Assembly (NCBI RefSeq): GCF_030269685.1
Contig: NZ_BSTT01000001.1
Coordinates: 62,001 to 126,000, forward strand
Origin: Actinomycetospora sp. NBRC 106378
GTDB taxonomy: Bacteria; Actinomycetota; Actinomycetes; Mycobacteriales; Pseudonocardiaceae
Direction of reading: 5' to 3'
DNA length: 64,000 nt
Shown here one piece after another: positions 1 through 64,000 of this stretch (position 1 is its first letter; each line of letters opens with the position of its first letter). The notes under the pieces are model-generated. The model did no database searches and was not told the DNA's origin. It was given only the letters and a program-made list of their open reading frames with translations. A program made the translations under genes and the position numbers.

Positions 1-36
1 ACCCGCACGCTGCCCGGCTTCGAGACGAAGGCATGA
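1..36 (+). CDS. C-terminal end of a CDS cut by the window edge, probably ESX-related
   Basis: Frame 1 is open from the first base and encodes about eleven residues ending GFETKA before a TGA at 34-36. The stop lies just ahead of the ribosome binding site of the following WXG100 gene, so the two are likely co-transcribed. WXG100 genes usually come in pairs, so the missing part may be a WXG100 partner. That is inference from position only; nothing in the visible residues identifies the family. Confidence 0.45.
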   Translation, partial: TRTLPGFETKA

Positions 37-47
37 GGGAGGACGAC

Positions 48-338
48 ATGGCAGACCGGGTCAAGGTCGGTTTCGGTGCCGTGGACACGGCCGTCGCCGA
101 CGTGCGCAGCGGCGCGCAGCTCATGGAGCAGCGGATGCAGCAGCTGCAGAGCGACATCACCCCGATGCTCGGGTCGTGGGACGGCGCGGCGCGCGAGTCC
201 TACGCCGCGGCGCAGGCCCAGTGGCAGTCGGGCTGGTCGGAGCTGCAGCTCGCCCTCGCCGCGCTCGGGGTCGCCACCGGGGACGTGAACGAGAACTACC
301 GGTCCACCGAGCAGGCGATCACGCGTTCCTTCGGCTGA
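48..338 (+). CDS. WXG100-family type VII secretion substrate (EsxA/EsxB-like)
   Basis: A 96-residue protein with the size and composition of ESX substrates: an Ala/Gln-rich helix, a central S-W-D-G turn (W-x-G motif, around residue 45) and a second helix. Such proteins form helical hairpins, dimerise and leave the cell through the ESX membrane channel. I chose the ATG at 48 because GAGGGAGGA lies 6 bases upstream; the ATG at 33 has no such site. EccC and EccD of the same pathway follow within 6 kb, which supports the call. Its dimer partner is probably the gene cut off at the left edge. Confidence 0.88.
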   Translation: MADRVKVGFGAVDTAVADVRSGAQLMEQRMQQLQSDITPMLGSWDGAARESYAAAQAQWQSGWSELQLALAALGVATGDVNENYRSTEQAITRSFG

Positions 339-347
339 GCCACGCCC

Positions 348-387
348 CGGGTGCCGGGGGCCGGCCGCCGCCGGTCCCCGGCACCCG
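348..387. terminator. Bidirectional hairpin terminator between convergent genes
   Basis: Perfect 12-bp arms (348-359 and 376-387, CGGGTGCCGGGG and its complement) enclose a GC-rich loop that can fold further. It fills the gap between the convergent WXG100 and SDR genes. There is no T tract, as is usual in very GC-rich actinobacteria. Confidence 0.6.
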
Positions 388-391
388 CCGC

Positions 392-1120
392 TCAGGACGC
401 CGTCGGGAGTTCGATCGCCCGCGGCGGACCGGACAGGGACCGCTTGGCCGCCACCGCCAGCCCGTCGAGGATCTCGACCTCGCCCGCCTCGAGTCCGTCG
501 AGTGCGAGCCGGACGAGGTCGGCGGGCTCGGTCATGGCCCCGGCCGGCAGGTCGAGGCCGGCGTCGCGGGCGAACTCCGTCATCGTCGTCGTGGCGACCA
601 GTCCCGGCACGAGAGCGCTGACGAGCGTCCCCTGGCCCGCCAGCTCGACCCGGACCCCGTTGGTCAGCCCCCACTGCGCGGACTTGGCCGCGGCGTAGGC
701 GGTGTTCCCCTCGACCGTCTGCCAGGCCACGCCCGAGAGCACGTTGAGCACGGCCCCGCCGCCGTTGCGGGCGAGGATCGGGGCGAAGGCCCGGATCATG
801 GCCAGCGTGCCGTAGTAGTTCGAGTCCATCGTCGTCCGGATCGCGTCCAGGTCCCCGGTCACCAGGCTCCCGCCCGCGGTGAAGGCGGCGTTGTTGATCA
901 GGACGTCCACGTCGCCGGCCGCCTCGGCCGCCGCGGCGACCGACTCCGGGTCGGTGATGTCGAGCCGCAGCACCTCGGCGCCCGGGACGTCGACCAGCTC
1001 CGGCCGGCGGGCGGTGGCGTAGACCCGCGCTCCCCGGGCCAGCAGCTCGAGGGCGAAGTGCCGGCCGATGCCGCGGTTCGTCCCGGTGACGAGGGCGGTG
1101 GCCCCGCGCAGCTCCATCAT
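392..1120 (-). CDS. Short-chain dehydrogenase/reductase (classical SDR)
   Basis: 242 residues, the normal classical SDR length. The N-terminal dinucleotide-binding motif is TGTNRGIG, followed by NNAA and a catalytic S-(x)n-YAAAK arrangement near residues 140-160. These enzymes oxidise or reduce alcohols and ketones with NAD(P)H in the cytoplasm; the substrate cannot be read from the sequence. The start is ATG ATG, at 1120 or 1117. It is divergent from a TetR gene, with two inverted repeats in the 83-bp gap, so repression by that regulator with induction by an unknown ligand is likely. It is unrelated to the surrounding ESX genes. Confidence 0.85.
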   Translation of the reverse strand: MMELRGATALVTGTNRGIGRHFALELLARGARVYATARRPELVDVPGAEVLRLDITDPESVAAAAEAAGDVDVLINNAAFTAGGSLVTGDLDAIRTTMDSNYYGTLAMIRAFAPILARNGGGAVLNVLSGVAWQTVEGNTAYAAAKSAQWGLTNGVRVELAGQGTLVSALVPGLVATTTMTEFARDAGLDLPAGAMTEPADLVRLALDGLEAGEVEILDGLAVAAKRSLSGPPRAIELPTAS

Positions 1121-1132
1121 GATCTCCTGTCG

Positions 1133-1192
1133 TCAACCTGACCCGATGGTCATGTTGATCCTCGACGCTAGGACAACCTGACCGGCCGGTCA
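1133..1192. promoter_or_regulatory. Two candidate TetR operators in the SDR/TetR divergent promoter
   Basis: Two inverted repeats share the half-site CTGACC/GGTCA. The first is TCAACCTGACC (1133-1143) against GGTCATGTTGA (1148-1158), one mismatch in 11 bp. The second is the perfect 14-bp palindrome TGACCGGCCGGTCA (1179-1192). The second is just upstream of the -10-like TAGGGT (1200-1205) of the TetR gene, so autorepression is plausible. Confidence 0.55.
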
Positions 1193-1212
1193 ACTTCGCT
1201 AGGGTGGTACCC

Positions 1213-1815
1213 GTGACCTCCCCGCACCGGCCGCTGCGCGCCGACGCCACGCGCAACCGCGCCGCGCTGCTCGCCGCGGCGGAGGCGGAGTTCACCGAGC
1301 GGGGCCTCGACGCGTCCATGGCCGACATCGCGCGGCGGGCGGGCGTCGCCAAGGGGACGGTGTTCCGCCACTTCGCGAGCAAGGAGGAGTTGATCGCGGC
1401 CATCGTCGCCGGTCACTTCCGGGCGCTCTCCGAGTACGCCCGCGCGCTCGACGACGCCTCCGACCCCGGCGGGGCGCTGGTGGAGTTCCTGGCCGAGGCG
1501 GCCGGCGGGCAGGCCCACCACGACCTGTCCTTCCTGCAGACCCTGACCGAGGGCGACTCGTCGGTCGCCGCGGCGCGCGACCAACTCCACGCCGACGTCG
1601 AGCGCCTCGTCGCGCGGGCCCGCGACGCGGGCGCCGTGCGCGGCGACGTCACCGGCACCGACGTCTGGGTGCTGATCTGCGCGCCGGTCCACGCGACCGG
1701 GTACGTCCGGGATCCGGCGCCCGACCTGTGGCGCCGGTACCTCGCCATCATCGTCGACGGGCTGCGCCCCGCCGGGGCGCAGCCGCTGCCCGTCCCGCCG
1801 CCGACCTGGCCCTGA
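1213..1815 (+). CDS. TetR/AcrR-family transcriptional repressor
   Basis: 200 residues with an N-terminal TetR DNA-binding domain: the helix-turn-helix reads ADIARRAGVAKGTVFRHFAS (about residues 38-57), ending in the family F-x-H-F pattern. The C-terminal ligand domain is helical and unspecific. I chose GTG 1213 rather than GTG 1204 because TAGGGT ends 7 bases before it, which fits a leaderless transcript; AGGGTGG could alternatively serve as a weak ribosome site. It probably controls the divergent SDR gene and itself. The end is 12 bases from the convergent eccC stop. Confidence 0.85.
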   Translation: MTSPHRPLRADATRNRAALLAAAEAEFTERGLDASMADIARRAGVAKGTVFRHFASKEELIAAIVAGHFRALSEYARALDDASDPGGALVEFLAEAAGGQAHHDLSFLQTLTEGDSSVAAARDQLHADVERLVARARDAGAVRGDVTGTDVWVLICAPVHATGYVRDPAPDLWRRYLAIIVDGLRPAGAQPLPVPPPTWP

Positions 1816-1827
1816 GCGTCCCGCCCC

Positions 1828-4800
1828 TCAGACCTCCGCCTCCGGCACCCACCCGAGCTGGACGAGCTGCGGCTCCGCGCGGCGGGTGACGTACTGCGCC
1901 CGGCCCGGCGGGAGGTCCTTCGCGCGCACGCCGTGCAGCAGGGCGCCCTCGTCGCGGGGACCGGAGAGCATCAGCCCCGGGCCGCCGAGTTCCCGCAGCC
2001 GGCGCAGCACCGGCTGCATCATCCCGGCCGCCGCCCCCGCCGCCGACCGCGCGAGCACCACGTGCAGCCCGATGTCGCGGCCCTGCGGCAGCAGGTCGAG
2101 CAGCGCCGCGAGCGGGTCCCCGCCCGGAGTGGCCACCAGGTCGTGATCGTCGACCACCACCAGCATGTGCGGGCCGTCCCACCAGTCCCGCGCGCGCAGC
2201 CGCGCCGGGGCCACGTCCGGTCCGGGCAGCCGCGTGCTCATCCGCGCGGCCGCCGCGGGCAGCGTCTCCGCCGCCGCGGGCGCCGAGCCGACGTACACCG
2301 AGAGGTGCTCCGGCGGCACGGCGTCGAGCAGGGTCCGCCGGTAGTCGACGACCACCACCCGCAGGTCCTCCGGCGGATGGGCGGCGCACAGCGCGGCGAC
2401 CAGCGCGCGCAGGGCCGCCGTCCGCCCCGACCCGGCGTCGCCGAGCACGAGCAGGTGCGGGTCCCGACCGCCGAGCAGGTCGAGGCGGAGCGGCCCGAGG
2501 TCGCTCTCCCGCAGGCCGACCGCCCCGGGCGGCAGGGTGTCCATCGGCACGAGGGGCGGCAGCATCCGGATCGGCGGCGCGGCGGGGCCCGACCATCCCG
2601 CCGCCGCCCGGCCGGCCGTCGTCGCCGCGTCCTCGGTGCATCCGGTCGCGTCGGTGATGACCGGCAGCGCGAGCTGGGCCCTGAACCCGGCGCCGACGAG
2701 GGCCCGCCCCGGGGTGGCGGGCACGCTCCGCGCGGCCCGCCGGTCGATCACGGAGTCCGCGGAGTCGCCCAGCCGCAGCTCGATGCGGGTCCCGAGGGCG
2801 TCCCGCAGCGCCGGACGCATGTCCCACCACCGCCCCGCGGTGATCACGAGGTGCACCCCGTAGCCGAGCCCGCGCGCGGCCAGCGCGGTCAGCCGCGGCT
2901 CGAGGTCCTCGAACTCCGTGCGCAGCGCACCCCAGTCGTCGACCAGGAGGAGGACGTCGGGTTCCGGGTCGACCACGGCGACCTCCGTGGACGGCCGGTC
3001 GCGCAGCTCCGCCATCGACTCGACCCCGCGCGTGGCGAACGAGCGCTCCCGATCGGCCACCAGCGACTCGAGCTGGGCGACGAGGCGCCGCACCACCTCC
3101 GGGCGCTGTCGCCCCGCGACCCCGCCCACGTGCGGCCACCGCTCCAGTGCGGCCAACGACCCGCCACCGAGGTCGATGGCGTAGACGACGAGCTCGGCCG
3201 GGGTGTGGGTGAGGGCCGCGGCGGTGACGAGGGTGCGCAGGGCCGTGCTCTTGCCGGTGCGCGGCGCCCCGACGACGCCGAGGTGTCCCCCGGTGCCGGA
3301 CAGGTCGACCACGAGCGGTTCCTGCGCCTGCCGGTCGGGCCGGTCGACGACGCCGAGCGCGACGGTCAGCGGACCCGGCCGCGGCGCGAGCAGCCCGTTC
3401 CCCGCGGTGAGGGCGGGGCGGGGCAGCACCGTGGTCAGCGGCAGGGCCGCCGGCAGCGGCGGCAGCCACACCTGGTGCACCGGGTCGGCGGCCGCGCGCA
3501 GCCGCTCCACGACGACGTCGAGCGTGGAGCGCTGCTCGGGGTCGGAGAGGTCCGGCCCGAGGGCCGGCAGGGTGTCGCCGGCCTCGCCGCGGGAGTCGAA
3601 GGCACGGAAGACGCGGGCGCGCGGAGGGCGCACCCGGCCGCGGACGGGCTCGGCGTACGGCGCGGACACGGTGGACACCCGCAGCCGCCGGTACACGCTG
3701 GTGTCGACCTTGAGGTAGGCCGATCCCGGCACCGACGGCAGGTCGAAGGCGTCGGTGTTGCCGATGACGGTGCGGCTCTCCGCGGCGGAGAACGTGCGCA
3801 GCGCGAGCCGGTAGGACAGGTGCGAGTCGAGGCCCCGCAGCCGTCCCTCCTCGAGCCGCTGCGTGGCGAGCAGCAGGTGCACGCCCAACGACCGCCCGAC
3901 CCGCCCGACCTGCACGAACAGGTCGATGAAGTCCGGCTGTGCGGTGAGCAGCTCGGAGAACTCGTCGACGACGACGAGCAGGTGCGGCAGCACGGGCACC
4001 GTCTCGCCGCGCGCGAGGCGCAGGCGCCGGTGCTCGCGGATGCCGGTGAGGTTGCCGGCGTCGCGCAGGAGCTGCTCCCGACGGCGCAGTTCGGAGCGCA
4101 GGGCGTCGCCGAACCGGTCGACGGTCTCCGGGTCGTCCTCCAGGTCGGTGATCGACCCGGCGACGTGCGGCAGCGTCGCCATGCCCGCGAACGTCGCCCC
4201 GCCCTTGTAGTCGACGAGTACGAGGGCGAGGTCGTCCGGCGGGTGCGTGGCGGCGAGGCCGGTGACCAGCGTGCGCAGCAGCTCGGACTTCCCCGACCCG
4301 GTCGCGCCGACGACGAGCCCGTGCGGCCCCATCCCGGAGAGCGCCGCCTCCTTGAGGTCCAGCTCGACCGGCGCGCCGTCGCCGTCCACGCCGAGCGGCA
4401 CGCGCAGCAGCTCCGCCTCCGAGCGGCGCCGCCAGGTCACGGCGGGGTCGAGCGCGGCGACGTCGTCGACCCCGATGAGGCCCGCCAGCCCGCTGACCTC
4501 GGCCAGCGCCCCGCGCCCGGCACGGCGCGAGAGCCGCATCGGGGTCAGGCGCCGCGCGAGCGTCTCCGCCTCGGCGAGCCCGAGGACGTCGGGCACGAGA
4601 CCGGTCGCGACGGCGAGCCCGGCCAGCTCGGGCGGTGGGGTCCCGTCGCGGCCGCGGCGGACCTCGAGACCGTGCCGGTCGCCGACGTGCACGCTGACCC
4701 CGGCCGCCGTCGGCCGGTCCAGCGGGTCGGCGACGACGTGCAGCACGCCGACCCCGAGGCCGGGCAGGTCGCCGAGCGGGTCGGGCACGGGCAGGGCGCC

Positions 4801-5766
4801 GTCGACGAGGACGACGAGCGCCGGACCCGACGTCGGGGACGACCGACCGCCGCCGCGCCGCCGGTCCAGCTCGGCACCGAGCAGGCGCCGGAGGGATCCG
4901 GGGTCCTCGGCGACGAGCAGGCCGGTGCCGTCGGCGCCGCCGCCGGAGGGGTGCCGCGCGTGGGGCAGCCACTTCACCCAGTCCCACGCGGCCCGGGCGG
5001 CGTCGGCCTCGGGGCCGTCCGGGCAGCAGACCGCGACCCGGACGTCGTCGGGCGCGTGCAGCGCCGCGAGCTGGGCGAGCATCGCGCGGGCGAGGGCCCG
5101 GCCGCGGACCGGGTCGCCGACGACCGCGACCGCCCCGCGCAGCGGGACCGCGACGGGTACGTCCGGCACCGGGCCCAGCCGGTCGACGAGGCGGCGGGCC
5201 GCGGCCTCCGTGCCGGGGTCGCGGGGCTCGGTGGGGTCGGCGTCGGCGAGGACGGGCGCGGCGACCCCCGGGACCCGGGCCCGACCGACGCGCAGGACGA
5301 GGAAGTCGGGGTCGTCGGGCCGCCGTTCCCAGAGCCGCTCGGCGCGCTCCGGGAACCCGACGAGCAGCGGCGGGTCGGGGTGCTGCTCCTCCGCGACGCG
5401 GCGCTGGTCGTCGGCGGCCGCCCGCAGCTCGGCGCGCACGGCGGCGAGGTGGGCGACGTAGCGCAGCCGCGTGTCGGTCCCCTGCTCGCGCGAGCGGCCA
5501 CGGGTCTGCAGCAACATCATCACGCCCATGCCGAGGGCGCCGATCACGAAGATCCCGCCGGCGAGGAAGTAGATCGGGTTCCGGTTGACGATCGCGAAGA
5601 CGAGGATGCCGCCGCTGCCGAGCAGCGGGAACAGCGCGTAGGTCCACGGCGTCGGCGCCCCGCCACCGCCCGAGGCCGGCGGGGGGACGAGCCGGACGGG
5701 CTCGGGAGTTGGTCGAACCGGCCCACCGCGGGGTGGTCGGTGCACGAGGATGTCGTTCATGGCCAT
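1828..5766 (-). CDS. eccC: Type VII secretion ATPase EccC (FtsK/SpoIIIE type)
   Basis: 1312 residues, the full single-chain EccC length. Two membrane helices lie near residues 43-60 and 65-86, followed by three ATPase domains. Walker A motifs are GATGSGKS (about residue 485), GAPRTGKS (about 837) and GDAGSGRT (about 1110). The third has Arg in place of the catalytic Lys, so it is probably degenerate. Walker B strands read LLVVVDEF, VLLLVDDW and MLVVVDDH. EccC recognises substrate C-termini and powers ESX export from the membrane complex. The ATG at 5766 has GGGGAGGG ten bases upstream. Its start overlaps the start of eccD on the other strand. The other ESX core genes (eccB, eccE, mycP) are not in this window. 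Confidence 0.95.
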   Translation of the reverse strand: MAMNDILVHRPPRGGPVRPTPEPVRLVPPPASGGGGAPTPWTYALFPLLGSGGILVFAIVNRNPIYFLAGGIFVIGALGMGVMMLLQTRGRSREQGTDTRLRYVAHLAAVRAELRAAADDQRRVAEEQHPDPPLLVGFPERAERLWERRPDDPDFLVLRVGRARVPGVAAPVLADADPTEPRDPGTEAAARRLVDRLGPVPDVPVAVPLRGAVAVVGDPVRGRALARAMLAQLAALHAPDDVRVAVCCPDGPEADAARAAWDWVKWLPHARHPSGGGADGTGLLVAEDPGSLRRLLGAELDRRRGGGRSSPTSGPALVVLVDGALPVPDPLGDLPGLGVGVLHVVADPLDRPTAAGVSVHVGDRHGLEVRRGRDGTPPPELAGLAVATGLVPDVLGLAEAETLARRLTPMRLSRRAGRGALAEVSGLAGLIGVDDVAALDPAVTWRRRSEAELLRVPLGVDGDGAPVELDLKEAALSGMGPHGLVVGATGSGKSELLRTLVTGLAATHPPDDLALVLVDYKGGATFAGMATLPHVAGSITDLEDDPETVDRFGDALRSELRRREQLLRDAGNLTGIREHRRLRLARGETVPVLPHLLVVVDEFSELLTAQPDFIDLFVQVGRVGRSLGVHLLLATQRLEEGRLRGLDSHLSYRLALRTFSAAESRTVIGNTDAFDLPSVPGSAYLKVDTSVYRRLRVSTVSAPYAEPVRGRVRPPRARVFRAFDSRGEAGDTLPALGPDLSDPEQRSTLDVVVERLRAAADPVHQVWLPPLPAALPLTTVLPRPALTAGNGLLAPRPGPLTVALGVVDRPDRQAQEPLVVDLSGTGGHLGVVGAPRTGKSTALRTLVTAAALTHTPAELVVYAIDLGGGSLAALERWPHVGGVAGRQRPEVVRRLVAQLESLVADRERSFATRGVESMAELRDRPSTEVAVVDPEPDVLLLVDDWGALRTEFEDLEPRLTALAARGLGYGVHLVITAGRWWDMRPALRDALGTRIELRLGDSADSVIDRRAARSVPATPGRALVGAGFRAQLALPVITDATGCTEDAATTAGRAAAGWSGPAAPPIRMLPPLVPMDTLPPGAVGLRESDLGPLRLDLLGGRDPHLLVLGDAGSGRTAALRALVAALCAAHPPEDLRVVVVDYRRTLLDAVPPEHLSVYVGSAPAAAETLPAAAARMSTRLPGPDVAPARLRARDWWDGPHMLVVVDDHDLVATPGGDPLAALLDLLPQGRDIGLHVVLARSAAGAAAGMMQPVLRRLRELGGPGLMLSGPRDEGALLHGVRAKDLPPGRAQYVTRRAEPQLVQLGWVPEAEV

Positions 5767-5767
5767 G
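5758..5767. promoter_or_regulatory. Palindrome CATGGCCATG holding the start codons of both eccC and eccD
   Basis: The ten bases are a perfect palindrome containing ATG codons at 5759 and 5765 on the plus strand and at 5760 and 5766 on the minus strand. The ribosome binding sites of both genes therefore lie inside, or opposite, the first codons of the other gene. No intergenic promoter space exists between them. Confidence 0.6.
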
Positions 5768-7207
5768 GCCCGTCAGCCCTCCCCGCCCGCCCTCGGCGGC
5801 CGGGACGCCCCGGCCGCCGAGGGCTCCTGGTGCACGGTGCGGGTGCGGGGACCCGAGGGCGCGGTCGACGCGGCACTGCCGGCGGACGCCACCGTCGCGG
5901 AGGTCGTCGACGAGCTCGCGGCGCGGCTGCTGCCCGGGGCGCCGCTGGTGCGCGGCGCGGACGGGCGGCCCTGGTACCTGCACCGCACCGGCGCCGGACC
6001 GATGCCGCCCGGCGTCTCGCTCGAGGCGGCCGGGGTGCGCGACGGCGACGTGCTGCACCTCGGACCGTGGCCGATGCCGCGCCCCGCGCAGCCGGTCGAC
6101 GACGGGCTCGTCGCCCTCGCCGAGGGCGCGGGCCGGGTCCCGCGGTGGACCGTGCGGCGCGTCGGGGTGCTGGTGACGGTGCTGCTCGTCGTCGTCTCGG
6201 CGGTCGGGGCGTCGCTGTCGCTGGCGGTGCCCGGCGGTCCGCTCGTGCCGCTGGCGCTCGCGGCGATGCTGCTCGGCCTGGCCGCGCTGCAGCGCCGCAC
6301 CCGGCCGACCACGCCGCTCGACGCCGAGCCCGGGATCGACCTGCCGACGTCGGGCGCGGCGCTGGCCTCGCTCCCCGCGTGGGTCGCCGCGGGCGTGGCG
6401 GGCGGCCTGGTCGTGCGTGGGGGCCTGCCCCCGGTGCTGACGCTGGCCGGCGCGGCGCTCGCCGTGGGCGCCGCGTCGGCCTGGCTGGTGGTCGGTGCAC
6501 GCGGGCCCTGGTGGGCGGCGGCGGGGACGCTCGGGGCCGGGTTCGCGCTGCCGTCCGCGCTGGTGGCGGGCGGGGTCCTGCCCGCGCCGCGCGCGATCGC
6601 CGTGGCGCTCACGCTCTGGCTGGTGCTGCTCGTGGCGCTGCCCTGGCTCGTCACCCGCAGCCGCACCTGGATCGAGCCGCGCGAGGACGCCGAGCACCTC
6701 GTCGACCACGCCGCCGCCACCCGACGGACCCTCGACCTGACGGTGGTGGCGGGCAGCGTCGCGGCGGCGATCGGCCTGTGGGTCCTCGCGACCTCGTCCG
6801 GCGGGGGCATGGTCCTCGGTTTCTGCGCGGCCGTGGCGCTCACGGCGGTGCTGCGGGCACGTCGGTCGGTGTTCGTGGGCGACTCGGCGGCCGCGGTCGG
6901 GGCCGGCGTGGTGGGCCTGGCCGGGGTCGGGTGGGCGCTCGTGCTCACCGGCGGACCGGGGGCGCGGGCCGTGGTCGCGGCGGCGGCGGTCGCCGTCATC
7001 GGCGGGCTCGTGGGGCTCGGCGGCGCGCTGCGCACCGCGGACGGGAACGGCGACGACGAGGCGGGCCTCCCGGCCTGGTGGCGCCGGCCGCGCACGCAGC
7101 GGCTGCTGTCGTGGCTGGAGACGGGCGTGGCGGTGGCGGTGCTGCCGCTGCTCGCCGGGGTGCTGGGCATCTACGCCGCCGCGGCCGACGCGGGCGCCCG
7201 GTTCTAG
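5759..7207 (+). CDS. eccD: Type VII secretion integral membrane protein EccD
   Basis: About 482 residues. The N-terminal ~90 residues form a ubiquitin-like (YukD) domain, with VRVRGPEGAVDAALPADATV typical of its first strands. Then come about eleven hydrophobic helices from residue ~135 to the C-terminus, which is the EccD architecture. EccD lines the ESX inner-membrane pore. Candidate starts are ATG 5750, 5759 and 5765; 5759 is preferred because GAGGA lies 8 bases upstream. It is divergent from eccC, unlike the usual co-directional ESX operon, and its stop overlaps that of the convergent EspC-like gene. Confidence 0.9.
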   Translation: MAMARQPSPPALGGRDAPAAEGSWCTVRVRGPEGAVDAALPADATVAEVVDELAARLLPGAPLVRGADGRPWYLHRTGAGPMPPGVSLEAAGVRDGDVLHLGPWPMPRPAQPVDDGLVALAEGAGRVPRWTVRRVGVLVTVLLVVVSAVGASLSLAVPGGPLVPLALAAMLLGLAALQRRTRPTTPLDAEPGIDLPTSGAALASLPAWVAAGVAGGLVVRGGLPPVLTLAGAALAVGAASAWLVVGARGPWWAAAGTLGAGFALPSALVAGGVLPAPRAIAVALTLWLVLLVALPWLVTRSRTWIEPREDAEHLVDHAAATRRTLDLTVVAGSVAAAIGLWVLATSSGGGMVLGFCAAVALTAVLRARRSVFVGDSAAAVGAGVVGLAGVGWALVLTGGPGARAVVAAAAVAVIGGLVGLGGALRTADGNGDDEAGLPAWWRRPRTQRLLSWLETGVAVAVLPLLAGVLGIYAAAADAGARF

Positions 7208-7551
7208 CGGCTCGCCGCGGCGTCGGAGGTGCCCCCGCCACCAGCATCCGGGATCGTGGCATCGATCGCGCCGGCCGCGCCGCCGTCGACGGTCTCGTAG
7301 TTCCCCGCGGCCGTCACGACGGTGCCCGCGGTCGCCGCGGCGGCGTTCGCCAGCTCCTGGGTGCGGGTCGCCAGCTCGGCGCCGAGCGCGGCCAGGGCAC
7401 CGGCGAGGCTCCCGCCGTTGACGCCGCCGCCGGCCGAGCCCGCCGCGCCCGCGGCCTGCGCACCCGCCGTCGAGAACCCGCTCCCCGCCGTCGAGAGCCG
7501 GCCCGCCCCCGTCCGCATCGCGGCGGTGTCGGCGTCGAACGGCTGGGACAT
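7204..7551 (-). CDS. EspC-like / WXG-like type VII secretion target
   Basis: About 115 residues, rich in Ala, Gly and Thr, beginning MSQPFDADTAAMRTGAGRLS. This resembles the small EspC-type (DUF2580) excreted proteins encoded in ESX loci. A helical first half with a Gly-rich turn (GGGVNGGS) near the middle fits a two-helix hairpin. The start is ATG 7551 with AGGAG 7 bases upstream; the GTG at 7554 is too close to that site. It converges on eccD with a 4-bp overlap of stop codons. Assignment rests on size, composition and neighbourhood; there is no clear W-x-G. Confidence 0.65.
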   Translation of the reverse strand: MSQPFDADTAAMRTGAGRLSTAGSGFSTAGAQAAGAAGSAGGGVNGGSLAGALAALGAELATRTQELANAAAATAGTVVTAAGNYETVDGGAAGAIDATIPDAGGGGTSDAAASR

Positions 7552-7742
7552 CACGGGGCTCCTGACCTCGTCCGGAGATGATCGAGGACCTCACGGTAGG
7601 AGGGCGCCACCGACCGTGGGTGCCGTTTCGGGGAAGTCGACAGCGGGAGGACGACGTGCCCCTCGGCGAGCGGCTCCCGCCCCGACGGCGGGTCGTGCAC
7701 CCCGACCCGGCCTTGTCGCGGGCTGCCGCCGGAGCGCGCCTA

Positions 7743-7771
7743 CCTTGTCGTTGCGAATCAGAACGACAAGG
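7743..7771. repeat. Inverted repeat CCTTGTCGTT / AACGACAAGG with flanking copies of its half-site
   Basis: Perfect 10-bp arms (7743-7752 and 7762-7771) around a 9-base loop. The half-site recurs nearby: CCTTGTC at 7711-7717, and a 13-bp direct repeat GACAAGGCGGGCG at 7765-7777 and 7797-7809. It could be an operator cluster or a decayed palindromic element. Confidence 0.6.
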
Positions 7772-7847
7772 CGGGCGGGCCCGGGCGGGAGGCCGTGACA
7801 AGGCGGGCGAGCAGCGCCGACACGAGCGAACGGGAGCGGGCCGGCGC

Positions 7848-7907
7848 CGCGAGGTTCACGTCAGGCATCTCGGCAGGCCCCCGAACCTGCCTGAGGTGAA
7901 CCTCGCG
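7848..7907. repeat. 60-bp palindromic element, TCAGGCA family, copy 1
   Basis: Arms of 20 bp at 7848-7867 (CGCGAGGTTCACGTCAGGCA) and 7888-7907 are complementary except for one position, around a 20-base loop. The loop can form an alternative stem, GGCAGG/CCTGCC. The arm matches the right arm of an element at 35484-35545 at 19 of 20 positions, so this is a repeated element, not a chance hairpin. Confidence 0.75.
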
Positions 7908-8006
7908 TGGTTCGTCCGGATCGGTCTCCGACCCGACACCCGACGCTCCCCCGCACGTCGCACCGGGGTCACCCGGGAGCACCCACGATCGGGCGACCAT
8001 GCAGCG

Positions 8007-9557
8007 GTGTCCCCCACCACCACACGGCGGGCCGTCCTGCTCGGGGGCGCCGCCGCGCTCGCCGCCGCGGCGACCAGCAGTCTCACCGTCCCCCGCGCGC
8101 TCGCCGCCCCGGCGTCCGGCGAGGTGTTCACCCTGGGCGTCGCGTCGGGCGACCCGACCCCCGACGGCGTCGTGCTCTGGACACGCCTGGCCCGCGACCC
8201 GCGCGAGCCCGACGGCGGCATGATCGAGGGCGCGGTCGACGTCGACTGGCAGATCGCCGACGACGAGCGCTTCACCCGGGTCCGCGCCGCCGGCCGCGCC
8301 CGCACCGGGCCGCAGGACGGCTACGCCGTGCACGTCGAGCCCCGCGGTCTCCCGGCGGGCGGCACCTTCTTCTACCGGTTCGGCGCACTGGGCCGGATCT
8401 CACCGGTCGGGGTCACCCGCACCGCACCCGCCCGCGGGCTGGCTCCCCTGACGATCGCGTTCGCCTCGTGCGCGATGTACGAGCACGGGTACTTCACCGC
8501 CTACCGGCACCTCGCCGAGGAGCAGCCCGACGTCGTGCTGTTCCTCGGCGACTACATCTACGAGGAGGCGGCGGGGACCTACCGGGCCCCCAGCGGCAAC
8601 CCCCGCAGCTACGAGACGCCCGAGCCGCGCGACCTCGCGGGCTACCGCACCCGGTACGCCTACCACCACGCCGACGCCGACCTGCAGGCCGCCCACGCGG
8701 CCGCGCCCTGGATCAGCGTGTTCGACGACCACGAGGTGTCGAACAACTGGGCCGGCGACGTCCCCGAGACGCCGGACCCCGGGTTCGTCGCCCGGCGCGC
8801 CGCCGCCTTCCGCGCCTGGTACGAGAACATGCCGGTCCGCGCGGCGCAGCGGCCCCGCGGCTCGTCGATCCAGTGCTACCGCCGCCTGAGCTGGGGCGAC
8901 ACCGCGACCTTCCACATGCTCGACACCCGGCAGTACCGCGACGACCAGGCGTGCGGCGACACCTACCCGAGCGACTGCGCGGCGCTGACCGACCCGCGGC
9001 GCACCCTGACCGGCGGCGCGCAGGAACGCTGGCTCGTCGACGGGTTCCACCGGTCCCGCGCGCGCTGGGACGTCCTCGGCCAGCAGGTGTTCTTCTCCGC
9101 GCTCGACCTCGTGCCCGGCCCGCCGCGCGGGTTCAACCCGGACGCCTGGGACGGCTACGCGGCCGAGCGCGACCGGATCGTCGCCGCGTGGCAGCAGGCG
9201 AGGGTGCGCAACGCGGTGGTGCTCTCCGGCGACATCCACACCCAGTACGTGGCCGACGTGAAGGCGCGCTCCGGAGACCCGAGCTCGCCCGTCGTCGGCA
9301 CGGAGCTGGTGTCGAGCTCGATCACCTCGGGCGGCGACGGCGCGGACACGCCGGCCGAGGTCACCGAGGCACTGGCAGAGAACCCGCACATCCGGTTCGG
9401 CTCCGACCGCCGGGGCTACCTCACCGCGCGGTTCGAGGCGGACGTGATGCGCACGGCGGTGCGGGTCGTGGACCGGGTCTCGACGCCGGGTGCCCCGGTG
9501 CGGACGGCGGCGGCCTTCACGGTGGCCGACCGCTCACCGGGCCTGCGCCCCGCCTGA
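8007..9557 (+). CDS. phoD: Tat-exported alkaline phosphatase D family phosphoesterase
   Basis: 516 residues. The N-terminus TTTRRAVLLGGAAALAAAAT is a twin-arginine signal peptide, cleaved near an APA site around residue 35. A PhoD N-terminal beta domain follows, then a metallophosphoesterase core with ASCAMYEHGYFTAY, LGDYIY, FDDHEVSNNW and SGDIHTQY, the metal-ligand motifs of the PhoD family. The enzyme hydrolyses phosphate mono- or diesters outside the cell to scavenge phosphate. GTG 8007 places the Tat motif at residues 7-8; no strong ribosome site precedes it, so the start is the weakest part. A strong hairpin follows the stop. Confidence 0.85.
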   Translation: MSPTTTRRAVLLGGAAALAAAATSSLTVPRALAAPASGEVFTLGVASGDPTPDGVVLWTRLARDPREPDGGMIEGAVDVDWQIADDERFTRVRAAGRARTGPQDGYAVHVEPRGLPAGGTFFYRFGALGRISPVGVTRTAPARGLAPLTIAFASCAMYEHGYFTAYRHLAEEQPDVVLFLGDYIYEEAAGTYRAPSGNPRSYETPEPRDLAGYRTRYAYHHADADLQAAHAAAPWISVFDDHEVSNNWAGDVPETPDPGFVARRAAAFRAWYENMPVRAAQRPRGSSIQCYRRLSWGDTATFHMLDTRQYRDDQACGDTYPSDCAALTDPRRTLTGGAQERWLVDGFHRSRARWDVLGQQVFFSALDLVPGPPRGFNPDAWDGYAAERDRIVAAWQQARVRNAVVLSGDIHTQYVADVKARSGDPSSPVVGTELVSSSITSGGDGADTPAEVTEALAENPHIRFGSDRRGYLTARFEADVMRTAVRVVDRVSTPGAPVRTAAAFTVADRSPGLRPA

Positions 9558-9572
9558 GGGCTACGATGACGA

Positions 9573-9615
9573 GGACGGCGCCGGGCTCGTCCCTCGAGCC
9601 CGGCGCCCTCCTCCT
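9573..9615. terminator. Strong hairpin terminator downstream of phoD
   Basis: 19-bp arms (9573-9591 and 9597-9615) with one mismatch and a 5-base loop TCCCT; the core is GGCGCCGGGCTCG. It sits 16 bases after the phoD stop. Read on the minus strand it could also terminate transcripts started near the iron box at 9691-9709. Confidence 0.75.
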
Positions 9616-9690
9616 GCGCAGCCACCTCGGGCGCCACCACAACACCCTCGCGGCCGGTTCGTGAGCGGATCGTCGTGCTCTCGATCTCGC

Positions 9691-9709
9691 TGAGGTGAGC
9701 CTAGCCTAA
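9691..9709. promoter_or_regulatory. DtxR/IdeR-type iron box with no obvious target gene
   Basis: TGAGGTGAGCCTAGCCTAA matches the 19-bp DtxR/IdeR consensus TWAGGTTAGSCTAACCTWA at 16 positions. It overlaps the stop codon of the WYL regulator (9706-9708). No gene starts downstream on the plus strand before 11983, and on the minus strand only about 120 bases separate it from the terminator hairpin. TAGGCT on the minus strand could be a -10 element within the box, as in IdeR promoters. Confidence 0.6.
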
Positions 9710-10704
9710 CTCGGGCGGGGCGCAACACCCCGGCCCACGGAATCTGCGGCCCGAGCGCACCGCTGCGCCATCCCGAGCAGCGCGGTGCCCAGCTCGGCGG
9801 GCTCCTCGACCTCGAACTCGAACCCCAGCGCGGCGAACACGACGGCGACCCCCTCCACGTCGTCGCCCGCGAGGCGCACCCGACAGGTGCCGTCGCCCAG
9901 GTCCTCGAGCGCGGCCTGGTCGGTCCAGATCCGTGCGCGCACCTCGTCGGCGCCCGCGTGCACCCGCGCCCGGCACCGCACCGGCCGCACGTCGCGGATC
10001 TTGGAGGCCACGTACTCCGCCGGGTCCCCGCCGGGGACGTCCCGCGGCGCGAACCGCGGTCCGGTCGCGAGCCCGTCCGGGGCGACCCGCGGCACGATCC
10101 GGTCGAGCCGCAGCGTCCGCCAGTCGTCGCGGCCGAGGTCGTAGGCGAGCAGGTACCACCGCCGCCCCCAGGCCACGAGGTGGTGCGGCTCGACCCGCCG
10201 TCGGGAACCCGTCCCGTCGTGGGCGGTGTAGTCGAGCTCGAGCACCCGTCGGTCCCGGCAGGCGCCCCCGACGGCGACGAGCGTGGCCGGCTCCACCGAC
10301 GGCAGGGGCCGCACCGGCGCGACCGTCGACACCCCGACCGCACCGACCCGTCGTCGCAACCGCTCCGGCAGGATCCGCTCGAGCTTCACCAGCGCACCGA
10401 CGGCGGTCTCCGAGAGCCCGGCGATCCCCGCCCCGCCCGCGGTCTGCAGGCTCACCGCGACCGCGACGGCCTCCTCGTCGTCGAGCAGCAGCGGCGGCAG
10501 CGCGGCGCCCGCGCCGAGGCGGTAGCCGCCGGCCGGCCCGAGATCCACCTCGACCGGGTAGTCGAGGGCGCGGAGCTTCTCCACGTCCCGCCGGACCGTG
10601 CGCACCGAGATCCCGAGACGCTCCGCGAGCTCCGGCCCGGACCACTCGGGCCGGGTCTGGAGCAGGGAGAGCAGGCGCAGCAGCCGTGCGGAGGTCTCGA
10701 GCAC
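9706..10704 (-). CDS. WYL-domain transcriptional regulator (YafY/PafBC type)
   Basis: 332 residues. An N-terminal DeoR-like winged helix (ELAERLGISVRTVRRDVEKL, about residues 26-45) is followed by a WYL ligand domain (VAWGRRWYLLAYDLGRDDWR, about 180-199) and the C-terminal WCX region. WYL proteins sense nucleic acids or nucleotides, often in DNA-damage or defence control; the ligand here is unknown. The start is GTG 10704. It faces the same way as the lipase upstream, 43 bases away, with no shared function evident. The stop lies in a predicted iron box. Confidence 0.85.
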   Translation of the reverse strand: MLETSARLLRLLSLLQTRPEWSGPELAERLGISVRTVRRDVEKLRALDYPVEVDLGPAGGYRLGAGAALPPLLLDDEEAVAVAVSLQTAGGAGIAGLSETAVGALVKLERILPERLRRRVGAVGVSTVAPVRPLPSVEPATLVAVGGACRDRRVLELDYTAHDGTGSRRRVEPHHLVAWGRRWYLLAYDLGRDDWRTLRLDRIVPRVAPDGLATGPRFAPRDVPGGDPAEYVASKIRDVRPVRCRARVHAGADEVRARIWTDQAALEDLGDGTCRVRLAGDDVEGVAVVFAALGFEFEVEEPAELGTALLGMAQRCARAADSVGRGVAPRPS

Positions 10705-10747
10705 CCGGTGATCGTGCCGGACGAGGCGGTCGGGAACCGACCGCCTC

Positions 10748-11905
10748 TCAGCAGGTGCTCGGCGTGGCCCGCCCCGCGAACCGCGCCTCGAGGAACGCGA
10801 GCGCCGGCGGGAACCCGGCCACCGCGCCGGCCACGTGGGTCGGCACCGGCAACGGCAGGAACTGCACCGAGGCCCCCTGCGCGCACCAGTTCCGCACCAT
10901 CGTCGCGTCCTGACCGAACGGCACGATGTCGTCGGCGATCGAGTGGACGACGAGGACGGGCACGCGCGGCGCGATCGTGCCGATGCGCTGCTGCTCGACC
11001 CGGGTGCGGAAGGGCTCGCGGGCGAGGATCTGCGCGAGGGTGCTGCCGTCGGCGGTCAGGGTCTCCGATCGCAGCCCGGGATAGCGCGGGACGGTGTCGC
11101 CGACGCACTGCTCGCGCGTCTCGGCGAGGAACCGCCTGCCCGCGGCGTTGAGCTGATCGGGCACCCGCAGGTCGGGGTAGGCGGCGTCGAACCCGTTGAG
11201 CGCGTAGCCGACGAGACCGGCGGCGGGCTTGCCGTCGAGGTAGGTCCCGGTCGCGGCGAGATCGGCCGGGACGGCCCCCGCGTAGGCCCCGACCAGGGTG
11301 CGCTGCACGTCCGGCGCGTAGGACGGCGCGAGCTCGGCCGCCGACGCCGAGGCGCCCCCGCCCTGCGAGTAGCCCGCGATGGCGGTCGGCGCGTCGGGAC
11401 GGACACTGCCGAGCTCCTTCGCGGCCCGCGCGGCGTCGAGGACGGCGTGGCCCTGCGCGAGCCGGTTGACGTAGGTGTGGGTGCCCGGCGTGCCGAGCCC
11501 CTGGTAGTCGGTGACGGCGACGGTGTATCCGCGGGCCAGGAGGCTGCCGACGAAGGCCGCCTCGTACTCGGTGCCCGCGGCGAACTGTCGCGACGGCGCG
11601 CAGCGGTCGGCGATGCCCTGGGTGCCGACCGCGTAGCTGATCAGCCGGCCGTTGGCCGGGGCGAGCGGCCGCAGCACGATGCCGCTGACCGCGATCGCGC
11701 GCCCGTCGGTGTCGGTGCTGCGGTAGAGCACCCGGGTGCCGCGGGCGGGCACCGTCGGGGTCGCGACGGGCTCCGCGCGGATGACGTCGCCGTTCTGCCC
11801 CGGCAGGCCGGCCGGCGGGTCGTAGCCGGCGGGATCGGCCGCATGGGCGAACCCGATCGGCATCAGGAGCACAGCCGTGACCACCGTCACCAGCATTCGG
11901 AGCAC
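10748..11905 (-). CDS. Secreted triacylglycerol lipase (LIP family)
   Basis: 385 residues with a Sec signal peptide (MLRMLVTVVTAVLLMPIGFA, cleavage after AHA near residue 22). The alpha/beta-hydrolase core has nucleophile elbow GYSQGG (about residue 166), a likely acid in HSIADDIVPFG and His in PTHVAG. This is the layout of secretory lipases of the LIP family, which hydrolyse acylglycerols outside the cell. The start is GTG 11905: TAGGGT (11914-11919, minus strand) is 8 bases upstream and no Shine-Dalgarno is present, so a leaderless transcript is likely. Confidence 0.85.
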   Translation of the reverse strand: MLRMLVTVVTAVLLMPIGFAHAADPAGYDPPAGLPGQNGDVIRAEPVATPTVPARGTRVLYRSTDTDGRAIAVSGIVLRPLAPANGRLISYAVGTQGIADRCAPSRQFAAGTEYEAAFVGSLLARGYTVAVTDYQGLGTPGTHTYVNRLAQGHAVLDAARAAKELGSVRPDAPTAIAGYSQGGGASASAAELAPSYAPDVQRTLVGAYAGAVPADLAATGTYLDGKPAAGLVGYALNGFDAAYPDLRVPDQLNAAGRRFLAETREQCVGDTVPRYPGLRSETLTADGSTLAQILAREPFRTRVEQQRIGTIAPRVPVLVVHSIADDIVPFGQDATMVRNWCAQGASVQFLPLPVPTHVAGAVAGFPPALAFLEARFAGRATPSTC

Positions 11906-11982
11906 GATCGGGGACCCTAGAGGCCGATCGTGACGGCGCGTACACCGGGCGTGGTTACTCCGTGCCCGTACGATTCGCGCTG

Positions 11983-12219
11983 ATGGCCAGGCCCGTGAAG
12001 ACCCCGCCCACGCCCCGCTACCGCTTCGAGCGCGAGTCGCGCTACCTCGTGACGGTGATCGCCGACGACGGCGAGCGCCTCGAGCACCGCCTCGACGCCT
12101 ACCAGGGCTGGCTCGCCGGCCCCGACGGCATCCGGCACCGCTTCGGGGCCGCGCGCCGCGCGCGCACCGAGATCGCCGACCACCGCATCGCGGCGATGGT
12201 CGGCCCGCTGTCCGGCTGA
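11983..12219 (+). CDS. Small hypothetical protein
   Basis: 78 residues, MARPVKTPPTPRYRFERESR at the N-terminus, basic and soluble, with a predicted beta/alpha content and no motif I recognise. The start is ATG 11983 because TACGAT ends 8 bases before it (leaderless arrangement); an in-frame GTG at 11962 lies upstream of that hexamer. It is divergent from the secreted lipase, with only 77 bases between starts, and is followed by a terminator hairpin. It is probably a monocistronic gene. Confidence 0.65.
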   Translation: MARPVKTPPTPRYRFERESRYLVTVIADDGERLEHRLDAYQGWLAGPDGIRHRFGAARRARTEIADHRIAAMVGPLSG

Positions 12220-12236
12220 AGGCCGGCAGGTCGCGA

Positions 12237-12271
12237 GAGCACGCCCGGACCCTGCCCGGTCGGGCGTGCTC
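12237..12271. terminator. Hairpin terminator
   Basis: GAGCACGCCCGGACC (12237-12251) pairs with GGTCGGGCGTGCTC (12258-12271) with one bulged G. It lies 17 bases after the small hypothetical gene, in the convergent gap before the LuxR-type regulator. Confidence 0.65.
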
Positions 12272-12388
12272 CCGTCGCTCGCGGGCCGGACCCGCGACGT
12301 CTCCTCCGCAGCGATCCGCTCCGGCCGTCCTGCGATGCCGCCGCCTCCGACTCGGCGGTTCGCGGGTCCGGCCGGCCCCGGACCGGGC

Positions 12389-12991
12389 TCAGCTGACGAG
12401 GCCGCAGCGGAAGCCCTGGGCCACCGCCTGGGCGCGGTCCGAGGCGGAGAGCTTGCGGAACAGCCGGCGGGCGTGGGTCTTCACCGTGTCCTCGGACAGG
12501 TAGAGCTCGCGCCCGATCTGGCCGTTGCTCTTGCCCTGGCTCATCCCGCGGAGCACCTGCATCTCGCGCTCGGTGAGGTTGATCCCCGCACCGGGCTCCG
12601 AGGCCTGGCGCTGGGCCGGGAAGACGTCCCCCATCGTCGTGGAGGCGAGGGCGGCGACCAGCTCGGGCCGCGAGGCGTCCCAGCGCAGGTAGCCCCGCGC
12701 CCCGCCCGCGATGGCGGCCGCGATGCTGCCCGCGTCGTCGGGAGCACCGAAGACGATGACGTTCGCCTGGTGGTGGGCCGTCACGAGCCGGCGGGTGGCC
12801 TCCGCGCCCGCACTGACCGCGCGCTGCGTCCCGATGAACACGACGTCGACCGGCTGCCGCGCGTACCGGGCGAGCAGGTCCTCCGGGGTGGCCACGCAGT
12901 CGATGCGCTGCACGCCGGGCACGGCCGACATGACACGGGTCAGACCCTCGCGGACACTGCGCCGGTCGTCGCAGATCAGAACCGTCCTCAT
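12389..12991 (-). CDS. Atypical LuxR/NarL-type response regulator lacking the phosphorylation site
   Basis: 200 residues: a receiver-like domain (1-120) and a LuxR helix-turn-helix (LTEREMQVLRGMSQGKSN onward, about 137-200, with LSEDTVKTHARRLFRKL as recognition helix). The acidic pair near residues 8-9 (CDD) remains. The position of the phosphorylated Asp in strand 3 is Gly (VVFIG), the switch Thr/Ser in strand 4 is Gly (VIVFGAP), and the conserved Lys in strand 5 is Trp (GYLRWD). It therefore probably works without phosphorylation. The start is ATG 12991 with GGAG 5 bases upstream; no sensor kinase is adjacent. It is divergent from aroQ. Confidence 0.85.
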   Translation of the reverse strand: MRTVLICDDRRSVREGLTRVMSAVPGVQRIDCVATPEDLLARYARQPVDVVFIGTQRAVSAGAEATRRLVTAHHQANVIVFGAPDDAGSIAAAIAGGARGYLRWDASRPELVAALASTTMGDVFPAQRQASEPGAGINLTEREMQVLRGMSQGKSNGQIGRELYLSEDTVKTHARRLFRKLSASDRAQAVAQGFRCGLVS

Positions 12992-13131
12992 ACAGACTCC
13001 GTCTCCAGTGTTTGCCTCGTGGCGCGTACCGCCCTCGGTGGGCGCTTTCCTCATATCGGCGTCCCCACCCGGGACCTTGACCCTCGAATCACACCGCTGT
13101 TGTTATCTCCGCGTGATCGTCTGGAGCGTTC

Positions 13132-13590
13132 GTGTCGCAGAATCGTGAAGCGCAAGGTCCGCGTCGGGTACTCCTGCTGCACGGGCCGAACCTGAACCTG
13201 CTCGGGCGACGGGAGCCCGGCATCTACGGGTCCGAGACCCTCGCCGACGTCGACGACCGCGTCCGCGCGCTCGGCACCGAGCTCGGCCTCGACGTGGACG
13301 CCCGGCAGAGCAACCACGAGGGCGTGCTGATCGACGCGATCCACGAGGCGATGACCGGCGTCGCCGGCGTCGTCATCAACCCCGGGGCCTACACCCACAC
13401 CTCGGTGGCGATCCGCGACGCGCTCGCGGCGATCCCGTGCCCGGTCGTCGAGGTGCACATCTCGAACGTGCACACCCGCGAGCCGTTCCGGCACCACTCC
13501 TACGTCTCCCCGGTGGCCACCGCCGTGATCGCCGGGGCGGGCACGCTCGGCTACGACCTCGCGCTGCGGTTCCTCGCCACCCGCAGCTAG
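13132..13590 (+). CDS. aroQ: Type II 3-dehydroquinate dehydratase
   Basis: 152 residues, the normal type II size. It catalyses dehydration of 3-dehydroquinate to 3-dehydroshikimate in the shikimate pathway, as a cytoplasmic dodecamer. Visible signatures are [19 protein letters not shown] (catalytic Tyr in GIYG, about residue 35), the QSNHEG loop, NPGAYTHTS and VEVHISN with the catalytic His. The start is GTG 13132 with TGGAG 5 bases before it. It is not clustered with other shikimate genes here. The stop is 3 bases past the stop of the convergent hydrolase. Confidence 0.95.
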
Positions 13591-14456
13591 CGCGACCGGA
13601 GCCGATCGAGCTCCGCGGCGAGCAGGTCGGGGAACTGCAGCGGCACGAAGTGCGTGCCGGGCACCCGGACCAGCCGCGCGTCGGGCACGGCGTCGGCGAG
13701 CGCCACCATGTCCTCGACCGGGGCCATCGTGTCGAACTCCCCCGCCACCACCGTGGTCGGCACGCGGACGCCGTCGACGGGGATCGGCGGCTCCTTCCCC
13801 GCCGCCAGCACCATCTGCGAGAACCACGTCCAGTCGTGGTGGGAGAACTCCCGCGCCACCTCGGCGAGCGTCTGCAGCGGCGGCGGGGCCAACGAGGCGA
13901 GGGGCGTGGCGGCTCCGAGATCCATGCTGCGCGGCAGCAGCGAGATCAGCCCCGCCACCGGCGGCCCCACCAGCCGCAGCGACCAGGCGCTCGCCGTCGA
14001 GATCCCGCGGGTGAGGAACTCCGGCGCCCACGAGGGCCCGCTGCGGAACCCGCCACCCGCGACCCCGCCGAGCACCAGCAGCGACGAGACCCGCTCCGGC
14101 GCGCGGCGCGCCGCCTCGAAGGCCACCGCGACCCCGACCGACCAGCCGACCACCGCCGCCGACGCGATGCCCGCCGCGTCCATGACGGCGAACATGTCGT
14201 CGACGTGGTCGCCGATCGTGATCCGCTCCGGATCGGCGGGCCGTTCCGAGCCACCGAGCCCCCGGTGGTGCCACGTCACGGCACGCGGCGTTCCCGACGA
14301 CGGGTGCCCGTCGCCCCCCAGCCACGGCCAGGCGGCCGGGGAGGCACCGAGCCCGTTCGAGATCACCACGTCGGGCCCGGGGCGCCCGACGCACCCGTTG
14401 TCCCACCAGCGGATCCGGGTGCCGTCGGGGGCGACGACGTCGTCGAGGTGGGGCAT
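13587..14456 (-). CDS. Alpha/beta-fold hydrolase
   Basis: 289 residues with nucleophile elbow GWSVGVA (about residue 105), acid GEFD (about 227) and His in PGTHFVPLQ (about 255), a complete catalytic triad. An oxyanion-loop sequence [11 protein letters not shown] lies near the N-terminus. Substrate unknown; the fold covers esterases, epoxide hydrolases and haloperoxidase-like enzymes. The start is ATG 14456, or GTG two codons earlier; neither has a clear ribosome site. It begins 15 bases after the NDH-2 stop on the same strand, so translation may be coupled to that gene. Confidence 0.8.
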
Positions 14457-14470
14457 CGGCACCGCGGCGA

Positions 14471-15823
14471 TCAGGACGCCCGGGCGCGGATCTCGTCGCG
14501 CGACAGGTAGGACGTGGTGCCCTCGAACTCGTCCACGGTCGCCCGGCGGTCGGCCAGGAACCCGATGCGGATGAAGTCGTCGCCGCCGAACAGGTGCAGG
14601 ATCCAGTTGGCCACGACCCGGGCCCGCGTCCGCATGAGCGGCAACGCGAACAGGTGGTAGCCGCGGGTGACCGCCTGCGCGGGGGCGCCCTTGAGCTCCA
14701 GGTTCAGCGGGTGCGCCACGGCCTGCGAGCCGCCGAGGTCCACCACCAGGCCGAGGTCGTGGTGCTTGTACTGCCTGAGCGGCTCGCCGCGCAGGGACGC
14801 GACGACGTTGTCGGCCGCCGTGCTCGCCATGCGCGTCGCGTGCTGGGCGGTCGGCGGGCAGATCGCGTCGGGGTCGTCCTGGGTCAGGTCGGGCACGGCG
14901 GCCGAGTCGCCCAGGGCGAACACGCCCGGGTGTCCCTCGACCTGCAGGTCGGCCCCGACCTTGAGCCGCCCGCGCACGAGCTCGACGTCGAGGTTCTTCA
15001 CCAGCGGGCTGGAGGTGACGCCGGCGGTCCAGACCAGCGTGCGGCAGGGCACCACCTCGCCGTCGCTGAAGGTGACCGCCTCGTCGGTGACCTCCTTGAT
15101 GCCGGTCTCGAGCTTGATCTCCACCCCGCGACGCCGCAGGATGTCGAGCGCCTGCTCGCCGAGCTTCTTCCCGAGCTCCGGCATCAGCCGCGGCGCGATG
15201 TCGACGAGCGTCCAGCGCACCATCCCGGGATCGAGGCGCGGGAACCGCTTGAGCGCCGCCTCGCACAGCAGCTGGAGGCAGGCCGCGGTCTCGGTGCCGG
15301 CGTAGCCGCCGCCGACCACCACGAAGCGGCAGCGCGCCGCGCGCTCGGCGTCGTCGGTGGCCGCGTTGGCGAGTTCGAGCTGGGCCAGCACGTGGTCGCG
15401 CAGGTAGGCGGCCTGGGCGAGGTTCTTCATCCCCAGGGCGTGCTCCTCGAGGCCCGGGATGTCGAACTGCCGGGTGACGCTGCCCGGCGCGAGCACGAGT
15501 CGGTCGTAGGACAGCTCGACCTCCTCACCGGAGATCTTGCGGACCACGCAGCACTTCCGGTCCAGGTCCACGCCGACGACCGTGCCCGGCAGCCGGTGCG
15601 CCCGCTTCACCGCGCGCGGCAGCGGCACCGTCACCGACTGCGCGGTGATGACGCCCGACGCGACCTGCGGCAGCAGCGGCAGGTAGAGCATGTAGTCGTT
15701 GGGCGCGACCAGGACGACCTCGATCGAGCCGTTCGTGATCTCGGTGCGCAACACCTTCTCCAGGCGTTTCACCGTCTCCAGCCCGGCGAACCCCGCACCC
15801 ACCACGACGATCCGCTCCGCCAT
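14471..15823 (-). CDS. ndh: Type II NADH dehydrogenase (NDH-2)
   Basis: 450 residues. The FAD-binding Rossmann motif is VVVGAGFAGLE (about residue 5) and the NADH-binding motif VVVGGGYAGTE (about 172). ALGDSAAV (about 296) completes the FAD site, and a C-terminal amphipathic stretch serves as membrane anchor. The enzyme passes electrons from NADH to menaquinone without pumping protons. ATG 15823 is chosen because GAGAGG lies 6 bases upstream and the FAD motif follows at once. A second CxxC-type cofactor is not seen. The hydrolase gene follows closely. Confidence 0.92.
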   Translation of the reverse strand: MAERIVVVGAGFAGLETVKRLEKVLRTEITNGSIEVVLVAPNDYMLYLPLLPQVASGVITAQSVTVPLPRAVKRAHRLPGTVVGVDLDRKCCVVRKISGEEVELSYDRLVLAPGSVTRQFDIPGLEEHALGMKNLAQAAYLRDHVLAQLELANAATDDAERAARCRFVVVGGGYAGTETAACLQLLCEAALKRFPRLDPGMVRWTLVDIAPRLMPELGKKLGEQALDILRRRGVEIKLETGIKEVTDEAVTFSDGEVVPCRTLVWTAGVTSSPLVKNLDVELVRGRLKVGADLQVEGHPGVFALGDSAAVPDLTQDDPDAICPPTAQHATRMASTAADNVVASLRGEPLRQYKHHDLGLVVDLGGSQAVAHPLNLELKGAPAQAVTRGYHLFALPLMRTRARVVANWILHLFGGDDFIRIGFLADRRATVDEFEGTTSYLSRDEIRARAS

Positions 15824-15989
15824 CACGCACCTCTCCACCACGTCGTCACGCCGGCAGCGGTGCGCGACGTCGTTCTCCGTGCGGAGATGCCCCCCTCACG
15901 CCCGGCTGACACCTGTGCCGCGGTTCACCGGGCGGTACGGCAGGTACCGGATAGTCTCCCGACTCCCACCGTCGTGCAGGAGGCCCGCC

Positions 15990-17093
15990 GTGAGTGCCGT
16001 GCTGTTCACCGGGTTCCCCGGATTCCTCGGGTCCGCGTTGCTGCCGCGCACGCTGCGCCGTGACCCGGAGGCGCGCGCCGTCGCGCTGGTGCAGCAGCGG
16101 TGGCTGGGCCGGGCCCGGGAGGCGCTCGCCGAGATCGAGCGGGCCGAGCCGTCCCTCGCGGGCCGCACCGACCTCGTCGTCGGGGACATCACGACGGCGG
16201 GTCTCGGCCTCGACCCCGCGGTCACCGAGCGACTCCTCGGAGAGCAGCTCGAGATCTTCCACCTGGCGGCCGTGTACGACCTCTCCGTCGCGCCGGGGAT
16301 CGCCTGGACGGTCAACGTCGACGGCACCCGGCACGTGGTCGACCTGGCGTGGCGCGCCGCCGCGGGCGCCGGGCTGCGCCGGCTCCAGTACGTCTCGACC
16401 TGCTACGTCTCCGGGCGGTACGACGGGCTGTTCTACGAGGACGACCTCGAGCTCGGGCAGCCGTTCGCCAACCACTACGAACACACCAAGCACGAGGCGG
16501 AGCGCGTCGTCGCGAAGGCCCGGGACGCCGGCCTGCCGGTGACGATCTACCGCCCGTCGGTGGTGGTCGGCGACTCCACGACCGGGCGGACGCAGAAGTT
16601 CGACGGCCCCTACTACGTGCTCCAACTGCTGCTGCGCCAGGGCTCGACCGCCCTCATGCCGCTGCCGCGCGGCGCGGACCGGGTGGCGTTCAACCTCGTG
16701 CCGTCGGACTTCGTGGTCGACGGGATCGCGGCCCTCGCCGGGCACGACGCCGCCGTCGGTCGCACCGTCGCCCTGGCCCAGCCCGACCCGCCGACCGTCA
16801 CGGAGATGGCCGAGGCGTTCGCCGCGGCGGGCGGCCGGCGGCTGCGGGCGGTGCCCATGCCCACCGCGCTCGCCGCCTTCTCCATCGACCACGTGCCCGG
16901 CGTGGGACGGCTGTTCCGGGTGCCGTCGTCGACCCTGGACTACCTCACCCACCCGACGCTCTACGACACCGCGGCCACCACCGCGCTGCTCGCCGAGGTC
17001 GGCGTCTCCTGCCCGTCCTTCGCCGACCACGTCGGGCCCATGGTCGAGTTCTTCCGCTCGCACCCGGAGGTGGGCAGCGCGGCGATGGTGTAG
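15990..17093 (+). CDS. SDR-family NAD(P)-binding protein of the thioester-reductase/epimerase group
   Basis: 367 residues. The N-terminal motif GFPGFLG replaces the common TGxxGxxG. An active-site Tyr-Lys pair appears in YEHTKHEAE (about residues 161-169), then YRPSVVVGDS typical of extended SDRs. The closest pattern I recognise is the NAD_binding_4/male-sterility group, which reduces acyl thioesters or acts on bound lipids; there is no carrier-protein domain. The start GTG 15990 has a perfect AGGAGG site 6 bases upstream. It is divergent from ndh and 20 bases ahead of the racemase homologue. Confidence 0.8.
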   Translation: MSAVLFTGFPGFLGSALLPRTLRRDPEARAVALVQQRWLGRAREALAEIERAEPSLAGRTDLVVGDITTAGLGLDPAVTERLLGEQLEIFHLAAVYDLSVAPGIAWTVNVDGTRHVVDLAWRAAAGAGLRRLQYVSTCYVSGRYDGLFYEDDLELGQPFANHYEHTKHEAERVVAKARDAGLPVTIYRPSVVVGDSTTGRTQKFDGPYYVLQLLLRQGSTALMPLPRGADRVAFNLVPSDFVVDGIAALAGHDAAVGRTVALAQPDPPTVTEMAEAFAAAGGRRLRAVPMPTALAAFSIDHVPGVGRLFRVPSSTLDYLTHPTLYDTAATTALLAEVGVSCPSFADHVGPMVEFFRSHPEVGSAAMV

Positions 17094-17113
17094 CGCCCCG
17101 CTACCCTCGGGGC

Positions 17114-18001
17114 GTGGCTGGGTCGAGCTCTGCTCCGCTCCGTCTCCCTGGCGTGCGCATCGCGCTCATCGACTCCGGTCTCGGCATGCTCCCGACGGCG
17201 GGGTGGCTGCGCCACCTCCGTCCGGACGCGCACCTCGACCTGCTGATGGACCCCGAGGGCATGCCCTGGGGCTCGCGGCCGGGCGAGTGGATCGTCGAGC
17301 GCGTGCTCTCCGCCGCGCGGCTCGCGGTCGCGCGGGGTGCCGACGCGGTCGTGGTGCCGTGCAACACCGCGAGCGTCAACGCCCTGGTGCCGCTGCGGGC
17401 CGAGCTCGAGCCGCGCCGACCCGTCGTCGGGACCGTGCCGGCGATCAAGCCGGCGGCCGCGACCGGCACGCCGTTCGGGGTCTGGGCCACGGAGGCGACC
17501 AGCGCGAGCGCCTACCAGGCCGACCTGGTCGCGCTGTTCGCCGCACCGGGCCAGGCGACCGCGGTGCCGTGCCCGGGGCTCGCGCGGGCGGTGGAGACCG
17601 CCGACCCCGACGCGATCGCCGGCGCCGTGGCGGCCGGCGCGGCCCGGACGCCGCCGGACGTGACCGGGGTGGTGCTGGGCTGCACGCACTACCCGCTCGT
17701 GTCGGACGCGATCGCCGCGGCGCTGCCCGGGGTGCGGCTCTTTGACAGCGCGGGCGCGGTCGCGGGCCAGGCGCTGCGCCGCCTCGGGCTCGACGCCCGG
17801 CCCGATGCGGACCCGGCCGGGGTGTCCGTCCTCCTGTCCGGGGACGAGGGCCCGCTGCCCGCGGCCGCCCGCGCCTACCCGGTCGGAGCGGTCCTCGCGG
17901 CGGGTGGACCGGTCCGGGCCGACCTGCTGCCCCCGCCGGTCCGGGAGGCGGTTGTGAGCAACCCGTCGATCCCTGGTGCCCAGCCGGTCCCCGGTCGTTG
18001 A
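17114..18001 (+). CDS. Asp/Glu racemase superfamily protein (MurI-like)
   Basis: 295 residues, slightly longer than MurI (about 265). It keeps the fold motifs of glutamate racemase: IALIDSGLG near the start (Asp-Ser), VVPCNTAS with the first catalytic Cys (about residue 79), and VLGCTHYPL with the second (about 194). The expected activity is racemisation of glutamate or aspartate, for peptidoglycan if Glu. The region between these motifs is diverged (DPEGMPWG for the usual PYG loop), so substrate is uncertain. The start is GTG 17114, 6 bases after TACCCT, a leaderless arrangement. Confidence 0.75.
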   Translation: MAGSSSAPLRLPGVRIALIDSGLGMLPTAGWLRHLRPDAHLDLLMDPEGMPWGSRPGEWIVERVLSAARLAVARGADAVVVPCNTASVNALVPLRAELEPRRPVVGTVPAIKPAAATGTPFGVWATEATSASAYQADLVALFAAPGQATAVPCPGLARAVETADPDAIAGAVAAGAARTPPDVTGVVLGCTHYPLVSDAIAAALPGVRLFDSAGAVAGQALRRLGLDARPDADPAGVSVLLSGDEGPLPAAARAYPVGAVLAAGGPVRADLLPPPVREAVVSNPSIPGAQPVPGR

Positions 18002-18009
18002 ATACGGGA

Positions 18010-18225
18010 ATGCCGGAGGCCACCCCCACCACCCGCGACGACGCCGTCCTCGAGGAGACCCGGGAGCGACTGGTCGCCCGCTGGACCGCCGAGGGCGTCG
18101 CGCCGGACACCGTGCGCGGCGCCGTGAGCGAGGCCTGCGACCGGCTCTCCGGCGCCCGCGTCCGCTCGTTCCTGCCGATCCTCGTGGAGCGCTCGGTGCG
18201 GCTGCGGCTCACCGGCGGCGCCTGA
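18010..18225 (+). CDS. Small three-helix-bundle dimerisation protein
   Basis: 71 residues: two or three helices with the pattern VSEACDRLSGARVRSFLPIL then VERSVRLRL. This resembles actinobacterial DUF3562-like three-helix-bundle dimerisation domains. No catalytic residues are evident; it is probably a small cytoplasmic dimer of unknown role. ATG 18010 starts 8 bases after the racemase stop; a TTG at 17998 overlaps that stop. Confidence 0.65.
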   Translation: MPEATPTTRDDAVLEETRERLVARWTAEGVAPDTVRGAVSEACDRLSGARVRSFLPILVERSVRLRLTGGA

Positions 18226-18283
18226 CCGGGACCGCACGGGCACGCGACCGGCACATCACCCGCGCCTCCGTAGGCTCGACGAC

Positions 18284-19078
18284 GTGAGCCTCCCCGGGAA
18301 CCGCGCGCGGCGGCTCGCCGTCGGGACCGTGCTCGCACTCGCCGTCCTGGCCGGGTGCGCCGGGCCGACGTCCTCGTCCGGCCGCGGCCCGTCGTCGGGG
18401 CCGACCGGTGACGGCGTGGTGTGGCGCACGGGCACCGACGCGACGTCGGTCCTCGACTCCTACCGCGTGACCCCCTGGAACACCGACGACGCCGACGACC
18501 CGCGGGCGGTCGACTCGCCGGACGTCCCGGGCCGCACCGCCGTGGAGTTCACGGTGCCGGGCGGCGGCACCCGCTCCGAGCTCGAGCCCGCGTTCCGCAG
18601 CTTCCGGCCGGGCGACGAGTACTGGTTCGGCTTCGCGGTGTACCTGCCGTCCGGGTTCCCGGTGGACACCTCGGAGTGGCAGGTCATCGCCCAGTGGAAG
18701 AACTCGGGGGACGGCAGCCCGCCGCTCTCGGTCCAGGTCCGCGGCGGCCGCTTCGTGCTCGACGGCGGGGAGGGCATCGGGAAGCACTGGTCCCGGGACA
18801 TCGGGCCCGCCCGCGCCGGCACCCGCACCGACCTGGTCCTGCAGGTGCACTTCTCCGACGACCCCGACGAGGGCAGCGTCGACGTCGTCCAGGACGGCCG
18901 CGAGGTGGTCTCGGACTACCGGCCGCGCGGCGGGACGCTCTACCCCGACGAGGTGTCCTACCTCAAGACCGGCCTCTACCGGTCCTCGGACATCGACGAC
19001 GAGGGCTCGGTGTACTTCGACGACGCCGTCATCGCCACCAGCCGCGCAGCGGCGTCGTCGCTGGCCTCCGGCTCCTGA
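18284..19078 (+). CDS. Lipoprotein with polysaccharide-lyase-like (heparin-lyase fold) domain
   Basis: 264 residues. A signal peptide ends in lipobox LAGC (Cys about residue 25), so the protein is anchored outside the membrane. The remainder is beta-rich, with TRSELEPAF, YWFGFAVYLP, WQVIAQWKN and a C-terminal YLKTGLYRS, patterns typical of the Polysacc_lyase (PF14099-like) family. It likely binds or cleaves a polysaccharide. GTG 18284 lies 7 bases after TAGGCT (18271-18276) with no ribosome site, so it is probably leaderless. It converges on the GDT1 transporter gene. Confidence 0.8.
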   Translation: MSLPGNRARRLAVGTVLALAVLAGCAGPTSSSGRGPSSGPTGDGVVWRTGTDATSVLDSYRVTPWNTDDADDPRAVDSPDVPGRTAVEFTVPGGGTRSELEPAFRSFRPGDEYWFGFAVYLPSGFPVDTSEWQVIAQWKNSGDGSPPLSVQVRGGRFVLDGGEGIGKHWSRDIGPARAGTRTDLVLQVHFSDDPDEGSVDVVQDGREVVSDYRPRGGTLYPDEVSYLKTGLYRSSDIDDEGSVYFDDAVIATSRAAASSLASGS

Positions 19079-19091
19079 GCCCCGCGCCCGG

Positions 19092-19700
19092 TCAGCGCGT
19101 CAGGAACGCCTCGGCGGCGAGCCAGACGCCGAACACGAAGAACAGCACGGCCGCACCGACCTTGATGGCCTTCTCGGGGAGCTTCTTGCCCAGCAGCCGA
19201 CCGACCACGATGGCGAGGCCGTCGGCGATCACCATGCCGACGGTGGAGCCGAGCCACACCCCGACGACGCCACCCCAGCCCTGGTACTGGGTGGCGAGGG
19301 TGATGGTGGCGAGCATGGTCTTGTCGCCGAGCTCGGCGAGGAAGAACGCGACCGAGGCGGCGACGACGGCGGAACCGCTGGAGCGGGCCGCCTTGTCCTC
19401 CTCGTCGGCGGTGAGCTCGTCGCCGCGCAGCGTCCAGAGGCCGAACCCGATGAAGGCGACCGCCGCGACGAGGCTGATCCAGAAGGTGGGGAGCGCGGCG
19501 CCGAGCAGGTAACCGACGCCGACGGACACGGCGTGCACCACCGCCGTGGCGACCGTGATGCCGATCAGGACCGGCAAGGCCTTGTAGCGGGTGGCGAACG
19601 TCAGCGCCATCAGCTGGGACTTGTCGCCGAGCTCCGCCACGAAGATGACGGCGAAGCTGACGGCCGTGGCGGCCAGGAAGGTGGCCACGATGGGGTCCAC
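19092..19700 (-). CDS. GDT1/TMEM165 (UPF0016) family cation transporter, probably Mn2+ efflux
   Basis: 202 residues, six or seven membrane helices in two homologous halves, each with the family motif E-L-G-D-K-S/T (residues 23-28 and 123-128). A charged cytoplasmic loop near 92-108 separates the halves. Family members move Mn2+ or Ca2+ out of the cytoplasm in exchange for protons. GTG 19700 has AGAGGA 5 bases upstream. The 5' leader contains a yybP-ykoY riboswitch, which senses Mn2+ and commonly controls this family, so induction by manganese is strongly suggested. Confidence 0.9.
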   Translation of the reverse strand: MDPIVATFLAATAVSFAVIFVAELGDKSQLMALTFATRYKALPVLIGITVATAVVHAVSVGVGYLLGAALPTFWISLVAAVAFIGFGLWTLRGDELTADEEDKAARSSGSAVVAASVAFFLAELGDKTMLATITLATQYQGWGGVVGVWLGSTVGMVIADGLAIVVGRLLGKKLPEKAIKVGAAVLFFVFGVWLAAEAFLTR

Positions 19701-19723
19701 GAGGGTCCTCTCGTCCGGTTGGC

Positions 19724-19750
19724 CGGGCCGAGAACCACGTCTCCGGCCCG
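19724..19750 (-). promoter_or_regulatory. Expression-platform hairpin of the manganese riboswitch
   Basis: CGGGCCG (19724-19730) pairs with CGGCCCG (19744-19750), extended by AGA/TCT. It lies between the riboswitch aptamer and the ribosome site of the GDT1 gene, where an antiterminator or ribosome-access switch would be expected. It could act as the transcription terminator of the OFF state. Confidence 0.5.
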
Positions 19751-19769
19751 ACCCGTGCGTGCAACGGAT

Positions 19770-19895
19770 CGGAACCGAAGGTCTCGCCCGCCACCGCAAC
19801 GGACCGGTGGCCGCCGCGACCGGATGCACGCCCCGGACGGGTCCGGCGGCGGCGATCAGTGTGTCGATCGCGGTGTTGGGAGCTACTCCCCCTCG
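19770..19895 (-). ncRNA. yybP-ykoY manganese riboswitch upstream of the GDT1-family gene
   Basis: On the minus strand the leader carries both conserved ends of this class: GGGGGAGTAGC (the GGGGAGUAG 5' element, complement of 19882-19892) and GAGACCTTCGG (complement of 19775-19785), with a variable GC-rich helix between them. These two elements form the Mn2+/Mg2+ pocket. The associated gene is exactly the family usually found with this riboswitch. The spacing is normal, and a hairpin that could be the switch follows. Exact ends need a covariance model. Confidence 0.8.
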
Positions 19896-19905
19896 TTCGG
19901 CTCAG

Positions 19906-19911
19906 ACCATA
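19906..19911 (-). promoter_or_regulatory. Candidate -10 element (TATGGT) for the riboswitch transcript
   Basis: TATGGT on the minus strand lies 13 bases before the conserved GGGGGAGTAG start of the aptamer, a fitting position for a transcript beginning at about 19900. No convincing -35 was seen. Confidence 0.4.
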
Positions 19912-20214
19912 GCAGGCAGACCGGACAGAACCGGTGACCGCGACACGGGTCACGACGGCCCGCCGCTCGTCGGGAGGTGACCGCATGTCGCCGCGGCGAC
20001 GCGCCGTCACCCGCTCAGACGCGCGACGTGGGCGGACCGGTCACCGAGGGACCCCGATCGGGGGTGCCTCCGCGCTGGCGAGGCCCTCAGGAGGGCGCCA
20101 TGATCGATGTCACATTCTCGAACGGAGCAACGATGTCCGTGTCGACCGCCGGACGGGGCACACGGCGACACGGTCACATCACGGGGATCGCGGAGCGGCG
20201 ACAGGAGGCGCGTC
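19912..20214. other. 303-bp intergenic region between the riboswitch promoter and the HSL hydrolase
   Basis: No convincing gene. An ATG at 20100 has a good AGGAGG site, but its frame then runs for about 1.9 kb in the wrong register through the next gene without a stop, so it is not credible as a protein start. The stretch 20100-20200 is less GC-rich than its surroundings and probably holds the hydrolase promoter. Confidence 0.45.
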
Positions 20215-21270
20215 ATGACGGTCGACATCGACGTGCGCACCCGGGTGTTCACCTGGTTCACCGACCGGGCGGGGGTCATCGCCATCAGTCGGATGAGCGC
20301 CGAGGACCTCGCCCGGGCGCGCAGCCGGCGGCTCTCGCACAACGTCGTCACCTCGCGGGTGTTCGGGCCGATGCCCTCCGACGTGTCGCTGACCGACCTG
20401 CGGGTGGACCTCACCGGCATGACAGGGGCCACCGGGGACGACGCGGCCCCGACCACGCTGCGGGTCTACCGGCCGCACGGCCCGCTGCCCGGGGGACGCC
20501 GCCGCGAGGACGGGCTCCCGATCGTCCTCAACTACCACGGCGGGGGCGGCTCGCTCGGGAACCTCGACCAGTCCGACTGGCTGTGCGCCTGGGTCGCCGC
20601 CCGCGTCGGCGCGCTCGTGGTGTCGGTGGACTACCGGCTGGCCCCGGAGCACCCCTACCCGGCCGGTCGCGACGACGGGTACGCGGCGCTGGTCTGGGCC
20701 GTGCGCCACGCCGAGGCGCTCGGCGGCCGGGCGGACCGCGTCGCGGTGATGGGCGACAGCGCGGGCGGCAACCTCGCCGCGGTGGTCGCGATGATGGCGC
20801 GCGAGGCCGGTCCGGCCGTGGACGCCCAGATCCTCATCTACCCCGTCGTCGACCTGACGCTCGACGCGCCGTCGACGGCGGCCTACGAGCGCGGGCCACT
20901 GCTCACCAAGGCCGACATGGACGTCTTCCGGGCCAACTACCTCGGGGCGGACGGCGACGCCACCGACCCGCTGTGCTCCCCGCTGCTCGCTCCCGACCAC
21001 ACCGGGCTGCCCCGGGCCCTCGTCCTCACGGCGCAGGTCGACCCGCTGCACGACGACGGGGTGGCCTACGCGCAGCGGCTGCGCGCGGCCGGGGTGCCGG
21101 TCCGGCACTCCGACCACGCGCGCGCGATCCACGGCTTCATCACCTTCCCCGGCGTGTGCCGGGCGGCCACCGTCGCGCTCGGCGAGATCTGCGACGAGCT
21201 GGCGGTGACGTTCGGGCTGACCTCCGGGCTCGCTCAGGAGGACATGAAGAGCCCGCCGTTGACCGAGTAG
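20215..21270 (+). CDS. HSL-family alpha/beta hydrolase (esterase)
   Basis: 351 residues. Hormone-sensitive-lipase motifs are complete: oxyanion HGGGG (about residue 115), nucleophile GDSAGGN (about 180), acid in QVDPLHDD (about 275) and His in AIHGF (about 305). Family members hydrolyse short and medium acyl esters. ATG 20215 has AGGAGG 6 bases upstream. The gene overlaps the 3' end of the convergent PhaB-like gene by 37 bp. Its position beside thiolase, reductase and PhaC-like genes suggests use of hydroxyacyl esters, but this is inference. Confidence 0.88.
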   Translation: MTVDIDVRTRVFTWFTDRAGVIAISRMSAEDLARARSRRLSHNVVTSRVFGPMPSDVSLTDLRVDLTGMTGATGDDAAPTTLRVYRPHGPLPGGRRREDGLPIVLNYHGGGGSLGNLDQSDWLCAWVAARVGALVVSVDYRLAPEHPYPAGRDDGYAALVWAVRHAEALGGRADRVAVMGDSAGGNLAAVVAMMAREAGPAVDAQILIYPVVDLTLDAPSTAAYERGPLLTKADMDVFRANYLGADGDATDPLCSPLLAPDHTGLPRALVLTAQVDPLHDDGVAYAQRLRAAGVPVRHSDHARAIHGFITFPGVCRAATVALGEICDELAVTFGLTSGLAQEDMKSPPLTE

Positions 21271-21974
21271 ACCTGCCCGGTGATGTAGCCGGAGTCGGGA
21301 TCGGCGAGGAACTCGACCACCCGGGCCACCTCGTCGGGCTGGCCGAGCCGGCCGACCGGGACCTGCGCCACGATCTTCTCCAGGGCGGACTCCGGGACCC
21401 CGGCCACCATGTCGGTCTCGATGTAGCCGGGCGCCACGCAGTTGGCGGTGACGCCCTTCTTCGCCCCCTCGGAGGCGAGCGACATCGTCAGGCCGAAGAG
21501 GCCCGACTTGGTCGCGGCGTAGTTGGCCTGCCCGGCGTTGCCCCGCTCCCCGATGACCGAGGAGATCGACACGATCCGGCCGCTCCCCCGCTCCCGCATG
21601 TGCTGGAAGACCAGGTGGGACATGTAGAAGGTGCCCGACAGGTTGACCTGGATGACCTTGTCCCAGTCCTCGACGGTCATCTTGTGCAGCATCTTGTCGG
21701 CGGTGATGCCGGCGTTGTTGACGAGGACGTCGATCCGACCGTGCTGGTCGTAGACCTCCTGCACCACCCGCTCGCAGTCCTCGCGGCTGCCGATGTTGCC
21801 CTGGTGGATCGTCATGCCCGGGTACTTCTCGGCGAGCTCGGCGGCCGTGTCCCGCCCGCTGGAGTAGCCCACCGCGACCTTGCACCCCCGGTTCGCGAGC
21901 CGTTCCGAGATCGCCTTGCCGATCCCGCGCGCGCCACCGGTCACCACGGCGACCTGTCCGGTCATGTCCGCCAT
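21234..21974 (-). CDS. phaB: NADPH-dependent acetoacetyl-CoA reductase-like SDR
   Basis: 246 residues, classical SDR: TGGARGIG near the start, NNAGIT (about residue 90), and the catalytic SS-(x)n-YAATK (about 143-160). The pattern GYIETDMVAGVP and C-terminal NGGLFMSS resemble acetoacetyl-CoA reductases (PhaB/FabG group), which make 3-hydroxybutyryl-CoA. ATG 21974 has GAAGGG 7 bases upstream. It is divergent from the PhaC-like gene, with a thiolase beyond it, which supports a PHA role over fatty-acid synthesis; FabG activity cannot be excluded. Confidence 0.82.
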   Translation of the reverse strand: MADMTGQVAVVTGGARGIGKAISERLANRGCKVAVGYSSGRDTAAELAEKYPGMTIHQGNIGSREDCERVVQEVYDQHGRIDVLVNNAGITADKMLHKMTVEDWDKVIQVNLSGTFYMSHLVFQHMRERGSGRIVSISSVIGERGNAGQANYAATKSGLFGLTMSLASEGAKKGVTANCVAPGYIETDMVAGVPESALEKIVAQVPVGRLGQPDEVARVVEFLADPDSGYITGQVYSVNGGLFMSS

Positions 21975-22227
21975 CACGACACCCTTCGCCCGTCGTCGTC
22001 CGCATCTGGTGCGGCTCCCACCGAGCGGTGACGTGCCCGTTGGTGTCGGCGGTCACACGTATCTATGCGTTCCGCGACACACCCGTGACGGGGTCCGGCC
22101 GATCGTCGCAGCGCACGCGTCCGCATGCCCCGAGCGAGTGTTTGCGAACTATGCCTAGCGGACTTACGGTTCGCCGAGCAGCCCGGTGCCGTCGCCTGTC
22201 ACGGGCTGCCCGAGGAGGAATCCCGCC

Positions 22228-23493
22228 ATGACCGTGACCAGTGACCGCTCGGCCGTGACCGACGGTGCCACCGAGGCCCCGGACGCGCCGGCCATCGACC
22301 CGGTCGACCCCGCGGCCTACCTGCGGACCTTCCGCGGCGAGACGCTGCGCAAGGCGACCACCGCCCTCGTCGAGGGCGGCGCGTACGTCACCACGCGCGC
22401 GCTCGCCCAGGCCGCGACCCCGCACCGCACCGTCTACGACGCCGTCCGCTGGTGGGGTCACGTGCTGGGCCGCCGTCGGCCGACCTGGTCGACCGAGCAC
22501 CGCATCGTCTGGGAGACCCCGATCGCGCGGCTGCGCGACTTCACCGACGGCGCGACCGACGACGTCGTGCCCACGCTCGTGCTCCCGCCGCAGGCCGGGC
22601 ACGACTCGTGCATCGTCGACTTCCAGCCCACCCAGTCGCAGATGCAGGTCATCCGCAAGGCCGGTCTGACCCGCGCGTTCACCCTGGACTGGGTCGGCGC
22701 CACGCAGGCCACGAAGGGCACGACGATCGAGGACTACGTCGCGGTGGTCGACCGCGCCGTGGACACCGCGCTCGAGGGCACCGGCCACACCACGGTGAAC
22801 CTCGTGGGCGACTGCCAGGGCGGCTGGCTGTCCACGATCTACGCCTGCGTGCACCCCGAGCGCGTCAACACCCTGACGCTCGCCGGCGCCCCCATCGACT
22901 TCCACGCCGGCGACACCGCCATCGGCGCCTCGTCGCGCGTGATGACGCGGCGCTACGGCAAGATCCCGTACCGGACGATGGTCGCGATGGGCCGGGGCAA
23001 CATGCCCGGGCAGTTCGTGCTCAACGGCTTCATCGCGATGAGCCCGGACGCCGAGATCGCCAAGCACGTCGACCTGCTCCGCCACCTCGACGACCCGGCC
23101 GCGATCGCGCGCTACCAGGCCTTCGAGGACTGGTTCAAGCACACCCAGGACGTCCCGGGCACGTTCTACCTCTGGCTCGTCGAGCACCTGTTCTCGGGCA
23201 ACGAGCTCATCGAGGGCCGCCTGGAGGTCGGCGGGAAGCGGCTGTCGATGGCCGACCTGTCCTGCCCGCTGTTCCTGCTCGGCGGCGCGACCGACCACAT
23301 CACCCCGCCGGTCCAGGTGTTCCGGGCCGCCGACGCGGTGTCGACGCCCGCGGACCAGGTCTGGAAGCGCACCGCCCCCGGCGGCCACCTCGGCCTGTTC
23401 ATGGGCAACCAGGCGCTGCGCGAGGAGTGGCCGCCGCTGATGGCGGAAGTCGCGCGCTACTCGGGGGTCACCGGGGAGGAAGCCTCCGACTGA
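22228..23493 (+). CDS. PhaC-like alpha/beta hydrolase with cysteine lipase box (PHA synthase/depolymerase group)
   Basis: 421 residues. The nucleophile elbow is GDCQGGW (about residue 196), with Cys in place of Ser as in polyhydroxyalkanoate synthases. The acid is in GGATDH (about 352) and the His in PGGHLGLF (about 387). The N-terminal 60 residues are low in structure. PHA synthases polymerise 3-hydroxyacyl-CoA into storage polyester at the granule surface. It is longer than class III PhaC (about 360) and shorter than class I (about 590), so a synthase-related protein of other specificity is possible. ATG 22228 has GAGGAGGA 9 bases upstream. Confidence 0.75.
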   Translation: MTVTSDRSAVTDGATEAPDAPAIDPVDPAAYLRTFRGETLRKATTALVEGGAYVTTRALAQAATPHRTVYDAVRWWGHVLGRRRPTWSTEHRIVWETPIARLRDFTDGATDDVVPTLVLPPQAGHDSCIVDFQPTQSQMQVIRKAGLTRAFTLDWVGATQATKGTTIEDYVAVVDRAVDTALEGTGHTTVNLVGDCQGGWLSTIYACVHPERVNTLTLAGAPIDFHAGDTAIGASSRVMTRRYGKIPYRTMVAMGRGNMPGQFVLNGFIAMSPDAEIAKHVDLLRHLDDPAAIARYQAFEDWFKHTQDVPGTFYLWLVEHLFSGNELIEGRLEVGGKRLSMADLSCPLFLLGGATDHITPPVQVFRAADAVSTPADQVWKRTAPGGHLGLFMGNQALREEWPPLMAEVARYSGVTGEEASD

Positions 23494-23645
23494 ACCGATC
23501 CCCGTGTCCGGTGCCGCTCCTCGGGTGCATGTTCGGCCCTGGGGTGTGGGCACCGACACGGGTAGGTTCGAGGACTCCGGCGGTCGTCGCGGTCCTCGCC
23601 CGACGTCGTGCTCGCAGACCCCCGCCTACCTCCAGGAGGACGTCC

Positions 23646-24824
23646 ATGCCCGGCTCCGTCATCGTCTCCGGCGCCCGCACGCCGATCGGCAAGCTCTCCG
23701 GGGCCTACGCCGATCTGACCGCGCAGCAGCTCGGCACCACCGCGATCCAGAAGGCCCTCGAGCAGGCCGGCATCTCCGGCGACCAGGTCGAGTACCTGAT
23801 CATGGGTCAGGTCATCCAGGCCGGCGCGGGCCAGAACCCGGCGCGCAAGGCGGGCACCGACGCCGGCATCCCCATGTCGGTGCCGTCGTTCACGCTGAAC
23901 AAGGTCTGTCTGTCGGGCCTCGACGCGATCGCCATCGCCGACCAGATGATCCAGGCGGGCGACTACGACGTGGTCGTCGCGGGCGGCATGGAGTCCATGA
24001 CCGCCGCGCCGTACCTGCTGCCGAAGGCCCGCCGCGGCTACAAGTACGGCGGCGGGAAGATCCTCGACGCCACCGAGTTCGACGCCCTCACCGACGTGTA
24101 CGACCAGGAGTCGATGGGCGCCTCGACCGAGCGCTACTCGAAGGCGATCGGCCTCACCCGCGAGGCGATGGACGAGTTCGCGGCGTCCTCGCACCAGCGC
24201 GCGGCCGACGCGGCGAAGAACGGCCGGTTCGACGCCGAGCTCGCCCCGGTCTCCGTGCCGCAGCGCAAGGGCGACCCCGTCGTCGTCACCGAGGACGAGG
24301 GCGTCCGCGGCGACACCACCGCCGAGGGCCTGGGCAAGCTGCGTCCGGCGTTCGACAAGGAGGGCGCCATCACCGCGGGCACCTCCTCCCAGATCTCCGA
24401 CGGTGCCGCCGCCGCGGTGATCATGTCGGAGAAGAAGGCGAAGGAGCTCGGCCTCGAGGTCCTCGCCCGCATCGGCCACCACGGCTGGGTCGCGGGCCCG
24501 GACAACTCGCTGCTCTCCCAGCCCTCCCGGGCCATCTTCAAGGCGCTCGAGCGCGAGGGCCTCAAGCCCGACCAGCTGGAGATGCTCGAGCTGAACGAGG
24601 CGTTCGCCGCGGTGGCCCTGCAGTCCACCCAGGAGCTCGGCGTCGACCCCGCCCGGGTCAACCCCGACGGCGGCGCGATCTCGCTCGGCCACCCGGTCGG
24701 CATGTCCGGCGCCCGGATCGCGATCCACCTCGCCCACGAGCTCAAGCGTCGGGGCGGCGGCATCGGCGCGGCCGGTCTGTGCGGCGGCGGCGGCCAGGGT
24801 TCGGGCCTGATCCTGCACGTGTGA
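23646..24824 (+). CDS. Acetyl-CoA C-acetyltransferase (thiolase)
   Basis: 392 residues, normal thiolase length. The acylated Cys is in NKVCLSGL (about residue 89), His in GHPVGMSGARI (about 350), and the second Cys in LCGGGGQGSG (about 380). It condenses two acetyl-CoA to acetoacetyl-CoA, or does the reverse. ATG 23646 has a perfect AGGAGG site 6 bases upstream. Together with the reductase and PhaC-like genes it completes a PhaA-PhaB-PhaC route. A role in fatty-acid degradation is the alternative. A strong terminator follows. Confidence 0.93.
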   Translation: MPGSVIVSGARTPIGKLSGAYADLTAQQLGTTAIQKALEQAGISGDQVEYLIMGQVIQAGAGQNPARKAGTDAGIPMSVPSFTLNKVCLSGLDAIAIADQMIQAGDYDVVVAGGMESMTAAPYLLPKARRGYKYGGGKILDATEFDALTDVYDQESMGASTERYSKAIGLTREAMDEFAASSHQRAADAAKNGRFDAELAPVSVPQRKGDPVVVTEDEGVRGDTTAEGLGKLRPAFDKEGAITAGTSSQISDGAAAAVIMSEKKAKELGLEVLARIGHHGWVAGPDNSLLSQPSRAIFKALEREGLKPDQLEMLELNEAFAAVALQSTQELGVDPARVNPDGGAISLGHPVGMSGARIAIHLAHELKRRGGGIGAAGLCGGGGQGSGLILHV

Positions 24825-24833
24825 CCCTCCCGC

Positions 24834-24861
24834 GGCGCCCTCTCCCGCCGGAGAGGGCGCC
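24834..24861. terminator. Hairpin terminator after the thiolase gene
   Basis: Perfect 11-bp arms, GGCGCCCTCTC (24834-24844) and GAGAGGGCGCC (24851-24861), with a 6-base loop, starting 10 bases after the thiolase stop. It separates the PHA-like genes from the mycothiol operon. Confidence 0.75.
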
Positions 24862-24942
24862 GTGCGGCGGTTGCGTAGTCGCCCCCGTCACGTGGAACCC
24901 TGCGCATGAGCGCATGCACCGACGACGACGTGGAGGGCGAAC

Positions 24943-26031
24943 ATGCCGCAGGAGGTCCGGGGAGTCGTGTCCCGGGAGAAGGGCAAGCCGGTCACCGTCG
25001 AGACGATCGTGGTGCCGGATCCGGGTCCGGGTGAGGCCGTGGTCGCGATCGCGGCGTGCGGGGTCTGCCACACCGACCTGCACTACCGCGAGGGGAACAT
25101 CGAGGACGCGTACCCGTTCCTGCTCGGCCACGAGGCCGCGGGCACGGTCGAGGCGCTCGGCGAGGGCGTCACCGGTCTCGAGGTCGGCGACTACGTCATC
25201 CTCAACTGGCGCGCCGTCTGCGGGGTGTGCCGGGCCTGTCGCAAGGGCAAGCACCACCTCTGCTTCGACACCCACAACGCCGCCCAGGCGATGACGCTCA
25301 AGGACACCGGCGAGGAGCTCAAGCCGGCCCTGGGTATCGGGGCGTTCGCGGAGAAGACCCTGGTCCACTCCGGGCAGTGCACCAAGGTCAACCCGGAGAT
25401 CGATCCGGCCGAGGCCGGACTGATCGGCTGCGGGATCATGGCCGGCGCCGGTGCGGCCATCAACACCGGTGAGGTCAAGCGCGGCGAGACCGTGGCCGTC
25501 ATCGGCTGCGGTGGCGTGGGCGACGCGGCGATCGCGGGCGCGGCCCTGGCCGGCGCCACCACGATCATCGCGGTGGACACCGAGGACCGGAAGCTCGAGT
25601 GGGCCAAGGGCTTCGGCGCCACCCACACGATCAACGCCAAGAACACCGACCCGGTGCAGGGCATCCGCGACCTCACCGACGGCTTCGGCGCCGACGTCGT
25701 CATCGACGCGGTCGGCATCCCGGCCACCTGGAAGCAGGCCTTCGAGGCGCGCGACCTCGCCGGGCGGCTCGTGCTCGTCGGCGTCCCGTCGCCGGACATG
25801 AAGCTCGAGGCCGACTTCCAGCCGTTCTTCTCCCACGGCGGGTCGCTGCGCTCGTCCTGGTACGGCGACTGCCTGCCCAGCCGGGACTTCCCGATGCTGG
25901 TCGACCTGGCCCTGCAGGGCCGCTTCCCGCTCGACAAGTTCGTCACCGAGCGCGTCTCGCTCGACGACGTCGAGTCGTCCTTCGAGAAGATGCACCACGG
26001 CGACGTGCTGCGTTCGGTGGTGATCCTCTGA
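24943..26031 (+). CDS. mscR: S-(hydroxymethyl)mycothiol dehydrogenase
   Basis: 362 residues, zinc-dependent medium-chain alcohol dehydrogenase. The catalytic zinc site is [10 protein letters not shown] (Cys about residue 39) with GHEAAG. The structural zinc cysteines lie in [15 protein letters not shown] (about 88-102). The NAD-binding motif is IGCGGVGD (about 188). The long match to mycothiol-dependent formaldehyde dehydrogenases ([11 protein letters not shown] start, [12 protein letters not shown] near the end) fixes the function: oxidation of hydroxymethyl-mycothiol to formyl-mycothiol in formaldehyde detoxification. Its stop overlaps the start of the MBL gene (TGATG), as in the equivalent mycobacterial gene pair. 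Confidence 0.93.
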
Positions 26032-26699
26032 TGGTCGGCTACGGGGACACGGTCGGCACCGGCGTCAACGACGGCGGGCCGATCGAGAACGTCGTGACGT
26101 CCGGGAAGTTCGAGCTCGACGGCGGGTCCTGGGACGTCGACAACAACGTCTGGATCCTCGGCGACTCCAGCGAGGTCGTCGTCATCGACGCGGCCCACGA
26201 CGCGCAGGCCATCCGGAAGGCCGTCGGCGACCGCAACGTCACCGCGATCCTGTGCACGCACTCGCACAACGACCACGTCAACGCCGCCCCGGCGCTGTCG
26301 AAGGCGCTCGACGCGCCGATCCTGCTCAACCCCGAGGACCGGGTGGTGTGGGACCTGACCCACCCCGACCTCGAGCCGGACGGTCGGATCGAGGACGGCG
26401 AGACCTTCACGATCGCCGGGATCGACCTGAAGATGATCCACACGCCCGGGCACTCACCGGGTTCGACGTGCTTCTACGCGCCCGACCTCGGCGTCGTCTT
26501 CACCGGCGACACCCTGTTCCAGGGCGGGCCGGGAGCCACCGGGCGGTCGTACTCCGACTACGGGGTCATCCTCGAGTCGATCGAGCGCAAGCTGTTCGCA
26601 CTGCCCGGCGAGACGATCGTCCGCACCGGGCACGGGGACCACACGAAGATCGGCGACGAGTCGCCGCATCTCGAGGAGTGGAAGGCGGCGAAGGAATAG
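26031..26699 (+). CDS. MBL-fold hydrolase of the mycothiol-formaldehyde operon
   Basis: 222 residues. Metallo-beta-lactamase metal ligands: THSHNDHVN (H-x-H-x-D-H, about residue 78), TPGHSPGS (about 137), GDTLF (about 158) and a C-terminal GHGDHT. Homologues next to mscR in mycobacteria are thought to handle formyl-mycothiol or related thioesters, analogous to glyoxalase II. ATG 26031 overlaps the mscR stop, so the two are translationally coupled. The glutamylcyclotransferase-like gene overlaps its 3' end. Confidence 0.88.
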   Translation: MVGYGDTVGTGVNDGGPIENVVTSGKFELDGGSWDVDNNVWILGDSSEVVVIDAAHDAQAIRKAVGDRNVTAILCTHSHNDHVNAAPALSKALDAPILLNPEDRVVWDLTHPDLEPDGRIEDGETFTIAGIDLKMIHTPGHSPGSTCFYAPDLGVVFTGDTLFQGGPGATGRSYSDYGVILESIERKLFALPGETIVRTGHGDHTKIGDESPHLEEWKAAKE

Positions 26700-27868
26700 C
26701 CGCCGTCCCGGACGACGAGTACCCGGCCGACCCCTATCCCGGGGTCGCGCCGGGTTTCTCGTTCCTGCACGACGACGGCCTGACCCACGAGCTGGTTCCC
26801 GACGACCGCTGCCGCGGCGGCTGGCGCGTCGGCGCCACCGCGATCGACGACCTCGTGCGGGTCCCGCTCGCCGGGCGCGTGCCGGTCCTGGCCTACGGGT
26901 CGAACTCCTGCCCGTCGAAGATCACGTGGCTGCGCCGCGAGCTCGGGCTGCCCGGCCCGGTGGTGGCGCTGCGCGTCACGGTGTCGGGGATGGCCGCGGT
27001 GTGGGCCGCGGGCCTCCGCGTCCGCGACGACGCCCGTCCCGCCACGCTGTTCTCCCCCCGTGGCAGGAAAGCGTCGTTGCTGTCACCTCGTGACAGCAAC
27101 GACGCTTTCCTGCCACGTGACGAGACCCACCACGTCTGGCTCGCCACCCCGGAGCAGGTCGCCGTGCTCGACCGGTGCGAGGGCCGGGGCAGCCGGTACG
27201 ACCTGGCCTGGCTGCACGGGGCCACGGTGCACGACGAGCGGGGGGTCCGGCTCGACCCGGTGCTCGGGTACTGGCCCGCCCCGCGACGGCCCGGGGAGGA
27301 CCCCCGCACCGACCGGTCGCCGCTGCTCGTCGACGGCGCCCCGGTGCGGATCCGCGACGTGACCCAGGCGGCGGCGCGCCGCCTCACGGGCGTCCCGGCG
27401 CCGGTGCCGTCCGACGCCGCGACCGTGGTCCCCGCGGGCTGCCCCGACCCGCGTTCCTGGCCCGACCGGGTCTTCGTCTACGGCACCCTGCAGCCCGGGG
27501 CGTCCGCATGGTGGCGGCTCGCGCCGGCCGCCCGGGCGAGCACACCCGCCGTCGGGACCGGGCAGGTCTACGACACCGGGCTGGGCTACCCCGCGCTCGT
27601 GGCGGGCCCGGGGACGGTGCACGGGCACGTCGTCACGCTCACCGACCCCGCGCGCGCCCTGCCCGCTCTCGACGCGTACGAGGGTCCGGACTACCGGCGG
27701 GAACGGGTGGTCGTGTACCGGGAGGCGAACGCCGCGGAGCGCTCCGCCGACGGGTCGGCGACGGCGTCCTCGACCGGGTCCGGGCCGGTGCTCGCCTGGG
27801 CCTGGCTCTGGGACTCGGCGCCACCACCGGAGTGGCCGACGGTGACCGGTTCCTGGTCGGAGCCCTGA
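26678..27868 (+). CDS. Gamma-glutamylcyclotransferase-like protein with a palindrome-encoded in-frame insert
   Basis: About 396 residues. The C-terminal third carries a GGCT/AIG2-like fold: VFVYGTLQPGASAWWRL (about 267), then YDTGLGYPALV and LDAYEGPDYRRE. The N-terminal half has a second start of the kind, VLAYGSNSCPSK (about residue 70), so it may be a tandem of two related domains. Residues 128-147 are encoded by a perfect 59-bp palindrome (27059-27117). It reads RKASLLSPRDSNDAFLPR and splits the first domain without breaking the frame. The start is uncertain: GTG 26678 overlaps the MBL gene by 22 bases. The 3' end overlaps a gene on the other strand by 178 bp. The activity is not known; glutathione is absent from most actinobacteria. 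Confidence 0.65.
   Translation: MEGGEGIAAVPDDEYPADPYPGVAPGFSFLHDDGLTHELVPDDRCRGGWRVGATAIDDLVRVPLAGRVPVLAYGSNSCPSKITWLRRELGLPGPVVALRVTVSGMAAVWAAGLRVRDDARPATLFSPRGRKASLLSPRDSNDAFLPRDETHHVWLATPEQVAVLDRCEGRGSRYDLAWLHGATVHDERGVRLDPVLGYWPAPRRPGEDPRTDRSPLLVDGAPVRIRDVTQAAARRLTGVPAPVPSDAATVVPAGCPDPRSWPDRVFVYGTLQPGASAWWRLAPAARASTPAVGTGQVYDTGLGYPALVAGPGTVHGHVVTLTDPARALPALDAYEGPDYRRERVVVYREANAAERSADGSATASSTGSGPVLAWAWLWDSAPPPEWPTVTGSWSEP
27059..27117. repeat. 59-bp perfect palindromic element inside a coding sequence (CCTGCCA/TGGCAGG family, copy 1)
   Basis: Arms of 28 bp (27059-27086 and 27090-27117) are fully complementary around a 3-base centre CTC; the left arm begins CGTGGCAGGAAAGCGTCG. It lies in frame within the gamma-glutamylcyclotransferase-like gene. 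A 25-bp stretch of the right arm recurs exactly at 35643-35667. The symmetry is such that the opposite strand, in the matching frame, encodes nearly the same peptide. Confidence 0.85.
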
Positions 27869-28233
27869 TCGGTATCGCCCTCGGCGCGCGCGTGGCGCGG
27901 CGGCGTCACCGTCATCGGCACGGAGACGGCGAGGCGGCCCGCCGTCGTCACGAGCACGATGTGGTCGGAACCCGCGTCGGCCCGCGGCTCGGTGACCGAC
28001 TCGTCGGCGGGCGGCTGGTCGTCCCGCACCGACCGGCCGTCGGGGGCGGCGCGGCGCAGCAGCACGGCGGCGCGGACGAGCAGGGCGATACCCGCGAGCA
28101 GCGCGAGCCCCGCGACCCCGAACGCCACGAGCGCGAGCACCGGCGAGTGCAGCCGTGGCGCCTGGGTGATCGCGAGCGGGGCGGCCGCGGCGAGCAGGGC
28201 GACGGTCACGACGAGCACGACCAGCAGCCGCAT
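27691..28233 (-). CDS. Hypothetical membrane protein with two transmembrane helices
   Basis: 180 residues from ATG 28233, which follows GGGGTGGGG. Two hydrophobic segments (about residues 3-25 and 33-60) precede a polar tail rich in Asp, Glu, Gln and Ser. No family recognised. The last 178 bp are antisense to the end of the convergent cyclotransferase-like gene, and the residues there are of low complexity, so the true end may be earlier or the gene may have decayed. An upstream ATG at 28266 is possible but has no ribosome site. Confidence 0.5.
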   Translation of the reverse strand: MRLLVVLVVTVALLAAAAPLAITQAPRLHSPVLALVAFGVAGLALLAGIALLVRAAVLLRRAAPDGRSVRDDQPPADESVTEPRADAGSDHIVLVTTAGRLAVSVPMTVTPPRHARAEGDTDQGSDQEPVTVGHSGGGAESQSQAQASTGPDPVEDAVADPSAERSAAFASRYTTTRSRR

Positions 28234-28377
28234 CCCCCACCCCCGCCCCACGAGACCCGGGATCATGCTGGCCGACGGCGGGTGGTCGTTCCAGGACCCG
28301 GCCGGGTTCGACCTGATCACGATCGGGTGGAGCGTTCCCGGTTGGACAGCCCGTCGGGCGGACGGGACAGTGATCGC

Positions 28378-29286
28378 GTGCTCGAGATCGACGGCGTGTC
28401 GAAGCGGTACGGGACGGTCCGGGCGCTGCAGGACATGACGTTCTCGGTCCGCCCGGGCGAGCTGTTCGGCTTCGTCGGGGCGAACGGCGCGGGCAAGACG
28501 ACGACGATGCGGATCGTCCTCGGGGTGCTCGCGGCCGACGCCGGTGAGGTCCGGCTGGAGGGCCGGCCGATCGACGCGGCCCGCCGGCGGCGGATCGGCT
28601 ACATGCCCGAGGAACGCGGCCTGTACCCGAAGATGGCGGTGGGCGAGCAGCTGCGCTACCTCGCCGAGCTGCACGGGATGAGTGCCGGCGACGCGAAGGC
28701 CGCGGCGGCGCGCTGGACCGCGCGGCTCGGGGTGGCGGAGCGCGCCGGCGAGGAGGTGCAGAAGCTGAGCCTCGGCAACCAGCAGCGGGTGCAGCTCGCG
28801 GCGGCCCTGGTCCACGAGCCGGACGTCCTCGTGCTCGACGAACCGTTCTCCGGCCTCGACCCGGTGGCCGTCGACGTGATGAGCACGGTGCTGCGGGAGC
28901 GCTGCGACGCGGGCGCGCCGGTCGTGTTCTCCTCCCACCAGCTCGACCTCGTGGAGCGGCTGTGCGACCGCGTCGGGATCGTCCGGGACGGGTCGATGGT
29001 GGCGCAGGGACGGGTGGACGAGCTGCGCGCGGGCGACGGGACGGGCGCCTCGACCGTCGTCGTCCATGCCCCCGACGCCCCCGCGGGCTGGACCGACGAC
29101 GTGCCGGGGGTGAGCGCGAGCCGGGCCGAGCACGAGCGCACGGTGGTCACCCTCGCGGCCGGTGCCGACGACCAGGCGCTGTTGCGGGCGGCCCTCGCCA
29201 CCGGCCCGGTCCACGAGTTCACGCACCGGCGGCCGTCGCTGACCGAGCTGTTCCGCGAGGCGGTCGGCGAGGGGGTGGTGGCGTGA
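28378..29286 (+). CDS. ABC transporter ATP-binding protein
   Basis: 302 residues. Walker A is GANGAGKTT (about residue 37), the signature LSLGNQQRVQ (about 131), Walker B VLVLDEPFSGLDP (about 150), the switch His in VFSSHQ. The C-terminal 80 residues are the extension seen in NatA/DrrA-like exporter ATPases. The next gene, overlapping by GTGA, is the cognate permease. GTG 28378 lies 6 bases after a GACAGT hexamer, with TTGGAC 18 bases before that, so the promoter may give a leaderless transcript. Substrate unknown. Confidence 0.9.
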   Translation: MLEIDGVSKRYGTVRALQDMTFSVRPGELFGFVGANGAGKTTTMRIVLGVLAADAGEVRLEGRPIDAARRRRIGYMPEERGLYPKMAVGEQLRYLAELHGMSAGDAKAAAARWTARLGVAERAGEEVQKLSLGNQQRVQLAAALVHEPDVLVLDEPFSGLDPVAVDVMSTVLRERCDAGAPVVFSSHQLDLVERLCDRVGIVRDGSMVAQGRVDELRAGDGTGASTVVVHAPDAPAGWTDDVPGVSASRAEHERTVVTLAAGADDQALLRAALATGPVHEFTHRRPSLTELFREAVGEGVVA

Positions 29287-30452
29287 GGACGGTCCTGCTC
29301 ATCACCCGGCGCGAGTTCCTGGCGCGGGTCCGCGGTCGGGCGTTCGTGATCTCGACGGCCGTGATCCTGCTGATCCTCGTCGGCTACTCGCTGTTCGTCG
29401 GCTCGCTGAGCTCGGCCGGCGACTCCGGCTCGACGACGGTGGCCGTCGCCCCCGAGACCCTGGGCATCACCTCGGCGCTGCGGACCGCCGCCGACGACCA
29501 GGGCCGGATCGTCCGCGTGCTGCCGGTGTCCGACGCCGCCGCCGGACGGGCCCTGGTGGCCTCGGGGGACGCCGACGCGGCGCTGTCCGGCCCACCGACC
29601 CGCCCGCGCGTCGACGTCGAGACCTCCCTCGGCAGCGCGACCGGCTCCGTCGTCACCGTCGCGACCACCCTCCTCGCCCAGCAGCAGCTGCTGCCCGACC
29701 CGTCCGCCGCCGACGCCGCGATCGCCGCTGCCGAACCCGTCGTCGTCGCCGCGCGGCCGGAGGACCCGGCGCAGGGGCTGCGGATCGGGCTCGGCGCCTT
29801 CGGGGCGTTCCTGCTCTTCTTCTCCATCCAGACCTACGGCGCGATGGTCGCCCAGGGCGTGGTCGAGGAGAAGTCCAGCCGCGTCGTGGAGATCGTGCTC
29901 GCGACGGTGCGGCCGTGGCAGCTGCTGCTGGGCAAGGTGCTCGGGCTCGGCGCGGTCGGGCTGCTGCAGCTGGTCGTGCTGGGCGGGGTCGGGCTGGGGG
30001 TGGCGGGCACGGCGGGGCTGCTGGTCGCCGGGGCCGGGCTGACGGGGACGCTCGTCTCCGTGCTGGTCTGGTACCTGCTGGGCTTCACGATGTACGCGAC
30101 CGTCTACGCCGCGCTCGGCTCCCTGGTGTCGCGCCAGGAGGACACGCAGAGCGTGCTGACCCCGGTGTCCATCGTCGTGCTGATCGGCTTCGTCGCCGGG
30201 TTCAACCTGGTGCTCTCGGCGCCGACGTCGACCGCGCTGACGGTGCTCTCGCTCATCCCGCCGTGGACCCCGCTCGTGATGCCGGCGCGGATCGCGCTCG
30301 GCGGCGTGCCCCTCTGGGAGGTCGCGCTCGCGTTCGTCCTGACGGCGGCGTTCACCGCCCTCGTGCTCTGGCTCGGCGGCCGGATCTACGCCCGCTCGGT
30401 GCTCCGCACCGGCGCGCGCGTGTCGTGGCGCGAGGCGTTCACCGGGCGGTAG
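29283..30452 (+). CDS. ABC-2 type permease (NatB-like)
   Basis: 389 residues. One N-terminal membrane helix (residues about 20-42) is followed by a large extracytoplasmic domain (about 45-170) and then six helices (from about 172). VVEEKSSRVVEIVLATVRPW is the conserved coupling segment of NatB/YhaP-type permeases. It pairs with the preceding ATPase, with overlapping stop and start (GTGA at 29283). The pair probably exports a small molecule or Na+; the sequence does not say which. It converges on the photolyase gene, 3 bases from its end. Confidence 0.88.
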   Translation: MRTVLLITRREFLARVRGRAFVISTAVILLILVGYSLFVGSLSSAGDSGSTTVAVAPETLGITSALRTAADDQGRIVRVLPVSDAAAGRALVASGDADAALSGPPTRPRVDVETSLGSATGSVVTVATTLLAQQQLLPDPSAADAAIAAAEPVVVAARPEDPAQGLRIGLGAFGAFLLFFSIQTYGAMVAQGVVEEKSSRVVEIVLATVRPWQLLLGKVLGLGAVGLLQLVVLGGVGLGVAGTAGLLVAGAGLTGTLVSVLVWYLLGFTMYATVYAALGSLVSRQEDTQSVLTPVSIVVLIGFVAGFNLVLSAPTSTALTVLSLIPPWTPLVMPARIALGGVPLWEVALAFVLTAAFTALVLWLGGRIYARSVLRTGARVSWREAFTGR

Positions 30453-30454
30453 CG

Positions 30455-31828
30455 CTACAGGGCGTTGAACCGGGCCAGGGCCTCGTTCCGCTCGGCCTTG
30501 TGGTCCACGATCGGCTCCGGGTAGTCCGACGGCGGGTCGGGCAGCTTCCAGGGCTGGTGCACCTTCTTGCCCTCGATCTCGGCGAGCTCCGGGACCCATC
30601 GGCGCACGTAGTCGCCCTGCGGGTCGAACCGCTCCCCCTGGGTCACCGGGTTGAACACGCGGAAGTACGGCGCCGCGTCGGTGCCGGTGCCCGCCGCCCA
30701 CTGCCAGCCGTGCTGGTTGGAGGGGAGGTCGCCGTCGACGAGCAGGTTCATGAAGTGTCGCGCGCCCCACCACCACGGCAGGTGCAGGTCCTTCACCAGG
30801 AACGACGCGACCGCCATCCGCATCCGGTTGTGCATCCACGCCTCGCCCTGCAGCTGGCGCATCGCGGCGTCGATCGCCGGGAAGCCGGTGCGGCCCTCCT
30901 GCCAGGCCGCGAACTTCTCGTCGGCCTTCTTCCCCGAGTCGAGCGGGATCGAGTCGAACTTCGGGTCGAAGTTCTCCCGGGCGCTGCGGGGGAACCACCA
31001 GAGGACGTGGCCGTAGAAGTCACGGAAGCACAGCTCGTTGCGGTAGGACGTCGCGCCCTTGCCGTCGCCCCCGGCGTCGGCCAGCAGGGTGCGGGGATGC
31101 ACCGTGCCGTACTTGAGGTGCACGCTCATCCGGCTGGTCCCGGGCTTGTCCGGGCGGTCGCGGGTGTCGTCGTAGTCGGTGAGGTGCTCGTCGACGAACG
31201 CCTCCCAGCTCTCCCGCGCCGCCTGCTCCCCCGCCTCGGGGAGCTCGGCGTCGAGCTTCGGGTCGTCGGGGACCTTCACCGCGCGCGGGCCGCCGTCCTT
31301 GTCCGACGGGTCCATCCACGTCAACGTCGTCGCGTCGGTGTCGGCCGGGGCGGCGTCCCGGACCCGCTTCGTCCACTCCTTGGAGAACGGGGTGAACACC
31401 TTGTACGGGGTGCCGTCGGACTTCGTGATCGTCCCCGGCTCGGTCAGGTACGGGGAGCCGGAGCGGACGAGCTCGACGTCTCCGAGGGCCTTCTCCACCG
31501 CCTCGTCGCGCTCGCGGCCGTAGGGGCCGAAGTCGGCCGCGACGTGCACGGAGGCCGCCCCGACGGCCTGCGCGATCCGCGGGACGACGTCGGCCGGGTC
31601 GCCCTTCACGACGAGGAGGCGGCCGCCGAGCTGCTCGTCGAGCGCCCGCAGGCAGCGGTACAGGAAGGCGGTGCGCCGCGGGCCGGCCGGCTCGAGGAGC
31701 CTCGGGTCGAGCACGAACAGCGCGAGCGCCCGGTCGGCGCGCTCCTTCGCGGCCAGGAACGTCGGCTGGTCGCCGACCCGCAGGTCACGGCGGAACCAGA
31801 CGACGGCGGTGGAGGTCGCGGGAGCCAT
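30455..31828 (-). CDS. phrB: Deoxyribodipyrimidine photolyase (CPD type)
   Basis: 457 residues. The N-terminal photolyase domain starts VVWFRRDLRVGDQPT. The FAD-binding domain has EAWMHNRMRMAVASFLVKDL (about 340), then PSNQHGWQWAAGTGTDAAPY (about 377-396), the conserved flavin and tryptophan-wire region. The enzyme splits pyrimidine dimers using blue light. ATG 31828 has TACCTG 6 bases upstream and no ribosome site. It is downstream of citrate synthase on the same strand but separated by a nest of palindromes, so it is probably transcribed alone. Confidence 0.93.
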   Translation of the reverse strand: MAPATSTAVVWFRRDLRVGDQPTFLAAKERADRALALFVLDPRLLEPAGPRRTAFLYRCLRALDEQLGGRLLVVKGDPADVVPRIAQAVGAASVHVAADFGPYGRERDEAVEKALGDVELVRSGSPYLTEPGTITKSDGTPYKVFTPFSKEWTKRVRDAAPADTDATTLTWMDPSDKDGGPRAVKVPDDPKLDAELPEAGEQAARESWEAFVDEHLTDYDDTRDRPDKPGTSRMSVHLKYGTVHPRTLLADAGGDGKGATSYRNELCFRDFYGHVLWWFPRSARENFDPKFDSIPLDSGKKADEKFAAWQEGRTGFPAIDAAMRQLQGEAWMHNRMRMAVASFLVKDLHLPWWWGARHFMNLLVDGDLPSNQHGWQWAAGTGTDAAPYFRVFNPVTQGERFDPQGDYVRRWVPELAEIEGKKVHQPWKLPDPPSDYPEPIVDHKAERNEALARFNAL

Positions 31829-31872
31829 GCCCGACAGGTACCCGCACCCGGCGTCGGGAAGCCCCCGGGACA

Positions 31873-31988
31873 CGCGTGAGGGGAACCCTCGAGCCACAAG
31901 AGCGACCAGATGTTCCCCTCACGCGCCCGGTGGTCGGCGCGTGAGGGGAGGATCCGAGCGTTCTTATGGGCTGAGGGTTCCCCTCACG
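31873..31988. repeat. Nested palindromes built on CGTGAGGGGA / TCCCCTCACG
   Basis: Four arms of one sequence alternate in orientation: 31873-31886 (CGCGTGAGGGGAAC), 31912-31925 (its exact complement), 31940-31949 (CGTGAGGGGA) and 31979-31988 (TCCCCTCACG). The outermost pair 31875-31889 and 31974-31988 is also perfectly complementary over 15 bp. The block can fold either as two side-by-side hairpins or as one long stem. It fills the gltA-phrB gap. Confidence 0.8.
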
Positions 31989-32003
31989 TGGAGCAGGCGC
32001 GGA

Positions 32004-33305
<1,302 letters not shown>

Positions 33306-33510
33306 CGAATGCATCCCTCTCACGCGTGCTCGAGCGGGAGGGGGACGACGCCGGTCCGGCGGGACGGGGACGGTCGGTCCCCGCGTCGTCGATGGCGTCA
33401 CCCCGAGGCGAACTCCCGCGGGTGTTGGGGCGTCGTACGCTGCGCGAACCGTAGCGCTCGCGCGCCGATCACCGCAGCACGGGAATCGCGGACACCGGCA
33501 GTGGAAAAGG

Positions 33511-34440
33511 TCACGCCCGGTTCGTGCCGGTCGCTCCGTCTCCTGCCACCTCGGCCCGGGTCGGCGGCTCCGCGCCCGCCCGCGAGCACGTCCAGCCCGC
33601 GACCCGCGCGGCGAAGGTGAGGGCGGCGTGCCAGTCGTCGGACGTCATCGCGGCGACCGCGGACCGGTCGAGCAGGCCGCGGTCGTGCAGGTGCGCCAGC
33701 AGCGCGGCGTGGACGGAGTCCCCCGCGCCGATCGTGTCCACCACGGGTCGGGAGGTGTCCGCGGGGACCTCGACCACCCCCGTCGTCGTGAACGCCCGGA
33801 GGCCCTCCGCGCCGCGGGTGACGACCACCGCGCCGGCGCCCGCCGCGAGCAGGTCCTCCGGCTCGCGACCCCACCACGCGGCGTCCTCGTCGGAGAGCTT
33901 GACCAGCCCCGCGACGGCCGCGATCGCGTCCAGCCGGGCCCGGACGGCCCGCGCGTCGCCGACCAGGGCCGGACGGATGTTCGGGTCGAGGCTGACGAAC
34001 GTCCCCTCGGCCGCCGCGCGCCGGGCGAGCTCGGTGTACACCGAGGCGCCCGGCTCCAGCAGCAGGGAGAGGGTCCCGACGGCGAGCGCGGTCGCCCCGG
34101 TCGCGCCGGGATCGGCCACGAGCCGGTCGGCGGTGCCCTCGACGTGGAAGGAGTAGCGGGCGTGGCCGGACCCGTCGACGGTGACGACGGCGAGCGTGGT
34201 CGGCTCGTCGCCGCGCTGGACGAGCCCGGTCCGCACCCCGGAGTCGACGAGCCGCTCCAGCAGGGCGTCGCCGAACGCGTCGGTGGACAGGCGGGTCAGC
34301 ATCGCGGTGGGCACCTCGAGGCGCCCGAGGCCGACCGCCACGTTGTAGGGCCCGCCGCCGAGGCGCGGGGCGAGCGGCGCCAGGTGCCCCGGCTCGACCG
34401 GCACCAGGTCGACGAGGGCCTCCCCTCCCGAGACGATCAC
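33511..34440 (-). CDS. PfkB-family carbohydrate kinase (fructokinase-like)
   Basis: 309 residues. Sugar-binding GGGPYNVAVGLGRL (about residue 28) and the C-terminal PfkB signature DTIGAGDSVHAALLAHL with catalytic Asp (about 247). It phosphorylates a furanose sugar, most often fructose, in the cytoplasm. GTG 34440 overlaps the stop of the aldose epimerase (GTGA), so the two form a coupled sugar-use operon. No transporter is adjacent. Confidence 0.88.
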   Translation of the reverse strand: MIVSGGEALVDLVPVEPGHLAPLAPRLGGGPYNVAVGLGRLEVPTAMLTRLSTDAFGDALLERLVDSGVRTGLVQRGDEPTTLAVVTVDGSGHARYSFHVEGTADRLVADPGATGATALAVGTLSLLLEPGASVYTELARRAAAEGTFVSLDPNIRPALVGDARAVRARLDAIAAVAGLVKLSDEDAAWWGREPEDLLAAGAGAVVVTRGAEGLRAFTTTGVVEVPADTSRPVVDTIGAGDSVHAALLAHLHDRGLLDRSAVAAMTSDDWHAALTFAARVAGWTCSRAGAEPPTRAEVAGDGATGTNRA

Positions 34441-35324
34441 CGGACCGCCTCCAGACCCCACCGGACGGTCCAGGTCGCCCCGGGCTGCAGGACGACGAGG
34501 TCGGTGCCGGAGTTGAGGGCGTCCGGCGGGCAGGTCATCGGCTCGACCGCCACGGCCTTGCCCTCCCGCCCGAACGGGCTGGCGGGGGTGAAGGCCTGGA
34601 CCCAGCCGACGTTGCGGTCGCCCCAGAGGCGGGTCCCGGTGCCGTCGGGCGCCATCAGCTCGGCGAGCACGCCCGCGACGCCGGGGCGGACGCCGAAGCA
34701 CGTGTCGAGCTCGAGGTCGGCGACGCGGCGGGGGCGGCGCAGCGACTCCTCGTCGGTGACGTCGCGGGCGGGGCCGGTCGGGATCTGCCGGTCGTCGACG
34801 TCGAGCACGGTGGCGGTGGGGACCTGCAGGGTGCAGTCGCCGCTGGGGTGGTCGCCGACGCGCAGGTAGGGGTGGGTCCCGACCCCGGCGGGCACGTCGG
34901 CGTCGCCGGTGTTGGTGAGGACGTGGGTGACGGTGAGGCCGGCCGGCTCGACGGCGTAGGTGGTCTCCACGTGCAGCGGCTGCGGCCAGCCGTGCGCGGC
35001 CGGCACGTCGATCGCCAGGGTGACGCCGTCGTCGGTGTGCTCGACGACGGTCCACGGCTGCTTGCGGACGAGGCCGTGGATGGCGTTGCCGTTCGCGGGC
35101 TCGGTGACGTCGAGCTCGTGGGTGGTGCCGGCCCAGTCGAACCGCGCCCCCGCGGTGCGGTTGGGCCACGGGATGAGCACGCAGCCCGCGCCCATCGGCG
35201 GGTCGCCGTCGTAGGTCTCGACGTGGTGCGCGCCGTCGACGGTGAACGCGCGCAACCCGGCTCCGACGCCGGTGACGGTCGCGTGCGCACCGCCCGCGCG
35301 GATCTCGAACTCGCTCGGCGCCAT
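34437..35324 (-). CDS. Aldose 1-epimerase family protein (mutarotase)
   Basis: 295 residues. Sugar-binding motif LIPWPNRTAGARF (about residue 50), catalytic His in NAIHGLV (about 83), second His in GVGTHPYLR (about 150) and catalytic Glu in AVEPMT (about 263). It interconverts anomers of a sugar, feeding the overlapping sugar kinase gene. ATG 35324 lies 6 bases after TACGGT with no ribosome site, so a leaderless transcript is likely. The 358 bp upstream hold palindromes. Confidence 0.85.
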   Translation of the reverse strand: MAPSEFEIRAGGAHATVTGVGAGLRAFTVDGAHHVETYDGDPPMGAGCVLIPWPNRTAGARFDWAGTTHELDVTEPANGNAIHGLVRKQPWTVVEHTDDGVTLAIDVPAAHGWPQPLHVETTYAVEPAGLTVTHVLTNTGDADVPAGVGTHPYLRVGDHPSGDCTLQVPTATVLDVDDRQIPTGPARDVTDEESLRRPRRVADLELDTCFGVRPGVAGVLAELMAPDGTGTRLWGDRNVGWVQAFTPASPFGREGKAVAVEPMTCPPDALNSGTDLVVLQPGATWTVRWGLEAVR

Positions 35325-35390
35325 GGCGGCACCGTAGTGGGTCGCCCGGGCGGACGGGACGATCCACGCAACCGGTTGCCGTCCGGGCTG

Positions 35391-35449
35391 CCGCGAGGGG
35401 CACACCAGGCAGGCCCGCGCGCCTCTCGACCTGCTTCACGTGACCCTCG
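35391..35449. repeat. TCAGGCA-family palindromic element, degenerate copy
   Basis: CGAGGGGCAC (35394-35403) pairs with GTGACCCTCG (35440-35449) at 9 of 10 positions. The arm continues ACCAGGCAGG on the left, but the right side reads ACCTGCTTCAC, so inner pairing is partial. The sequence parallels the fuller copy 90 bp away. Confidence 0.6.
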
Positions 35450-35483
35450 GCGACACCGGGACGGGCTCCCCGGCCGCCGCCGA

Positions 35484-35545
35484 CCGCGAGGGGCACACCA
35501 GGCATGCCCGCGGCCGGTCGAGGCTGCCTGACGTGACCCTCGCGG
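35484..35545. repeat. TCAGGCA-family palindromic element, copy 2
   Basis: 21-bp arms (35484-35504 and 35525-35545) match at 18 positions; all three exceptions would be G-U or A-C pairs in RNA. The loop is 20 bases, the same as in the element at 7848-7907. The complement of its right arm equals the left arm of that element at 19 of 20 positions. Confidence 0.75.
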
Positions 35546-35642
35546 CGGCCCGGCCGTCGACTCCGGACGTCGGTGGACCCGACGTCGGGTGGACGTCCTC
35601 GACGGACGCGCGGTCCGGGAGAGCGGCGTTCCTGCCACTGGC

Positions 35643-35667
35643 TGACAGCAACGACGCTTTCCTGCCA
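35643..35667. repeat. Half copy of the palindrome found at 27059-27117
   Basis: 25 bases, beginning TGACAGCAACGACGC and ending TTTCCTGCCA, are identical to 27091-27115. The complementary left arm is missing; instead TTCCTGCCA is repeated directly at 35629-35637. It lies 16 bases after the stop of the ABC exporter gene. Confidence 0.75.
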
Positions 35668-35682
35668 TGGAGGAGGGGCCGG

Positions 35683-37461
35683 CTACGCCGCCGTCAGCTC
35701 GGCGTACCGGCCGTGCTCCGACACGAGGTCGGTGTGGGTGCCGGACTCGATCACGCGGCCGTGGTCGAGGACCGCGATCCGGTCGGCGTCGCGGACCGTC
35801 GAGAGGCGGTGGGCGATCGTCAGGGTGGTGCGGCCGACGGCGAGAGCGTCGAACGCCTCCTGGACGGCCCGTTCGGTCGCGGTGTCGAGCGCCGAGGTGG
35901 CCTCGTCGAGCACGAGGATCCGCGGGTTGCGGAGCAGGGTGCGGGCGATGGCCAGGCGCTGGCGCTCACCACCGGAGAAGCGGTGTCCGCGCGGCCCGAC
36001 GACGGTGTCGTAGCCCTCGGACAGCGCCTCGATCACGTGGTGGACCTGGGCGGCACGGGTGGCGGCGAGGATCTCCTCGTCGGTCGCGTCGGGCTTGGCG
36101 TAGCGCAGGTTGTCCATGACGGTCGCGTGGAGCAGGTAGGTCTCCTGGCTGACGACGCCGACGATGGCGGCGAGGTCGTCCAGGCGCAGGTCGCGCAGGT
36201 CGACGCCGTCGATCGTGATGCGGCCGGCGTCGGGGTCGTGCAGGCGGGCGACCAGCGCGCCGAGCGTCGACTTGCCCGAACCGGTCTCCCCCACCAGCGC
36301 CAGGGTGGTCCCGGCGGGGATGTCGAGCGAGACGTCGTCCAGCGCCGGACGGTCGGAGCCGGGGTAGGTGAAGGTGACGCCCTCCAGCCGGAGGTCGCCG
36401 CGCGGCGTGGGCAGGTCCACCGGGTGCTCCGGCTCCTCGACCTCGATCCGCGTGTCCTGGTACTCGAAGATGCGGGCGAACAGCGCCAGCGAGGCCGACA
36501 CCGACACCCCGACGTCGAGCAGGGAGGACAGCGGTCGGAAGACACCGGCCTGCAGCGAGGTGAACGCGACGAGCGTGCCGATGGACAGGGCTCCGGCGGT
36601 CCACGGCAGCCCGGCGCCGAGGTAGATCAGGGCGGGGATCGCCGCGAAGACGATCGACATCGTCGCCATGACCCAGCGGCCCGCCAGCTGCGAGCGCAGC
36701 TCGAGGTCGGTGAGGCGCAGTGACGAGTCGGTGAACCGGGAGACGAGCGCGTCGCCGGTGCCGAGCGTGCGGGAGAGGCGGACGCCGTCGATCGACAGGC
36801 CCTCCTCGATGGTGACGTTGAGGTCGGCGAGCTCGCGCTGGCGCTGCGCGGTGATGGTGCGCCGCAGCCGGGCGACGCGCCGCGAGAGCAGCACGGCCGG
36901 GGGCAGCACCAGCAGCGTCACGAGCGAGAGCTGCCAGGACAGGGCGACCATCGCGACCCCGGAGGCGATCACCGTCGTCAGGTTGGCGGCGATGGACGTG
37001 GCGGTGGAGGTGACGACGGACTGCATGCCGCCGATGTCGTTGGTGATCCGCGACTGCACCTCGCCGGTGCGGGTGCGGGTGAAGAAACCGAGCGACAGGC
37101 GCTGCAGGTGGGAGAACACGTCGGTGCGCAGCGTGTGCATGACGCGCTGGCCGATCTTCGTGGAGATCCAGGTCTGGACGACGCCGAACGCGGCGGTCAC
37201 GGCGGCGACCACGACCATCCCGACGACGAGCCACACCAGCAGCCGCAGGTCGCGCTGCGGCAGCGCGACGTCGATGACCTCGCGCAGCAGGAACGGCTGG
37301 GCCAGCCCGACGATCGACGACGCGACGATCACGGCGACGACGACGGCCAGGGACCAGCGGTAGGGGGCGAACAGCCGGGCGATCCGGCGCAGCGAGACCT
37401 GCTTGGCCTGCTCGCGGTCGCGGCGACGCTGTTCAGCGGAGACTTCGGAAGGGCGGGGCAA
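35683..37461 (-). CDS. ABC exporter, fused permease and ATPase
   Basis: 592 residues. Six-helix type IV permease domain (about 35-315), then an ATPase domain: Walker A GETGSGKST (about 382), Q-loop VSQETY, signature FSGGERQRLA (about 484), Walker B ILVLDEATSALD (about 505), H-loop AHRLS. This is the homodimeric or heterodimeric multidrug/lipid exporter architecture (MsbA/BmrA-like). The start is TTG 37461, supported by AGGAGG 6 bases upstream. The divergent MarR gene and the palindromes between them suggest drug-inducible repression. Confidence 0.92.
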   Translation of the reverse strand: MPRPSEVSAEQRRRDREQAKQVSLRRIARLFAPYRWSLAVVVAVIVASSIVGLAQPFLLREVIDVALPQRDLRLLVWLVVGMVVVAAVTAAFGVVQTWISTKIGQRVMHTLRTDVFSHLQRLSLGFFTRTRTGEVQSRITNDIGGMQSVVTSTATSIAANLTTVIASGVAMVALSWQLSLVTLLVLPPAVLLSRRVARLRRTITAQRQRELADLNVTIEEGLSIDGVRLSRTLGTGDALVSRFTDSSLRLTDLELRSQLAGRWVMATMSIVFAAIPALIYLGAGLPWTAGALSIGTLVAFTSLQAGVFRPLSSLLDVGVSVSASLALFARIFEYQDTRIEVEEPEHPVDLPTPRGDLRLEGVTFTYPGSDRPALDDVSLDIPAGTTLALVGETGSGKSTLGALVARLHDPDAGRITIDGVDLRDLRLDDLAAIVGVVSQETYLLHATVMDNLRYAKPDATDEEILAATRAAQVHHVIEALSEGYDTVVGPRGHRFSGGERQRLAIARTLLRNPRILVLDEATSALDTATERAVQEAFDALAVGRTTLTIAHRLSTVRDADRIAVLDHGRVIESGTHTDLVSEHGRYAELTAA

Positions 37462-37491
37462 GAAGCGCCTCCTGGGATCGTGGGACTTTGC

Positions 37492-37512
37492 TGAGGTTAC
37501 CTCATGATGAGG
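37492..37512. promoter_or_regulatory. Two overlapping palindromes, candidate MarR operator
   Basis: TGAGGTTACCTCA (37492-37504) and CCTCATGATGAGG (37500-37512) are both perfect 13-bp palindromes that share CCTCA. They lie between the ABC exporter and the MarR gene, 20 bases upstream of the MarR -10 hexamer, and could bind two dimers side by side. Confidence 0.6.
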
Positions 37513-37543
37513 CTACAACAGCATTCCGCGCTAGGGTGTTCCC

Positions 37544-37972
37544 GTGGAGCACGACGAACCCACCTCCGTGAGCGACCTGTTCTGGGCCGTGGCCCGCCGC
37601 CTGCGCCACACCTCCCGCGAGACCCTCGCGCCGTGGGACGTGAACCCCTCCCAGTTGCGCGCCCTCGGCGTGCTGATGCGCCACGGGTCCGCCCGCCCGG
37701 GGGCGCTCGCGAAGCACCTCGGGATCGCACCGCGCAGCGCGACCGAGGTGGTCGACGCCCTGGAGGAACGCGGCCTCGTGCAGCGCGAGACCGATCCCGA
37801 CGACCGCCGCGCCACCCTCGTCGTCGTCACCGACCAGGGCCGGGAGCTGGGCCGCGCGGTCCGGGCGGCGCGTGCCGCCGAGGCCGACCGGGTGTTCGAG
37901 GGCCTCCCGGACAGCGACCGGACGGAGCTGGAACGGCTGCTGCGTCAGGTGCTGGAGCGGCTCGACGCCTGA
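37544..37972 (+). CDS. MarR-family transcriptional regulator
   Basis: 142 residues, winged helix: recognition region ALAKHLGIAPRSATEVVDAL (about 54-73) and wing ETDPDDRRATLVVVT (about 81-95). Long helices at both ends form the dimer. Such repressors release DNA on binding phenolic compounds or drugs. GTG 37544 lies 6 bases after TAGGGT (37532-37537), a leaderless arrangement. It is divergent from an ABC exporter with palindromic operators between, so it probably controls that exporter. The 3' end overlaps the convergent phosphotransferase gene by 28 bp. Confidence 0.88.
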   Translation: MEHDEPTSVSDLFWAVARRLRHTSRETLAPWDVNPSQLRALGVLMRHGSARPGALAKHLGIAPRSATEVVDALEERGLVQRETDPDDRRATLVVVTDQGRELGRAVRAARAAEADRVFEGLPDSDRTELERLLRQVLERLDA

Positions 37973-38877
37973 GCTCGCCACGTCCCGACCAGCGGGACGA
38001 TGCCGTCCACCAGCTCCGCCGGCGCCCGGTCGGCGAGCCCGAGGCAGCACACGACCTGCAGCCAGCGGGCCGACTCACACAGGGCGAGCAGCTCCCGGTC
38101 GGCGGGACGACCGCCGCGCAGGACGGTGGCCTGGTCGTAGCCCGACGCGAGGCCGGTCAGCGCCAGGTCCCACTCGATCGGCCCGAGACACGCGTGCTCG
38201 AGGTCGGTGACGACGGGTCCGTCCGTGGTCGTGAGGACGTTGTGCGTGGGCGCGTCGCCATGGATCGGCTGGATCGCCGCGTGCGGGAAGGCCGCCGCGA
38301 ACCGTTCGGGCGAGCCGAACACCGCGTCGATCCGCGCGTGCTCACGGCGCGCCAGCGCGAGGTCGTCCGGGGACAGCAGCTCGGGGTGCCCGACGAGGAG
38401 GTCGAGCATCTCGGGCTCCCAGTCGTCCCAGAAGACCAGGAAGGGCAGGTCCACCTCGACCGCGCGGAGCGCCCTGTGCAGGTCGGCGACGTAGCCGGCC
38501 GGATCGTCCAGCTCCGCGTCCACCGTCTCCACGAACTCCCACGCCGTCATGACGAGGCCGTCGCGCTCCAGCGGGACCGCGGGCAGCAGCGGCGAGGGAC
38601 CTGTCGTCGGGAACCCGGCCTCGCGCAGCGCGACGGAGACCGCGAGCTCGTTCCGTCGCTCCGCGAGGGTGCGCGCCGGATCCGCCTGCCGGGATGGCGG
38701 CAGCACCGTCGGAATCCGCATGACGACAGGCGCGGGCGCGAGGTGCACGACGACGGAGAAGAGGTCGTGCAGGACGACCGGCGCCTCGACGTGGATGCCG
38801 TGCTCGCCCGCGAGCGCGTGCGCCGCGGCCACCGCCCGCTCGGTCCGCGCGGCCCGTGCCGCCTCGTCGATCGCCAC
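37945..38877 (-). CDS. Aminoglycoside-phosphotransferase-family kinase
   Basis: 310 residues of the APH/choline-kinase fold. The catalytic loop is IHGDAPTHNVL (Brenner motif H-G-D-x-x-x-x-N, about residue 205), followed by the metal-binding segment DLEHACLGP in place of the usual DFD/DWE. The N-terminal nucleotide-binding lobe is weakly conserved. It probably phosphorylates a small molecule; drug resistance is not implied by sequence alone. The start is GTG 38877 with GGGAG about 9 bases upstream. The end is antisense to the MarR 3' end. Confidence 0.82.
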   Translation of the reverse strand: MAIDEAARAARTERAVAAAHALAGEHGIHVEAPVVLHDLFSVVVHLAPAPVVMRIPTVLPPSRQADPARTLAERRNELAVSVALREAGFPTTGPSPLLPAVPLERDGLVMTAWEFVETVDAELDDPAGYVADLHRALRAVEVDLPFLVFWDDWEPEMLDLLVGHPELLSPDDLALARREHARIDAVFGSPERFAAAFPHAAIQPIHGDAPTHNVLTTTDGPVVTDLEHACLGPIEWDLALTGLASGYDQATVLRGGRPADRELLALCESARWLQVVCCLGLADRAPAELVDGIVPLVGTWRAQASSRSST

Positions 38878-38897
38878 GCGACCACGCTCCCACGACG

Positions 38898-39926
38898 TCA
38901 GGTCGGGACCGGCAACCGTCCGTCCACGGTGAACTCGCCGCCGTCGCGTTCGGCGAGCACCGACCCGTCGGCGGCGTCGAAGCGGTCACCGAGGGCCTCG
39001 AAGTCCTCCGGGTCGGGGTCGTCCGTGGCGCCGTCGTGCGTGACGACGATCCGGGCCTCGGCGCCGCGGCGGACGATCGTGACGTGGCACGTGGTGGCGT
39101 CCGTGTGGCGCGCCGCGTGCCCGACCGCGACCTGCAGGAGCGCCGCGAACAGGGTGTCGACCTCCTCGGGCAGGTCCACGTCCTCGCCCAGCACCGACAG
39201 GTCGACCCCGGCGGCGGCGAGCTCGGCGCGCGCGGTGCCCAGCCCGACGGCCAGCGCCGGCCGGTCGGGTGGGTCGGCCGCCGGCTCCTCGTCCGGCTCC
39301 CCCGGCTCCTCGGGGGCCGGCTTCTCCTCCGGTTCCTCGTCCGCCTTCTCGTCCTCCGCGACCACCGGGGCCTCGGGCGGCGAGCCCTCGACCAGGGGGT
39401 CCCCGGCCACCCGGTCCACCGTCCGGACCGGCGTCAGCGCCCACAGCCGCGTCAGGCCGTGGACCACCAGGCCCGTGACGAGCGTGCCGACGGCGGAGGT
39501 GAGGACCGCCAGCCACGACGCGCCCGCGAGCGCCACGAGCACGCCGACCGACACGACCACCACCGCGAGACCGGCGAGCCCGGCCCGCGGCGGCAGCAGG
39601 ACGAGCAGGCTCCCCGCGAGGAACCCGGCGAACCCGATCCACCCCACGCTCAGCGCGACGACGGGTACGTAGACGAGGCAGGCGAGCGCGAGCAGCGCGA
39701 GGGCGGTCCCCTCCCGGCTGCGCCGGACGCCCGGGCGGCTGACGTACCCGAGCTGGACGGCGACGACGCCGAGTGTGAGCACCGCGCCCAGCAGCACCCC
39801 GACGACGTTCAGCCCCGGCGCGACCGCGGCGTAGGCGAGCAGCGCGTACCCGACGAGGACGGTGCCGACGAGGACGGTGCCGACGAGCGCGGTACCGGAG
39901 CGGTCGGACGCGGTCGGGGTCGTCAC
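38898..39926 (-). CDS. Membrane protein with degenerate histidine-kinase-type ATPase domain
   Basis: 342 residues. About five membrane helices occupy residues 12-150. An acidic Glu/Pro/Asp-rich linker follows (about 185-220), and a C-terminal domain (about 225-342) has a segment LLQVAVGHAARHTDATTCHV and VVTHDGA that echo the N and G1 boxes of DesK-type sensor kinases. The phosphorylated His helix is absent and the remaining ATP-binding boxes are not recognisable. It may bind ligand or partners without kinase activity. GTG 39926 lies 7 bases after TACCCT. The first helix is encoded by 15-bp tandem repeats (VLVGT units). Confidence 0.6.
   Translation of the reverse strand: MTTPTASDRSGTALVGTVLVGTVLVGYALLAYAAVAPGLNVVGVLLGAVLTLGVVAVQLGYVSRPGVRRSREGTALALLALACLVYVPVVALSVGWIGFAGFLAGSLLVLLPPRAGLAGLAVVVVSVGVLVALAGASWLAVLTSAVGTLVTGLVVHGLTRLWALTPVRTVDRVAGDPLVEGSPPEAPVVAEDEKADEEPEEKPAPEEPGEPDEEPAADPPDRPALAVGLGTARAELAAAGVDLSVLGEDVDLPEEVDTLFAALLQVAVGHAARHTDATTCHVTIVRRGAEARIVVTHDGATDDPDPEDFEALGDRFDAADGSVLAERDGGEFTVDGRLPVPT
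39850..39894. repeat. 15-bp tandem repeat within a coding sequence
   Basis: Nearly three copies of a unit CCGACGAGGACGGTG encode repeated VLVGT residues in the first membrane helix of the ATPase-like protein. The third copy has diverged. Copy-number change here would alter helix length in steps of five residues. Confidence 0.6.
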
Positions 39927-39951
39927 CCGGCGGAGGGTACGGCCCCGGCCG

Positions 39952-41256
39952 CTACGCCTGGCTCGCCGGAGCGTCCGACGGCGCGCCCGCGACCGGCGCC
40001 CGGTAGCGCCAGAACGCCGGGAAGGCGAGGACCACCGCGAGCATCCCGACGACGACGGCAGCTCCACCGAGTGCCGTGGCGGGGCCGGTCCCGATCGCGT
40101 CGGCGGCCCAGCCGTGCCACAGATCGGCGACCCGCGGTCCACCCGCCACGACCACCACGAAGACGCCCTGCATCCGGCCGCGCATCTCGTCGGTGGCGAC
40201 GGTCTGCAGCATCGTCGACCGGAACACCGAGCTGACCAGGTCCGCCGCTCCGGCGGCCGCGAGGAGCAGCACCGCGAGCCAGAGGATCGAGGTGAGGCCG
40301 GCCAGGCCGACGCCGACCCCCCACAGGCACACCGCGATCGTCACCGCGACGCCCTGGCGCGCGATGCCGTGCAGCCGCCCGGAGAGCAGGCCGCCCAGCG
40401 CGGCGCCGCCGGCGATCGACGCCGACAGCAGCCCGTAGGCGGGCCCACCGCCGTAGGTCTCGACGGCCGCCTCCGGGAACACCGCGCGCGGCATCCCGAA
40501 GCTCATCGCCACGAGGTCGGCGAGGAAGCTGACCAGGAGCACCTTGGACATCGCGGCGTACCGGAAGCCGTCGACCACCGACCGCAGCCCGGCGCTCGTC
40601 CGGATCGCGTGCAGCACCCCGCGGAGCCCGCCCTCGGCGTCGTCCGCGACGGGCAGACGGGGGAGCCGGTAGGCCGCCCAGATCGAGACGGTCAGGCAGA
40701 CCGTGTCGACGAGGTAGAGCACGCCGACGTCGATGAACGCCAGGGCGACCCCGCCGACCAGCGGGCCGGCGAAGGCCCCCAGCTGCTGGACGGTGAACCA
40801 CAGCGTGTTGGCCGCGGGCAGCTGGTCGAGCGGCAGGATGCGTGGCAGGACGGCGGACCGGGTCGGTTGGTTCACCGCGAGGCACGCGGTCTGCACCGCG
40901 AAGATCACCAGGACCGTCCACGGCCCCCCGATGTGGGTCAGGGCGCTCACCCCGAGCAGCGCCGAGGTCACCGCGATCCCGACGCCGGAGACCACGAGCA
41001 GCATCCGGCGGTCCACGGCGTCGGCGATCGCGCCGCCCCAGAGGCCGAACACCACGAGGGGGACCAGGCCGAACAGACCGGTCAGCCCCACCCAGGCCGA
41101 CGAACCCGTCATCTCGTAGAGCTGGAACGGCACCGCGACCACGGTCAGCTGGGCACCGACGACGGTCACCACACCGGCCGTCCAGAGCCGACGGAAGGCA
41201 GGCGTCCTCAGCGGGGTCGTGTCGGCGAGCAGGCCGCGCCGTGGTCGTTCGCTCAC
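39952..41256 (-). CDS. MFS transporter (EntS-like group)
   Basis: 434 residues, twelve membrane helices, with the loop 2-3 motif GGAIADAVDRRMLL (about 74-87) and NQPTRSAVLPRILP (about 130) typical of the MFS_3 / EntS-like exporters. Substrate unknown; relatives export siderophores, macrolides or other small molecules. GTG 41256 lies 6 bases after TACGAT (complement of 41263-41268), so it is probably leaderless. It precedes the membrane ATPase-like gene by 25 bases, but that gene has its own -10 hexamer. Confidence 0.88.
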   Translation of the reverse strand: MSERPRRGLLADTTPLRTPAFRRLWTAGVVTVVGAQLTVVAVPFQLYEMTGSSAWVGLTGLFGLVPLVVFGLWGGAIADAVDRRMLLVVSGVGIAVTSALLGVSALTHIGGPWTVLVIFAVQTACLAVNQPTRSAVLPRILPLDQLPAANTLWFTVQQLGAFAGPLVGGVALAFIDVGVLYLVDTVCLTVSIWAAYRLPRLPVADDAEGGLRGVLHAIRTSAGLRSVVDGFRYAAMSKVLLVSFLADLVAMSFGMPRAVFPEAAVETYGGGPAYGLLSASIAGGAALGGLLSGRLHGIARQGVAVTIAVCLWGVGVGLAGLTSILWLAVLLLAAAGAADLVSSVFRSTMLQTVATDEMRGRMQGVFVVVVAGGPRVADLWHGWAADAIGTGPATALGGAAVVVGMLAVVLAFPAFWRYRAPVAGAPSDAPASQA

Positions 41257-41269
41257 CGAACGATCGTAA

Positions 41270-44209
<2,940 letters not shown>

Positions 44210-44318
44210 CCGAGCTCGACCCGGTCGGGGTGGAACGGTCGGCGCGCCTCCCTCGACCGGGGCAGGCGCTCGCCTAGCGTCGTCGAGGGACGTGCAGGGC
44301 TAACCGGGGAGGCCGATC

Positions 44319-45263
44319 ATGCGCGAACTCCGGGTCGTGGGCCTGGGTGACGACACGTCGACGGTGATCCTCGAGGATCCGATCCGCCACGAGCGGTTCA
44401 CCATCCCCTCCGACGAGCGGCTCCGGGCCGCCGCGCGGGGCGACGTGCGGCGGCTGGGCCAGATGGAGATCGAGACGACGTCGCCGCTGCGGCCGCGGGA
44501 CATCCAGGCGCGGATCCGCAGCGGGGAGACGGTCGCCGACCTGGCGTCCGGAGCGGGGGTCCCGGCCGCGCACGTCGAGCGGTTCGCCTACCCGGTGCTG
44601 CTCGAGCGGGCCCGGGTCGCGGAGATCGCGCGGCGGGCGCACCACGTGCCGCCGGAGGGACCCGCCGACCCGCGCACGCTCGGCGAGACGATCAACGCGG
44701 TGCTCTCCGGCCGCGGGCAGGACGCGTCCGACGCCACGTGGGACGCGTGGAAGGGCGAGGACGGGCGCTGGGTCGTGGCCATGTCGTGGCGCACCGGCCA
44801 CTCCGACCACCTCGCCCACTGGACCTACACCCCCGGGGCGTCCGGGGGGGCCGTCCAGCCGCGCGACGAGTCGGCGCGCGACGTCATGGGTCTGGCCCCC
44901 GCGCCCGGACCGCGACGCGCGGACGGCAGCGCCGCCCGACCCGCCGTCGGGAACCCGGAGAGCTCCGAGGAGCAGGAACAGCCGGAGCAGCAGGAGGAGT
45001 CCGCCGTCGCCGTCGGCGGGGGTCCCGCCCCACGCCCGAACGCCGCCACTCGGCCTCCCGGTGGGTCCCGGAGCCGTGGCTCGCGCGCGGTCCCCGACCA
45101 GCGGGCCCCGGAGCGGCCCCGCTCGGCGCGCCCGCGGGAGACCCCGCGCACCGACCCGGGTCGTGACGACGGCGGAGGGGGGCCGAAGGGGCGGCAGAAG
45201 TCGCACCCGATCGTCCCCTCGTGGGAGGACGTCCTGCTCGGGGTGCGCTCACCCCGCGGCTGA
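44319..45263 (+). CDS. sepH: Septation protein SepH
   Basis: 314 residues. The N-terminal domain (1-170) matches DUF3071/SepH: MRELRVVGLGDDTSTVILED, then a helix-turn-helix (IRSGETVADLASGAGVPAAH, about 67-86). The C-terminal half is disordered and rich in Pro, Glu, Gln and Arg, ending in VPSWEDVLLGVRSP, the conserved tail. SepH stimulates FtsZ assembly during septation in actinobacteria. ATG 44319 has GGGGAGG 6 bases upstream. It overlaps the convergent DUF2537 gene by 15 bp, an arrangement close to the mycobacterial locus. Confidence 0.92.
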   Translation: MRELRVVGLGDDTSTVILEDPIRHERFTIPSDERLRAAARGDVRRLGQMEIETTSPLRPRDIQARIRSGETVADLASGAGVPAAHVERFAYPVLLERARVAEIARRAHHVPPEGPADPRTLGETINAVLSGRGQDASDATWDAWKGEDGRWVVAMSWRTGHSDHLAHWTYTPGASGGAVQPRDESARDVMGLAPAPGPRRADGSAARPAVGNPESSEEQEQPEQQEESAVAVGGGPAPRPNAATRPPGGSRSRGSRAVPDQRAPERPRSARPRETPRTDPGRDDGGGGPKGRQKSHPIVPSWEDVLLGVRSPRG

Positions 45264-45917
45264 GGCCGCGACCAGCAACGGCACCACCGCCAGGCCCATC
45301 CCGACGAAGGACCCCCACACCGCCCACCGCCAGGTGGGCACCGTGCGGTTGAGCCACAGGGCGGGCACGAGCCCGGCGACGACCACCAGGTCGATGAGCA
45401 CCCCGAACCAGCCGAGCCCGGCGACGAGCGGCAGCGCGAGGGTCAGGTTCGCCGCCAGCACGAGACCCGCGACGATCGCCGCGAGGGTCAGGCCGGTCGC
45501 CCACGGCGTGGGCTCGGTGAAGACGGTGGAGACGGTCCCGGGGAGCCGCCGACCCCGACGCCGGGCCGGGAGCGGCACCGCGGGCAGGCGCGGCGCCGTG
45601 GCCACCGCCCGCAACGGGATGCGCAGGCCGCTGACCGGGTCCCGGTAGTCGACCGGGCGCCGCAGCACCACCGACACCCGCGCGGCGAGGTGCCGCCCCG
45701 TGCGGCTGACGCGGACGCCCTCCGAGGAGCGCGGGCCCGCCCCCGAGCGCTCCCACGCATCGGCGGCGCGCGCCCAGTCGTCGAGGTCCGCCACGAGGTC
45801 GGGCGGGAGGTCCGCCCCCGGCGCGTAGTGCCCCCAGCCCTCGTCCGCGGCCGCCCCGACGGGGTGGCCGCCGACCAGGGCGCGCCCACGACGGGCCCCG
45901 ACCTCGAGGAGGCTCAC
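45249..45917 (-). CDS. DUF2537-like membrane protein
   Basis: 222 residues. A soluble N-terminal part (about 1-120) with VSLLEVGARRGRALVGGHPV is followed by three or four membrane helices (about 135-220). Position next to a SpoU methyltransferase and sepH matches the mycobacterial DUF2537 gene, which is the main basis for the name. Function unknown. GTG 45917 overlaps the methyltransferase stop (GTGA), so the two are coupled. Confidence 0.72.
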   Translation of the reverse strand: MSLLEVGARRGRALVGGHPVGAAADEGWGHYAPGADLPPDLVADLDDWARAADAWERSGAGPRSSEGVRVSRTGRHLAARVSVVLRRPVDYRDPVSGLRIPLRAVATAPRLPAVPLPARRRGRRLPGTVSTVFTEPTPWATGLTLAAIVAGLVLAANLTLALPLVAGLGWFGVLIDLVVVAGLVPALWLNRTVPTWRWAVWGSFVGMGLAVVPLLVAASAAG

Positions 45918-46732
45918 GCGACCCCCGCGCCGCCGACGGCGTGGAAGGCGACCGCGCCCGCCGTCGCGACGTTGAGCGAGTCGACGCCGGGCACCATCGG
46001 GATCCGCACCCGGTGGTCGGCCAGGGCGAGGGCCTCGTCGGAGAGCCCCGGTCCCTCCGCGCCGAGGAGCAGCGCGACGCGGTCCGCGCCCGCGAGGGCG
46101 GCGGGCGCGACGTCCCCGGCCGGTGTCAGGGCCCCGAGGACGAAGCCGCGGGCGCGCAGGGCGGCCGTCAGCTCCGGCCAGGAACCCGCCGTGAACGGCA
46201 CCCGCAGCACGTGACCCATCGACACGCGGACGCTGCGCCGGTAGAGCGGATCCGCGCACCCCGGGGCCAGCAGGACGGCGTCCACGCCGAGCGCGGCGGC
46301 GTTGCGGAACAGCGAGCCGAGGTTCTCGTGGTCGTTGACCCCCTCCAGCACCGCGACCCGGCTGGCCGTGGCCAGCAGGCCGTCGAGGTCGGGGGCCGGG
46401 GCACGGTCGGCGCTCGCGAGGACGCCACGGTTGAGGTGGAAGCCGACGACGTCGGCCATGGTGCCGGCGTCGGCGACGAACGCGGTGACGTCGAGCGGCG
46501 CCAGCTCGGGCTCCAGCTCGGCGATCCGCCGCGGGACGCCGAGCAGGGCCCGCGGCGGGTACGGCGAGGCGAGCAGGCGCCGCACCACGACCGTGCCCTC
46601 GGCCAGCACGAGCCCCCGCCCGCCGGGGCGGTCGGGACGCCGGTCGGCGCGGGAGAGATCGCGGAAGTCGTCCAGGAGCGGAGCCGGTGGGTCCGGGTCC
46701 CCCGCCCCGTCGAGCTCCACGATCCGCGCCAC
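45914..46732 (-). CDS. SpoU/TrmH-family RNA 2'-O-ribose methyltransferase
   Basis: 272 residues. An N-terminal substrate-binding domain (about 1-110) precedes the SPOUT domain with motif 1 EGVNDHENLGSLFRNAAALG (about 125-144), motif 2 LLLGAEGPGLS (about 225) and motif 3 PMVPGVDSLNVATAGAVAFH (about 245-264). It methylates a ribose in rRNA or tRNA from SAM; the target is unknown. The start GTG 46732 is 6 bases after an AACGAT hexamer; no ribosome site. It is followed by the coupled DUF2537 gene. Confidence 0.88.
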   Translation of the reverse strand: MARIVELDGAGDPDPPAPLLDDFRDLSRADRRPDRPGGRGLVLAEGTVVVRRLLASPYPPRALLGVPRRIAELEPELAPLDVTAFVADAGTMADVVGFHLNRGVLASADRAPAPDLDGLLATASRVAVLEGVNDHENLGSLFRNAAALGVDAVLLAPGCADPLYRRSVRVSMGHVLRVPFTAGSWPELTAALRARGFVLGALTPAGDVAPAALAGADRVALLLGAEGPGLSDEALALADHRVRIPMVPGVDSLNVATAGAVAFHAVGGAGVA

Positions 46733-46939
46733 GACCGCATCGTTCCAGACGTGATCTCCACGGCCCGGGACCGCCGGGTGTGCCGGTCGGGGGCACGGGG
46801 CATGCCGGAGGACGGGCGGGCGCGCGGCGCTCGGCCCTGACGGCACGGTCCGCGACTGACAGGATGGGGTCGGCCGGGGAGACGCAGCGGGGCTCGACCG
46901 AGGACCGCCGAGCGTCCCCCGGATACGGGAGGCGACAAC

Positions 46940-47488
46940 GTGAGCGAGATGCGGGTGGTCGGCGTCCTGGCCGTCGACGACGCGGCACAGCAGACGGCGT
47001 CGGACGCCAACCGGCATCCGGTGGTGCTCCTGCAGGAGACGACGGGCAAGCGCTGCCTGCAGATCTGGATCGGGCTGGCGGAGGCCGAGGCGATCGCCCT
47101 GGAGCAGCAGGGACGGCTGCCGGAGCGGCCGTTGACGCACGTGCTCATCGCCGACGTGGTCTCGGCCCTCGGCCGCACCCTGGAGCGGATCGAGATCACC
47201 GAGGTGCGCGGCGGGACCTTCTACGCCGACCTGGTCTTCGACCGCGGGCTACGGGTCTCGGCCCGGCCCAGCGACTCGATCGCCATCGCCCTGCACGTCG
47301 ACGTGCCGATCCACGCCACGGAGGCGGTGCTGGTCGAGGCCGGCGTGCTCGTCGACGACGACGAGTCCGAGACGGCCTCCGGCGAGGAGGGCGAGAGCTC
47401 CTCCGGCGTGCCCGACGAGGAGGAGGTCGACCGGTTCCGGGCCTTCCTCGACAACATCTCCCCGGAGGACTTCGGGCGCGGTTCCTGA
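46940..47488 (+). CDS. Bifunctional nuclease family protein (DUF151)
   Basis: 182 residues. The BFN core spans about 1-135, with VVLLQETTGKRCLQIWIGLAEAEAI (start at residue about 27, shown in part by LQIWIG), GGTFYADLVF and RPSDSIAIALHVDVPI. The C-terminal 45 residues are acidic and probably disordered, ending EDFGRGS. Homologues have been reported to cleave RNA and DNA; the biological role is unclear. GTG 46940 has GGGAGG 7 bases upstream. In many actinobacteria it sits beside MerR genes, but none is seen here. Confidence 0.88.
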   Translation: MSEMRVVGVLAVDDAAQQTASDANRHPVVLLQETTGKRCLQIWIGLAEAEAIALEQQGRLPERPLTHVLIADVVSALGRTLERIEITEVRGGTFYADLVFDRGLRVSARPSDSIAIALHVDVPIHATEAVLVEAGVLVDDDESETASGEEGESSSGVPDEEEVDRFRAFLDNISPEDFGRGS

Positions 47489-47736
47489 CGGTTCCCGCGT
47501 CGGATTCCCCCGCTCGTCCGACCTACGCTGCGGCCACCGCATCTGCACGTGCGCCGAGCGGCCGGCACCGCTCGGACGCCTCCGCTGAACGGACGCTATG
47601 ACGAGGCGAACGGTGCGCGCCCCTGGTGTGTGACACACGGCTGTGTCACCGTGATCGGGGTCGTCGGGGGAGCACCGCCCGACCTCCGCCGGAATCCACG
47701 GGCGGGGGTGGGGCCGAGAGAGGGAGCCGGGCACTG
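47489..47736. other. Intergenic region with a TGTGTCAC inverted repeat
   Basis: No gene seen between the nuclease and the short ORF at 47737. It contains a small hairpin GTCGGA/TCCGAC (47499-47522) just after the nuclease stop. GTGACACA (47630-47637) pairs with TGTGTCAC (47642-47649) around CGGC, an AT-richer perfect repeat that looks like an operator for the downstream genes. Confidence 0.5.
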
Positions 47737-47838
47737 ATGGGGCCGACCGCCGTACCGACCGTCCCGGCGCTCCTGGCTGACCTCCTCGGCAGCCCACCGC
47801 GACGCCGTCCGTCGACGGGAGGCGGGACCCGTCTCTGA
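47737..47838 (+). CDS. Short leader ORF coupled to the glutamate-cysteine ligase gene
   Basis: 33 codons, starting MGPTAVPTVPALLADLLGSP, with a purine-rich GAGAGAGGGAG about 10 bases before its ATG. Its TGA overlaps the ATG of the next gene (TGATG at 47836-47840). The following gene has no well-placed ribosome site of its own, so translation of this ORF may deliver ribosomes to it. The peptide has no known family; its value may be regulatory. Real translation is not shown by sequence alone. Confidence 0.45.
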   Translation: MGPTAVPTVPALLADLLGSPPRRRPSTGGGTRL

Positions 47839-49322
47839 TGGGTCGGGTCGTCTCACGCACCGCCCTGTCCGATCGCGACGAGTACCGCAGCAAGGTCCAC
47901 CGCTGCCTCGACGCCCTGCGCCGGATGGTGGCCGAGAGCCGCTTCGCGGCCGACGAGCTCCGCACCGGGGTCGAGCTCGAGCTCGCCCTGGTCGACGAGG
48001 ACATGCGGCCGGCGATGCTCAACCACGCGGTGCTCGACCGGTCGGCCTCCGACCTGCTCACCACCGAGCTGGGCCGCTGGAACCTCGAGATCAACCTGCC
48101 GCCGCGCACCCTGCCGGGCCGGTCGGCCTGTGACCTCGAGGACGACATGGCCGCGTCGATCGGCTGTGCCCGGAGCTCCGCGGCCGTCGTCGGGGCCACC
48201 CCGGTGACGATCGGCATCCTCCCGACGCTGCGTCCCGAGCACCTCGACTCCGACCAGCTCACCGACGACCCGCGCTACGACCTGCTCAACCGCCAGATGG
48301 TCGGCGCCCGCGGCGAGCCGTTCCACCTCGACATCTCCGCACCCGGCACCGCCGACCCGGAGCACCTCGTCCTCGACGTCGACTCGATCGCCCCCGAGGC
48401 GGCGTGCACCTCGCTGCAGCTGCACCTCCAGCTCACCCCGGAGACCTTCCCCGCGCACTGGAACGCCGCGCAGGCGATCGCCGGGGTGCAGGTGGCGCTG
48501 GCCGCGAACTCGCCGTTCCTGCTCGGGCACCGGCTGTGGGCCGAGACCCGGGTCCCGCTGTTCGAGCAGTCGGTGGACGTCCGCCCCGTCGAGCTGCGCA
48601 ACCAGGGCGTCCGACCGCGGGTGTGGTTCGGGGACCGCTGGGCGTCCTCGGTGACCGACCTGTTCGAGGAGAACGTCCGCTACTTCCCGGCGCTGCTGCC
48701 CCTGGTCGACGACGAGGACCCCCTCGCGGTCCTCGACGACGGACACGCCCCGCAACTGCACGAGCTGCGGCTGCACTCCGGCACGGTGTGGCGCTGGAAC
48801 CGCCCGGTCTACGACGTCGCCGACGGCGTCGCGCACCTGCGTCTGGAGAACCGGGTGCTGCCGGCGGGGCCGACCGCGATCGACGCCGTCGCGAACGCCC
48901 TGTTCTTCTACGGCCTCGTCCGCGCGCTCGTCGCGAGCGAGCACCCGCCGTGGACGGCCATGAGCTTCACCGCGGCCCACGAGAACTTCGTGGCCGGCGC
49001 CCAGTACGGCCTCGACGCCGAGCTGCACTGGCCGGGCCGGGGCAAGGTGGCGGTCGACCGGCTGGTCCTCGACACGCTGCTGCCGCTCGCCCGCTCCGGG
49101 CTGGCCGCCTGGGACGTCGATCACGCCGTCGCCGAGCGCTACCTGGCGGTCATCGAGGCCCGCTGCCGGACGGGCTGTACCGGGGCGTCCTGGCAGACCT
49201 CGATGGTCACCGCCCTGGAGAAGGACGGCTGTACCCGGCCGACCGCGATGGAGCGGATGCTCGAGCGCTACGTGGTGAACATGGCCGAGAACATCCCGGT
49301 GCACGCCTGGCCGGTGGCCTGA
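47838..49322 (+). CDS. Glutamate-cysteine ligase family 2 (GCS2) protein
   Basis: 494 residues, typical of actinobacterial GCS2 proteins. Seen are GVELELALVDEDMRPA (glutamate/metal-binding strand, about residue 44), EINLPPRTLPG, TIGILPTLRPEHL, DSIAPEAACTSLQLHLQ (about 181-197) and NRVLPAGPTAIDA. Family members ligate glutamate to cysteine or another amine using ATP. Actinobacteria make mycothiol rather than glutathione, so the amine partner is uncertain; ergothioneine-type synthesis is one option, but no egt genes are adjacent. ATG 47838 overlaps the leader ORF stop. Confidence 0.85.
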   Translation: MGRVVSRTALSDRDEYRSKVHRCLDALRRMVAESRFAADELRTGVELELALVDEDMRPAMLNHAVLDRSASDLLTTELGRWNLEINLPPRTLPGRSACDLEDDMAASIGCARSSAAVVGATPVTIGILPTLRPEHLDSDQLTDDPRYDLLNRQMVGARGEPFHLDISAPGTADPEHLVLDVDSIAPEAACTSLQLHLQLTPETFPAHWNAAQAIAGVQVALAANSPFLLGHRLWAETRVPLFEQSVDVRPVELRNQGVRPRVWFGDRWASSVTDLFEENVRYFPALLPLVDDEDPLAVLDDGHAPQLHELRLHSGTVWRWNRPVYDVADGVAHLRLENRVLPAGPTAIDAVANALFFYGLVRALVASEHPPWTAMSFTAAHENFVAGAQYGLDAELHWPGRGKVAVDRLVLDTLLPLARSGLAAWDVDHAVAERYLAVIEARCRTGCTGASWQTSMVTALEKDGCTRPTAMERMLERYVVNMAENIPVHAWPVA

Positions 49323-49329
49323 GCGGCCC

Positions 49330-50580
49330 TCAGCCGACGGGAGCGGTGACCGGGGTCGCCCGGCGGGCCTGGAGGGCCACCACGCCCGCGGCGACGACGA
49401 CGGTGGCCATCGTGAGGACACCGCCGACCACGAGCGGGGCGCGTCCGCCCCACGCGTCGGCCATCCAGCCCAGGACGGGCCCGCCGAGCGGGGTGCCGCC
49501 GAGCAGGACCAGGACGTAGAGGCCCATCACCCGGCCGCGCATCGACTCCGAGACGCCGAGCTGCACCGCCGCGTTGGCGGCCGTCGTGAAGATCAGCTGG
49601 GCGAGGCCGGTCGGGACCAGCAGCAGGGCCGTGAGCAGGTAGGTGGGCATGACGCCGGTGAACAGCTCGGCGACGCCGAAGAACAGGCCCGCGAGCAGCA
49701 CGGTGCGGATCCGCGGGCGCCCGACCCGCCGGGCGGCGACGAAGGTGCCCAGCAGGCAGCCGACGGCGAGCGCGGAGGTGAGCAGGCCGTAGGACTCGGC
49801 GCCGCGGTCGAACACGAGTCGCGCGGTGATCGCGAGTGTCATGAAGAAGTTGATGCCGAACGTGGACACGAAGAAGACCACGGTCAGCAGCAGGATCAGG
49901 TCGGGTCGGCGACGGACCTCCCGCAGCCCGTCGCGGATCGCACCCCGGGCCCGGGCGGCACGCTCGTAGGCGAACATCTCCGTGGTCCGCATCAGGGCGA
50001 GCCCGGTGAGCACCGCGGCGAACGTCGCGAAGTTGACCAGGAACACCCAGCCGGTCCCGACCGCGGCGATCATCAGGCCCGCGATCGCGGGGCCGACGAT
50101 GCGGGCGGTGTTGAAGGTCATCGAGTTCAGCGCCACCGCGTTCTGCAGCGAGCCGGGCCCGACCATCTCGCCCGCGAAGGACTGGCGGACCGGGGCGTCG
50201 AGCGCGGAGAAGCACCCGTTGAGGAAGCACAACAGGTAGACGATGCCGAGCGTCGCGGTGCCGGTGACGTCGAGGAGGCCGAGGACCAGGGCACACACGC
50301 CCATGCCGACCTGCAGGCCCATGAGGACGCGGCGCTTGTCGTACCGGTCGGCGATCGCGCCGCCGGCCAGGGAGAGCAGCAGCGTCGGGCCGAACTGCAG
50401 GGCCGCGGCCACGCCGAGGGCGACCGGGCTGCCGCCGGAGAGGTTGAGGACCAACCAGTCCTGCGCGACCCGCTGCATCCAGGTCCCGACGAGCGAGACC
50501 ACCTGGCCGGAGGCGAAGAGCCGGTAGTTGCGGATACGCAGCGACGCGAACATGGTCCCCGCCGCCGTCTCCGCCGTCAC
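49330..50580 (-). CDS. MFS transporter, EntS-like (MFS_3)
   Basis: 416 residues, about eleven or twelve membrane helices. The N-terminal half resembles EntS-like proteins: MQRVAQDWLVLNLSGGSP (about 35), GGAIADRYDKRRVL (about 73) and SALDAPVRQSFAGEMV (about 124). Substrate unknown. GTG 50580 lies 8 bases after TAGGCT (complement of 50589-50594) without a ribosome site. TTAGGTAGGCTCAAG overlaps this hexamer and recalls an iron box but has a missing base, so iron control is not claimed. It converges on the GCS2 gene. Confidence 0.88.
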   Translation of the reverse strand: MTAETAAGTMFASLRIRNYRLFASGQVVSLVGTWMQRVAQDWLVLNLSGGSPVALGVAAALQFGPTLLLSLAGGAIADRYDKRRVLMGLQVGMGVCALVLGLLDVTGTATLGIVYLLCFLNGCFSALDAPVRQSFAGEMVGPGSLQNAVALNSMTFNTARIVGPAIAGLMIAAVGTGWVFLVNFATFAAVLTGLALMRTTEMFAYERAARARGAIRDGLREVRRRPDLILLLTVVFFVSTFGINFFMTLAITARLVFDRGAESYGLLTSALAVGCLLGTFVAARRVGRPRIRTVLLAGLFFGVAELFTGVMPTYLLTALLLVPTGLAQLIFTTAANAAVQLGVSESMRGRVMGLYVLVLLGGTPLGGPVLGWMADAWGGRAPLVVGGVLTMATVVVAAGVVALQARRATPVTAPVG

Positions 50581-50627
50581 GACTCTTGAGCCTACCTAAC
50601 GAGTTCGCCCCCGGCCGGTGAGCCGGA

Positions 50628-50843
50628 CTACTTGGTGTCCTCCAGCGCGAACCCGACCTTGATCGTCACCTGGAAGTGCGCGACGTCGCCGTCCTGCACG
50701 TGCCCGCGGATCTCGCTGACCTCGAACCAGCCGATCTCGCGCAGCGTCTGCGACGCCCGCTTGATCGCACCCTTGATCGCGTCGTCGACGCTGACCTCGG
50801 AGGTGCCGACGATCTCGGTCTTGGAGTAGATGTTGTCCGCCAC
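50628..50843 (-). CDS. Dodecin
   Basis: 71 residues, the exact dodecin size. The sequence TSEVSVDDAIKGAIKRASQT then REIGWFEVSEIRG and FQVTIKVGFALED gives the beta-alpha-beta-beta fold, with Trp (about residue 39) in the flavin-binding stack. Dodecins form hollow 12-mers that store flavins or, in actinobacteria, FMN and CoA. The start is GTG 50843 with AAGGAG 4-5 bases upstream. It stands alone, 48 bases ahead of the MFS gene on the same strand. Confidence 0.92.
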   Translation of the reverse strand: MADNIYSKTEIVGTSEVSVDDAIKGAIKRASQTLREIGWFEVSEIRGHVQDGDVAHFQVTIKVGFALEDTK

Positions 50844-50946
50844 GGGGCTCCTTCGTCTTCGCAGTGGTCCTCCGGGCGCGGAGGGGTCCGCGCCCGCCTG
50901 GTGAACCCGTACCCGTTCTCACCCGGACACCCACGTGCGCGGCGAC

Positions 50947-51549
50947 TCAGGCGCGCACCCGCACGTGGTCGACCGCCGCGGCGAGCGCCAGTTCCAGGAC
51001 GTGGAGGTCCCGGTGGAGACGAGCCAGCATGAGGCCGCCCTGCAACGCGGCGAGCACCCCGACGGCCAGCGCGTCCGCGTCCCGGGTCGGGTCCACCCGT
51101 CCGGCGCGCTGCCCGCGCGCGAGCAGGGCCGCGAGCCGGTCCTGCCACGCGGTGAAGGCGGCGGCCTGCCGGGCGTGCCAGCGTTCGTCGGTCTCGACCT
51201 GACTCGAGAACACCCCCAGCGGACAGGGGAACGGTCCCCCGCCGTCACGGTGGAGCTCCCACAGCGCGGAGGCCCAGGCCTGCAGGTCCTCCCCGGCCAG
51301 CGCCGGCTGGGCCTCGAGGACCCGCTCGAGCTGACGGTCGATCACCGCGAGCACGAGGTCGGACTTGTCGGTGAAGTAGTGGTAGAGCTGCGACTTGCCC
51401 GTCCCGCTCGCGGCGAGCACGTCCGCGATCCCCGTCGCGGCGATCCCGCGGGCGTACATCAGCTCGGCGGCGGCGTCGACGATGGCATCGCGGGTACGTC
51501 GACCCCGGGCGGTCAGCGGCCGCTCCGGCACGCTCTCGACGACGTCCAC
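50947..51549 (-). CDS. TetR/AcrR-family repressor
   Basis: 200 residues. DNA-binding domain GIADVLAASGTGKSQLYHYF (about 40-59), ending in the family Y-H-Y-F. The ligand domain contains PCPLGVFSSQ (about 107), a segment seen in TetR proteins of the YxaF/LmrA type. GTG 51549 lies 6 bases after TACACT (complement of 51556-51561). A palindrome over both promoters indicates it represses itself and the divergent molybdoenzyme gene. Confidence 0.87.
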   Translation of the reverse strand: MDVVESVPERPLTARGRRTRDAIVDAAAELMYARGIAATGIADVLAASGTGKSQLYHYFTDKSDLVLAVIDRQLERVLEAQPALAGEDLQAWASALWELHRDGGGPFPCPLGVFSSQVETDERWHARQAAAFTAWQDRLAALLARGQRAGRVDPTRDADALAVGVLAALQGGLMLARLHRDLHVLELALAAAVDHVRVRA

Positions 51550-51557
51550 GTGCCGAG

Positions 51558-51573
51558 TGTACCGATCGGTTCA
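51558..51573. promoter_or_regulatory. TetR operator spanning two divergent leaderless promoters
   Basis: TGTACCGATCGGTTCA is a near-perfect palindrome with core ACCGATCGGT (51561-51570). It overlaps the -10 (51556-51561) of the TetR gene and the expected -35 region of the opposite promoter (-10 TAGGGT at 51582-51587), so one bound dimer would block both. Confidence 0.65.
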
Positions 51574-51593
51574 ATTCTGGGTAGGGTGCGCTC

Positions 51594-53021
51594 ATGACGA
51601 CGGAGGACGCCACCGAGCAGGGCGTCGCGGAGGACCCCACGCCGGGCCGGCCGGGTGGGGTCCGCACCGCGGTGGAGCCGGAGTACGGCTTCCCCGCGCC
51701 GCTGTTCCGGGTGGCCGCGCGCATCCCGGTGCCCCCGCCGTTCCACCCCCGCACCTGGCGCAGCCCGCTGCGCGGCACGTGGCTGACGTCGGTGTTCGGC
51801 GCGGTGCTGCTCGTGGGCCTGCCGATCGTGATCCTCACGGGGCTGATGTCCTACATCGCCTACGGCCCGCAGTTCGGGCAGGCGATCCCCGGGGACGTCG
51901 GCGGCCTGCACCTGCCGTTCTTCGACTGGCCCACGGACCCGTCGTGGTTCTACCGGCTGACCCAGGGCCTGCACGTGGTCGGCGGCATGGTCCTCACCCC
52001 GATCGTGCTGGCCAAGCTCTGGTCGGTGGTGCCGAAGCTGTTCGCCTGGCCGCCGGTGACGAGCGTCGCGCAGCTGCTCGAGCGCATCTCGCTGCTCGCC
52101 CTGGTCGGCGGCATCCTGTTCGAGTTCGTCACCGGCCTGATGAACTCCCAGTACGACTACTCGTGGGGTTTCGGCTTCTACACCGCCCACTACTACGGGG
52201 CCTGGGTCTTCATCGCGGGCTTCGTCTCCCACGTGGTCATCAAGCTCCCGACGATGGTCCGGGCGCTGCGGTCGGGCCCGCACGGGACCGGCGCCTTCGC
52301 CCGCTGGCTGCACGACTCGCCGGCGGAGACCGAGCCCGAGCCCATGGACTCCCACGGGCTCGCGGCGCTGGACCCGAACCGGCCGACCCTCTCCCGCCGC
52401 GGCCTGCTCGGGCTGGTCGGCGGCGGCAGCCTGCTCGTCGGGGTGTTCTCGATCGGGCAGACGTGGGACGCGGCCCGACCGCTCGCCCTGCTCTCCCCGC
52501 GCGGCCAGTCCTACGGCGACGGGCCCAACGACTTCCAGATCAACCGGACGCTCGCGGGCTCCGGGATCAACCCCGTGGCGCTCGGGGACGGTTGGCGGCT
52601 CCGCCTCACGGGCGGGTCGGGCGAGGTGTCGCTGTCCCGCGCCGACCTGGCCGCGATGCCGCAGCACACGGCGGTGCTGCCGATCGCGTGCGTGGAGGGC
52701 TGGTCGACCACGCGCACGTGGTCCGGGGTGCGGCTGCGCGACCTCGCCGCCCTCGCGGGCGTGCCGGCCCCGGACAACGCCTTCGTGGCGTCCGTCGAGA
52801 CCGCCGGCGCCTTCGCCCGGGCGACGCTGCAGTCGAACCAGGTGCTCGACGAGGACTCGCTGCTGGCCCTGCGGGTCGGGGACGACGACGGCGGGCCGAT
52901 GGCGGACCTCTCACCCGACCACGGCTACCCGGCGCGGGTGATCGTCCCGGCGCTGCCGGGTGTGCACAACACCAAGTGGGTCGCGTCCATCGACTTCCGT
53001 CGTCGCGGGGGTGCCGCGTGA
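51594..53021 (+). CDS. Fusion of a di-haem cytochrome b membrane domain with a SUOX-type molybdopterin domain
   Basis: 475 residues. Residues about 60-220 hold four membrane helices with His candidates for haem ligands (GLHVVGG about 126, SHVV about 212), like cytochrome b561/hydrogenase-type b subunits. Next comes LSRRGLLGLVGGGSLLVG (about 265-282), a fifth helix led by a twin-arginine motif. The C-terminal domain (about 290-475) matches sulfite-oxidase/YedY-type molybdopterin proteins: IACVEGWS carries the Mo-ligand Cys (about 367), and PGVHNTKWV ends it. The layout predicts an extracytoplasmic Mo site delivering or taking electrons through the membrane haems, with Sec inserting the first helices and Tat the last. 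ATG 51594 is leaderless, 6 bases after TAGGGT. Confidence 0.85.
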   Translation: MTTEDATEQGVAEDPTPGRPGGVRTAVEPEYGFPAPLFRVAARIPVPPPFHPRTWRSPLRGTWLTSVFGAVLLVGLPIVILTGLMSYIAYGPQFGQAIPGDVGGLHLPFFDWPTDPSWFYRLTQGLHVVGGMVLTPIVLAKLWSVVPKLFAWPPVTSVAQLLERISLLALVGGILFEFVTGLMNSQYDYSWGFGFYTAHYYGAWVFIAGFVSHVVIKLPTMVRALRSGPHGTGAFARWLHDSPAETEPEPMDSHGLAALDPNRPTLSRRGLLGLVGGGSLLVGVFSIGQTWDAARPLALLSPRGQSYGDGPNDFQINRTLAGSGINPVALGDGWRLRLTGGSGEVSLSRADLAAMPQHTAVLPIACVEGWSTTRTWSGVRLRDLAALAGVPAPDNAFVASVETAGAFARATLQSNQVLDEDSLLALRVGDDDGGPMADLSPDHGYPARVIVPALPGVHNTKWVASIDFRRRGGAA

Positions 53022-53506
53022 GCCTCTGGCGGCGCCTGTACGGCGCGGATCCCCTGCACCTGCTCGCCGTGCTCGGCTGCCTCGCGCTGTCGGGCTACGT
53101 GGTGTCGCTGCTGTGGGAGGACCCCAGCTGGGTGGCGCTGCTGATCTGGTTCGTCGGCGCCGTGATCGGGCACGACCTCGTGCTCTACCCGCTCTACGCG
53201 CTGGCCGACCAACCGGTGGTGCTCGCGCGGTGGGCCCGGCGCCGGTACGGCCGGGAGCGCCCGGTGCTGGTGCCCGCGATCAACCACGTGCGCGCGCCGG
53301 TCCTCGGATCGGCCGTGCTCGGCCTGATCTACCTGCCGACGATCACCCGGCACGGCGAGGACGCGTTCCGGTTCACCGCCGGGCTGGGGATGGAGGGCAT
53401 CTTCCAGCACTGGCTGCTGATCACCGCCGCGCTCTTCCTCGGCAGCGCGGTGGTCTACGCGGCGCGGTGCGGCTTCGCCGCACGTAAGCAGAAAAGGTCG
53501 GTATGA
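53018..53506 (+). CDS. Small integral membrane protein in the molybdoenzyme operon
   Basis: 162 residues, four hydrophobic helices (about 14-32, 38-62, 95-112, 125-150), no family recognised. GTG 53018 overlaps the stop of the cytochrome-molybdopterin gene (GTGA), so the two are translated together, and it may be an assembly or subunit partner. The last residues KQKRSV and the TGA stop are encoded by a perfect hairpin (53487-53520), so the C-terminus may have been added by insertion of that element. Confidence 0.75.
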   Translation: MSLWRRLYGADPLHLLAVLGCLALSGYVVSLLWEDPSWVALLIWFVGAVIGHDLVLYPLYALADQPVVLARWARRRYGRERPVLVPAINHVRAPVLGSAVLGLIYLPTITRHGEDAFRFTAGLGMEGIFQHWLLITAALFLGSAVVYAARCGFAARKQKRSV

Positions 53507-53520
53507 CGACCTTTTCTGCT
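53487..53520. repeat. Perfect hairpin with a stop codon in its loop
   Basis: 14-bp arms AGCAGAAAAGGTCG (53487-53500) and its exact complement (53507-53520) flank GTATGA, in which TGA ends the membrane protein gene. The arms are much less GC-rich than the surroundings. It may terminate transcription from both sides, as the next gene is convergent. Confidence 0.8.
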
Positions 53521-53534
53521 CACCTGCGAAGCAC

Positions 53535-54656
53535 CTAGGCCTGAGCGGCGAGCGGGCGCTCGGCCAGCTCGGCCTCCTTCTCGCGGATGATCGGCAGGAC
53601 CTTCTGGCCGAACTGCTCGATCTCCTCCTTGACGTGGAGGAAGCAGAGCAGGTTCAGGTCGACGCCGAGCTTCTTGTACTCGATGACCCGGTCGGCGACC
53701 TGCTCCGGCGTCCCGATGAGCTGCGACTTGAAGCCGTCGTTGTACTGGACGAGGTCCTCGAAGGACGAGTCCGCCCACATGCCCTGGCCGTCGGACGCCG
53801 ACTTCCCGGCCTGCTGCACGGCGTCGCGGAAGCCCTCGACCTGCTCGACGTTGGCCTTCGCGATGATCTCGCGCAGGGTGTCCCGGGCCTCCTTCTCGGT
53901 GTCCCGGACGATCATGAACCCGTTGAGACCGAACTTGACGGTGCGGTCGTGGGCGGCCGCCTCGGCGTTGATCACGTCGAGCTGGGCGGTGACGCCGTCG
54001 AAGTCCTTGCCGTTGGAGAAGTACCAGTCGGACACCCGACCGGCCATCTTCTGGGCGGCCGTGGAGTTCCCGCCCTGGAAGATCTCGGGGTGCGGGCGCT
54101 CGGGGGTGTTGAGCGGCTTCGGCTTCAGCGAGTAGTCGTGGAAGCGGTAGAAGTCGCCGCGGAACTCGAAGTTGTCCTGCTCCCAGATGCCCTTGAGGCA
54201 GCTGATGAACTCCTCGGTGCGCCGGTAGCGCTCGTCGTGCTCGAGCCACGGCTCGCCGAAGGCGGTGAACTCGCCCTTGAACCAGCCGGAGACGACGTTG
54301 GTGGCGAAGCGGCCGTTCGTCAGGTGGTCGGCGGTGGCGCCGAAGTTGGCGAACACGCCGGGGTGCCACATGCCGGGGTGCACCGCGGCCATGACCTTGA
54401 GCCGCTCGGTGGCCATCATGATCGCCAGCGACAGCGAGGTGGACTCGTGCTGGTACTCGGCGGAGTAGCTCGCCATGTACCGGACCTGGGAGAGCGCGTA
54501 CTCGAAGCCGTTGTTCTCGGCGGCGATCGCGGTCTCGCGGTTGTAGTCCCAGTTCCAGTCGGTGCGCTGCTCGATGGTGCTGGTGACCAGGCCCCCGGAG
54601 ACGTTGGGGACCCAGTAGGCGAACTTCAGGGGTGTCGTGGGCGTGCCGACGGACAC
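53535..54656 (-). CDS. sfnG: FMNH2-dependent dimethylsulfone monooxygenase
   Basis: 373 residues, bacterial luciferase-like TIM barrel. The start LKFAYWVPNVSGGLVTSTIE, then YALSQVRY, YQHESTS, NVVSGWFKGEF and FEDLVQYNDGF, match SfnG enzymes closely. These oxidise dimethylsulfone to methanesulfinate using reduced FMN during sulfur scavenging. GTG 54656 has GAGGAGG about 5 bases upstream. No flavin reductase or ssu genes are in the window. The nearby molybdoenzyme is convergent, so a joint sulfur role is only a suggestion. Confidence 0.9.
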   Translation of the reverse strand: MSVGTPTTPLKFAYWVPNVSGGLVTSTIEQRTDWNWDYNRETAIAAENNGFEYALSQVRYMASYSAEYQHESTSLSLAIMMATERLKVMAAVHPGMWHPGVFANFGATADHLTNGRFATNVVSGWFKGEFTAFGEPWLEHDERYRRTEEFISCLKGIWEQDNFEFRGDFYRFHDYSLKPKPLNTPERPHPEIFQGGNSTAAQKMAGRVSDWYFSNGKDFDGVTAQLDVINAEAAAHDRTVKFGLNGFMIVRDTEKEARDTLREIIAKANVEQVEGFRDAVQQAGKSASDGQGMWADSSFEDLVQYNDGFKSQLIGTPEQVADRVIEYKKLGVDLNLLCFLHVKEEIEQFGQKVLPIIREKEAELAERPLAAQA

Positions 54657-54862
54657 GGGTGTCCTCCTCGAGGCGTACGGGGATGCCCGGGACAGCGGGC
54701 GAGGGAAGGGCGCGGACCGGATCAGGCGCGACACGCCTGGGTCGCACGGAGGCCGAAGTCGACGTGGCGACGCCGCGTCAGTGGCACTCCCGCGTTACCC
54801 ATCGGACACAACGGTTCCGGCCGGTCGTCCCGCTGTCAACCGTTGACCGACCGGCTCACACC

Positions 54863-56299
54863 TCAGCTGCCGAGCGCCGCCCGGATCGGCCCGACCGCGA
54901 AGTACGCGACGAAGGCGACGGCCACGACCCACATCAGCGGGTGCAGGGTGCGCGCCCGGCCGGTGGACGCGTGGAGCACCACCCAGCTGATGAAGCCGAC
55001 GCCGATGCCGTTCGCGATGGAGTAGGTGAACGGCATGACGACGATCGTCAGGAAGACCGGGAGCGCGACCCGGAACTCGCCCCACTCGATGTCGCGGACC
55101 CCGCCCATCATCAGCGCGCCCACGACGACGAGGGCCGGCGCGGCCGCCTCGACCGGCACCACCTCGTAGAGCGGGGTGAAGAACATGGCGGCGAGGAAGA
55201 GCAGGCCGGTCACCACGTTGGCCAGGCCGGTCCGGGCGCCGCTGGCGATGCCGGAGGCCGACTCGACGAAGACGGTGTTCGAGCTCGACGACGCCGCGCC
55301 GCCGGCCACGGCGCCGGCGCCCTCGACGACCAGGGCGCGCCCGATGTTCGGCAGCTGCCCCTTCTCGTCGAGCAGGTCGGCCTGGCGCCCGAGACCGGTC
55401 ATCGTGCCCATCGCGTCGAAGAAGTTGGCGAGCACCAGCGTGAACACGAGCAGGGTGACCGCGAGGATCGGGAGACGGGTGAACGCGCCGAGGGAGACGT
55501 CGCCGACGAGCGAGAGGTCCGGCAGGCCCACCACCGAGGACGGCAGGCCCGGGTAGCCGAGGTTCCAGCCCTTCGGGTTCGTGCCGTTCGAGGGGCCCAC
55601 GTGGACGATCGCCTCGACGACGATCGCGAGCACCGTCGTCGCGACGACCCCGATGAGGATCCCGGCCTTCGTCCCCCGGGCGACCAGGACCGCCGTCAGG
55701 AGCAGCCCGACGCAGAACACGGCGGTCGGCCAGCTCGCGATGGAGCCCTCGATCCCGAGCCCGACCGGGACGGTGGTGTTGGCGGCGTCGGGGACGCGGC
55801 GCACGAAGCCGGCGTCGACCAGGCCGATGAGCGCGATGAACGCCCCGATGCCGGCCGCGATCGCGATCTTGAGGGCGTCCGGGATCGCCGCGAACACTGC
55901 CGTCCGGAAGCCGGTGAGCCCGAGGATCACGATGATGACGCCCTCGATGACGACGAGGCCCATCGCCTCGGGCCACGTCATCTGCGGGGCGATCGTCACC
56001 GCGACCAGCGTGTTGATGCCGAGCCCCGTGGCGAGCGCGAACGGGAAGTTCGCGACGAGGCCGAAGAGGATCGTCATGACACCCGCGACGAGGGCGGTGA
56101 CCGCCGCGACCTGCGGCACCGACAGGGTCGCGCCCAGCACGTCGCGCTTCGCGCTGGGCGCCGACGGGTCGAGACTCCCGAGGATCAGGGGGTTGAGGAC
56201 CACGATGTAGGCCATCGTCACGAAGGTGACGAGACCCCCTCGGACCTCCGCCCCGACGGACGATCGCCGTTCACGCAAATGGAACATCCGCTCCAGCAC
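54863..56299 (-). CDS. NCS2-family purine permease (AzgA-like, guanine/hypoxanthine)
   Basis: 478 residues, about twelve to fourteen membrane helices. AzgA-type signatures are MAYIVVLNPLIL (about 28), ATGLGINTLVAV (about 90), NFFDAMGTMTGLGRQADLLD (about 313-332) and SSSNTVFVESASGIASGART (about 356-375). It imports guanine, hypoxanthine or adenine with protons. GTG 56299 is chosen because TAGGGT (complement of 56306-56311) lies 7 bases before it; a GTG three codons upstream would fall inside that hexamer. It is divergent from the DUF2530 gene. Confidence 0.9.
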   Translation of the reverse strand: MLERMFHLRERRSSVGAEVRGGLVTFVTMAYIVVLNPLILGSLDPSAPSAKRDVLGATLSVPQVAAVTALVAGVMTILFGLVANFPFALATGLGINTLVAVTIAPQMTWPEAMGLVVIEGVIIVILGLTGFRTAVFAAIPDALKIAIAAGIGAFIALIGLVDAGFVRRVPDAANTTVPVGLGIEGSIASWPTAVFCVGLLLTAVLVARGTKAGILIGVVATTVLAIVVEAIVHVGPSNGTNPKGWNLGYPGLPSSVVGLPDLSLVGDVSLGAFTRLPILAVTLLVFTLVLANFFDAMGTMTGLGRQADLLDEKGQLPNIGRALVVEGAGAVAGGAASSSSNTVFVESASGIASGARTGLANVVTGLLFLAAMFFTPLYEVVPVEAAAPALVVVGALMMGGVRDIEWGEFRVALPVFLTIVVMPFTYSIANGIGVGFISWVVLHASTGRARTLHPLMWVVAVAFVAYFAVGPIRAALGS

Positions 56300-56305
56300 G
56301 GGCGG

Positions 56306-56338
56306 CACCCTAGCGTCGAAGCCCGTCGGCCGTAGGGT
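56306..56338. promoter_or_regulatory. Divergent leaderless promoters with back-to-back -10 elements
   Basis: TAGGGT occurs on the minus strand (complement of 56306-56311) for the purine permease and on the plus strand (56333-56338) for DUF2530. Each lies 6-7 bases from a GTG start. The -35 region of each promoter overlaps the other, so they may compete for polymerase. Confidence 0.55.
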
Positions 56339-56344
56339 GCGTGT

Positions 56345-56587
56345 GTGGCCGAACCAGACTGGCAGCCGCCGCCACTCCCCCGACGTCTCACCGACCCGGT
56401 CCGGCCGGTGCTCGTGGGCGTCGCCGTCTGGGTGGTCGTGCTGATCGTGCTGGCCCTGGCCGGTGGCCCCGGGCCCTGGCTCTGGGCCGCCGTCGTCGGG
56501 ATCGGGCTCGGCGGGATCGGGCTCGGCGTGTTGACCCTGCAGCGGCGCGCGAACGCCCGGGGGTCGAAGGGTGCGCAGAAGCTGTAG
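56345..56587 (+). CDS. DUF2530-like small membrane protein
   Basis: 80 residues: a Pro-rich start (MAEPDWQPPPLPRRLTDPVR) and two hydrophobic helices (about 21-41 and 45-65). This is the pattern of actinobacterial DUF2530 proteins, function unknown, often located by purine permeases. GTG 56345 lies 6 bases after TAGGGT, leaderless. It converges on the DUF1501 gene. Confidence 0.75.
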   Translation: MAEPDWQPPPLPRRLTDPVRPVLVGVAVWVVVLIVLALAGGPGPWLWAAVVGIGLGGIGLGVLTLQRRANARGSKGAQKL

Positions 56588-56623
56588 CTCGTCCGCCCGG
56601 GAGCACCACCGTCACGAGCCGGG

Positions 56624-57907
56624 TCAGGTGTTCGCCAGGACCCCCGGCAGCGGCGTCCGGCCCGGGCCCAGCACACGGCCCGGGTCCTCCCCCAGCACAC
56701 CCCCGAGCACCGTCGCGTAGACGTCACGGAAGTCGGTCGAGGCCCGCAGGTCCCCGGCGTCGAGGTCGGTCAGGCTCGGCTGCTCGCCGTACAGGCCCCC
56801 GACGACGGGCGCACCGAGCAGGAACACCGGGTTCGCGGTGCCGTGGTCGGTGCCCTGGCTGGCGTTCGCGAGCACGCGGCGCCCGAACTCCGAGTAGACC
56901 ATCGTCACGACCTGCCGCCCCACGTCGGTGGTGCCGAGCCGTGCCACGAACGGCGTGAGCGCCGCGTCGAGCTCGGCGAGCAGTCGCTGCTGGGTGCCGC
57001 GCTCGTCGGCGTGGGTGTCGAAACCGCCCAGGGACACCGAGTACACCCGGGTGGGCACCCGCGCCTCGACCAGCGCGGCCACCGTCGCGAGCTGGTCGGC
57101 GAGCTGCGAGTGCTTCCCACCTCCCGCCGGGTTGCCCGCGGCGGCCCCGGCGTCGTTCCCGGACGCCCCGGCGCTGCGCGACCGGGAGGCCGCCAGCGTC
57201 GGGCCGAGCACCTGCTCGACCTGCGCGAGGTCCCGGCCCGACCGGGCCACCCGGGCGCGCAGGACGTCGTCGCCCGGGTCCACGCCGGCGAGGGCCCGGA
57301 AGGCCACCCCCGTCGGCCCGGTCGGCAGCGACAGCCCGGCCGCGGGCAACGTCGAGGCCGCGGTCGACGCGCCGGTGAGCAGCGGTGGCAGCACGGAGTC
57401 CATCGAGACCGCCCGGAGCGGATCCTCGCCGGTGCCGTCGAGCCAGCGACCCAGCCATCCCGCCCCGGTCGGCGACCCGGGCGACGCGGTCTGCCAGATG
57501 GCCATGGAGCGGAAGTGGCTGTGGTCGGGCTCGGGGTAGCCGACGCCGCGCACGATCGCGACGTGCCCGTCGTCGAACAGGCCCTTCGTCCCGGCCAGAC
57601 CCGGGTTCAGCCCGAGTCCCTGCCCGACGTCGAGGACCTCGGACGGCTGGTAGGCGAGCTCGTGGCGGTCGGCCTGGTAGGTGTCGTCCGACGCCGGCAC
57701 GACGGTGTTGAGCCCGTCGTTGCCGCCGTAGAGGGTGACGACGACCAGGACCCCCTGCCCGGGCTGCAGCGGGGTGTGGGTCGCGCCGTCGAGCAGCGCC
57801 GACCAGGGCACCTGCGTCGCGCCGGCGGTGAGGCCCACCGCGGCGGCCGCGACCCCGGACCACGTCAGGAAGCGACGTCGCGTGACGTCGGGGAGACGGT
57901 TGCTCAT
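56624..57907 (-). CDS. Tat-exported DUF1501 protein
   Basis: 427 residues. The N-terminus VTRRRFLTWSGVAAAAVGLT is a twin-arginine signal. The body has VVVTLYGGNDGLNTVVPASD (about 53-72), YSVSLGGFDTHADERG (about 305) and GTDHGTANPVF (about 365), the sulfatase-like metal-site pattern of DUF1501. Function unknown. It overlaps the upstream DUF1800 gene by ATGA. The two families are regularly paired and both are thought to act outside the cytoplasm. Confidence 0.9.
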   Translation of the reverse strand: MSNRLPDVTRRRFLTWSGVAAAAVGLTAGATQVPWSALLDGATHTPLQPGQGVLVVVTLYGGNDGLNTVVPASDDTYQADRHELAYQPSEVLDVGQGLGLNPGLAGTKGLFDDGHVAIVRGVGYPEPDHSHFRSMAIWQTASPGSPTGAGWLGRWLDGTGEDPLRAVSMDSVLPPLLTGASTAASTLPAAGLSLPTGPTGVAFRALAGVDPGDDVLRARVARSGRDLAQVEQVLGPTLAASRSRSAGASGNDAGAAAGNPAGGGKHSQLADQLATVAALVEARVPTRVYSVSLGGFDTHADERGTQQRLLAELDAALTPFVARLGTTDVGRQVVTMVYSEFGRRVLANASQGTDHGTANPVFLLGAPVVGGLYGEQPSLTDLDAGDLRASTDFRDVYATVLGGVLGEDPGRVLGPGRTPLPGVLANT

Positions 57908-59229
57908 GCGCTGATCACGTACTCCGGGGTGAGGGCGGCGACGGCGAGGACGGTCCGTGGGTCGCCGCCCGCGACGTCGCGCAGGGCGTCGGTGCTGCGC
58001 GGACCGAAGGCGTCGACGCCGAGGGTCTGGCGGGCCCAGTCGAGCTGGGCGTTCGCGCCGGTGGGACCGGGCGGGACCGTGGCGCGGGCGACGACCGCCT
58101 GGGCGAGCGCCATGCGGTCGAGCTGCGCGGACGGCGTGAGCCAGGCCGTGCCGGCCGGCCAGCCGCCCACGCTGGGCGGCCGGAACGGGACCTGACCGAG
58201 CGCCTCGAGGTGCTGGTGCACGGGATCGCCCTGCCCACGGCGACGGCCGCGGGGCGGCGTGGTCACCGCGCTCGGCTGCGCCCCGACCGCGCGCATGAGC
58301 CCGACCGCCCACTCGACGGGCTGCTTGACCAGCGTGGTCCCGGCGTCGTGGAAGGGCGCCGACGTGGCGATCGCCCGCAGCAGCGCGCGCAGGTCACGGC
58401 CCGGCCCGTACGCATCCGTCAACGTGCCCAGTACCTGGGGCGGGGGCGGGGTCGTCGAGACCAGGCGCGACCACATCCGTCCCGCGACGAAGGCGGCCGA
58501 TTCGGGCCGGGCGACGACGAGGTCCACGAACGACGGTGCGTCGAACGCGGCGGTCCGGCCGAGGATGGTCTTCGGCCCCGTGTCCTGACGGCGCGGGACG
58601 AGCCGGGCGGTGCCGGCGTCGGTGTCCACGGTCCAGCCGGTCAGGGCGCGGGCCGCTTCGCGGACGTCGGGCTCGGTGTAGTGGCCGACCCCGAGCGCGA
58701 AGAGCTCCATGAACTCGCGCGCCAGGTTCTCGTTCGGGGCCCCGACCCGGTTGGTGCGCCCGTCGAGCCAGACCAGCATGGCGGGGTCGACCACCATCGC
58801 CTGCGCGAGCGTCCGGAAGTCGCCGGTGCCCAGGCGCCGCAGGGTCTCGTTCTGGGTGAGCAGGAACGCGGGCTGGTTCACCTTCTGGGCGCTCGTGGCG
58901 AAGTGGCCGTGCCAGAACCAGGTGAGCCGCTCGGGCAGCGGCGACGTGGTGGCCCACATGCGGTCGAGCCACCAGCGGGTCAGCGCGTCCTGCCCCTGGC
59001 CGCGCTGCTGCTGCGCCGCGGCGCGCTCCGGGGAGCCCGGCGTGCCGCGGTCCGTGATCGGGGCGAGGGTCGGAGCCGGCGGCCCGGGGTCGACCGGGGC
59101 GGCCAGCAGACGGTCGAGCGTGGCGGCGAACCCCTGCCCGACGGCGGCGGCGAGCTCGCCCGGGCGGGGACCGAGACCCAGGCGGTCCAGGAGCCGGCGC
59201 GTGGCGACGGCATCGGCGAGGACGGTCAC
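57904..59229 (-). CDS. DUF1800 family protein
   Basis: 441 residues, helical. Diagnostic segments are LTWFWHGHFATSAQKV (about 99-114), NENLAREFMELFALGVGHYT (about 165-184) and the alpha-helical end with PPSVGGWPAGTAWL (about 353). Function unknown; it may be a partner or chaperone of the DUF1501 protein. No clear signal peptide is visible, so it may travel with its Tat-exported partner or stay inside. GTG 59229 has GGAAGGG 8 bases upstream. Confidence 0.9.
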   Translation of the reverse strand: MTVLADAVATRRLLDRLGLGPRPGELAAAVGQGFAATLDRLLAAPVDPGPPAPTLAPITDRGTPGSPERAAAQQQRGQGQDALTRWWLDRMWATTSPLPERLTWFWHGHFATSAQKVNQPAFLLTQNETLRRLGTGDFRTLAQAMVVDPAMLVWLDGRTNRVGAPNENLAREFMELFALGVGHYTEPDVREAARALTGWTVDTDAGTARLVPRRQDTGPKTILGRTAAFDAPSFVDLVVARPESAAFVAGRMWSRLVSTTPPPPQVLGTLTDAYGPGRDLRALLRAIATSAPFHDAGTTLVKQPVEWAVGLMRAVGAQPSAVTTPPRGRRRGQGDPVHQHLEALGQVPFRPPSVGGWPAGTAWLTPSAQLDRMALAQAVVARATVPPGPTGANAQLDWARQTLGVDAFGPRSTDALRDVAGGDPRTVLAVAALTPEYVISA

Positions 59230-59253
59230 GGCGGCAACCCTTCCCCCGGCGGG

Positions 59254-59283
59254 GCCGGCGCCCCCAGGAACGGGGACGCCGGC
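59254..59283. terminator. Hairpin terminator between the secreted DUF5666-like gene and DUF1800
   Basis: GCCGGCGCCCCC (59254-59265) pairs with GGGGACGCCGGC (59272-59283) at 11 of 12 positions around a 6-base loop. It lies 12 bases after the upstream gene, so the DUF1800/DUF1501 pair probably has its own promoter. Confidence 0.6.
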
Positions 59284-59294
59284 TCAGCCGGTCT

Positions 59295-59747
59295 TCAGGA
59301 ACCGGGGGTGGGAGCGGGCGCCGGCGTCGCGGCCGGGGCGGGCCCGCGGTCCCGCACGCGGAGGACCTGGAGCCCGGTGGGCTCCTTCGCGGCCGCGACG
59401 AACACCCGGTCACCGGTCTGCACCTGCGCCGGGGTGGCCGCCTGCTTGTCCCGGCGCACCTTCGCCGTCGGTGCCACCGTGTACGTCGCCGTGAAGCCGT
59501 CCTTGCTGCGCACGGTGATCGACGTCCCGTTCGTCGCGGTCACCGTGCCCCGCTGGTAGTCGATCGTGCGGTGCGCCTTCCCGCGGCCGGTGAACTCCCC
59601 GTGCTCGCCCGGATGCTTCCCGTGGTGGCCTGCGGCCGCGACGGCGGCCGGAGTCTCGCTGGGGCTCGCGAGGGCCACCCCGGCGCCGACGCCGCCCAGG
59701 GCGAGGGCGGTCACGCCGATGACGACGGGCCTGGTCAGACGGTGCAT
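59295..59747 (-). CDS. Secreted DUF5666-like protein
   Basis: 150 residues. A Sec signal peptide (MHRLTRPVVIGVTALALGGV, cleavage near ALAS, residue 28) is followed by a His-rich stretch (GHHGKHPGEH, about 40) and an OB-like repeat with RGTVTATNGTSITVRSKDG and VQTGDRVFVAA typical of DUF5666. The tail is Pro/Ala-rich. Function unknown; the His cluster could bind metal. ATG 59747 has GGAGG 5 bases upstream. It follows a two-component system on the same strand and may be under its control. Confidence 0.75.
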   Translation of the reverse strand: MHRLTRPVVIGVTALALGGVGAGVALASPSETPAAVAAAGHHGKHPGEHGEFTGRGKAHRTIDYQRGTVTATNGTSITVRSKDGFTATYTVAPTAKVRRDKQAATPAQVQTGDRVFVAAAKEPTGLQVLRVRDRGPAPAATPAPAPTPGS

Positions 59748-59825
59748 GGGAACCTCCGGGTCCTCGGTGCCCGGCGGTGTGCCGGACACCGACGACGGTC
59801 GGCCGACCGGCTGAGCGACGGCTGA

Positions 59826-59853
59826 GAAGCCCGGGACCCGGCCGGGCGGCTTC
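59826..59853. terminator. Hairpin after the sensor kinase gene
   Basis: GAAGCCCGGG (from 59826) pairs with CCGGGCGGCTTC (to 59853) with one bulge. It lies 10 bases after the kinase stop on the minus strand. Confidence 0.5.
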
Positions 59854-59862
59854 AGGAGACGC

Positions 59863-61137
59863 TCAGGGCAGCGTGAGCACGAACAGCGCCCCGCGCCCGC
59901 CGTCCCCGGGTGCCGCGCACACGAGGTCCCCGCCGTGGGCCCGCGCCGCCTCCCGGGCGATCGCGAGGCCCAGGCCCGCGCCACCGCTCGCCCCGCCGCG
60001 GGCCTCGTCGAGGCGCACCATCCGCGCGAACACCCGCTCGCGGTCCCCCTCCGGCACCCCCGGGCCCTCGTCGCGCACTTCCACCCGGCCCGGCCGGGCC
60101 GTCACGGACACCTGCCCGCCGCCGTGCCGCCGGGCGTTCACCAGCAGGTTCGACACGGCCTGGCCGATCAGCTCGACGTCGATCTCCGCCGGCAGCGGAC
60201 CGGCGGCGTCCAGCACCACGGGATCGTCGGGGTGGCGGACCGTGTCCCGGTCGATCTCGGCCCGCACGAGGTCGACCAGGTCGACCTCCTCGCGCTCCGG
60301 GACGAGTCCGGCGTCGTAGCGGGCGAGGGTGAGCAGGTCGTCGACGATCCGGCCGGCCCGTCGGGCGTCGCGCACGAGCAGCGTCGCGAGGCGTTCGCGG
60401 GCCTCGGGCGCGAGCCCGGGGGCCGTGCCCGCCTCGGCGGTCGCGGCGATCCCGGCGAGGGGGGTCCGGAGCTCGTGGGCGGCGTCGGCGACGAAGCGGC
60501 GCGTGCTCGCCTCGGACGCCCGGGCCTGCGCCTCGGCCCCCTCGAGCGCGTCGAGCATCTCGTCGAACGCCGCGGCCGCCCGGCCCAGCTCGGTGTCCCG
60601 CCGCTCCGGGGCGAGCCGCCGACCCCGACGACCGCCCGCGATGGAGCGGGCCAGCGACGTCATGGCGTCGAGCGGGGCGAGCGCGAGCCGCGTCGTCACC
60701 AGCAGTGCCCCGGCGGCCACGACGATGGCGATCCCCCCGACGAGCAGCAGGATCCGCCGCAGCCGGCTCTCGGCCGCGCCCTCGAGCGCGGGCTCCGCGA
60801 CGAGCGTGACGGTGTCGCCGTCGGTGAGGCGGCGGGTCACGGTGCGACGGCCGTCCCCCGCGGCGGGACGCCCCGCCAGGAGCGTGCCGCCGGCGTCCCG
60901 GACGACCACCGCGACGCCGCCGCCCGCCTCCGACCGACGCACGATCTGATCCGGCGACAGTCCCTGGTCGGCGAGCTGCTGGGCCTGCAGGGCGCGGCCG
61001 TTCAGCGTCGTCTGCGCCTCGGACCGGGACTGCGCCGCGAACACCACGTCGGAGACCACCGCGACCACCACGACGACGACGGCCACCACCGCCACCGAGG
61101 TGACCGTGACCCGACGCCGCAGCGAGCCGGGTCTCAT
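59863..61137 (-). CDS. Sensor histidine kinase
   Basis: 424 residues. Membrane helices at about 12-35 and 133-155 flank an extracytoplasmic sensor of about 95 residues. HAMP follows (about 155-205), then HisKA with VADAAHELRTPLAGIAATAE (phosphorylated His about residue 222) and HATPase with NLLVNARRHGGG (N box, about 330), DEGPGVPEGD and GGAGLGLAI. The signal is unknown. The start codon overlaps the stop of the response regulator gene (ATGA), so the pair is coupled. Confidence 0.92.
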   Translation of the reverse strand: MRPGSLRRRVTVTSVAVVAVVVVVVAVVSDVVFAAQSRSEAQTTLNGRALQAQQLADQGLSPDQIVRRSEAGGGVAVVVRDAGGTLLAGRPAAGDGRRTVTRRLTDGDTVTLVAEPALEGAAESRLRRILLLVGGIAIVVAAGALLVTTRLALAPLDAMTSLARSIAGGRRGRRLAPERRDTELGRAAAAFDEMLDALEGAEAQARASEASTRRFVADAAHELRTPLAGIAATAEAGTAPGLAPEARERLATLLVRDARRAGRIVDDLLTLARYDAGLVPEREEVDLVDLVRAEIDRDTVRHPDDPVVLDAAGPLPAEIDVELIGQAVSNLLVNARRHGGGQVSVTARPGRVEVRDEGPGVPEGDRERVFARMVRLDEARGGASGGAGLGLAIAREAARAHGGDLVCAAPGDGGRGALFVLTLP

Positions 61138-61820
61138 CCCGCCCCCGCGTCGGGCGCCCCGTCGTCGCGCACCACGTAGCCCTGCCCGCGCACGGTGTGG
61201 ATCAGGCGCGGCTCCCCCAGCTTGCGCCGCAGGGCGCTGACGTGGACCTCGACGACGTTCAGGTCGTACTCCTCCCACCCCCACACCGCGGCGAGCAGTT
61301 GGGACTTCGAGCGCACGCGTCCGCGGTGGGCGACCAGGTCGTGCAGCAGACGCAGCTCGGTCGCGGTGACCGGCACCGGGACGCCGGCCCGCGTGACGAG
61401 CCCCGCGTCGGGATCGACCACGAGGTCGGCGACCGTCAACGCGTCGCCCACGCCGCCGCTGCGCCGCAGCAACGCCTCCACCCGCGCGATCAGCTCGGCG
61501 AGGGCGAACGGCTTCACGAGATAGTCGTCGGCGCCCGCCCGCAGTCCCCGGACCCGCTCGGCGACCCCGCTGCGGGCGGTCAGCAGGATCACCGCCGCGC
61601 TCGTCGCCCGGACCGCCGGCAGCAGGGCGTAGCCGTCACGGCCGGGCAGCATGACGTCGAGGACCACGACGTCGGGGACGAACGCCCCGAGGTCGGCCTC
61701 CAGACGGCCCCCGTCCGCGCGGGCGAGGACGTCGTGACCGACCCCGGTCAACGCGGCCGTCACCGACTCCAGGATGGGCTCGGAGTCCTCGACCACGAGG
61801 ACACGGGCAGGACGCTCCAC
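61134..61820 (-). CDS. OmpR/PhoB-family response regulator
   Basis: 228 residues. Receiver domain with VVEDSE (about 9), phosphorylated Asp in VVVLDVMLPGRDG (about residue 54), LLTARSG and VKPF (Lys about 105). The C-terminal winged helix (about 128-220) has TATELRLLHDLVAHRGRVRS and VEVHVSALRRKL. It works with the overlapping sensor kinase gene. GTG 61820 follows CAGACT by 6 bases. Likely targets include the downstream secreted protein gene, by proximity only. Confidence 0.93.
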   Translation of the reverse strand: MERPARVLVVEDSEPILESVTAALTGVGHDVLARADGGRLEADLGAFVPDVVVLDVMLPGRDGYALLPAVRATSAAVILLTARSGVAERVRGLRAGADDYLVKPFALAELIARVEALLRRSGGVGDALTVADLVVDPDAGLVTRAGVPVPVTATELRLLHDLVAHRGRVRSKSQLLAAVWGWEEYDLNVVEVHVSALRRKLGEPRLIHTVRGQGYVVRDDGAPDAGAG

Positions 61821-61860
61821 GTCCCGAGTCTGCCGCGAGGAGCTGTGGGCGCGCTGTGGA

Positions 61861-64000
61861 TCACGCGAGCAGCGCCCGCACCGGGTCGTCGGTGTGCACC
61901 GCCCCGTCGGCCACCCACACCCCGGGGAAGATCTCCCGGGTGTCGCCGCCGACGGTCACGGCCACCCGGAGCCGCTCGTGGACCACGACCTCGCCGTCCG
62001 GCAGCGCGCGGCCGGCGGCGGCCGCCCAGACCACGGCGGCCGGGAGCGCGACCCACGCCGTGGCGGCCCCCGGCGACCGGACCTCGCCGTGCACCACGTC
62101 GGAGGCGAGCGGAAGGTCGAGCAGCTCGGCGAGCGCAGCCGCGACCCGGGCCGCGACCGGCACCACGCAGCTCGGCTCGAGGGCGGGCAGCAGCCACGGC
62201 CGGTCGAGGACGACCGGGGTCGGGTCACGGTCGGGGTCCGCCGTGACGACCCCGCCGCCGGCGGTGCGCACCCGCTCCGGCGGATCGACGTCGGCCACGT
62301 CGACGGACCGGGCGTCGACCGCCTCCCCGAGCGCGGTGTGCGCCGCGAGCGCCGCACCCACGGGCACCGCACGCGCCGGGTCGGCGAGGCGGGCGAGCAG
62401 GTCGTCGGCCTCCGCCGCGTCCGCGACCCGCAGGTCGGTCCGGACCCCGATCGCCGTCAGGAACCCGGCGTCGAGATCGACCGGCGCCGGGTCGTAGAGA
62501 GCCGCCAGGCCGCCCCCGACGGCCGGTCCCGGCAGCCGCCACGCCCGCGGCCGGCGCCCCGCGAGCCGGCCGTGCCGGGCGAGCCACCAGGCCGTGTAGG
62601 GCACCGGTTCGCCCGGCAGACGCACCAGCGCGGCCCGCACCTCGCGGTCGGCCGCCAGCAGCGGCCACGCGGCGGACCAGTCGGCGACGAGGTCGAGGTC
62701 GCGCACCGCGACGAGGGTGCTCGGGAGGGTGGACCGGTCACCGTCGTCGGTGTCGTGCGTGTCGTCCCTGCCGTTCCTGTCGTGGCGGGGCTCGGGGTCG
62801 ACCTCCTCGGCCCACCACGTCTCCTCGTCGTCGAGGTCGTGGTCGGGACCCGCCGGGGCGTCGTCGCGGAGCACCCCGAACCCGTCGAGCACGCCGGCGG
62901 CCAGCAGCGCGTCCCGTCGGTGCTCGGCGAGCGCGCGGTCCGCCAGGACCCCCACCGGCGAGTCGTCCCCCAGCACCGACCGCAGCGCACCGTCGGGCAA
63001 CACGAGCTCGTCGGCGCGCCGGTACCCGCCGTCGCGCTCGGGCAGGGCGAGTGCGCCGAGGCCGACCACCCCGGGCGTCAGGACCGCGAGGACGAGCCGC
63101 GCGAGCGGCTCGACGTCGAGCCCGGCCTCGGCGTCGTCCACGGAGCGCTCGACCGCGTCACGGACCTCGGGCTCGTCGAGCAGCGCCGGCCCGTCGGCGG
63201 GGCGGGCACCGAGCGCCTCGAGCAGCGGGTGGACCGCGTCGGGGTGGACGAGCCGCAGGTCCAGGCCGTCCAGCTCCAGGTCCGCGACGTCCTTCCCCGG
63301 CAGCAGGGTCCCCCGCGGGCCGAGCACCAGCCGTCCGTCCACGAGCGGGACCGGCAGGGCGGCGAGCTCGCCCCGGTCGAGACCCTCGAGCCCGGCGAGG
63401 GCGTCGTCGAGCGTCCGCCACCACGACGGCGGGCGGCGCAGCCCGGCCAGGCGGTCGACGAGCGCGGCCGGGTCGAGGCGGGTCACGCCGAGGTCGCCGA
63501 GCGCGGGCGTCCACGGCTGCGGGGTCAGGCCGTCGAGGACGTCGGCCACGGCGGCGACGAGCGCGGGGGCCGGGTCGGCGAGGGCGAGGGCCCGGGCCGG
63601 GACGACGTCGGGTCCGGCCGCGCCGGGCAGCCACGCCGCGTGCCGCAGCGCCGCGAGGACGCCCTCGCGCAGGACGGCGTCCACCTCGGAGCCGGGCAGT
63701 CCGGGCGCGGGGACGAGGGCGGCGCGGTCGTCGGGCGCGAGGCGGCGGACGAGGTCGGGGTAGCGCGTGGCGGCGGCCCGCAGCACGTGGTCGGTGACCC
63801 GGCCCCGGCGCACGCGGCGGCGGTCGGCGTCGAGCGGGACGGTGACGACGAGGCGGGCGGGCAGCGTCGTCGTCTCCGCGGTGGCCGTCGGCGCGTGCAG
63901 GGTGTCGGGCCGGGTGTCGGGGGCGGCCGTGGGGTGGGCCCACAGCCCCTCCCAGGCGGTGCGACCGCGGTCCTCGACGGCGAGGGCATCCCCGGTCACG
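61861..64000 (-). CDS. C-terminal part of a large sacsin/Hsp90-like ATP-binding protein, cut by the window edge
   Basis: At least 712 residues; the frame is still open at the right edge, so the N-terminus is missing. The visible part is acidic, with many Asp/Pro/Leu-rich repeats, RPPSWWRTLDDALAG, and a conserved end VVHERLRVAVTVGGDTREIF then VWVADGAVHTDDP. This matches my recollection of the long actinobacterial proteins whose N-terminus is a sacsin/Hsp90-like ATPase. The ATPase domain itself would lie outside the window, so the assignment is tentative. It is 40 bases upstream of the two-component system on the same strand. Confidence 0.5.
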   Translation of the reverse strand, partial: VTGDALAVEDRGRTAWEGLWAHPTAAPDTRPDTLHAPTATAETTTLPARLVVTVPLDADRRRVRRGRVTDHVLRAAATRYPDLVRRLAPDDRAALVPAPGLPGSEVDAVLREGVLAALRHAAWLPGAAGPDVVPARALALADPAPALVAAVADVLDGLTPQPWTPALGDLGVTRLDPAALVDRLAGLRRPPSWWRTLDDALAGLEGLDRGELAALPVPLVDGRLVLGPRGTLLPGKDVADLELDGLDLRLVHPDAVHPLLEALGARPADGPALLDEPEVRDAVERSVDDAEAGLDVEPLARLVLAVLTPGVVGLGALALPERDGGYRRADELVLPDGALRSVLGDDSPVGVLADRALAEHRRDALLAAGVLDGFGVLRDDAPAGPDHDLDDEETWWAEEVDPEPRHDRNGRDDTHDTDDGDRSTLPSTLVAVRDLDLVADWSAAWPLLAADREVRAALVRLPGEPVPYTAWWLARHGRLAGRRPRAWRLPGPAVGGGLAALYDPAPVDLDAGFLTAIGVRTDLRVADAAEADDLLARLADPARAVPVGAALAAHTALGEAVDARSVDVADVDPPERVRTAGGGVVTADPDRDPTPVVLDRPWLLPALEPSCVVPVAARVAAALAELLDLPLASDVVHGEVRSPGAATAWVALPAAVVWAAAAGRALPDGEVVVHERLRVAVTVGGDTREIFPGVWVADGAVHTDDPVRALLA

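Follow-up and report, generated by a model that had tools for sequence, protein, structure and literature searches.

The stretch of DNA analysed here, called the window, comprises 64,000 nt from Actinomycetospora sp. NBRC 106378. Within it, a gene for a GGACT/AIG2-like (gamma-glutamylcyclotransferase-like) protein contains a perfect palindrome (Table 1). The GTG start codon of the gene is a prediction of a codon-usage gene caller. The Pfam GGACT domain is matched at residues 265-394, in the C-terminal part of the protein, which itself is matched in 17 of the 18 Actinomycetospora genomes. An initial annotation of this DNA had described a 59-bp palindrome with 28-bp arms and a 3-base centre, placed in frame within the gene, and the sequence bears this out: the arms, at 27059-27086 and 27090-27117, are perfect around the centre CTC, and the frame is open throughout the called gene. 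If mismatches are permitted, the arms extend to 36 nt at 92%. The minus-strand frame is also open across the palindrome and gives a nearly identical peptide, as had been noted.

Table 1. Features of the window that relate to the palindrome (A, first arm; A', inverted A; strand "." where none applies).
Feature	Position	Strand	Remarks
Host gene, GGACT/AIG2-like (gamma-glutamylcyclotransferase-like) protein	26678..27868	+	gene caller and Pfam
Perfect palindrome, A-A' form, in frame (RGRKASLLSPRDSNDAFLPR)	27059..27117	.	59 bp
Arm A, GTGGCAGGAAAGCGTCGTTGCTGTCA	27060..27085	+	
Centre CCTCG	27086..27090	.	5 nt
Arm A'	27091..27116	-	A inverted
Second copy, asymmetric (arm A and diverged second half)	~35616..35668	-	

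It had also been proposed that the palindrome adds residues without breaking the frame. The frame is indeed kept, but 59 is not a multiple of 3 and the insertion is not a clean one. Counted on the alignment, the linker between the residues ATL and HH has 26 residues in the window protein vs. 8 in an empty relative (G006), so that residues were both lost and gained at this site, with a net gain of 18 codons. The 27-nt arm has three matches within the window (up to 3 mismatches) vs. none in 100 shuffles. A second occurrence, previously placed at 35643-35667, is present and non-coding; however, it is not a lone arm, since the arm match at 35642-35668 belongs, as the first half, to an asymmetric copy of the repeat whose second half is partly diverged. 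This copy stands 20 nt behind the stop codon of a minus-strand gene called at 35683-37461. Two more long hairpins of the window, at 7710-7804 and 53479-53528, are outside the repeat family.

The arm is abundant in the genome. Across the 6.3-Mb genome of the strain, a 21-nt arm is matched 226 times (up to 3 mismatches) vs. 0 for the reversed control; hence, besides the copy at 35643, more than 200 other matches exist. In a named genome collection, from which the strain's own genome may be absent, 43 stretches contain the exact palindromic core, each of them belonging to Actinomycetospora soli SF1 or A. chiangmaiensis DSM 45062. Among 297 genomes of the family (46 genera), the palindrome (up to 3 mismatches) occurs in six, all Actinomycetospora, with 86, 58, 53, 40, 6, and 2 copies. 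In the same six genomes a 25-nt arm occurs 241, 155, 139, 74, 15, and 1 times, and it is absent from the other 12 of the 18 Actinomycetospora genomes. A wider repeat pattern (up to 3 mismatches) is found in 11 of the 18, including G010 (63 places), G011 (24), and G017 (23); in three genomes the pattern is matched just once, which means little because the reversed control also gives one match each in G008 and G017. Outside the genus, 144 genomes yielded one hit to the wider pattern (up to 2 mismatches), itself with 2 mismatches. A search of Rfam with positions 26500-36500 of the window gave nothing above the gathering score and four matches up to E 5, the best with 38.1 bits vs. 67. Chance and assembly artefact are ruled out as origins by the shuffled and reversed controls and by orthologous copies in other assemblies.

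The repeat unit is about 53 nt long (range 53-60 bp) and directional, with a first arm A, a 5-nt centre, and a second half B. In 160 of 197 rows the inverted arm follows after 5 nt (A-A' form); in the remaining 37 the form is asymmetric, with a second half B like TGGCAGGAACGCCGCATCGTCG, and 34 of these 37 have fewer than 12 mismatches to A'. The two forms were separated at 5 mismatches, a limit across which intermediates exist, and the rows leave out arms near locus ends and identical windows. In the clade of A. soli and A. chiangmaiensis, B is replaced in many copies by an inverted A, giving a perfect palindrome. The inner spacing of the inverted core arms is 11 nt in all 72 pairs found within 80 nt. 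The arms are conserved and the centre is free; some positions of the repeat are far more variable than their neighbours, an unevenness that neutral decay does not predict.

Several subfamilies can be distinguished. The A-B, C, G010-type, and F units and one unit from G001 resemble one another over 53 nt beyond shuffled controls; p values are indicative here because we composed the 53-nt units from several copies each. The F family occupies 80 places in G017. A further family, H, has 53 places in G001, 48 in G007, 39 in G004, and 37 in G015, and both F and H are missing from G000, G002, G005, and G009. The kinship of H to A is doubtful because the similarity is weak (p about 0.0075 among many comparisons). 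When stretches of G007 and G006 were searched by k-mers for a recurring family at gene ends, H did not reach the top list; the sequence TAGAAGCAGCGAAC, found 5 times in G007, was recognised as H through the gene purL (see below). Other short repeats lie in the neighbourhood. The motifs GCACACCAGGCA and ACGTGACCCTCG, dispersed or in tandem, are found at 35400-35560 of the window and in other G000 stretches, with five non-coding occurrences each. An 18-20 nt repeat, TTCCCGACGACGGGTCGG, stands with close variants behind some asymmetric copies (L078, L079, L091, and other G000 and G005 stretches), each variant having 8 to 19 non-coding occurrences. Another short non-coding repeat is represented by GAGCGAACGGCACTCTCG in G000 (7) and GTGCGCGAGAGTGCCGTTCG in G005 (8).

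The main niche of the repeat, which lay beyond the view of the first annotation, is directly behind stop codons. Positions were counted with a simple codon-usage gene caller written for this purpose (coding fraction 0.90), and the counts are shares of copies rather than of genes, because the stretches were chosen around copies. Among 196 arms, 73 are behind a gene end and opposite another gene end, 51 are behind a gene end and opposite a gene start, 31 have the reverse arrangement, 28 are inside called genes, 7 are between divergent genes, and 6 are at edges. When the 126 arms that follow a gene end at less than 700 nt are considered, 113 start within 34 nt of the stop codon, and the median distance to GGAAAG is 18 nt.

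This position just behind stop codons is what a 3'-end signal would show, that is, a bidirectional terminator or an mRNA-protecting hairpin selected in place, the copies inside genes being accidental. The hairpin of the window copy is predicted to be very stable (-57.3 kcal/mol). Moreover, in 16 of the 18 genus genomes, read by script, the 3' end of purL carries by eye a palindromic repeat of some kind in most species: A-A' in G000 and G005, C in G002, F in G017, H by pattern in G001, G004, and G007 and by eye in G013 and G015, and a remnant in G009. However, G006 and G016 have no spacer behind purL, and the remaining species have other sequences there. In G010, a 49-nt unit starting with GGCAATGGCACATTCC is present in two direct copies behind this gene (L237). 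A 3'-end signal also accounts poorly for the downstream sequence, as TTTT is found in none of 125 flanks of 20 nt, whose composition is G 46%, C 30%, A 14%, and T 10%.

The pairing of the arms bears on the same question. In 77 distinct palindromes, pairing between the two arms does not exceed that of randomly combined arms (22.73 vs. 22.66 of 26 pairs; 302 of 1000 shuffles are at least as high). The arms are thus conserved as a sequence and not as a pair, yet any hairpin would suffice as a 3'-end signal. Two related possibilities were also examined. Insertion of the repeat into older terminator hairpins was rejected, the 6-nt flanks pairing no better than shuffled ones (952 of 1000 as high). 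A strand bias of G-T over A-C mismatches, which would point to an RNA role, is not clear in tandem palindromes (49 GT, 42 AC); for asymmetric copies, the counts are 45 GT vs. 51 AC in tandem gaps and 39 vs. 26 in convergent gaps.

The history of individual loci was followed in 40 orthologous pairs among four species, compared with random cross-species pairs matched by form. The first arm is no more alike between orthologous copies than between random ones (identity 0.882 vs. 0.884, 602 of 1000 draws as high). In contrast, the second half is (0.823 vs. 0.764), as are the upstream (0.458 vs. 0.392) and downstream flanks (0.472 vs. 0.384), with 0 of 1000 draws as high in each case. The 5-nt centre gives 0.57 vs. 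0.50 (50 of 1000 draws as high), and gene ends 0.749 vs. 0.368. The form itself is the same in 35 of the 40 pairs. Since the second half and the flanks keep the history of the locus, copies are at least partly inherited in place; the first arm, which has no such history, alone follows the pool of the species. Because spacers are near saturation between these species, the missing history of the first arm could also result from purifying selection on it. Sites are largely retained: at 9 of 13 off-centre orthologous gene ends the other species have an A copy, and the other four comprise one inverted copy, one remnant (by eye), and two that are the sides of one gap. This retention also fits selection for a 3'-end function, as does the partial history of second half and flanks. 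With the missing covariation, the T-poor flanks, and the copies within PrmC-like and AtuA-like genes weighed against it, a 3'-end signal selected in place seems rather unlikely as the explanation of the family.

The same observations can be read in terms of a dyad DNA-binding site for a putative chromosomal protein whose specificity would depend on the species, the sites co-evolving with it. The fixed inner spacing, the free centre between arms conserved as sequence, and the first arm devoid of locus history would all follow. However, asymmetric copies are frequent, one genome can harbour two subfamilies, with orthologous sites switching between them, and the sites inside genes would have to be kept for binding. 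Such a binding site is therefore an improbable account.

Copies inside genes deserve particular attention. From 18 called genes with an internal arm we selected 15 plausible ones, setting aside L087 and L158, which are chance matches, and L089 (5046-6452), an implausible gene whose copy is also in the common phase. In 13 of the 15 the copies share one reading phase (...SNDAFLP...); two of these genes are orthologues, and the copies of L152 and L155 are out of phase. A second phase is open too in 134 of 137 intergenic A-A' rows. The N-terminal cases (L078, both of L079, L081, and L155) may be due to wrong start calls. The best internal cases include the window GGACT-like gene. In an AtuA-like gene, the copy lies between the AtuA domain (residues 1-418) and the AtuA_ferredoxin domain (462-557); in a SARP-type regulator of A. 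soli, between BTAD and AAA_16; and in a PrmC-like methyltransferase, within the MTS domain match. The segment encoded by the copy in the PrmC-like protein of A. chiangmaiensis is RKASLLASSGSNDAFLPR. Pfam gave no match for the in-gene cases L141 and L052.

Comparison of the same codon site across species shows both empty and filled states. At the GGACT-like site, the A-A' form is present in G000 and G005, a longer C-type insert in G002 and G009, and F in G017; the other 11 of the 16 aligned species have a short linker without these residues, so that homologues free of the insert do exist, as had been anticipated. The PrmC-like site was compared in 11 species and the A. chiangmaiensis record. 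It is empty in seven species (12-15 nt; G017, G010, G006, G011, G013, G007, and G004) and holds A-A' in G000 (75 nt) and G002 (60 nt) and the C type in G005 and G009 (69 nt each). At these two sites, which have clear empty states, filling replaced a few codons, with codons both lost and gained, and no target-site duplication was visible by eye. In the AtuA-like linker, G000 carries A-A' and G009 a mosaic; G005 and G002 share the C type, G010 and G011 have the G010 type, G017 has F, and a G001 homologue contains an exact H core. Here the contrast between empty and filled states is weaker, because linkers in which no repeat can be recognised (81-84 nt; G016, a second G009 gene, G013, and G001) are nearly as long as those with a repeat (90-102 nt); G006 and G007 are ambiguous at this site. 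All frames are open at the three compared gene sites. The state of a site fits no single grouping of species: G000 goes with G005 at the GGACT-like site and with G002 at the PrmC-like site. Tentatively, fixed codon positions of conserved proteins may be long-lived docking sites, where each species swaps the repeat, in frame, for its own current subfamily; we hold this to be a serious possibility somewhat short of an even chance.

Inverted copies bracket single genes at 0.7-1.4 kb in L078 (9985-11210), L080 (9747-11095), L086 (9643-10385), and L083 (9506-10408). This arrangement, together with short inverted ends and many near-identical copies, recalls a MITE derived from an insertion sequence, extant or lost, and mobilised in trans by the transposase of that sequence. 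However, no transposase was recognised when the open reading frames of two bracketed stretches were read, and the idea that the inverted copies are transposon ends found no support there. The Y1 transposase (PF01797) is found in none of the 18 genus genomes, the same search being positive in 5 of 14 control genomes. Plasmid and phage collections contain no match to the window copy, and viral contigs contain no exact 20-nt arm. Descent from an insertion sequence of this kind is thus improbable.

With modest confidence, we lean towards reading the window palindrome as one copy of a non-autonomous dispersed repeat, REP/RPE-like, whose sites are long-lived and whose sequence is partly homogenised. 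This reading is drawn from the high copy number, the niche behind stop codons, the minority of in-gene copies that mostly share one phase, the species-specific subfamilies, the shared sites, the first arm devoid of locus history, and the absence of covariation. Most likely of REP/RPE type, the repeat would once have been mobile and would now be resident. Its copies might spread or overwrite one another through a putative enzyme acting in trans, through conversion, or through template switching at existing copies. An occupied site would tend to stay occupied, its sequence, the first arm above all, drifting toward the versions current in the species. Inside genes, the survivors would be those copies that leave the frame intact and encode a hydrophilic linker free of cysteine, and a side benefit in termination or 3'-end protection may explain the niche. 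Several points count against the dispersed-repeat reading: neither a transposition event nor a target-site duplication nor a carrier enzyme was observed, locus history persists in the second half and the flanks with the form mostly unchanged, and AtuA-like linkers in which no repeat can be recognised are nearly as long as those with one.

Protein-coding palindromes are best known from Rickettsia, and among the matches listed in the open-access literature we found no report on the Actinomycetospora repeat. With 18 genomes, several subfamilies, empty and filled sites, and hosts such as a PrmC-like methyltransferase, two questions become testable: by what means such repeats move when no transposase is apparent, and whether a protein merely tolerates the inserted peptide as noise or incorporates it as a part of itself. 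The contrast between a first arm that lacks locus history and a second half and flanks that have it offers a way to measure partial concerted evolution in very short repeats. If the docking sites are real, a short segment of a protein would evolve together with non-coding repeats throughout the genome.

Several known systems resemble this repeat in part. In Neisseria, pairs of uptake sequences act as terminators, a directional motif being often paired in inverted orientation behind genes. The Actinomycetospora unit differs in having about 25 nt and in-gene copies in frame. GTAG REPs, associated with RAYT transposases, are described in the available part of the source as short palindromes at 3' ends in high copy (PMC3733652). 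The Actinomycetospora repeat is also short, at 3' ends, and in high copy; in contrast, its consensus arms are without the GTAG end, and none of the 18 genus genomes has a Y1 transposase.

CGTC-tagged REPs, according to the same partial source, lie less than 20 bp from 3' gene ends, in convergent and unidirectional arrangements, and also inside genes, where dimers and groups code for 20-30 residues; they have no associated transposase, and show a tag at one end, a stem of 8-9 bp with AT at the first two positions, a loop of 4-5 nt, and a tail that is mostly CCA (PMC3733652). Intragenic REPs are also reported in free-living bacteria, and different REPs occur at about the same recB site in two Xanthomonas (PMC3733652). 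Actinobacteria are not among the five phyla named for CGTC repeats, and the word "Actinobacteria" is absent from the main text in the part available (PMC3733652). The Actinomycetospora repeat shares the position next to the 3' ends of convergent and unidirectional genes, the intragenic copies, the lack of an associated transposase as far as the Y1 search goes, and, by eye, the 5-nt loop. Its inner hairpin reads CGTC-GTTGCTGTCA-N5-..., and in A-A' copies the inner stem is flanked by CGTC at either side; also by eye, the stem has at least 10 pairs and starts with G-C, and no CCA tail is present.

Rickettsia palindromic elements (RPE), in the portions of the two papers available, are palindromes of 105-146 bp or about 150 bp dispersed in and between genes, inserted in frame into unrelated proteins with a recurrent peptide (PMC2229807; PMC10969869). 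The likeness to RPE suggested at the outset holds for behaviour: copies are many, those in unrelated genes are in frame with a recurrent peptide and mostly in one phase, and empty homologues exist for the GGACT-like and PrmC-like genes. It does not hold for length, the Actinomycetospora unit being far shorter, nor for placement, since the copies inside genes are a minority. Because of the differences in length, stem, and tail, and as far as the available parts of these sources describe them, the repeat is not filed as a member of either the RPE or the CGTC-tagged REP family. What sets it apart from RPE is its host, a high-GC actinomycete, its location mainly directly behind stop codons, and the filling of its codon sites by different subfamilies in sister species.
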